Virus record (IMG/VR): IMGVR_UViG_3300010316_000035
Span: 1 to 28,325 of that record
Source of the DNA: a virus
DNA: 28,325 nt
Direction: 5' to 3' (one strand)
Under the pieces are notes generated by a model. The model ran no database searches. It was not told the DNA's origin and worked only from the letters and a program-made list of their open reading frames with translations. Position numbers and translations under genes: made by a program. Below, in pieces: positions 1 through 28,325 of the stretch (within the stretch, counting starts at the first letter, position 1; every line of letters starts with the position of its first letter).

Positions 1-2237
1 ACAATGTCATCAGCCAAATCTTTTGGAGCCTGAGCATGGGCAAAGACTAAAGACTCTCTTGAAGACTGTGGGCTTAATCCTTCTTGAAATCCTTTGATAG
101 TTCCAGCATTCATTGCGGCAATGATTGGAGCATATTGCTTGCTAGCAGCCTTAGTTAAGACAGTTTCTCCAGGCTCAAGTAGTGCTGGAACCGTATCCCC
201 AGAACCAGTTCCAGGAACAACCCCTCCACGAGCCATTTTGAGGCGTGGCTTTCCCTTGCTTCCCGCTGCTCCACGGCCTGCTGGGAAGGCTCCCATGGCT
301 CCTGACGCTATTCCTGCTGCCCCTGCAAATCTTTGATACTCTGTGCTCAGTGCTCGCACAGCACCAGCCTGCAATTGAAGTTTTCCAGTAAGGCTCATTG
401 TATTTGCTTCAAGCGCTTCTGTTGCTGCAAGGGCTTCAAGTTCTGCTTTAGCCATGTATTGGAATGCTGAGGAATCTCCTCTTATTCTAGCGCCCAACTT
501 TCTAAACTGCTGAATTCCTTTTATAACGTTTGCAATAAGGTTACCCATAAGACCAATGCCCATAAGAAGTACTGGTCCAATTCCTGCAATGGCAATTGTT
601 GCCATGCCAATAGCATTTTTAATTGGTTCTGGCAATTCATTAAAAGCGTTGGCAATTTTTGTAACCATTTCTATTGCTGGAGTTGCAACCTTAAGGAATG
701 CTTCTCCAATAGGAGCAATGGTTAACTTTAATTGTTCAAATGCTGCCTGAAACTTTACAGTTGTAGACTCAGAGATTACAGAAAGTTCTCCTTCTGCTAT
801 CCTCCCCAAATCTTCAGCAGACATTGCTGCCAAGTCCATGGCTCTTGCTGCCTGCCCACTACTTTTAGTAATGTTAGTAAACAAAGCAGACATTCTTGCA
901 AACTGGTACTTACCAAAAACCTGCTCTAACGTTTGCTGACGACTAAAATCATCTAATCCATTAATTGCTGATCCAAATTCGTTGATCAGCCCCATTAAAT
1001 CACCTTTGTTTGCATTGATGATGCCCTGCATGTCAAGGCCCATCTTTGCCATTTGCTCTCTGGCTCTTTTTGTTGGGTTAATCAAAGATGCTAGACCAGA
1101 CTTGAGTCCGTTTGCAGCATTTTCCGCTGTTACGCCTCCTTCGCGCATTGCGGTCATCATTACTGCTAAATCTTCTACGTCACCACCAAGACCCCTTACA
1201 ACGGTAGCAACTCGTGGAATAGCCATAGACATATCTTCAATGGTGAGAATAGTTTGGTTTTCAACCGCGTTTAAGAAGTCAATCTTTGATGCCAATTCCT
1301 CATTGGTAATTCCAAATGCGGTTTGTAAAGAGATTGTGGTATCAAGTGCTTGGTTGTAGTCAATCTGTCCAAGAGTTGCAAATCTAAGAGTTTGCTCTGT
1401 GGCAGTCATAAGAGTTTCGTTAGTTGCACCAGTAGCAGCAGCACGAGCAGAAATTCCAATGGTTTCTGCTACAGAAATTCCATACTTAGTGTATTCAGAT
1501 CCAAGAACCTTTACCGCCTCAGTATTTCTTTCAACTTCTGCGGTAGTGGTGTCTAGATCTCCATAAACTCTCTTTAGTTGGACCGTAGCCTTATCTAATT
1601 CCATAAACGCAGCAGAAGCGGCTGCACCAAAAGCAGCAAGAGGAAGGCTTAGCCCAACCATCAACTGGCGACCAGCCCACTGAGTATTCTTTCCCCAGTT
1701 AAGAAGTTTTGTTGATCCATCATCAATTAACTTATTAAACATCTGTTGACGCGCTGTAGTGACAGCCAGATTAGTTGCATATCCTTTTGAAAGTCCTGTA
1801 GGAGTTGACTTAATTGCAGAAGTTACTCCATCTACGGTTCTTCCAAGTGCCAAGTATTGAGTATTGATTGACTTAACTCTGTCTACTGCGACAGCCTGCA
1901 TTGTGTCAAATTCTTTTTTAAATACCTTGCTCAATCCAGGCAGTTGAGATCCAGCAAACCTTGTGTATTCTCCAAGACTTAACTTATTCTTTTCAAGGGA
2001 GTTTGTAAACTTGCCCACGGAGTCAACAGCAGAGATTTGCTTTGCAGTAAACAATCCAGTGTTGTTTATACCTTGTATAAGTGCGCGATTTAAAGAAGTT
2101 TGTTGTGCGGCAGCGGCAGCGTTGCTGCCTGTTACTGATCTCTGAAAAGACTCAATTTGTTGTTCAAGTCTTTTTAATCCAGCAAGAGCAGCAGAAGAGT
2201 TTATGTTTACATTGATATTTGCATTAACATCTGCCAT
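1..2237 (-). CDS. Tail tape measure protein, N-terminal 745 residues (runs off the window)
   Basis: This protein sets tail length and occupies the tail lumen before DNA ejection. The frame is open from ATG 2237 to the left edge, so the C-terminus is missing. It begins MADVNANINVNINSSAALAG. A TP901-type tape-measure core lies at roughly residues 190-400, with stretches such as WAGRQLMVGLSLPLAAFGAA and ISARAAATGATNETLM. Hydrophobic helices near residues 545-590 (AIGMATIAIAGIGPVLLMGI) look membrane-active. Near residue 680 is ARGGVVPGTGSGDTVPALLE, a Gly/Pro motif common in tape measure proteins of this kind. It follows the frameshifted chaperones directly, the standard siphovirus order. An extended -10 motif sits 17 nt before the ATG and GGTGA serves as a possible ribosome site. 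The family call is firm; the full length is unknown. Confidence 0.93.
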   Translation of the reverse strand, partial: MADVNANINVNINSSAALAGLKRLEQQIESFQRSVTGSNAAAAAQQTSLNRALIQGINNTGLFTAKQISAVDSVGKFTNSLEKNKLSLGEYTRFAGSQLPGLSKVFKKEFDTMQAVAVDRVKSINTQYLALGRTVDGVTSAIKSTPTGLSKGYATNLAVTTARQQMFNKLIDDGSTKLLNWGKNTQWAGRQLMVGLSLPLAAFGAAASAAFMELDKATVQLKRVYGDLDTTTAEVERNTEAVKVLGSEYTKYGISVAETIGISARAAATGATNETLMTATEQTLRFATLGQIDYNQALDTTISLQTAFGITNEELASKIDFLNAVENQTILTIEDMSMAIPRVATVVRGLGGDVEDLAVMMTAMREGGVTAENAANGLKSGLASLINPTKRAREQMAKMGLDMQGIINANKGDLMGLINEFGSAINGLDDFSRQQTLEQVFGKYQFARMSALFTNITKSSGQAARAMDLAAMSAEDLGRIAEGELSVISESTTVKFQAAFEQLKLTIAPIGEAFLKVATPAIEMVTKIANAFNELPEPIKNAIGMATIAIAGIGPVLLMGIGLMGNLIANVIKGIQQFRKLGARIRGDSSAFQYMAKAELEALAATEALEANTMSLTGKLQLQAGAVRALSTEYQRFAGAAGIASGAMGAFPAGRGAAGSKGKPRLKMARGGVVPGTGSGDTVPALLEPGETVLTKAASKQYAPIIAAMNAGTIKGFQEGLSPQSSRESLVFAHAQAPKDLADDI

Positions 2238-2254
2238 TAATAGTCACCAAACCC

Positions 2255-2263
2255 ATTATATCA
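2255..2263 (-). promoter_or_regulatory. Extended -10 promoter TGATATAAT for the tape measure gene
   Basis: The minus strand reads TGATATAAT directly after the TGA stop of the chaperone frame, and 17 nt separate it from the tape measure ATG. There is no TTGACA-like -35 at 17 nt. It matches the motif seen before many other genes in this window. Confidence 0.6.
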
Positions 2264-2665
2264 TCAGCCGAACGGATTTTTAGGCTGTTCTCCTTTTAGG
2301 TCTGTATATTCTAAACCAGCACCGATTCCAAATCCTGCTTTTGCTGCATTTTGACCTTGCAAAGAAAGAATGTCGTCTGAATCAGATGCCTGACCGCTAC
2401 TGAATACGCGAGACTTTAGATCTTCCCACTCTTTTTGTCCACCGCCTGTGTTGGAGTTTTTGTCAAGATCTATGCCTTGGATGGCAGCAAAAAATTTTTG
2501 ATCTCTATGTTTTGACTCTCTTAAGGCAGTTAGTGTTGAAGTAAGTTCTGGCATTGATAAATTTTCTTCAAGGTCTTCATAATCTTTCCAATTACCCAAT
2601 AAGAATACTTCAGATTCTATTTCGGCAAGTTCTAACTCTGCCCAAGTTATACCGCCGTCAGATCG
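2264..2665 (-). CDS. Tail assembly chaperone gpT-like part, read by -1 frameshift from the upstream frame
   Basis: This frame encodes about 133 residues fused by ribosomal frameshift to the first 101 codons of the preceding chaperone, giving a gpGT-like product of about 234 aa. After the slip the fused frame reads RSDGGITWAELELAEIESEV and then continues to a TGA at 2264-2266. The frame has no good start of its own: a TTG at 2597-2599 exists but lies downstream of the well-formed WAELELAE segment, which would be lost. In siphophages the G part coats the tape measure protein and the GT fusion recruits tail tube subunits before both leave the finished tail. The location between tail tube and tape measure fits. 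Confidence is high because both the slippery heptamer and the frame are right. Confidence 0.88.
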   Translation of the reverse strand, partial: RSDGGITWAELELAEIESEVFLLGNWKDYEDLEENLSMPELTSTLTALRESKHRDQKFFAAIQGIDLDKNSNTGGGQKEWEDLKSRVFSSGQASDSDDILSLQGQNAAKAGFGIGAGLEYTDLKGEQPKNPFG

Positions 2666-2967
2666 TTTCCCTCAGAGTCCAGTTTGATGCCTGAGGCAAT
2701 TTCAATGATCTTGTATACCATCTTAATGTCAGCAGCATCTTCAAACTTTTCTCTGTCTTCTGCGTAAGCCTCGTTGTATTGCTTCATCGCAATCATTGCA
2801 CATGCAACTAAAATATCCATAGAATCTACGTTGTTGTTTGCAACTTCTACAACTGTGTCGAATTTCTTCATAAATTCTCTTAATAGCGAGATCTTTAGTG
2901 GACGCATCTTAATGACTGTTCCGTCCATAAGTTCTAGTTCTGACGTTTCATAAACTGATGTAGCCAT
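2647..2967 (-). CDS. Tail assembly chaperone, gpG-like (106 aa)
   Basis: This small helical protein begins MATSVYETSELELMDGTVIK. It has a short beta-type start followed by predicted helices and an acidic segment (AYAEDREKFEDAADIKMVYK). Length, position between the major tail protein and the tape measure, and a slippery heptamer seven codons before its stop all mark it as the short form of the tail chaperone pair. It would bind and solubilise the tape measure protein during tail assembly and be absent from virions. The ATG at 2967 is preceded by AGAAGGGG, a fair ribosome site, and by an extended -10 motif 27 nt upstream. The sequence itself is not strongly diagnostic; context carries the call. 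Confidence 0.87.
   Translation of the reverse strand: MATSVYETSELELMDGTVIKMRPLKISLLREFMKKFDTVVEVANNNVDSMDILVACAMIAMKQYNEAYAEDREKFEDAADIKMVYKIIEIASGIKLDSEGNDLTAV
2665..2671 (-). other. Programmed -1 frameshift slippery site G GGA AAC
   Basis: On the minus strand the heptamer GGGAAAC lies in the zero frame as GA[G GGA AAC], the canonical X XXY YYZ form. Slipping back by one base places the ribosome in the frame that runs to 2264. The zero-frame stop TAA follows at 2647-2649. The lambda G/GT site (GGGAAAG) is nearly the same. Confidence 0.88.
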
Positions 2968-2994
2968 TTTTACCCCTTCTAGGTTTGATGCTAA

Positions 2995-3003
2995 ATTATA
3001 TCA
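2995..3003 (-). promoter_or_regulatory. Extended -10 promoter TGATATAAT for chaperone genes
   Basis: The minus strand reads TGATATAAT 27 nt before ATG 2967 and starts 4 nt after the T-run of the hairpin terminator behind the major tail gene. No clear -35 is present. The placement after a terminator suggests it restarts transcription for the chaperone and tape measure genes. Confidence 0.6.
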
Positions 3004-3007
3004 TGAG

Positions 3008-3035
3008 AAAAGCCCCGCCGCAAGTGCGACGAGGC
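3008..3035 (-). terminator. Rho-independent terminator after the major tail protein gene
   Basis: A 10-bp stem pairs 3026-3035 with 3012-3021. The minus strand reads GCCTCGTCGC, loop ACTT, GCGGCGGGGC, with two G-U pairs, and is followed by TTTT. It lies 26 nt beyond the major tail stop codon. The stem is very GC-rich against AT-rich surroundings. Confidence 0.85.
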
Positions 3036-3061
3036 AATCCCCTATTAAGTTTTAAGTTCTA

Positions 3062-3733
3062 TCATGAAGATGGAACTAGACGGTCAACGATCTTTCCGTA
3101 TGAGCCGTTGTTTGCTGGAAGCAAGCGGAATGAAACTTCAAACATTGAAGCCTCGTCGCGCTTTGCAGATACTGTAACGTTCTCAATTGAGAGCGCACGG
3201 TAAGCAACATAGATTCTTTCAATTGAAGAACCTGCTGCACAGTCACCTGTGCCTGGTCCAATTGCAATCAAACCACGTTCTACTGGGCATTCACCAAGTT
3301 CACCTGACTTTAGTTCCATAACGTCAGCGAAGTTGGTTGTTCCTGTTTCGAGTGGGTTGTCCATCTTAACGTCCTTAGCCAAGGAGTTTGATGGAGCAGC
3401 AATGGCTACAAGAAGGTTCTCTAGTGTAGCCTCAGCGAAAGCAGTATTCATATTTACTGTCATTCCCTGCTTGTACAATTTTGCAACGTCAAGCAACTGA
3501 TCTACCTGTACCTCACCGAAATCAGGCTGGAACGCTAGTTCCAATCCGTTCATTGTGTACCCTACGTTACGAACTACTGCTGAACCTGAAAGGGTCTCAC
3601 GGTATGATGTGCCAGCAACGAAATCTGGTAGAGCGGGACTTGTATTTGTTGGATCGAATTCGGCAGTTGTAGAAACGAACATTGCTGCTGCACCTACAAT
3701 AATCTGCTTTGAATCACCACGATTATAAGCCAT
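3062..3733 (-). CDS. Major tail tube protein
   Basis: This 223-aa protein would polymerise into the tail tube. It starts MAYNRGDSKQIIVGAAAMFV and contains a segment typical of siphovirus tail tube proteins around residues 55-110, including VRNVGYTMNGLELAFQPDFG and the following EVQVDQLLDVAKLYKQGMTV. The C-terminus has alternating beta segments (SIENVTVSAKRDEASMFEVS). Length and position before the chaperones and tape measure fit. The ATG is preceded by AAGAGGTGAATAAAT, a good ribosome site. It has its own upstream -10 motif and a strong terminator behind it, in keeping with a highly expressed structural gene. Confidence 0.9.
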   Translation of the reverse strand: MAYNRGDSKQIIVGAAAMFVSTTAEFDPTNTSPALPDFVAGTSYRETLSGSAVVRNVGYTMNGLELAFQPDFGEVQVDQLLDVAKLYKQGMTVNMNTAFAEATLENLLVAIAAPSNSLAKDVKMDNPLETGTTNFADVMELKSGELGECPVERGLIAIGPGTGDCAAGSSIERIYVAYRALSIENVTVSAKRDEASMFEVSFRLLPANNGSYGKIVDRLVPSS

Positions 3734-3786
3734 ATTTATTCACCTCTTTTTTCTTTTGAAATATTAGGGGCGTTTCCTCATTCACA

Positions 3787-3795
3787 ATTATACCT
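3787..3795 (-). promoter_or_regulatory. Probable -10 (AGGTATAAT) for the major tail gene
   Basis: The minus strand reads GCAGGTATAAT, a perfect TATAAT hexamer 53 nt before ATG 3733, in the 82-nt gap behind the tail terminator gene. The T of the TGN extension is replaced by A, and no strong -35 is seen, so this copy is weaker than the others. Confidence 0.45.
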
Positions 3796-3815
3796 GCCAT
3801 TTATGAAGAGATTGA

Positions 3816-4313
3816 TTAAACAAGATCTGTTAAGTGATATTCTGCTTCAATAATAAATTCAGTGATGTAAAAAGGTCTAGTTGAAAAGTCTCTTGACAAT
3901 GATCCACCTGACTGCAATAATCTAGTAGAATGAAAGTATACTCCAGAAGGAGAACTTTGAGAACGATTCCAGTCATTGATGTCTTGAGCAGAATCATCTT
4001 GACGATCTAAGATATATTGCAGAGCCATTCCCCATTCAAGAGTCTGCTGCTCCTTGCCCTTTAGGGCATACAGTATATGTTCTTTCTTAATATATGGAAA
4101 AGGAGATCCCGTCATCTTTAACATACGGTCATAAATTATATATGGCTTGCTTTCCCAAGCCTTTACTCCACTAGCAGAATCGCTCATTGGGAAGAAAGGT
4201 ACTTTGTTTCCATAATTTTTTGTCTGACCAAGTGTTGGGTCGATACTTTTCATGGTATCCCAAAGATATCCATTAATTGTTAAAACTGGTAATGTAAATT
4301 GTGAGAAACTCAT
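3816..4313 (-). CDS. Probable tail terminator / tail completion protein
   Basis: This 165-aa protein begins MSFSQFTLPVLTINGYLWDT and ends in a beta-rich segment (TRPFYITEFIIEAEYHLTDL). It lies last in the neck gene series, directly before the major tail protein, where siphoviruses usually encode the tail terminator that caps the tail tube and joins it to the head. Its start overlaps the previous stop in an ATGA arrangement (4310-4313), showing translational coupling. No motif is diagnostic by eye; the role is inferred from gene order and length. Confidence 0.62.
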   Translation of the reverse strand: MSFSQFTLPVLTINGYLWDTMKSIDPTLGQTKNYGNKVPFFPMSDSASGVKAWESKPYIIYDRMLKMTGSPFPYIKKEHILYALKGKEQQTLEWGMALQYILDRQDDSAQDINDWNRSQSSPSGVYFHSTRLLQSGGSLSRDFSTRPFYITEFIIEAEYHLTDLV

Positions 4314-4981
4314 TCAAAATCAACTCCTGAAACTTCTAAGTATTTTCTTCCTGCTCTTACTCCTGCGGCTCTTGTTCCTGTGCTAAAAGATTTTACGAAT
4401 TCATCTGCCGTGGACAAATCTTTGAACAATGGCCTCAGTAGTGCGTTAGTTAAGTATTGTGTAAAAAACTGATCTACCACCTCACCAAATGACCCAGCCA
4501 CAGCATCTCCACCTGGATGATCAATTGTGATTGCGTTTCTGGTAAAAACAAGTTCTCCATCATTTTCAAAAACAAGAACATCTGAGTTTTTGGGGGTAAT
4601 TGTTATTGCTATTCCATTTTCCATGATTGACGCTTTATTAACAAAAGCCTCTCTGCTGTTTTCTGATGGAACAGATGAAGGTAGAAACTCTCCAATAAAA
4701 GTAATTTTTGTTAACGTAGGGATGATTTCAAACTTGTAAAGCCTTGCTTCTGAATTTCCCACCTGATTAGGTTCGTACACATGGTGAAGTGCATTAGGGT
4801 TTGCTCTTGATCTTGAATCAATGTATTTATATAATGCTTCCCTTGTGTACCCAGCGAGAAATCTCATAAAAGTAATCTTTTCCATGTTTACACCCTGAAG
4901 GAATCCTCTGGAATAATCTATAGAGTCCTCTATCTTTTTTGAAAATCCTGTGCTATTAATCCTAACCGATATCAAGATCAT
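4310..4981 (-). CDS. Neck / minor tail protein, HK97 gp10-like by position
   Basis: This 223-aa protein begins MILISVRINSTGFSKKIEDS and has a helical N-terminal half (FMRFLAGYTREALYKYIDSR) followed by beta segments and a Gly/Arg-rich end (GTRAAGVRAGRKYLEVSG). Proteins of the gp10 type sit at this place between head closure and tail terminator. The start overlaps the preceding gene by 20 nt in a different frame and the stop overlaps the next start as ATGA, so the neck genes are tightly coupled. The name rests on order and general make-up rather than on a clear motif. Confidence 0.6.
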   Translation of the reverse strand: MILISVRINSTGFSKKIEDSIDYSRGFLQGVNMEKITFMRFLAGYTREALYKYIDSRSRANPNALHHVYEPNQVGNSEARLYKFEIIPTLTKITFIGEFLPSSVPSENSREAFVNKASIMENGIAITITPKNSDVLVFENDGELVFTRNAITIDHPGGDAVAGSFGEVVDQFFTQYLTNALLRPLFKDLSTADEFVKSFSTGTRAAGVRAGRKYLEVSGVDFE

Positions 4982-5447
4982 TCAACTCCTGAATGTCAGA
5001 TCTTTCTAACTGTATCTTATAGTACTCTATTGTGTTAAAAGGACCAATAAAGGGTTGACAAGTTTTAATTTCATATATCGTTGGCTTTCCTTCATAATCT
5101 CCATTTGTTTCAATAAAGAAAACTTCATCGTTACATGTCCCAGATCTAATATTTGTAACCAATATGTGTGACATGGGATGATAGATTCCATCTGTTCCTT
5201 TACGAGGATCTGTTTTAAATCTTCCGTAAAGCATTGTTTCTAAACGATAAAACTTTGAATCATCAAAAGTGAAGTTGTTTTCATTGCTTACGTCTGCTGT
5301 AGTATAAAACGAACAATCTTGAGCCAAAGCATATTCCCAATGTTTATCCATTTTTCCATACTTATCCTGAGTCTCTGAAGCATAATAAATATCGCACTTC
5401 ATTTGAAAGAATAGGCTGTTGCAAGAATTATTGTCAAACATGCCCAC
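4962..5447 (-). CDS. Head closure / stopper protein (inferred)
   Basis: This 161-aa protein is rich in beta and aromatic residues, for example KCDIYYASETQDKYGKMDKH and FNTIEYYKIQLERSDIQELN. It stands second in the neck series, where head completion or stopper proteins are usual. Two starts are possible: GTG at 5447, with AGGTG 8 nt upstream, and ATG at 5441, giving MFDNNSCNSL. I use the GTG because its ribosome site spacing is better. It abuts the previous stop codon directly. No catalytic or metal site is evident. Confidence 0.58.
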   Translation of the reverse strand: MGMFDNNSCNSLFFQMKCDIYYASETQDKYGKMDKHWEYALAQDCSFYTTADVSNENNFTFDDSKFYRLETMLYGRFKTDPRKGTDGIYHPMSHILVTNIRSGTCNDEVFFIETNGDYEGKPTIYEIKTCQPFIGPFNTIEYYKIQLERSDIQELNDLDIG

Positions 5448-6467
5448 TTAAATCACACCTAAGCGATAAATTGGCCTAACGTAAGCAGAAAGAATCTTGT
5501 CTGCGATACGGTTTCCAGTATCTTTAAATACCCTGTCATCGAATGTTAGGTTAAATTGATCGCTCTTGTAATCCTTAATGTATGAATTAATATAAGGAAT
5601 GTTGTTGCACTTCAAATCATTAATGATTAATTGTGTGGCCTGCTTGATATCCTGAGGGATTACTGGCCAACCTGCTTCAACAATTACGGTGTAGTCCCAG
5701 TTTGAGGGAAACATTGGAGATCCTCCAGCGCCATCAGTAAACATCTTTGTATCATAGGACACTGCTTCTGCATAGTTTGGGGAGTCGTTTGTATTGTATA
5801 GGGTGAATGAGTCGGAAGACCCCTTGATCCTGTAGGGGGCACGAGATTGTAGTCGGTTATATCCTGTAGATCCTGGGATTACTACGCTTATAGAGGCTTT
5901 ATCTGGCGTAATATAGTAGTCTCTGACATTACTCCAAGTTTCTGGGTCTACTGGGTCTGTGTCATATACCAAAACATCGTTTTCGTAAACACGAACAATT
6001 TTATTTAATCCAAATGGTATGGAAAGATAATCATTTCCCATCCCAACAGTTTCCACTGCTTCTCTCTTGTATGTAAATCCACCAGTAATAGAGTTGATAA
6101 TTGATCGCGCAATGGCCTCATACATCTTTGCGTTAGCAACATCTTCTGCGGTATCAGCAATTAAACTTGTATCTAAGTATGGACGCATAATTGTTATAGT
6201 GTCAATCCACACCAAGTCACCACGAATTGCGCTACCATCTTCGTTTTCGCCATCTTTGATGTAAATTTCTCCACGATATTCATCGTCATAACGAGAGAAA
6301 TAATTTGGAAGTTGTGTTGAGAGAACTCCATCCGAATCACTTGTTATTGCAATTTCTGATAAATCACTAGCATGATCGTCAAGGATTGCTAACACATAGT
6401 CTGTGTTGGTGTCAAATCCTGTTTGACTAAATACTAGCGGAAATGGTTGTAATCTCGTAATTTCCAT
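5448..6467 (-). CDS. Head-tail connector (adaptor) with extra N-terminal beta domain
   Basis: This 339-aa protein has two parts. Residues 1-100 look like a beta-sandwich (TRLQPFPLVFSQTGFDTNTD onwards). The C-terminal part, from about residue 110, resembles gp6-type head-tail adaptors: helix AEDVANAKMYEAIARSIINS, then near residue 270 the signature VEAGWPVIPQDIKQATQLII. Adaptors form a ring below the portal. The usual adaptor is much shorter, so the N-terminal beta domain is an addition that could face the capsid or outside. The start codon lies 4 nt after the preceding stop and has no obvious ribosome site, consistent with coupling. Confidence 0.72.
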   Translation of the reverse strand: MEITRLQPFPLVFSQTGFDTNTDYVLAILDDHASDLSEIAITSDSDGVLSTQLPNYFSRYDDEYRGEIYIKDGENEDGSAIRGDLVWIDTITIMRPYLDTSLIADTAEDVANAKMYEAIARSIINSITGGFTYKREAVETVGMGNDYLSIPFGLNKIVRVYENDVLVYDTDPVDPETWSNVRDYYITPDKASISVVIPGSTGYNRLQSRAPYRIKGSSDSFTLYNTNDSPNYAEAVSYDTKMFTDGAGGSPMFPSNWDYTVIVEAGWPVIPQDIKQATQLIINDLKCNNIPYINSYIKDYKSDQFNLTFDDRVFKDTGNRIADKILSAYVRPIYRLGVI

Positions 6468-6471
6468 TTAT

Positions 6472-6954
6472 TTATTTGCCGTAATATGTGGCTACTTCCT
6501 CAGGGGATGCTTTACGCACACCTTGCCTACTTAGCCATTTTTCGACAGCCTCCTCTTTAACAATGTTATATCCTGTAGTAAGAGATCCAACGCCAGTCCA
6601 GCGTAGATTTCTTGCTGACCAAAGAGCAACCTTTTCTGCTTCTTGCTTCTTTGGCTCTTCAACTTCAACCTCTACCTTTTTCCTTAATGCTGCATCTGCG
6701 GCATTTGAAGAAACAACGCCATCATCATTACTTCTTGTATTTGACTTTCTTGGTGGCCTTGGCTTCTTTGGTCCTGTAATTACCTGTTGACCGTCATCAT
6801 TGCTTACTGTTGCCTCTTCAATGTTAACACTCTCTGCTACAACTGGTGCTTGTTCAGCAACCTTTTTAGTTGCAGTGGTCTTTTTTGCAACAGACTTCTT
6901 TGCAACAGGCTTTGCATCTGTTGCTGAGTCTGAAATAATATTTGAATCGCTCAT
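6472..6954 (-). CDS. Lys/Ala-rich head-associated protein with conserved C-terminal domain
   Basis: This 160-aa protein has a low-complexity N-terminal half with a basic stretch at residues 15-31 (KPVAKKSVAKKTTATKKV), reminiscent of histone H1 tails, then a Pro/Lys/Arg stretch (GPKKPRPPRK) and an acidic one. Residues 108-160 form a compact domain with VALWSARNLRWTGVGSLTTG and a C-terminal EKWLSRQGVRKASPEEVATY. It sits directly after the capsid gene, where actinophages often carry a protein with a similar C-terminal domain. Capsid, DNA-binding or connector roles are possible and I cannot decide between them. I start at ATG 6954, which has AAAGGGAAAGG upstream. A longer start at 7029 would be encoded by the terminator stem. 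Confidence 0.7.
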   Translation of the reverse strand: MSDSNIISDSATDAKPVAKKSVAKKTTATKKVAEQAPVVAESVNIEEATVSNDDGQQVITGPKKPRPPRKSNTRSNDDGVVSSNAADAALRKKVEVEVEEPKKQEAEKVALWSARNLRWTGVGSLTTGYNIVKEEAVEKWLSRQGVRKASPEEVATYYGK

Positions 6955-6979
6955 AGTTAATACCTTTCCCTTTAAATCA

Positions 6980-6988
6980 ATTATATCA
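6980..6988 (-). promoter_or_regulatory. Extended -10 promoter TGATATAAT after the capsid terminator
   Basis: The minus strand reads CTGATATAATTG, 25 nt before ATG 6954 and 12 nt beyond the hairpin behind the capsid gene. It would restart transcription for the neck genes. Confidence 0.6.
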
Positions 6989-7000
6989 GAATATGCCAAA

Positions 7001-7026
7001 GGGGGAGAGTTTTTAGGCTCTCCCCC
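7001..7026 (-). terminator. Terminator-like hairpin after the major capsid gene
   Basis: A perfect 9-bp stem pairs 7018-7026 with 7001-7009. The minus strand reads GGGGGAGAG, an 8-nt loop, CTCTCCCCC, followed by only TTT. It lies about 23 nt beyond the capsid stop. The short T-run suggests a leaky terminator or an mRNA-stabilising hairpin. Confidence 0.7.
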
Positions 7027-7049
7027 CATAGACTAACTATTTTCCGTTA

Positions 7050-8189
7050 TTAGGATGTTTGACCAGTTACGTCAGCAAATGCTACCGCATCTAGTTCTTC
7101 CCATGTAAGACCAAAACGGACGAATACTGTGTATTCAATTGTGTCCTTCTTTGGCTTGTACTCACGGTTTACAGTGATGTCGCGCTGGAATCCCCATACA
7201 CGGTTCTGTGGGAATGTTAGATCAACATAATCTGCTGGGTAGTAAGGAACTTCCTGAACATCAATGCCAAGAACACGAGTAGTGCGAGCACCACCGAATG
7301 TCTGTCCATTTCCGTTTAGGTAATCCTGACGATTTGCAGGTGTACCCGCTGGCTGACCAGCGAATGCTTCTGCGATTGCGTCAGCAAGTGTTCCGTTCTT
7401 CTCAACGATTCCTGCAAAAACGTCTGTTCCTGCGTAGAACTTGAGTCCTGACTTGATTGCACGATACTTGCGTGGCATTGCGTAGATGAGTTCCTGCATG
7501 ACCTGTGGTGTCCAACCAAGTTCAACATCAACGACTGCTTCATGAGCATCGCCACCTGTCTTAACCTGATTTACGAAACCGTTCATGATTCCTAGGAATG
7601 GATCTACACCTCCGTTGCCGTTAATAGCAAGATCCTCAAGGTCGTTACCAAATGCGTTTGTCATCAAACGTACTAGGTGATCCTCAAGTGCTGATCCTTC
7701 AATGTTATCTTCAAGTGCTTCAGTTGCAACTTCCCAATCCAAACGGATCTTCTTTGTTGTAAGTTCAACCTTAGTGAATGTTGCACCAGCATTCTGGTAC
7801 TCACCAAGAGCCTGTGAAGCAGCGCGAATTACACGCTCTCCAACGTTGACCTTTTCGAGTTCAATTGTGTTTGCACGCATTGTAACTCTACGTCCGTCTT
7901 GGGCGAGAACTGTTGCATCCCAAACATAGTCGATAAAACGACGGGATTGCTCAGGATTTAGGATTCCACCAGGAGCACCAGTTGGATTAACTGCGTTTGG
8001 TCCATCTGTAGAACCCATGAGTGCGTTGGGGATGTTGCCTGCGTTACCGTAAGCATCTCCATCAACTACTGCATCAGTACCTCCGATTCCAAGGTTTGCT
8101 ACTGCGCCCTGTCCCTGATATAGACCAGGATTTGGATCGCCGTACTCGCTTGCCTCGGAAGGCTGATTCTTTAAAATATCTTCTGCCAT
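7050..8189 (-). CDS. Major capsid protein (HK97 fold)
   Basis: This 379-aa protein forms the icosahedral shell. After a Gly-rich N-terminal region of about 80 residues it shows the HK97-type pattern: ERVIRAASQALGEYQNAGAT, then VELTTKKIRLDWEVATEALE and HLVRLMTNAFGNDLEDLAIN (spine helix and E-loop region). The C-terminal P-domain strand region contains TIEYTVFVRFGLTWEELDAV. It lies downstream of portal and protease-scaffold, as expected. The ATG is preceded by AGGAGGTGAAAGTAAA, the best stand-alone ribosome site in the region. A hairpin terminator follows. There is no separate scaffold-type delta domain; that role is taken by the scaffold part of the upstream gene. Confidence 0.94.
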   Translation of the reverse strand: MAEDILKNQPSEASEYGDPNPGLYQGQGAVANLGIGGTDAVVDGDAYGNAGNIPNALMGSTDGPNAVNPTGAPGGILNPEQSRRFIDYVWDATVLAQDGRRVTMRANTIELEKVNVGERVIRAASQALGEYQNAGATFTKVELTTKKIRLDWEVATEALEDNIEGSALEDHLVRLMTNAFGNDLEDLAINGNGGVDPFLGIMNGFVNQVKTGGDAHEAVVDVELGWTPQVMQELIYAMPRKYRAIKSGLKFYAGTDVFAGIVEKNGTLADAIAEAFAGQPAGTPANRQDYLNGNGQTFGGARTTRVLGIDVQEVPYYPADYVDLTFPQNRVWGFQRDITVNREYKPKKDTIEYTVFVRFGLTWEELDAVAFADVTGQTS

Positions 8190-8218
8190 TTTACTTTCAC
8201 CTCCTGTGATTTCTTTTA

Positions 8219-8806
8219 TTAATTAAATAGGTCGGCATTTGTGAGGAAACGACCGCCCCATGAAGAAGTTGCCTTCTCCATTATTACTGGTTCTTCCTGC
8301 AAGATCTCGCCAAGATCAGCAGACTTACGGAAAGCGGTGTCCTTTTCCACAGCATCTACACGCTTTCCAAACTTATCTTTTACCTCTTCTACCTCTGTGC
8401 TAATTCCAGCAACTGACTTGTTAATGCCTTCAATCTTGGCATCAAGAGCCTTTACTGTCTCAGCAAGAGTGGATAGAGCAGATGAAAGACCTTCTGAAAT
8501 TTCACTAATCATCTTAGTGGTTGCATTAACATCCTCTTCGCTAACTGCGTGAGGGGCATCTGCCTTCATAGTCTCTTCTTCTTCTTTTGAAGAATCCATC
8601 TTCATGGTTTCCTCATCTTCCTCGTCTTCCTTATCTTCTTCAATTTCAATTTCAATTGCCTTTTCAACTTCTGGCTCTTCAGCCTTGGTTGTCTCAGCAC
8701 CTTCAACAGAAACCTCTGTAACAGGAAGCGTGGTTGGTTCTGGATTGATCTGGCCGTCATCGGCAGATTTTTCAATCTCATCTACAACAACAATATTTGA
8801 GTCCAT
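8219..8806 (-). CDS. Probable nested scaffold protein from an internal in-frame start
   Basis: Within the protease-scaffold gene an ATG at 8804-8806 is in frame and preceded by AAAGGAGGT with 7 nt spacing, an ideal ribosome site. The product would be 195 aa beginning MDSNIVVVDEIEKSADDGQI. It has an acidic middle (EDKEDEEDEETMKMDSSKEE) and a coiled-coil C-terminal half, which is what a head scaffold looks like. A similar arrangement is known in lambda, where Nu3 is nested in the protease gene C. It would supply scaffold in excess over the protease fusion. Sequence evidence is good; expression is inferred. Confidence 0.68.
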   Translation of the reverse strand: MDSNIVVVDEIEKSADDGQINPEPTTLPVTEVSVEGAETTKAEEPEVEKAIEIEIEEDKEDEEDEETMKMDSSKEEEETMKADAPHAVSEEDVNATTKMISEISEGLSSALSTLAETVKALDAKIEGINKSVAGISTEVEEVKDKFGKRVDAVEKDTAFRKSADLGEILQEEPVIMEKATSSWGGRFLTNADLFN

Positions 8807-9808
8807 CTTGCTTACCTCCTTTACCTCTGATTTACTAATCGCATTAACTTTTTCTAGTGAAGAAATATTTTTAATAACGCGACGATTGTTTGGTACTATT
8901 ATACCGTCTGTTTGTGAATACTCTTTAATAATCACAACTGGATCATCTGACTTCGCCATAATAGCGTTTTCGTCTGATGAAAGTCTTGCCCCACCCTTAA
9001 AAACAATCTGCATAACTCTACCATAAGATTTATCAAATTTAACGTAAGATCCCTCTTCAATGTTGTGTAGGATTTCACTATTTTTAATTTCTTTTACCAT
9101 TCCTTTAATAACGGAAGCCTTGTCTAAATCATTACTTTCAACAAAGCCAATGTTATTCATTCCTTTATCACATTGTGGACAAGACTTGCTGACCTCATGT
9201 GACATTTGAATAATGTCATCTTGTCTGCACCAAAAAACATTCTCTGTGCTTGTCTTAGTAAGATAACCTGTTGCAACACCCTTTTCAATGCTGAATACAT
9301 TTGCAAATTGATTTGCTGGATTATCAACTAATGATAATTCGCTAAGAGTGTATTCCTTAATTACCTGATATTTTTTACCAAGATCCTCGTCATAAACATC
9401 TTCTGAGTCATGAATTTCTCCACCAATAGAAAATCCTGTAAGCGTTCCGTCAAGAACCTTTTCCCATGTGTCCTGTGCGCCCTTGCTCACATAAGCAGAA
9501 ACAACGATTCCGTTATAGAACTTGCTTGATTCTGAATCAAAGTATGTATCTTCTTTAAATGAAACAACCTTACCCACCGCAATTGGCTGGTGCATCTCAC
9601 GAATATTGCCACGAAAACCTTCAAAAGCCTTTAGGCTTGCCTCTTTAGGAACAACGTCACCTTGGCGATCAAGGTTGTCAAGGGTGGCAAACCCTGTAAC
9701 AACTCTTCTTTCTTTATCTACTTTGTTGATGGGCATAGAAAGACGAATCGAACTGTCTTTTGTAGACCAATGCGCTTTAGTTAGTTCCATATCATTTCCA
9801 TTATACAT
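8219..9808 (-). CDS. Prohead protease (XkdF/U35-like) fused to scaffold
   Basis: This 529-aa protein carries a prohead protease at about residues 10-175. Candidate catalytic residues are H73 in REMHQPIAVGKV and S127 in TGFSIGGEIH, followed by SELSLVDNPAN, a typical ending of such proteases. After it come Cys194, Cys210 and Cys213 (FWCRQDD ... CPQCDKG), then an SH3-like segment at about 253-321 (SYVKFDKSYGRVMQIVFKGG), then an acidic linker and a coiled coil (LAETVKALDAKIEGINKSVA) of scaffold type. The protease would trim scaffold and capsid during head maturation. The start is uncertain: ATG 9808 lies 19 nt after the portal stop, while ATG 9790 has GGA upstream and is also possible. A start at 9949 would overlap portal by 122 nt and is unlikely. 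Confidence 0.85.
   Translation of the reverse strand: MYNGNDMELTKAHWSTKDSSIRLSMPINKVDKERRVVTGFATLDNLDRQGDVVPKEASLKAFEGFRGNIREMHQPIAVGKVVSFKEDTYFDSESSKFYNGIVVSAYVSKGAQDTWEKVLDGTLTGFSIGGEIHDSEDVYDEDLGKKYQVIKEYTLSELSLVDNPANQFANVFSIEKGVATGYLTKTSTENVFWCRQDDIIQMSHEVSKSCPQCDKGMNNIGFVESNDLDKASVIKGMVKEIKNSEILHNIEEGSYVKFDKSYGRVMQIVFKGGARLSSDENAIMAKSDDPVVIIKEYSQTDGIIVPNNRRVIKNISSLEKVNAISKSEVKEVSKMDSNIVVVDEIEKSADDGQINPEPTTLPVTEVSVEGAETTKAEEPEVEKAIEIEIEEDKEDEEDEETMKMDSSKEEEETMKADAPHAVSEEDVNATTKMISEISEGLSSALSTLAETVKALDAKIEGINKSVAGISTEVEEVKDKFGKRVDAVEKDTAFRKSADLGEILQEEPVIMEKATSSWGGRFLTNADLFN
8814..8822 (-). promoter_or_regulatory. Strong internal Shine-Dalgarno AAAGGAGGT
   Basis: The minus strand reads AAAGGAGGT, then AAGCAAG, then an in-frame ATG. 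Such a perfect match and spacing inside a coding frame marks an internal translation start for the scaffold. Confidence 0.75.
8898..8906 (-). promoter_or_regulatory. Possible internal -10 (CGGTATAAT) before the nested scaffold
   Basis: The minus strand reads ACGGTATAATAG inside the protease gene, 91 nt before the internal scaffold ATG. The hexamer is perfect but the TGN extension is CGG and no -35 is seen. It may be only the codons Gly-Ile-Ile. Confidence 0.3.
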
Positions 9809-9827
9809 TATTTTTTTTATCAAAACG

Positions 9828-11456
9828 TTATGAAGTCTTTGGACCTTCGCCTTTAGGGTTTCTTCCACTAACTGCTGCTGGTCCATCTGACTGATTTGCA
9901 GACCTTTCTGAGTCACGATTTCTGTTCTGCGCGTTGTTCGCTCGTGCATCAGTTGCTTGTCTTGGAGTCATTTCCATTGGCTTGTCTCCACCTTCCATTT
10001 GTGGCAAACCAATCTTTTCTCTTGCCTCATTTGGAACCATGATCTTGTTCTTGACATATCTTTCAAGGATCTGTGATTGAGCAATCTCATCTGTAAGGCT
10101 TACCTCGTTAAAGTTAAACTCAACAATGTCTGTTTTTTCACGGATAATCTTGTTGAAAGCCTTTGCAACATATTCTTGTAATGGCTTGGCAACTTGATCC
10201 CTGAATGTTCTATCTTGAGTCATTGCAGCAGCAAGCCCTGCATCTACGCCACCCAATTTAGACAAGGGAACTTGGTGTGCCATAAGAATGTCATCCCTGT
10301 TTCTCTGACGGTATTGATTAAACGATGCCTCCTGCACACCATTTTCAATAGGATGCATTTCAAATTCAATCTTCTGACCCTCTTGATCTCCAGGGAGTGG
10401 AATGTAAAGTGTTCTGTGGCTTTGTCCTTTAAGACCTGTCTGGAAGAATCTAAACAATTTGTCTTCTGCCTCAGGAGTTAGTTTAGCGCCCTTGACTGTA
10501 ATTATGTAACGAGGAACAGCCTTGTTCTCAAAGTAATCAATGTTGTATTGTTGAGCCATCTGATCTCCACGCAAGGAAGTCATGGCTGCAACAATGTCTG
10601 GAACACCGTAGAAAGTATTAAGGGGAGAATATTCTTTTAGATGAATTATCTCGTTTGGTCGTGGATCAGTGGTGACTGGATTTGAGTTTGTTGCACCAAA
10701 GTTACGGAAGTATGTGATTGTTCCAGCGATAATCTGGATATAACCATCACGCAATCTACGAACTCTCATAGTTGTGGCAGGGATGTGACCAATATACCCA
10801 ATGTCTCCTGCTACCGTTCTTCCTATTTCGATATATCCGTTACCAGTAGCCTGCATATCGGTGACAACTTTTTCAAGTACCTTGGTGACACTTTCGTCAT
10901 CGTTGCAAGAGTCAAGCCAAGATGACAACTGCATCTTAAGTCTTTCTACTTTGCGCTTTGAGTTATTCCTTCTCTTTTCATCAATAATTGATTCAAGGCG
11001 CATGAGCGTTTCTGCTGTCATTTCAAAGTGATACCCAAGGCCAACGCTATTGGACACCTTTGTGTCAATTGCTGCGTGATTTGCAAAGGATGTGTCGTAG
11101 AATGCTGAAAGTTCATACAAGTTATATGGAGGAGTAATTAAATCAAAGATTCCATATCCATTACGGTACACCTGACCAGGATTGATTCTTTTTGAATTTG
11201 CATCTTTTGAGTCTGATTGGCCGACTGCTTTTGCTTCTGACAGATATTGTGGACTAACTTGTCCATCTGCTGATCTTGGAACATTGTTGATTAGGGTGTT
11301 TGCTTTTTCTGTACGAGCAACCCTTCTCTTAAAATTTTTCTCTAAACCATTAAGTTCTATTAGGCTGTCCCAACTTTTTCCAAAAGGATCTGAGTTTTCC
11401 CATTCATCCTCAATAATTTGATCTGCCATCTTAGCGTCAATATACAGTTCTTGCAT
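9828..11456 (-). CDS. Portal protein
   Basis: This 542-aa protein would form the dodecameric ring at the capsid vertex through which DNA passes. It shows the layout of HK97/PBSX-type portals: an N-terminal segment, then a core around residues 100-460 with SVGLGYHFEMTAETLMRLES, VVTDMQATGNGYIEIGRTVA, YSPLNTFYGVPDIVAAMTSL and FENKAVPRYIITVKGAKLTP. The clip/crown region includes QRNRDDILMAHQVPLSKLGG. The C-terminus is hydrophilic and low in complexity (DARANNAQNRNRDSERSANQ). Its start overlaps the preceding stop as TAATG. The gene is complete and in the standard place before protease and capsid genes. Confidence 0.94.
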   Translation of the reverse strand: MQELYIDAKMADQIIEDEWENSDPFGKSWDSLIELNGLEKNFKRRVARTEKANTLINNVPRSADGQVSPQYLSEAKAVGQSDSKDANSKRINPGQVYRNGYGIFDLITPPYNLYELSAFYDTSFANHAAIDTKVSNSVGLGYHFEMTAETLMRLESIIDEKRRNNSKRKVERLKMQLSSWLDSCNDDESVTKVLEKVVTDMQATGNGYIEIGRTVAGDIGYIGHIPATTMRVRRLRDGYIQIIAGTITYFRNFGATNSNPVTTDPRPNEIIHLKEYSPLNTFYGVPDIVAAMTSLRGDQMAQQYNIDYFENKAVPRYIITVKGAKLTPEAEDKLFRFFQTGLKGQSHRTLYIPLPGDQEGQKIEFEMHPIENGVQEASFNQYRQRNRDDILMAHQVPLSKLGGVDAGLAAAMTQDRTFRDQVAKPLQEYVAKAFNKIIREKTDIVEFNFNEVSLTDEIAQSQILERYVKNKIMVPNEAREKIGLPQMEGGDKPMEMTPRQATDARANNAQNRNRDSERSANQSDGPAAVSGRNPKGEGPKTS

Positions 11457-11848
11457 TATTCAACATCTCCATAAACTTCAAGGGACTTCTTTGCTGCTGC
11501 CACTGCACCAATATCATTTAGAGATGGAATTAGTCCTTGGTCAAGTCGATCCAACTGCTCTTGGTACTCGTCATCTGTTGAACGATTTGCACCAGCATAA
11601 AACCAAGGCTCACCGTCAGGAACGCCGTGGGCTGCTGCCTCAGCACGGATCTTTGCTATCTGCCCAATGTCACCCTTGACGGATGGAATGTTAAGCATTC
11701 TTCCTTCTCCGTCACCAAAAAGGTGTCCGTCTGGCTTTTTCCAGAAATAAAGACCCCACTCATACCCAAAATGATCACGCTGTGCATCGCCAACGTTCAT
11801 AACTGTTACCTTTGATTTACCAACTTTTGGTCTTTTTCTATTACTCAT
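11456..11848 (-). CDS. Small conserved pre-portal protein, function unknown
   Basis: This protein of about 130 aa starts MSNRKRPKVGKSKVTVMNVG. It contains a Trp/Gly-rich segment (YEWGLYFWKKPDGHLFGDGE) followed by a helical segment (KGDIGQIAKIRAEAAAHGVP) and a second aromatic segment (GEPWFYAGANRSTDDEYQEQ). I recall similar short proteins beside portal or terminase genes of actinophages, but I cannot name a function. It overlaps portal by one base (TAATG). A GTG at 11854 would add two residues; I prefer ATG 11848, 7 nt beyond a TGGTACAAT -10 motif, which would make the transcript leaderless. No strong ribosome site is seen, which agrees with that. Confidence 0.72.
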   Translation of the reverse strand: MSNRKRPKVGKSKVTVMNVGDAQRDHFGYEWGLYFWKKPDGHLFGDGEGRMLNIPSVKGDIGQIAKIRAEAAAHGVPDGEPWFYAGANRSTDDEYQEQLDRLDQGLIPSLNDIGAVAAAKKSLEVYGDVE

Positions 11849-11855
11849 GAACACT

Positions 11856-11864
11856 ATTGTACCA
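11856..11864 (-). promoter_or_regulatory. Extended -10 promoter TGGTACAAT before the portal operon
   Basis: The minus strand reads TGGTACAAT, one mismatch from TATAAT, and 7 nt separate it from ATG 11848. The predicted transcript start falls on or next to the A of the ATG. Confidence 0.5.
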
Positions 11865-11866
11865 GA

Positions 11867-14800
11867 CTATACTGGTTTTCCGCTAATTCTTGACCAAGAA
11901 ACATCGTTAACTACCAAGAATTCTTTGTTTGAGAATCCAAATGTTTGATCATCGCCAACAATAGACTTATTTGTCCCCATGTATGCCTTATGAATGTCTT
12001 CTGGTGTGCTAATGTAGGATATTGATTCTTCAAAAACAAGAACTTCCTTCCAAGAATTTGTTATTCTGTCTTGTTCGTTTTTCCAATACCAGTCACTCCA
12101 CCTTAAGTTTTCACTAGGATTTGAATCGCTACGCAAAACTCTAATCCATGGTCTTGTAAATAGATTACTTAGTCTGCCCAAACCGCTTGGCTTGTAATAA
12201 GAAATGTTGTTAAAGGTAACTCCAGCCAAAAGATTTATTCCACCAGAATATTGATCGTAACTAAGAGCACTCAAGAAGGTTATCGCTATAGAGTTCCATT
12301 CGTTAAGTTTTATTATTGGATACTTAACGTATACCCCATTTTGATAATACAACACACCAGTTATTTCTTCTTTAGTTATTTTGTCAACTATCTTCATCAA
12401 ACCTCTTTTTTCAGAGTGGTCTTTCATTACCAGAACTTCGTATACCCCTCCTTTATGCTCTATCTCCATGACAGAAATTCCATTTTTTGCAAACTTGGTA
12501 AAATCGTATTTTTGCCAAAACTGTATTGCTGCAACTTCAAATCCCTGAGCCTCTGAATCATTAATGGGAACCTTTACTCCATATTGCCTTTCTCCAACAG
12601 AAACATTTCCAATTCTAATTCCAGATCTTGATGTTGTGTATAGGTATGGAGTATTCTTTTTATAAATAACTAATGGGTTAAACTCTTTGTATTTGTAGGT
12701 GTCTGCATCTTTAACGTATGTATACATAGGTGTTCCGTATTTTGTTCCAATCTCCGTTGGAATAGTTTCGTTACTGGTTCTTGAACAAATTTCAAAATCT
12801 CTGATGGTTAAGGGATTGCTCAAGACTCCCTTATGATTTATTGATAGGTGAACGACCATTACCATGTTCTCTAAAGATAGGTCTGTTCCCTCTAATGTTT
12901 GTGATTTTGGAGGATACACCACAACGTTATCTGTAAACTCAAATTTTGTCTTAAAAGAAAGTAGGCTGTCTGTTGGAGTGTTTACCTCATCTGCAACAAT
13001 AACCCTTGACTGATCTAATCTTTTATTGTTTATAAAGTTAGACAGAGGGCTGTCAGATTCATCAGAAAGTAGTTGAAAGGTTAGGTATCCAACAAAAGAA
13101 GATTCAGAAAAATCAAAAACCTTTTCTATCTCTGCCTTTCTTTTTAAGTTTTCGTATGACTCGTAGTTTGTTATGATTTCGTTATCTAATGCAGAGTATG
13201 TTTTTGTTATTGGGTAACGATAATCATTATACAAAGTATCTAGAGATTGAGACTGTTCAGCCCCTCCATAATTCCAAAACTCTTGTTCATTGGCAATTGT
13301 AATGAAATCTTTTTTCGAAGCATAGCCAATGTTAATCTGCAATGAATCTAGATCATAGTACAAATTCATCTCTGAGTCTTTAACGTATGTAGCAAAGAAT
13401 GATAGGGGATAATATTCCTCCCACTCTGAAGCAACTTCTATATCAAGAAAGACCCTGTTATATGTGTACATTGGTATTAAAGAATACATTGTATATAAGT
13501 TATCGAAATCCTGCGTATAAAGTTGCTCAGTTATTCCATACTCATTAAATCTTACTGAAGAAAAGTCTGTTGATACTCCTCCATCTACCTCATTTTCAAA
13601 GTATGAATCTGGAAATCCACCTTCTACAGTTGACTCAAAAAACGTTGTATATGCCCACTCATTATCAAGATCTGATGCGCTTGGCAAAGAAATAAAGTTT
13701 TCGTAATTTGTTTGGTTCATGACACCAACTTTAAATATTTTACCCTCAAATGTCTCTAAGTTTGTTCCATTCGGGCCACTTCCACCTACATACATCCTCA
13801 TAGATCCAGTTGAAGAAAAGAATGGTATTACGCTGCTTCCAAAGTATTGAGAAAGTTTTTCGATATTAAATCCAACAACAAATTTTTGATTAAGAGTTAT
13901 TATGTCTGAAACAAAAGAATCTTCTGAATTAAATCTGTATTGAACTTCATCTCCAATTAAATTTATCTCTAACCTTTGATTTCCATTTACCAAATGAATA
14001 AGTGGTCTTTCTGTATCAAGTATTTGGTTTATTTCAAAAGTTCCAAAAATAGAATTAACTGGATACCTAAACATTTTTATCCAATCAAACGTAAAGTAAG
14101 ATCTTTCTGTCCAGTCAGATCCTATCGGATTCCAAATTTCAAGACGGGATACTGCTGAGTGGGGTGTTCCTACCCAATTAGCGTATTGACTTGAGTCTCC
14201 ATCAAAATATGGTTGTAGGTCTTCAGTTTTTTCTACCATCCAAGCATCTGTATATAGTTTTTGATCATTTATGTTTTCAGATATTCTTGCAACTATCCTT
14301 CCAAGATAAACTGTGTCATCTACAGAAAACTTAATGGATGCCCTGACCCATTCACCTAAATTTAATGTGGCCACATTTGTTTCTAGAACTTCTGCTTCTC
14401 CCCAACCATCTTCAAGAGTTAATGTGATTGTTTTTCCATCAAGTTGTTGCAATGGGTCTTCTGGTATATAAAAATATGCGCTAGCCCAGTATGTTCCAGT
14501 TTCAGGAATTTCAAAATCATCGAATCCATGAGGGGCGCTTACGCTTGTGTCTATTCCCTGAAGGGTAACCTCAAGACTTTTTGTTCCCACAAAAGAATAT
14601 TCTGTAGAAAAATCTCCAGAAGATGTTCCGTAATCTGTCCATTTCAAAGTTTCTAGAGAAGGCTTGTAAAAATAATTAAATCTTTCTGAAACGTTTGGCC
14701 TAAATGTAATAAAGGTTTCTCCACCTTCATACAAGTTTACTGTTTTGTTGGCATCATACCAATCATCAATGTTTCTTGAAGTAGAAGATCCTTCTGCGCC

Positions 14801-16279
14801 TCCTAAATATCTTTCTGGCAAGGAATACTCTGGTAAAGAAATTGCAGTTGAGGTTACAGAAAGATTGTCGAAGTATCCAGCATCCCATCTTCCAAGATCT
14901 GGATAAACTTGATTAACATCATAATTTGATGTAGTAAAGTCCATTGCAGCAGTTGTTCCAGAAAACTCTCCGTCGATAAACTGAATTGTGTCAACACCTT
15001 GACCCCACACAAATCTTTTCTTTGAAACCTGAAGTGGCATGATGTAGGGATAAACTGAAATACAATCTATCTTGAATTGAGAAACTTCTGGATAGGAATA
15101 AACTCCCCACCAGTTTAACGTGTCTGGTAGATCTATCGTGTTTCTGTCAATTGGTACGGAAGCAACCTGCTCTCCATTGATTACCAAAGTTATGGAAGTT
15201 TCTTGGATAAGCAGATGGATTAGCATTGGTCTATACCATTCAGAAACTGAATGAGAGGCTATCCTGTTTCCAACCAACAGAGAAATAACTCCTTTTTTTA
15301 CATAAACTCCAAAATCACTGTCAAGTGGGCCAAGTATTTTTAAAGATTTCTCTGTGGAAACGTCAATGTTTATCCACATCTCAAGGGTGAATTGCTTATA
15401 CCTTCCCATTTCGTGAAGCATGTCTTTTCCAGGAAAAATAAAAGAAGGGTTTCCGTATGATGATGGATAGACGTTGGTTGAATTTTCTGATCCATAGACA
15501 AGAGATAGGCCAGTATTGTCTGACAGCATAATTTTGTCTTCTACTAAGTAGTAAGAGTTTTCGCTTAAAAGTCCGTATTGGTCTGCCGTAATTCCTTCAA
15601 CAGATCCGTTAAAATTAAATGAATCTAAAGTTATTGGGATAGCCCCTAAATTCTTGTAACATGAAAGTTCTGACCACTGCCCAATAGAAAGCCCATTAAA
15701 AATAAACTTATACTCTTGCGTAGGACTAACTGGCTCACTCAAAACAATTCTTATGACTATCTTTAACCATGAATCCAAAGCAGCATTTGGTGGAATTGCA
15801 TTTGTCATGTTGAAGTTTACCCAAGTATCTCTTGCAGATTCAACTGCTGGAACTATGTCGAACATTTCCACTTCTTCATTGTCTATATTTAAATATCTAT
15901 ACCCAATTTCATATCTAACAACCCCAACAGATCTTTGATATAGCCAAAAATTTATGCAAAAACTTCCTAAAGAATTGTTGAATTGATCAAAGGTGAAAAT
16001 CTCTGGACTTATTAACTCTAGGATCTCTCCATTGAAAGGAGTTAGAGTTGACACCATGGAAGTTGTTCCGTCAATAAATGGCGCTGGGCTTACGTTTGGT
16101 TCTTGTGGATAATCTGTGAGTATACAGTTGGGGGATACGTCCCATGCACCCTGATCAAACAACCTAGTGGAGCCGTCTTCTACTAAAGAAACAAAGTATG
16201 CGTCATCATCTAATGACCAAAGCGCAATAGGGTGCTCAGAAAAAGCCTTGGTTGCATATTCGTTAAGTGTTATAGCCAT
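11867..16279 (-). CDS. Giant LamG / carbohydrate-binding-like virion protein (1470 aa)
   Basis: This 1470-aa protein, starting MAITLNEYATKAFSEHPIAL, is almost all beta-sandwich material. A concanavalin/LamG-like domain lies at about 276-415 (QFTLEMWINIDVSTEKSLKI, then TSITLVINGEQVASVPI). A carbohydrate-binding-module-like domain lies at about 540-715, ending in the typical PYFDGDSSQYANWVGTPHSA. Another LamG-like domain lies in the last 250 residues (AIQFWQKYDFTKFAKNGISV). An earlier one is likely at 100-210 (GSFCINFWLYQRSV). The protein probably sits on the tail tip or as a fibre and binds host surface sugars; this is inference. It is preceded by TGCTATAAT and AAGGAGA, so it opens its own unit behind the reductase terminator. 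No enzyme motif was found. Placement between a reductase and the portal operon is unusual. Confidence 0.82.
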   Translation of the reverse strand: MAITLNEYATKAFSEHPIALWSLDDDAYFVSLVEDGSTRLFDQGAWDVSPNCILTDYPQEPNVSPAPFIDGTTSMVSTLTPFNGEILELISPEIFTFDQFNNSLGSFCINFWLYQRSVGVVRYEIGYRYLNIDNEEVEMFDIVPAVESARDTWVNFNMTNAIPPNAALDSWLKIVIRIVLSEPVSPTQEYKFIFNGLSIGQWSELSCYKNLGAIPITLDSFNFNGSVEGITADQYGLLSENSYYLVEDKIMLSDNTGLSLVYGSENSTNVYPSSYGNPSFIFPGKDMLHEMGRYKQFTLEMWINIDVSTEKSLKILGPLDSDFGVYVKKGVISLLVGNRIASHSVSEWYRPMLIHLLIQETSITLVINGEQVASVPIDRNTIDLPDTLNWWGVYSYPEVSQFKIDCISVYPYIMPLQVSKKRFVWGQGVDTIQFIDGEFSGTTAAMDFTTSNYDVNQVYPDLGRWDAGYFDNLSVTSTAISLPEYSLPERYLGGAEGSSTSRNIDDWYDANKTVNLYEGGETFITFRPNVSERFNYFYKPSLETLKWTDYGTSSGDFSTEYSFVGTKSLEVTLQGIDTSVSAPHGFDDFEIPETGTYWASAYFYIPEDPLQQLDGKTITLTLEDGWGEAEVLETNVATLNLGEWVRASIKFSVDDTVYLGRIVARISENINDQKLYTDAWMVEKTEDLQPYFDGDSSQYANWVGTPHSAVSRLEIWNPIGSDWTERSYFTFDWIKMFRYPVNSIFGTFEINQILDTERPLIHLVNGNQRLEINLIGDEVQYRFNSEDSFVSDIITLNQKFVVGFNIEKLSQYFGSSVIPFFSSTGSMRMYVGGSGPNGTNLETFEGKIFKVGVMNQTNYENFISLPSASDLDNEWAYTTFFESTVEGGFPDSYFENEVDGGVSTDFSSVRFNEYGITEQLYTQDFDNLYTMYSLIPMYTYNRVFLDIEVASEWEEYYPLSFFATYVKDSEMNLYYDLDSLQINIGYASKKDFITIANEQEFWNYGGAEQSQSLDTLYNDYRYPITKTYSALDNEIITNYESYENLKRKAEIEKVFDFSESSFVGYLTFQLLSDESDSPLSNFINNKRLDQSRVIVADEVNTPTDSLLSFKTKFEFTDNVVVYPPKSQTLEGTDLSLENMVMVVHLSINHKGVLSNPLTIRDFEICSRTSNETIPTEIGTKYGTPMYTYVKDADTYKYKEFNPLVIYKKNTPYLYTTSRSGIRIGNVSVGERQYGVKVPINDSEAQGFEVAAIQFWQKYDFTKFAKNGISVMEIEHKGGVYEVLVMKDHSEKRGLMKIVDKITKEEITGVLYYQNGVYVKYPIIKLNEWNSIAITFLSALSYDQYSGGINLLAGVTFNNISYYKPSGLGRLSNLFTRPWIRVLRSDSNPSENLRWSDWYWKNEQDRITNSWKEVLVFEESISYISTPEDIHKAYMGTNKSIVGDDQTFGFSNKEFLVVNDVSWSRISGKPV

Positions 16280-16295
16280 ACAGGTCTCCTTGCTA

Positions 16296-16304
16296 ATTAT
16301 AGCA
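16296..16304 (-). promoter_or_regulatory. Extended -10 promoter TGCTATAAT for the LamG gene
   Basis: The minus strand reads TTTGCTATAAT directly after the terminator stem behind the reductase gene; 16 nt separate it from ATG 16279, a gap that includes AAGGAGA. Confidence 0.65.
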
Positions 16305-16306
16305 AA

Positions 16307-16333
16307 GCGGGGCAGCCTAAATGACTACCCCGC
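16307..16333 (-). terminator. Terminator hairpin after the ribonucleotide reductase gene
   Basis: A 9-bp stem pairs 16325-16333 with 16307-16315 (one G-U pair) around a 9-nt loop. The minus strand reads GCGGGGTAG, loop, CTGCCCCGC, then TTT. It lies 16 nt beyond the reductase stop. The T-run is short because the next promoter begins within it. Confidence 0.75.
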
Positions 16334-16349
16334 CTTACCGCCAACCTAT

Positions 16350-18293
16350 TTATGCAGAAACCAAGTCAACAACGTCGCAAGCCCCTGCCGTACAAGCCAG
16401 TTCTTGAGATCCAGTCGTGGTATCTTCTAGTTCGTACAAAGGCAATGATTCCCATGGAATTCGTTTTGGCATCTTTGAGACAGCCTCTTCATATTCTTCC
16501 TTGGTGATCTCTTGATAAGGAGCCTGCTTGTATGAGTGCTCTGAAAGAGGAAGGAACGAAACTCCTCCAATAGAATCAAAGTTGTTAAATACCCAAGCGC
16601 CTACGTCAAGCCATTCATCTTCTGCAACGTTAATTGTTACAGATGGATTATGCTCTGTCCAATGAGTCCTGTATACCTTCCAGACTTCAAGATGCTCTAT
16701 TGCTGATAAATCTTTTGTTACTGTGGCATTGTTTGGAGCCTTGATTGGGAAATAAAACACCGTAGTCATTTCTGGCTTCATTACGTCTGGCTCATTTGGA
16801 ACATTAAAGTCCTTGAGAAATGCTGTTAGCGGATCTTTGTTGTCTGCGCGAACAGATCTAACGTAATATTCTGAATACCAAGGATGAATTCCAGATGAAA
16901 CTCCAGTCAACTGTGAGACTGTTCCAGAAGGCTTTACTGTAGTAATAGCGGTAGATGGATTGATACCCAATCTTTCTGACTCTTCTGCATTAATTTCTAC
17001 TGCCAATTCTCTCATTCCATCAAGCATTGAATTAAGTTTTGGATGCATTGTTCCAGTCAACTTATTTCCAAAGATTCCAGTTAAAGAAACTCCAAGTAAA
17101 CGTTCTTCTTCTGTGTTTGATTGCCAAGACTTACGAATATACTTAAAATTACTCAAAGTTGACTGCCAAGTTCCAAGAATGGTAGCAACCTTTACTTTTT
17201 CAAGAAGAGTCTCTACAGTATCCTTTTCATCAATAACCACTTCAGTTAGATTACAGAATTGATTTGCACGCAACAAAATTTCTCCACATGGATTAGTTCC
17301 TGATACCTTGGAAGAGTCTCGCCTTTCAAACTTATCAATATGCTTACGAACTGCATCAAGGTTATAAATACCTCTCTCACCTGACTTTGATTCGTATAGG
17401 TTTCGCCATTCCCTCAAGAACTGAGCAGTGTTTGGCTTTGCATTATATACCGCAGAGTTGTTTGCAAGAGCACGCTGACCTTCTTGCTCCCACCATTGAC
17501 CAGACTTTGCCTTTGCCATCTCAAAGTCGTCAAGGTTGGATAGAGAGATAAGTGCTGATCTTCGTACTCCACCAACAACAACAACTTCACCAACCTTACA
17601 CATTAAGTCATGAGCCTCAAGGGACTTAAGACGACGACCCTTTGCAATCTTAAATGTTTCAACGGTAAACTTAAATAAATCATTAAGAGGCTCTGGCCCT
17701 GAAGCACGGCCTCCAAAAGTCTTTAGCCTTGCTCCTGATGGTCGTACCTTTGACATGTCCCACTCAGGAATCTGACCCATTGCAAGAAGTCCTAAAAGTT
17801 CCTTGAATGATTTTGCCCATCCCAACTTGCTGTCTTCAACAACAATGGTGGTATTTGTTTGATAAAACTCTTCTGCAATTACTGGCAACAAGGAAACGTA
17901 TTTTTGCTCTACGGAAAATCCTACGCCTGTTCCGTTCATTAAGATGTACATGGCTTCATCGAAAGATCTAAGGCTATCTACAGCGATAAAAGAACAATTG
18001 TATGCTGCGATATGATCTCGCTCTAAGGCTGGCCCAGCGGTCATCATAGCACGCATAGAAGGCATGACCTTATGGTTTATGATTGATTCACGAACTTGAC
18101 TAAACTTAATATCGTTTTCGTCATAATTATAGTTTTTAACTAGATGGTTTTTCATGAAATCCATGTAACGATCTACAGTCTCCACCCATGTTTCCCTCCT
18201 ACCCTTTTCCTCAAGCCATCTTGAGTACCTTGAAACATGAATAAAATTTCTATAGGGATCTGTAATTGATCCATTATCGTCAATGAATGACAT
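16350..18293 (-). CDS. nrdJ: Class II (adenosylcobalamin-dependent) ribonucleotide reductase
   Basis: This 647-aa enzyme reduces ribonucleotides to deoxyribonucleotides for phage DNA synthesis, using adenosylcobalamin to make a thiyl radical. It resembles the monomeric RTPR type. Redox Cys100 lies in AAYNCSFIAVDS. The radical cysteine Cys336 lies in SGTNPCGEIL and Cys347 in QFCNLTEV, with the same 11-residue spacing as Cys408 and Cys419 in the Lactobacillus leichmannii enzyme. The C-terminal pair Cys634 and Cys639 (ELACTAGACDVV) has the same spacing as its Cys731-Cys736. The substrate loop TTVKPSGTVSQLTGVSSGIH is present. All key residues are intact and there is no intein. At 647 aa it is shorter than the bacterial enzyme. 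It has its own promoter, AAAGGAGAG ribosome site and terminator, so it is a separate unit inserted in the structural region. Cobalamin must come from the host. Confidence 0.95.
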   Translation of the reverse strand: MSFIDDNGSITDPYRNFIHVSRYSRWLEEKGRRETWVETVDRYMDFMKNHLVKNYNYDENDIKFSQVRESIINHKVMPSMRAMMTAGPALERDHIAAYNCSFIAVDSLRSFDEAMYILMNGTGVGFSVEQKYVSLLPVIAEEFYQTNTTIVVEDSKLGWAKSFKELLGLLAMGQIPEWDMSKVRPSGARLKTFGGRASGPEPLNDLFKFTVETFKIAKGRRLKSLEAHDLMCKVGEVVVVGGVRRSALISLSNLDDFEMAKAKSGQWWEQEGQRALANNSAVYNAKPNTAQFLREWRNLYESKSGERGIYNLDAVRKHIDKFERRDSSKVSGTNPCGEILLRANQFCNLTEVVIDEKDTVETLLEKVKVATILGTWQSTLSNFKYIRKSWQSNTEEERLLGVSLTGIFGNKLTGTMHPKLNSMLDGMRELAVEINAEESERLGINPSTAITTVKPSGTVSQLTGVSSGIHPWYSEYYVRSVRADNKDPLTAFLKDFNVPNEPDVMKPEMTTVFYFPIKAPNNATVTKDLSAIEHLEVWKVYRTHWTEHNPSVTINVAEDEWLDVGAWVFNNFDSIGGVSFLPLSEHSYKQAPYQEITKEEYEEAVSKMPKRIPWESLPLYELEDTTTGSQELACTAGACDVVDLVSA

Positions 18294-18330
18294 TAAAACA
18301 CTCTCCTTTTCTGTTAAATTATGAAGTTCT

Positions 18331-18359
18331 ATTGTAGCAACTTATTGAGAAATTTGCAA
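18331..18359 (-). promoter_or_regulatory. Promoter of the ribonucleotide reductase gene
   Basis: The minus strand has a -35-like TTGCAA (18354-18359), a 17-nt spacer ending in TGC, and -10 TACAAT (18331-18336), so the -10 is extended as TGCTACAAT. There are 37 nt from the -10 to ATG 18293. This is the only copy in the window for which I found a plausible -35 at ideal distance. Confidence 0.62.
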
Positions 18360-18418
18360 TGCGGAATCGTAAAGTATAGGGGTAAATATAAGTGACAAAT
18401 GTAACAGTTTGATTAATT

Positions 18419-21400
18419 TTATGCTTGGGCTTCTGTCCAAGTTAATCGGCCTAAAACATCTACATTCTCTGTGTCGTCAAGGTTCGTTACGTTAATTGTA
18501 AGAACGTCTGGACCGTCTGGATAAATGTGAGAGTTGGTGTCTTCTGTTCCTCCACCAAGAATGGAGTTTCCAAGATCTCTAAGACCAGAAAGACTAAGTG
18601 TTTGTGAGTTAGAGTTTACAAAGAATCCTGCAACTTTCTCTCCTCCCACGGTAGATGTTGAAGTTGCTGCATAGTCAACCACTTGAGCCAAAGAAGATGT
18701 TGCTATCTTGCCTTCAGAGGTTGAAGAACTTAGCCAAACCCCATTTGTAGTTGGTACTCCATTAAGAACTGCGGTAACTAGTACGTTTCCAACAGTTCCA
18801 CCTAAAGTAACGTCAAGTTCTTGTGTAATTAACTGCATTCTGTTGATAATTTCTCTTGCACCAAAGATAGCACCTACACCATTATCTACAGATGGAGCAA
18901 GTCTAATTGAGAACAAAGATCTTGTTTCTCCTGCTGGAACAGTTGTTGGTTCTTCTTGTCCATAAGTAAAAAGTAAAGATCTGTCTGTGTCAAACTTTCC
19001 ATCCATAATTACAGCAGTACCCCAATGTGAGATGTATGATGCGTAATCTGGGAAAGCATATTCTACAGCGATTGGATTTGTTGCAGAGTATGTAAAGTTT
19101 TGAGCAACAGACGCTCCCATGGGTGCAACTATTACTGTTGGGTTTTCAGAAAGAGCAGCCTTACTAAACTTAATCTTTGGAGTTCCTCCAGCAAGCAACT
19201 CAGAAATGAAAGTGTTTTCAGGGAAGTCTGCACTGGCTACTCTCATTCCAACTTGTAAAGAACTTATGTCTGCTACCGTTCCCTCGCTTGATCCAACAGC
19301 AATTGTTACTGGAAGAGAATTGTTTCCAGCCTTGGCTCTTGTCATTCCATCAAAAGTTGTTGGTGTCTTAGATGCATAGTTCACATACTCGTAGGTATTG
19401 TTATCTCTAACAACAAGGGTTCCGCTTTCTGGAAACTCATCTGTGCTTGTAACAGTCATTGTTGTGGCTGCATCAGACAAAGTTGCTTCCAGTTTCGTTG
19501 TCATGGGAATTGTATTTGTTTCGTAACGTGCAGGAAGGTTTCCAGAACGCATATACGCTTCATTATTAACGTTGTTGTTTGCAATTTTGTGGATATAGGT
19601 GACATCTCCTTGATGACCTCTAAGACCCCATCGAATATATCCTGCTCCATACCAAGTGTAATCAATATAGAACATTTGCATCTTTGTAAGGTCTAAATCA
19701 AAACCAGATGGTCCAGTTCCATCCATTTTATCTAGGTTCCATTCTGATTGTGGCCACCTAACGTCTGTAGTCTTTGAGATAACTGCGTAATTTGTTGTAG
19801 CACCACGATAAGATGGGCTGATAACCATTTGCGTGTCAGAATCAATATCTACAACTCTATATGATTGACCACGAATTACAACATAATCTCCAATGTTTAG
19901 TTGACGAGACAAGAAAGTTGGAAACGCTACATCTGTTTGAGATATTACGTTAGAGCCATATGTTGCTGTAACCTTTCCAGATAGTTGGAACGTTGAGGAT
20001 CTTCTAACAACCCAAATCTGCTGACCATCAAATTCAAAAAACATTCCATTCTGATCGTCAAAGATTCCCAACCTGTTCTTGCATCCATACCAACCTGAAA
20101 TTGCAACAGAATAATCTCCCGATGCTGGTGTTGGAAGAACTGGGGGAGGAGTAATGCTATATGTAAATGCATTGTAATTTACTATGCTATCCACAATAAA
20201 TGTTCCGTTGTATGCCGTTTCATTAGCGCCAGATACAGTAATTTCTACTCCTGGACTAACGTTATGTGCCTCTTTTGTTTGAACAGTTACAGTTCCAGAA
20301 TCATGCCTTATTGAATCAACTTGCATGTTTGGCTTGAGCACTGTTCCAGAGGAAATCTGCATACCCTTACCAGACTGATATCTAAAATATCTTCTTGTCT
20401 GACGAATTGATTGCTGAAAGTTTGACAATGAGTTTGTAGTGAAAACAACCCCTCCATCGAATGGTCTGTGAAGGAAAAGTGACTGAGGTCTAACATAAAC
20501 TGATGCTGCTGTTGCAACTACCGTTCCTGTTGGGGCAGCCTGAACATAATACTTAAATGATGTTGCGCTAACTATTGTGCTAACAACAAAAGATCCATTG
20601 GGAGCGTTTGTAGTTGCTGTTGTACCTGTTACGGCAATTTCATTTCCAAGGGCAAGTCCATGAGGAATTGTTGTGACAACTGTCACTTCTTTATCTAAAT
20701 AGGTGATTGTTGGAGCATCTCCGATTTGTGCGTTGCTGTAAATTCCACCAGAATAGATAAGGCTTTTGTTTAAATCAAATATTGAGGTAATGGTGGTTTT
20801 GTTGGTAGATGCAGCAGTATATGTAAAAGTGTGAGCAGGGGTTGTGGTCACACTCTCAACTATGTAGTTTCCGTTTGCTATAGAAAGATATGTGTCTAAA
20901 ACAGAAATTGATGATCCAACCTCAAGTTCATGTGCTGTTGATGTAGTGACAGTTACCACCCTTGAGTTGGTTTCCATATCAATGTCAGTTACATTAGATA
21001 CTGGAGATTGTTTTGCGTAAGCGAATGGACGATAATTAACTACCCCAAGATTTTCCCACTTAGTTGTTTGCGTCCCATACTCAAAGTCTGTGTCAATTAG
21101 TGACTGTGGATTAGAAACTCTTAATTTGTCTACTGGATCTCTAAAGGTTTCTCCTGGCACAAAAGTATCTGCGTACTCATCAATGGTAATCATTAACTTG
21201 TCTGATGCAGACATAGAGGATGTGTCAAAGGACAATACGACTATTGTTGAGGATAGGTTTCCTGATACATCTGCCGTATAGGATGTTGCCTTTAGTTGAG
21301 CGTCTGAGAAGTTGTAGATAACCCTATTCGCTGTAACGTTTGTAATGAGAACGAGTCGCTCTCTGGGGACGTATTCATTGATAGTAATAGTCCTAGTTGA

Positions 21401-21445
21401 TGGAGTAAACGTATATTGAGTACCCTCCAAAACTTTTCTTGCCAT
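18419..21445 (-). CDS. Large virion structural protein with three internal repeats (1008 aa)
   Basis: This 1008-aa protein begins MARKVLEGTQYTFTPSTRTI and is rich in Thr, Ser and Val, as in beta-rich tail or baseplate proteins. Three repeats near residues 162-212, 252-302 and 383-433 share H-x-L/V, then G-x-x-I-x-V, then NG-x-x-x-V-x-x-I and F-x-Y (for example PHGLALGNEIAVTG and AHNVSPGVEITVSG). Between repeats two and three lies QSIRQTRRYFRYQSGKGMQI, a stretch I recall from large structural proteins of marine T4-like and pelagic phages. Further on are Trp/Tyr-rich parts (MFYIDYTWYGAGYIRWGLRG). GGAGACTAATAA precedes the ATG, 3 nt beyond the previous stop. Its exact place in the virion is unknown. 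Confidence 0.78.
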   Translation of the reverse strand: MARKVLEGTQYTFTPSTRTITINEYVPRERLVLITNVTANRVIYNFSDAQLKATSYTADVSGNLSSTIVVLSFDTSSMSASDKLMITIDEYADTFVPGETFRDPVDKLRVSNPQSLIDTDFEYGTQTTKWENLGVVNYRPFAYAKQSPVSNVTDIDMETNSRVVTVTTSTAHELEVGSSISVLDTYLSIANGNYIVESVTTTPAHTFTYTAASTNKTTITSIFDLNKSLIYSGGIYSNAQIGDAPTITYLDKEVTVVTTIPHGLALGNEIAVTGTTATTNAPNGSFVVSTIVSATSFKYYVQAAPTGTVVATAASVYVRPQSLFLHRPFDGGVVFTTNSLSNFQQSIRQTRRYFRYQSGKGMQISSGTVLKPNMQVDSIRHDSGTVTVQTKEAHNVSPGVEITVSGANETAYNGTFIVDSIVNYNAFTYSITPPPVLPTPASGDYSVAISGWYGCKNRLGIFDDQNGMFFEFDGQQIWVVRRSSTFQLSGKVTATYGSNVISQTDVAFPTFLSRQLNIGDYVVIRGQSYRVVDIDSDTQMVISPSYRGATTNYAVISKTTDVRWPQSEWNLDKMDGTGPSGFDLDLTKMQMFYIDYTWYGAGYIRWGLRGHQGDVTYIHKIANNNVNNEAYMRSGNLPARYETNTIPMTTKLEATLSDAATTMTVTSTDEFPESGTLVVRDNNTYEYVNYASKTPTTFDGMTRAKAGNNSLPVTIAVGSSEGTVADISSLQVGMRVASADFPENTFISELLAGGTPKIKFSKAALSENPTVIVAPMGASVAQNFTYSATNPIAVEYAFPDYASYISHWGTAVIMDGKFDTDRSLLFTYGQEEPTTVPAGETRSLFSIRLAPSVDNGVGAIFGAREIINRMQLITQELDVTLGGTVGNVLVTAVLNGVPTTNGVWLSSSTSEGKIATSSLAQVVDYAATSTSTVGGEKVAGFFVNSNSQTLSLSGLRDLGNSILGGGTEDTNSHIYPDGPDVLTINVTNLDDTENVDVLGRLTWTEAQA
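20147..20962 (-). repeat. Region of three protein-level repeats in the 1008-aa virion protein
   Basis: Three copies of about 51 residues are encoded at roughly 20810-20962, 20540-20692 and 20147-20299. They share a beta-strand, then His-x-Leu/Val, Gly-x-x-Ile, a loop ending Asn-Gly, a strand, and Phe-x-Tyr. The copies are diverged and are not recent DNA duplications. Confidence 0.65.
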
Positions 21446-21448
21446 TTA

Positions 21449-21946
21449 TTAGTCTCCCATCACAATTTCTAGAGGTTCAAAAGGATATTTTCTTTCCTTT
21501 TCATTAATTAATGCTCCAGGCATAATTCTAGCATCAAACTTATCCCCCGCCTGAGGAATTGATAAAAATCTAAAATCTCCGTTTGCAGTCAAAACAAACC
21601 CATGCTGCATAATGGGTGGGGCTAGGCTGACATAATCTTCAAAGTTTGTGGACTGAAGTAAACCATTTATTGTCATAATAACGCGATAAGGGTTGGTGAC
21701 AGAAACTTTTTCTGCATCATATCTAGGCTCAAAAGTGTCCTCTACTCCATCAAAATAATAACTCATGTCGTCTAATGGTGTGATCTGAAAAAGATTATTT
21801 GTTGCTGCATCTACTACTGATGCTGGAACGGTGCTAAGAAGAGTATCTAGCCTTAAGGCTAAAACCTTAATATCATTTGCAACGTCTACCTGATCGTTTG
21901 GAAGTGGGTAGGGAATTGTATACGTTGATGTTGCACCAGAAGACAT
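21449..21946 (-). CDS. Virion-associated protein of the fibre module
   Basis: This 165-aa protein begins MSSGATSTYTIPYPLPNDQV and continues DVANDIKVLALRLDTLLSTV. That start is typical of small tail or fibre-associated proteins of siphophages, in which a Thr/Pro strand is followed by one helix. The rest is beta-rich (NPYRVIMTINGLLQSTNFED, then FVLTANGDFRFLSIP), ending PLEIVMGD. It is followed by the 1008-aa protein after 2 nt, so the two are likely partners. A TGATATAAT motif lies only 6 nt before the ATG with no ribosome site between, so its mRNA may be leaderless. Confidence 0.7.
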   Translation of the reverse strand: MSSGATSTYTIPYPLPNDQVDVANDIKVLALRLDTLLSTVPASVVDAATNNLFQITPLDDMSYYFDGVEDTFEPRYDAEKVSVTNPYRVIMTINGLLQSTNFEDYVSLAPPIMQHGFVLTANGDFRFLSIPQAGDKFDARIMPGALINEKERKYPFEPLEIVMGD

Positions 21947-21952
21947 AAACCC

Positions 21953-21961
21953 ATTATATCA
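21953..21961 (-). promoter_or_regulatory. Extended -10 promoter TGATATAAT, 6 nt from an ATG
   Basis: The minus strand reads TGATATAAT GGGTTT ATG. The usual start site 7 nt beyond the hexamer is the A of ATG, so the transcript would be leaderless. The motif begins directly after the TAA of the 56-aa gene. Confidence 0.65.
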
Positions 21962-22132
21962 TTAAGAGTCTTCCTTGCCCCATTTTCCTATTGGGCATTC
22001 TGAAGATTCAAGTCTGGCCTTTACCTTCATGAAGCAACCACATTTCTTGCATGACCAAGTTGGTTTAAATAGTTCTGGGCATGAATTACAAATGGATAGT
22101 CTTTCAAATGCCTTTTCTTTATCAACAAACAT
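21962..22132 (-). CDS. 56-aa zinc-ribbon-like protein
   Basis: This small protein is translated MFVDKEKAFERLSICNSCPE and continues to a TAA at 21962-21964. Cysteines lie at 15, 18, 28, 31, 33 and 46, the last in SSECPIGKWG; C15-x2-C18 with C28-x2-C31 can hold one zinc ion. Its ERLSICxSCP start and CPxxKWG end match the C-terminal part of the upstream 206-aa protein, so the two are related. Its start overlaps the stop of that gene as TAATG, with AAGGA upstream, so they are co-translated. Short proteins of this kind occur in many aquatic phages, but I know of no established role. Confidence 0.8.
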   Translation of the reverse strand: MFVDKEKAFERLSICNSCPELFKPTWSCKKCGCFMKVKARLESSECPIGKWGKEDS

Positions 22133-22752
22133 TATAGTCCTTCCAGAAACTTCTCTAGTTCTTGCTCAAATTCTTCTTGTTCTATTGGATCAATCTTTGG
22201 TCCAACTGGCATAATTATACCACCCTGCTTTTCAGATGCCTCTGCAAATATCTTTTCCATATCTCCCCATTTCTCTTCTGGACAATAGGAATCTTCAAAC
22301 TTTGTTGACTGCAATACTGTTTTTTCATCTACAGTACACTTCATGTTTTTTGAATCAAATAAGGGACATGACTTACAGATACTTAGTCTTTCTTCTCTTT
22401 CTTTTCTGGAGACATAATTTCCAGGTCCACAATTTACGTTCCATGGATATTCTTCGTTGAAAATCTTGCTTGTTGGATATCCAGACTTTACACCTTCTAC
22501 TTTTATTCTCTCTTTTACAAGTCCATTGTTGCTTTCAGATACCTTTGTTGTAAAAAACACCCACCTGCCTGTTACAAGATCATCATCAACCATGTAAATA
22601 GTCATCTCTTTGTCATCTTGCATTAGTTTTAACCCAGTGCAAAAGTCGTAGTCTGCCACCAACTTGTTGTTTTCATCAAATACACACAAAAATGTTTCAT
22701 CATTTTGCCACATTGTATTTGGAATATCTTTATGAATATTTATGATTCCCAT
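22132..22752 (-). CDS. 206-aa protein with C-terminal zinc-ribbon-like module
   Basis: The N-terminal half (MGIINIHKDIPNTMWQNDET to about residue 85) is beta-rich, acidic and unfamiliar, with a segment GRWVFFTTKVSESNNGLVKE. A Gly/Pro/Cys turn (WNVNCGPGNYVSRKERE) leads to a cysteine module: C126 and C129 in ERLSICKSCPLF, C139, and C157 in SYCPEEKWGD. This could bind zinc, though with only four well-placed cysteines. The C-terminus is acidic (EQEEFEQELEKFLEGL). AAGGTGAG precedes the ATG, 1 nt after the previous stop. It lies between a cysteine-rich virion-like protein and the 56-aa relative. The role is unknown; assembly factor or virion component are both possible. Confidence 0.72.
   Translation of the reverse strand: MGIINIHKDIPNTMWQNDETFLCVFDENNKLVADYDFCTGLKLMQDDKEMTIYMVDDDLVTGRWVFFTTKVSESNNGLVKERIKVEGVKSGYPTSKIFNEEYPWNVNCGPGNYVSRKEREERLSICKSCPLFDSKNMKCTVDEKTVLQSTKFEDSYCPEEKWGDMEKIFAEASEKQGGIIMPVGPKIDPIEQEEFEQELEKFLEGL
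22214..22222 (-). promoter_or_regulatory. Exact TGGTATAAT copy inside the 206-aa gene
   Basis: The minus strand reads TGGTATAAT within codons for Gly-Gly-Ile-Ile, 81 nt before the 56-aa gene. It may drive that gene or may be chance. Confidence 0.3.
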
Positions 22753-22753
22753 A

Positions 22754-23398
22754 TTAACTCACCTTATACCATTCTGTTCCGCTGTTTGTATATCCTGGTT
22801 GATTTATAAGTACATCGCAAACCGTATAACTACAATCAAAAGGACATTGATCACACACCACTGTTCCGATTGATCCACAAGTACAAGGGAATGCACCTCC
22901 ACAGCCGCACTGACCGTTTGGTGGACAGTTTCCTGGGCATGGACCTGCAACGCAATAGCAGTTACCACCTTCTAATCGGCAGTTGCAACTTGTATAACAT
23001 GTTTGTGGAACTGTTCTGCAAGAATATGTATATGCCTTTCTTTCCATAAAGTCTGCGGCTGAAGCAGGAGATGAAGCGACATACCTTGCAACTACGCTAA
23101 ATCTTGCATTAGCGCTACTCAGGGTATACCTTCCTGTAGAAGTGTTTAGTGTAGCAGTTCCTGATCCAGTAATCAATGTCGCTTGATAGACTAGTGTGGG
23201 GTCATAATTTGTTATGTTGAATACTCCAGTGGAAATATACCCCATAACTGGGGCTGGAGGTGGACTACCAAAAGTTGTTGTTCTCCACATACCATCTATC
23301 TTAGTAAACGTTTGAGCGACAATCTTCCATTGATTATCTACCTTGGTATATACGATTGATGGAGTTTTCCACAAATCACTTATTTTTATTCCAGACAT
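22754..23398 (-). CDS. Fibre-module protein with a 16-cysteine C-terminal domain
   Basis: This 214-aa protein starts MSGIKISDLWKTPSIVYTKV. Residues 12-42 hold two strands of the form Y-x-K-V-D-x-x-W-K (TKVDNQWKIV and TKIDGMWRTT). After a Pro-rich linker (SPPPAP) comes an Ig-like domain at about 52-120. Residues 127-194 carry 16 cysteines, for example TCYTSCNCRLEGGNC and PCPGNCPPNGQCGCGG, with much Gly and Pro. The spacing suggests a disulfide-knotted or metal-rich fold. Disulfides would form after lysis, so a virion-exposed position is plausible. I start at ATG 23398, which overlaps the previous stop as TAATG; a start at 23416 is less likely. I do not recognise the cysteine domain. Confidence 0.72.
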   Translation of the reverse strand: MSGIKISDLWKTPSIVYTKVDNQWKIVAQTFTKIDGMWRTTTFGSPPPAPVMGYISTGVFNITNYDPTLVYQATLITGSGTATLNTSTGRYTLSSANARFSVVARYVASSPASAADFMERKAYTYSCRTVPQTCYTSCNCRLEGGNCYCVAGPCPGNCPPNGQCGCGGAFPCTCGSIGTVVCDQCPFDCSYTVCDVLINQPGYTNSGTEWYKVS

Positions 23399-24603
23399 TA
23401 GATATATTTCACCCACACGTCGCCATTAACCCCGTTAACAACGGTTGGGTCTGCTGTAGAAATAAACATCTGTCTTACACCCGAACTTCCTTCTCCGACT
23501 GGGGAAACAACATCAAGTGTTCCTTGAATTATGGTGTTTTTAGAAAGAGTTAATTCTGTACTTGTTGATTTAATGTGAGCGAATTCATTGGTGTCTGCTG
23601 AATCAACAAATTGTAAATAAGAACTTCCCAAGGCATCTCCAATAATCCTTAGCCCACCCGTTGAACCTTGGTTTGGAGATTTTGCACGAATGATTCCGTT
23701 TGCAGTAATGTCTCCCGTGGTAGTCATGCTTTGACTAAGGTTTAGGTTAGCACCATTAAGATCTCCTAGCGCTGTAATATCTCCTGTTGCCTCTATGGTT
23801 CCTGTTGTATTTAAGGTTCCGTCTACCGTTAAGTTTTTGGTATCAGTTGATCCAAGAATGTTTACGTCACCCTCAAGGGATGAATCGTTTTGAACTACCA
23901 AACCAGTTAATCCAGATAAGGTTGCCTTGACAGCAAATATTTCTTCTGCATTCAAGTCATCTGATAATTGCAACGTGTTTACAGTTGCTTCTCCAGTTAT
24001 GTCAATGTTCTGGACAACAATGTCTGGTGCATTTAATGTTCCAACGCTGTCTACATATGCCAATGCTGTTCCTGAATTGTTCTGCCACTCTTGAAGATTT
24101 TGAGTTTGTCCAGTTACCCCACGAACTGTAATACCCTTGTTGTCACCACTTAAACTAATTGGTAAAGCGGTAGATGTTGGGATCACTGTTGATCCAATAG
24201 AAATGTAACCAGCAAATGCAGCAGATCCAACGTTGCTAATCAATGCTACATCTGAGACTGTTCCTGTGTTTTTTTGCCATCTTTGCAATGATGCTGTTTG
24301 GTTTGCTACACCTCTAACAGTTAAAGGAACTACAACTGATTCTTGAGAAACTATTACGTTTGGTCTTGCAGTAGAGGATGTTTCTTCGATGTATACATTT
24401 GCCAAACTAGATATTGTGCTATCTAAACGAGATATATCTTCATTAAGATCAATGATATGCCTCTCCATACTTTGAGGCTGTAAGTTGTTTCCATTGTAAA
24501 TTGGCGTGCCATAATGATACATCTGCAAGGCTTGCTCTATAGAAGCATCGTCTGAAAGAGATGGTATTAACGTCTTATAGATTTGACCAATTTCTTGAGG
24601 CAT
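23398..24603 (-). CDS. Tail fibre protein with duplicated internal motif
   Basis: This 401-aa protein has an N-terminal attachment-type segment (GQIYKTLIPSLSDDASIEQA, then LQMYHYGTPIYNG), a short helical segment (ERHIIDLNEDISRLDSTISS) that could trimerise, and a long beta-repeat shaft. Residues 95-115 and 159-179 share TVRGV-x-x-QT-x-x-LQ-x-WQ-x-N-x-GT. A run of short strands follows (DGTLNTTGTIEATGDITALG), typical of triple-beta-helix fibres. The C-terminus (SGVRQMFISTADPTVVNGVN) reads like a conserved fibre tip segment. It overlaps the next gene by one base. Its promoter motif overlaps the stop codon of the gene before it. Confidence 0.82.
   Translation of the reverse strand: MPQEIGQIYKTLIPSLSDDASIEQALQMYHYGTPIYNGNNLQPQSMERHIIDLNEDISRLDSTISSLANVYIEETSSTARPNVIVSQESVVVPLTVRGVANQTASLQRWQKNTGTVSDVALISNVGSAAFAGYISIGSTVIPTSTALPISLSGDNKGITVRGVTGQTQNLQEWQNNSGTALAYVDSVGTLNAPDIVVQNIDITGEATVNTLQLSDDLNAEEIFAVKATLSGLTGLVVQNDSSLEGDVNILGSTDTKNLTVDGTLNTTGTIEATGDITALGDLNGANLNLSQSMTTTGDITANGIIRAKSPNQGSTGGLRIIGDALGSSYLQFVDSADTNEFAHIKSTSTELTLSKNTIIQGTLDVVSPVGEGSSGVRQMFISTADPTVVNGVNGDVWVKYI
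24067..24321 (-). repeat. Two copies of a VRGV/QT/LQ/WQ motif in the fibre gene
   Basis: Copy one is encoded at about 24259-24321 and copy two at 24067-24129, 21 residues each. They read TVRGVANQTASLQRWQKN and TVRGVTGQTQNLQEWQNN and so keep the same key positions. Confidence 0.7.
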
Positions 24604-24623
24604 ATTCAGTAATCACCATAACG

Positions 24624-24632
24624 ATTATATCA
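24624..24632 (-). promoter_or_regulatory. Extended -10 promoter TGATATAAT overlapping a stop codon
   Basis: The minus strand reads GTGATATAATCG. The TAA at 24625-24627, inside the hexamer, is the stop of the upstream gene. There are 20 nt to ATG 24603, including GGTGAT as ribosome site. Confidence 0.6.
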
Positions 24633-25203
24633 CGGAAATGGTGATTCCTACTGTGACAAGACCTGTATAAGGAACCCAAGACCCAAGTAAAAACCTCGTT
24701 GCCCTTGTGTCAAGAACCAATTGGCTGTACTCTGGTTGAGGGATTCTCTTTTGTTGTAAGTTAATAATAAAAGGGTCTGCGATAATTGGAGTCAGTTGAA
24801 CTACATATTTGTCAGTATTGACAATTAAATTATCAGATGTGATATCTGCAATGGGAATGGAAGTACTAGCCAAACCATTTTCAAATTCAATTTGAATGTT
24901 ATTTGAGTAAATAGAAGGTTGCAATCTAACCGCTTCTACCCAAGAAATAACGTTGTTCTGCCCAACCTGATAAACATACAACCACCCATATCTGGATGAA
25001 GTTGATGAATTGATAAAAAAGTCACCAATTTGAATTTGTTCTGTTGCTGGAATTACCCCAAAGTTATTTGGATCTCCTGAACCAACAAAGAATTTTGATC
25101 CACGCTTTCCAGTTGGACCTATGTCTGTTTGAAGTTCTACGTTTGAAATTGGACCAAGAACTAAAAGATCTTCTGAGTCAAGAACAATGTCAAAAATATT
25201 CAT
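24625..25203 (-). CDS. Fibre-module virion protein with short collagen-like segment
   Basis: This 192-aa protein begins MNIFDIVLDSEDLLVLGPIS. It has a short GPTGKRGSKFFVGSGDPNNF segment near residue 29, a collagen-like patch followed by a FVGSGDP turn as found at the start of many fibre and tip domains. A Trp/Tyr-rich beta part follows (SSRYGWLYVYQVGQNNVISW). The C-terminus has a beta-strand ending in GLVTVGITISVI. Its start overlaps the preceding stop as TGATG. It is most likely a tail-tip or fibre-attachment component. The fold is not identified. Confidence 0.68.
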   Translation of the reverse strand: MNIFDIVLDSEDLLVLGPISNVELQTDIGPTGKRGSKFFVGSGDPNNFGVIPATEQIQIGDFFINSSTSSRYGWLYVYQVGQNNVISWVEAVRLQPSIYSNNIQIEFENGLASTSIPIADITSDNLIVNTDKYVVQLTPIIADPFIINLQQKRIPQPEYSQLVLDTRATRFLLGSWVPYTGLVTVGITISVI

Positions 25204-25553
25204 CAGGTTACGCCCTCAACGATAGCAACTGACCCATTTAGCAGGGTGTAAACTACGTCGGGGTCAGTAAGTGATGTGATTCTAACATCATAAAAATATG
25301 TTTTTGTTGAATCAAGTTGGGCTGCTACGCTTGGAGTAAGTCTTGCAATTACTGAGTTTTCTGAAAGAATTGACGCTTCTCCAAAAATAGTTTCTCCAAT
25401 AGGACCACCTCTTTGCGGAGCCAATTTAAAAGAAACAGAATACAAAACGTCTGTAACTATAAAAGGGCTGCCAGCAGAGGTTCTTGGCTTGATGAGCATC
25501 TCATAGGTGTCACCTTTATAATAATTAATGTTGTGGGTTGCTGGAAATGCCAT
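25203..25553 (-). CDS. Small beta-sandwich virion protein of the fibre module
   Basis: This 116-aa protein reads MAFPATHNINYYKGDTYEML at its start and then alternates strands (VLYSVSFKLAPQRGG, TKTYFYDVRITSLTDPDVVY). The YKGDTYEM-type start and overall pattern are like Ig-like upper-baseplate or tail-fibre connector domains. It overlaps the next gene by one base (TGATG). TGGTATAAT lies 6 nt before the ATG and no ribosome site fits between, so a leaderless mRNA is predicted. The function is inferred from its setting only. Confidence 0.68.
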   Translation of the reverse strand: MAFPATHNINYYKGDTYEMLIKPRTSAGSPFIVTDVLYSVSFKLAPQRGGPIGETIFGEASILSENSVIARLTPSVAAQLDSTKTYFYDVRITSLTDPDVVYTLLNGSVAIVEGVT

Positions 25554-25559
25554 GTTTAA

Positions 25560-25568
25560 ATTATACCA
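25560..25568 (-). promoter_or_regulatory. Extended -10 promoter TGGTATAAT, 6 nt from an ATG
   Basis: The minus strand reads TGGTATAAT TTAAAC ATG. The expected start site is the A of the ATG, predicting a leaderless transcript. Confidence 0.65.
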
Positions 25569-25570
25569 TT

Positions 25571-26542
25571 TTAGATTGCTACGCGAGTTATAGCAGATTT
25601 AATAGTTATTTGGTTAATCTCAGCATTGGTTGCTGTTGCATATATCTTTATGATGTTATCTTCATCAAGGGTGGGAACCAAGGTTGCCTCTGCCGCCCCA
25701 TTAGATCCATCAACTATAGAGTATTCGTTTACATGAACATCTACTCCATCCCACATCACCATCATCTTAAAGGAGGTCTTCTTTATTCCTTGATTAACTT
25801 GAACTACATAATCAACCGTTGTAAATTCTTCTGTGTCAAATGAATCTATTGTGATTGGGACATTGCTGATATTTATTGTTGCAGAACTTGTTGCTAAAAG
25901 AGATTGTGGTAGTTTTACTCCAACAAATTGTGGTGTTGCTTCAGAGTGAATATCTTGTGGCAAAGAAAGAATTACATCCCTTGCTTCTGTTCCTTCTCCA
26001 GTAACTATTACTTGGTTTTCTGTTCCAGTGATAGTTTCAACATAGTCTCCAGTTGTATCTGTGCCCAATGCAACACTATCTGGCTGAATTGTAACGTTAA
26101 TGGTTGTGTCACCAAGATTAGTAATGGTTGCAGATCCAGCAACATCTCCTTCAATTGTAATTAGTGGGTCATTTACATTGAAATTAAGTTTTCCAGTTGC
26201 ATCGCTGTATGTTACTTCAATTCCGCTTTCAGTGTTTCCTTCAACCATACCCCCAACAACATCTTGAACATCTTCTGTAAAGTTTGGAAGAGTTGCGGTA
26301 GTGTGATTATGACTGTCGTCCTGAACAGTTACTTGTATAAGACCGTTACCAGAACCAGAAACATCTCCTGTAAGAGTTATAACTTGTTCGTTATAGTTTA
26401 GGCTGTTCCAATCAGTAATCCCGTCACCAATCTTGAAACGAGTTGTATTTGACTCATAGCCAAACTCTCCAAGACTGAGAACGGGATTTGCTGAAGTCCA
26501 CTGAAGAGATGTTCCTCTGCGTAACTTAATCCTTGTTGCCAT
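25571..26542 (-). CDS. Tail fibre protein with Mtd-like N-terminal domain
   Basis: This 323-aa protein opens with MATRIKLRRGTSLQWTSANP, then VLSLGEFGYESNTTRFKIGD and GITDWNSLNY. This is the N-terminal module shared by many tail fibres and by the major tropism determinant of Bordetella phage, used to attach to the virion. Residues 55-76 and 128-155 form two related blocks (ITLTGDVSGSG and ITIEGDVAGSA). Residue 200 onward is a shaft-to-tip transition (EATPQFVGVKLPQ). The C-terminal 110 residues are a beta domain (IIKIYATATNAEINQITIKS) with no lectin-type variable region. TGATATAAT lies 6 nt before the ATG. Confidence 0.85.
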   Translation of the reverse strand: MATRIKLRRGTSLQWTSANPVLSLGEFGYESNTTRFKIGDGITDWNSLNYNEQVITLTGDVSGSGNGLIQVTVQDDSHNHTTATLPNFTEDVQDVVGGMVEGNTESGIEVTYSDATGKLNFNVNDPLITIEGDVAGSATITNLGDTTINVTIQPDSVALGTDTTGDYVETITGTENQVIVTGEGTEARDVILSLPQDIHSEATPQFVGVKLPQSLLATSSATINISNVPITIDSFDTEEFTTVDYVVQVNQGIKKTSFKMMVMWDGVDVHVNEYSIVDGSNGAAEATLVPTLDEDNIIKIYATATNAEINQITIKSAITRVAI

Positions 26543-26544
26543 AC

Positions 26545-26739
26545 TTAGATTATATCATCAAAGTCTATATCAACAATCTCTCTAAGTTCAAGAAACTCAA
26601 ATAGTTTTAAGATATCTTCTCTACTTACCCTGCCTTCTAACTCTTTAACCATTGCATCTATTTCTTTGGTAAAAAGAACTATTCTTGGCGTGGCTCTTGA
26701 TATATCTATTAGTTTTACTGGACCTCCCCAATGAACCAT
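26545..26739 (-). CDS. 64-aa acidic protein of unknown function
   Basis: The likely product is MVHWGGPVKLIDISRATPRI and onward to FEFLELREIVDIDFDDII, with a strand (RIVLFTKEIDAM) and helices. I start at ATG 26739, 2 nt after the TAG of the membrane protein, which fits coupled translation. A longer start at 26790 would overlap the membrane gene by 49 nt. Its last codons (GAT GAT ATA ATC) form the TGATATAAT promoter of the next gene. No family is recognised. Confidence 0.6.
   Translation of the reverse strand: MVHWGGPVKLIDISRATPRIVLFTKEIDAMVKELEGRVSREDILKLFEFLELREIVDIDFDDII
26549..26557 (-). promoter_or_regulatory. Extended -10 promoter TGATATAAT inside the end of a gene, 6 nt from an ATG
   Basis: The minus strand reads TGATATAAT CTAAGT ATG. 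The motif overlaps the last codons of the 64-aa gene, whose TAA lies in the 6-nt spacer. A leaderless fibre mRNA is predicted. Confidence 0.62.
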
Positions 26740-26741
26740 GG

Positions 26742-27044
26742 CTACCCCAAAAAGTGTTTGGCAATTGCGGTAATTGCAAGGATGGACCACAAGATGTTAA
26801 ACCAAATAAGAGTTGGTATTGTCTTTACGGTAGATGACCAGATTAAAGATAAACTAGAAAGCAATGCTAAAACATATAGCCACCAAATCTGAGTATCAAA
26901 AAGTAGTCCAGGAATAATAATAATTGCTTTAATTACAAAAGCAAAAAACTCTACAGTGTTTGCAGTATTCCAATAACTTTTTTCAAACATTGATTTTAGT
27001 GCAATTGCCCAAGCGAAGTGTCGATGTTTATCGACATTGATCAT
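26742..27044 (-). CDS. Small membrane protein with three predicted segments
   Basis: This 100-aa protein starts MINVDKHRHFAWAIALKSMF. Hydrophobic segments lie at about residues 31-48 (EFFAFVIKAIIIIPGLLF), 52-70 (IWWLYVLALLSSLSLIWS) and 77-97 (TLIWFNILWSILAITAIAKH). Size and topology would allow a holin, yet no lysin gene lies nearby and the soluble N-terminus is long, so this remains open. AAGGA lies 5 nt before the ATG, 8 nt after the previous stop. It is followed by the 64-aa gene after 2 nt. Confidence 0.68.
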   Translation of the reverse strand: MINVDKHRHFAWAIALKSMFEKSYWNTANTVEFFAFVIKAIIIIPGLLFDTQIWWLYVLALLSSLSLIWSSTVKTIPTLIWFNILWSILAITAIAKHFLG

Positions 27045-27052
27045 AGGATTCC

Positions 27053-27487
27053 TTAGTTAGAGGGTAGAGGGACGTATTCTTTCTTTTCGGTATCCCAAAT
27101 CTTGATACCGTCCAAATCAAATGAAGGAGACTTCCATTCATTCAACTCAAAGTCAAATACATAATAGTTGGGATTTTCTGTCCCAAAGTCAACACTTGGC
27201 AACAAGCGTGGGATGGATGGGCGATAAATAACGCCAATCTTTAGTGATTCAAGGTCTCCATAGTTCACTCCGTTAATGGAAAATGTCCACATAGCCTTTT
27301 GAACACTATCTTCTTCATATTCTACATAATGCTCTTCATAGTTTACCCAATATGAATGATCTGAGTTTTCTGGAGAGATTACTTCTTTGTTCTCATCCAA
27401 ATTTTCTTCAACTGCTGGGTTGATGGATGAGAATTCAAAAATAGTTCCGCTATCTCTCTTTACCCTAAAATATTGCTTGTTTGTCAT
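27053..27487 (-). CDS. 144-aa acidic protein next to the halogenase, function unknown
   Basis: The protein starts MTNKQYFRVKRDSGTIFEFS and is acidic and aromatic, with segments such as SYWVNYEEHYVEYEEDSVQK and IPRLLPSVDFGTENPNYYVF. Predicted structure is beta-strands with a disordered acidic loop near residues 25-45. It ends EKKEYVPLPSN. It is the first gene after the halogenase-like gene, with its own -10-like motif and AAGGTGAT ribosome site. I do not recognise a family. A partner of the halogenase or a virion component are both possible. Confidence 0.65.
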   Translation of the reverse strand: MTNKQYFRVKRDSGTIFEFSSINPAVEENLDENKEVISPENSDHSYWVNYEEHYVEYEEDSVQKAMWTFSINGVNYGDLESLKIGVIYRPSIPRLLPSVDFGTENPNYYVFDFELNEWKSPSFDLDGIKIWDTEKKEYVPLPSN

Positions 27488-27506
27488 TGTATGATCACCT
27501 TTGTAT

Positions 27507-27515
27507 ATTCTATCA
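27507..27515 (-). promoter_or_regulatory. Probable extended -10 TGATAGAAT after the halogenase gene
   Basis: The minus strand reads TGATAGAATATAC, one mismatch from TGATATAAT, 3 nt after the halogenase stop and 19 nt before ATG 27487. Confidence 0.45.
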
Positions 27516-27517
27516 TA

Positions 27518-28325
27518 TTAGTCAGCATCCTTAAAGAATCTGTCTGTAAGATACTTGTACAAAGATGGTGCATTCTCTGCATTCCTCTTCCACTTTGCCT
27601 TACGAAATTCCCAAAGAGATGCCGCTTGGTTAGCAACAGAATATGGATCAATGTTTCCATTAAAAGAGTCTTGTTGTACCCTAGACTTATTCATCATATT
27701 AAGATTCATTCCAGTTGCAACGTATGTGATTCCAGCCTGACCTACTGGGTGAGACCAGTTATCAAGGTATCTATAGGCTAGATCATAAAATCCTTGCGCC
27801 TTAAAGACATATGGGCTGTACATTTCGCTTGGATTGTCGGCAAGGGAACCATTCTTAATGTCTCTCCAGTATTCAGTGTCATCTCTGTGAGAAAGAAGGT
27901 AGTGAAGAGATACAAATCTTGAGAATCCCTCAAACATGGCACGAGTTGATGAGTTATACATATCTCTGTCAAATTGACTAATGTCATCTCTTTCAAGAAT
28001 ATCTATTAACTTAAAAAGGAATTCGTGAACACTGTAAAGTCCATTAGACTCAAGTGGTTCAATAAATCCAGCAGCAAGACCAATAGCACACACATTCTTT
28101 ACAAATGTTCTGTCGTGAATTCCAATCCTCATATCAATATACCTAAACTCAAGTTCATCTATCTCTTCTTGAGTTCTGGGAACCACCATTTTATCTGACA
28201 TGAGATATTGCTTAAACTCTTCTAAAGCCTCTTCCTTTGTAATAAACTTGGTTGAGTGAACATAACCCGCTCCTAGGCGGGAGTACAGTGGAATGTTCCA
28301 GCACCAACCGTTTCCAATGGCGGTA
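27518..28325 (-). CDS. Flavin-dependent tryptophan-halogenase-like protein, C-terminal 268 residues
   Basis: The frame is open to the right edge, so the N-terminus with the FAD GxGxxG motif lies outside. The visible part begins TAIGNGWCWNIPLYSRLGAG, which holds the GW-x-W-x-IP motif characteristic of flavin-dependent halogenases. About 85 residues further is VKNVCAIGLAAGFIEPLESN, the family's second hallmark, where GxxEPLES stands close to the active site and FAD. DTEYWRDIKNGS follows, as in bacterial tryptophan halogenases. The ATG at 28201 lies inside the domain and is not the true start. The enzyme would use reduced flavin, oxygen and halide to halogenate an aromatic substrate. A cyanophage relative (VirX1) has been shown to halogenate in vitro. 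The substrate here is unknown. Confidence 0.9.
   Translation of the reverse strand, partial: TAIGNGWCWNIPLYSRLGAGYVHSTKFITKEEALEEFKQYLMSDKMVVPRTQEEIDELEFRYIDMRIGIHDRTFVKNVCAIGLAAGFIEPLESNGLYSVHEFLFKLIDILERDDISQFDRDMYNSSTRAMFEGFSRFVSLHYLLSHRDDTEYWRDIKNGSLADNPSEMYSPYVFKAQGFYDLAYRYLDNWSHPVGQAGITYVATGMNLNMMNKSRVQQDSFNGNIDPYSVANQAASLWEFRKAKWKRNAENAPSLYKYLTDRFFKDAD

Follow-up and report, generated by a model that had tools for sequence, protein, structure and literature searches.

The 28,325-base IMG/VR virus fragment analyzed here (the window) very probably encodes a flavin-dependent halogenase of the clade that contains the cyanophage enzyme VirX1, with probable activity. Enzymes of this family put chlorine, bromine or iodine onto aromatic molecules. 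The enzyme is a fresh member of an already known kind, and the new lead is its partner gene, which we call c2 and which encodes a small membrane protein.

The halogenase gene and its relatives

The halogenase reading frame exits the contig at its right end, so that 268 residues with zero internal stops lie in the window, while the N-terminal ∼266 residues, including the FAD motif, the catalytic lysine and the start codon, lie beyond the contig edge. As far as the contig shows, a run of genes on the same strand begins with it and continues with proteins of 144, 100 and 81 aa and then an Mtd_N fibre protein, with successive gaps of 30, 8, −49, 2 and 17 nt. The position upstream of small proteins and a fibre module, as described in the initial annotation, is therefore confirmed. 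The features referred to below are:

27518–28324 (−): probable flavin-dependent halogenase of the VirX1 clade, C-terminal 268 aa (PF04820, phrog_2928)
28289–28315 (−): GNGWCWNIP, the family W-x-W-x-IP motif, with both Trp residues invariant in alignment A1
28037–28066 (−): FIEPLESNGL helix with the family glutamate, an invariant column (E358 in the numbering of L002, the nearest full-length relative)
27053–27487 (−): 144-aa protein, starting 30 nt past the halogenase stop
26742–27044 (−): c2, a membrane protein of 100 aa for which three long helices are predicted; a recurrent neighbour of phage halogenases
26545–26790 (−): 81-aa ORF with a GTG start and a 49-nt overlap with c2
25571–26542 (−): fibre-type protein with an Mtd_N domain (PF18454, 2e-10, plus tail-fibre PHROGs), the start of the fibre module
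24625–25553 (−): two small fibre-region proteins of 116 and 192 aa, present near the halogenase in L003 too

The window protein matches Pfam PF04820 at 2e-38 (132.8 bits against a cut-off of 21, profile positions 256–412 of 458) and phrog_2928 at 5e-54, and its matches to VirX1 and Th-Hal in the PDB, both at ∼1e-31, put the family relationship far beyond chance. These results agree with the enzyme family named in the initial annotation, and both motifs that it had reported for the C-terminal part are found at the positions listed. We take the glutamate of the FIEPLES helix to be the equivalent of PrnA E346. The gene has the same GC content as the remainder of the window (0.39).

A scan of viral contigs returned 29 relatives of the window halogenase, 46–77% identical to it. 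In alignment A1, comprising 22 proteins of which 21 include the N-terminal region, the GxGxxG glycines (G10, G12 and G15) and K75 are kept in all 21 sequences covering that region, and W273, W275 and E358 are kept in 22/22. K75 aligns with the VirX1 lysine that is numbered K79 in PMC8407142, the K75/K79 correspondence using an offset of 3 taken from the VirX1 chain numbering. Since dS is saturated between the window halogenase and its nearest relatives, selection was measured on other pairs: in five close pairs of relatives, with the window copy itself outside those pairs, dN/dS ranged from 0.05 to 0.15, and by this codon measure the pairs are under purifying selection. To place the enzyme structurally, we used L002, whose halogenase shares 67% identity with the window protein in the part that both cover. 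Its AlphaFold2 model (pLDDT 86) found VirX1 as the best Foldseek match (TM 0.90, E 7e-50), which gives a halogenase fold for L002 rather than for the window copy, and VIA-align superposed the model on VirX1 over 511 residues (rmsd 1.9 Å, Z 44.7), with other halogenases tying or slightly exceeding that Z over fewer residues.

Because the readable relatives keep the FAD motif, the lysine and the glutamate, and because close pairs are under purifying selection, the window gene is likely functional rather than decayed, as had been claimed from the motifs visible here, and we infer an intact N-terminus and catalysis for the window copy. That the gene is instead decaying, with its missing half broken and the enzyme inactive, is very improbable. 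The truncation at the contig edge does hide the N-terminal half, where a frameshift or a lost lysine is possible, and at the relative locus L210 (270–3285) a second halogenase carries an internal deletion and an in-frame fusion to the c2 membrane protein, but the visible 268 residues form an open frame that includes both motifs, and the relatives have their full length and low dN/dS.

To place the gene we built a quick 68-protein tree (SH-aLRT support, without bootstrap), in which syn9 gp42 stands in for VirX1. There L002 pairs with the window gene (99), and both belong to a 36-row clade (SH-aLRT 100) that also contains syn9 gp42 and that consists of 35 viral rows and one cellular row. The latter is a Deltaproteobacteria MAG gene (L031 5980–7581), 51% identical to L002; as its contig has cellular neighbours and the gene nests among the viral rows, it is likely a phage-to-bacterium transfer. 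The tree with VirX1 and bacterial halogenases that the initial annotation had proposed therefore sets the window gene in a clade that is viral but for one row, and the kinship to VirX1 is borne out both by this shared clade and by the fold match of the L002 model. Outside the VirX1 clade are the halogenases of DSL-LC01, HTVC008M, P-SSM2, Syn1 and the gut phage MT835646, some phage halogenases there being on long branches and of unsure placement, and halogenase genes seem to have been gained by phages more than once. L056 and L100, bacterial rows of the PrnA-like type, branch separately. MT835646 (L130) is an unverified human-gut phage scaffold; its two halogenases cluster with bacterial ones of the Caulobacter/Erythrobacter type, and it may be contamination or a prophage.

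Halogenases of free tryptophan carry the Trp4 motif in a group A or group B form (YYxxF..EF.NFW or YYHG..PYS; PMC8269204). The motif is absent from the window and from every viral row; its group A form is present in the bacterial controls L100 and L056, and the group B form had no control row. For this reason ‘tryptophan halogenase’ is merely a label here, and free L-Trp, the substrate that it implies, was rejected on the missing motif. Judged by motif content, the enzyme probably acts on something other than free tryptophan bound in the classical manner.

Gene neighbourhood and the c2 membrane protein

The adjacency to fibre genes noted in the initial annotation is real, but its use as a guide to the substrate is weakened by a comparison of related loci: relatives of the Mtd_N fibre protein have a halogenase within 4 kb in 1/80 loci, whereas relatives of c2 have one within 3 kb in 51/80, a sample picked by similarity to the window and including near-copies. 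The halogenase lies upstream or downstream of c2, abutting it in 48 loci and on the same strand in 50. In the remaining 29/80 it is beyond 3 kb or absent; when 19 c2 records without a local halogenase were checked, 7 had one elsewhere, among them every one of the five records above 40 kb. The partners of c2 comprise both VirX1-type halogenases (GVGEST/EPLESNGL) and a second type (GAGEGS/EPLEATSI), and on the tree the c2 label spans two distant halogenase groups with at least 11 changes on starred (well supported) branches, so that the pairing looks like repeated joining or loss and not one simple inherited neighbourhood. The halogenase is thus a mobile accessory gene whose steadiest partner here is c2, not the fibre. 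In other viruses, c2 occurs with no halogenase beside it, among replication genes and following one that is primase-like.

The nature of c2 itself was sought by several routes. It had zero matches in the isolate collection and nothing above noise in Pfam (best SdpI, 0.011), and every Foldseek match of its model (pLDDT 73) had E >2, pyruvate carriers and SemiSWEETs among them, which leaves a SemiSWEET-like reading made from the sequence unsupported. A limited literature search found no paper on the c2–halogenase association, which is weak evidence of absence. The 144-aa protein between the two genes gave zero Pfam or PHROG matches and zero relatives in the viral-contig scan, and a counterpart lies directly after the halogenase in L003. 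Collagen repeats (PF01391) were rejected as a general mark of the neighbourhood, being present in merely 6/32 records and zero times in the window. Further into the fibre region, the window protein at 22754–23416 is densely packed with cysteines along a stretch of its C-terminal half.

Other neighbours recur as well. In 16 records, 2OG-Fe(II) oxygenases lie within 8 kb of phage halogenases in 41/129 cases against 15.3 expected by rotation, a count reached in 0/20,000 rotations, in a sample that is mostly Kyanoviridae and in which the 2OG genes are clustered among themselves. In the 14 strongest matches among cyanophages, judged by positions, the phrog_7084 protein directly follows the halogenase, and it is also near it in the relatives L002, L003, L007 and L017; this steady neighbour of VirX1-type genes was not found in the window. 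At L114 5758–6543 and in its relatives, where it directly follows VirX1-type halogenases in cyanophages, phrog_7084 is DUF6065-like (1e-5), and its similarity to dUTPase is faint and not significant (E 0.6). L015 (6102–10804) and L027 (5346–10758) each have three tandem halogenase genes of two lineages; both are probably T4-like phages, to judge from a nearby homologue of the L007 tail sheath stabiliser, a protein of the T4 gp15 type. Proteins of phrog_2954 (L007 7234–7878), labelled ‘ferrochelatase’, occur among halogenases and 2OG oxygenases; they are oxygenase-type in appearance, and the label may be wrong.

Proposed chemistry and target

In the PrnA and RebH enzymes of this family, FADH2, O2 and halide yield hypohalous acid, which gets to the substrate by way of a tunnel and a lysine. 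By analogy with characterised relatives (PMC8407142), the window halogenase would convert FADH2, O2 and halide to hypohalous acid, which would travel along an internal tunnel to the catalytic lysine, and an electron-rich aromatic ring would then be halogenated with the aid of the FIEPLES glutamate. Host reductases would supply the FADH2. The flavin reductase that the initial annotation had suggested looking for did not appear: a family search for PF01613 found it in 0/16 related records compared with 13/14 control genomes, so that a phage-borne reductase of this family was discarded and the host enzymes are the likely source.

Phage halogenases have been listed for more than 15 years and, to our knowledge, the natural substrate is known for none of them. 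As a tentative first guess, possible rather than probable, the target would be an aromatic metabolite or an envelope-linked molecule of the infected cell, a choice ranked first on two grounds: the partner seen most constantly is a membrane protein, and carbamoyltransferases, glycosyltransferases and oxygenases accompany several of the relatives. A pathway version of this guess, in which the phage would encode a pathway that tailors a defined secondary metabolite or a surface glycan, the halogenase being one of its enzymes, we consider doubtful. Such a role was proposed for the halogenase, 2OG oxygenases, carbamoyltransferases and sugar enzymes of the jumbo cyanophage S-SSM6a (PMC7824862), and similar genes occur near some window relatives: a carbamoyltransferase in L002 and L018, 2OG oxygenases in L002, L013, L018 and L022, and, in L206 and loci related to it, a glycosyltransferase following the halogenase and c2, with a glycosyltransferase in DSL-LC01 also. 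Yet the S-SSM6a gene set was not found in the window, where the scan of proteins identified zero other tailoring enzymes, and 2OG oxygenases are absent from the L003 and L004 records. In the tree, S-SSM6a falls outside the VirX1 clade (by its S-SSM7 proxy, on a long branch).

Ranked second among the targets, as the main alternative, is modification of the fibre: the halogenase could act on fibre or adhesin proteins that the phage itself encodes, at their Trp or Tyr side chains, altering receptor binding or stability. The same-strand run into the fibre genes of the window fits this, as do the halogenases of several lineages that adjoin fibre, adhesin or collagen-like genes (DSL-LC01, S-SRM01, S-WAM1, S-CREM1, L003 and L006), the P-SSM2 halogenase beside tail-fibre assembly genes, and the excess of 2OG-Fe(II) oxygenases, which are possible protein hydroxylases, around phage halogenases. 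We nevertheless regard it as rather unlikely. That relatives of the window fibre have a halogenase nearby at just one locus in 80 argues against it, accessory genes gather in fibre regions anyway, ∼10/51 c2-linked halogenases lie between replication genes and others among recombination or clamp-loader (L011) genes, and the 2OG test draws mostly on one virus family with clustered 2OG genes.

The phage, known halogenases and implications

The fragment appears to derive from a probable tailed actinophage, as the initial annotation had supposed. Its PHROGs for capsid, protease and portal fit a tailed phage; the portal is 45% identical to those of Streptomyces phages, e.g. BoomerJR, and the ribonucleotide reductase is 63% identical to those of Streptomyces phages such as LilMartin. 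WhiB proteins (PF02467, 1e-16), which mark actinobacteria and the phages that infect them (PMC10611076), lie within 3 kb in 13/51 related halogenase loci. Taken at the level of these similarities, the host is likely actinobacterial. A search for structural RNAs and tRNAs in the window returned none.

A halogenase in such a phage is less novel than first proposed. The function of phage halogenases was termed speculative in 2010 (PMC2984593), halogenase genes are reported in 20/153 cyanophages (PMC10452541), and the idea that an actinobacterial or siphovirus-type phage would extend the group has precedents in the uncultured lake actinobacteriophage DSL-LC01 (OQ999401; PMC10611076), whose PF04820 gene lies close to genes for collagen-like fibres, and in the cyanosiphophage Mic1, with a hypothetical halogenase (PMC11237433). 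The DSL-LC01 enzyme belongs to another lineage (25% identical over 52% of L002). Its gene lies between the glycosyltransferase and the collagen-like fibre genes (L120 2148–9211).

The closest known system is VirX1 of cyanophage Syn10 (PDB 6QGM; close homologue syn9 gp42), which shares with the window gene its viral clade, the fold over the 511 residues of the L002 comparison, the catalytic lysine and glutamate conserved in the window relatives, and the absence of the Trp4 motif. It differs in being ∼35% identical to L002 over the full length, in coming from a marine T4-like cyanophage, and in that the neighbour of its syn9 homologue is the phrog_7084 protein rather than c2. VirX1 is reported to prefer iodide and to have a broad substrate range (PMC8407142). 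The bacterial enzymes PrnA, RebH, PyrH and Th-Hal have the same fold and catalytic motifs as the clade of the window gene, but differ from it in the Trp4 motif, and the PrnA-like rows hold a branch of their own.

With the window gene, the VirX1 clade gains a member from a probable actinobacterial phage, and, given the unusually wide range of VirX1, this clade is a source of new biocatalysts. For the biology of these phages, c2 offers a concrete handle, as a 100-codon partner gene that recurs beside halogenases of different groups. One reading, which we hold to be unlikely but worth stating, is that at least two distant viral halogenase groups were repeatedly joined to c2 in actinobacterial and other phages to form a two-gene unit that would halogenate or handle an aromatic compound at the host membrane, and that could serve as an undescribed weapon or shield.
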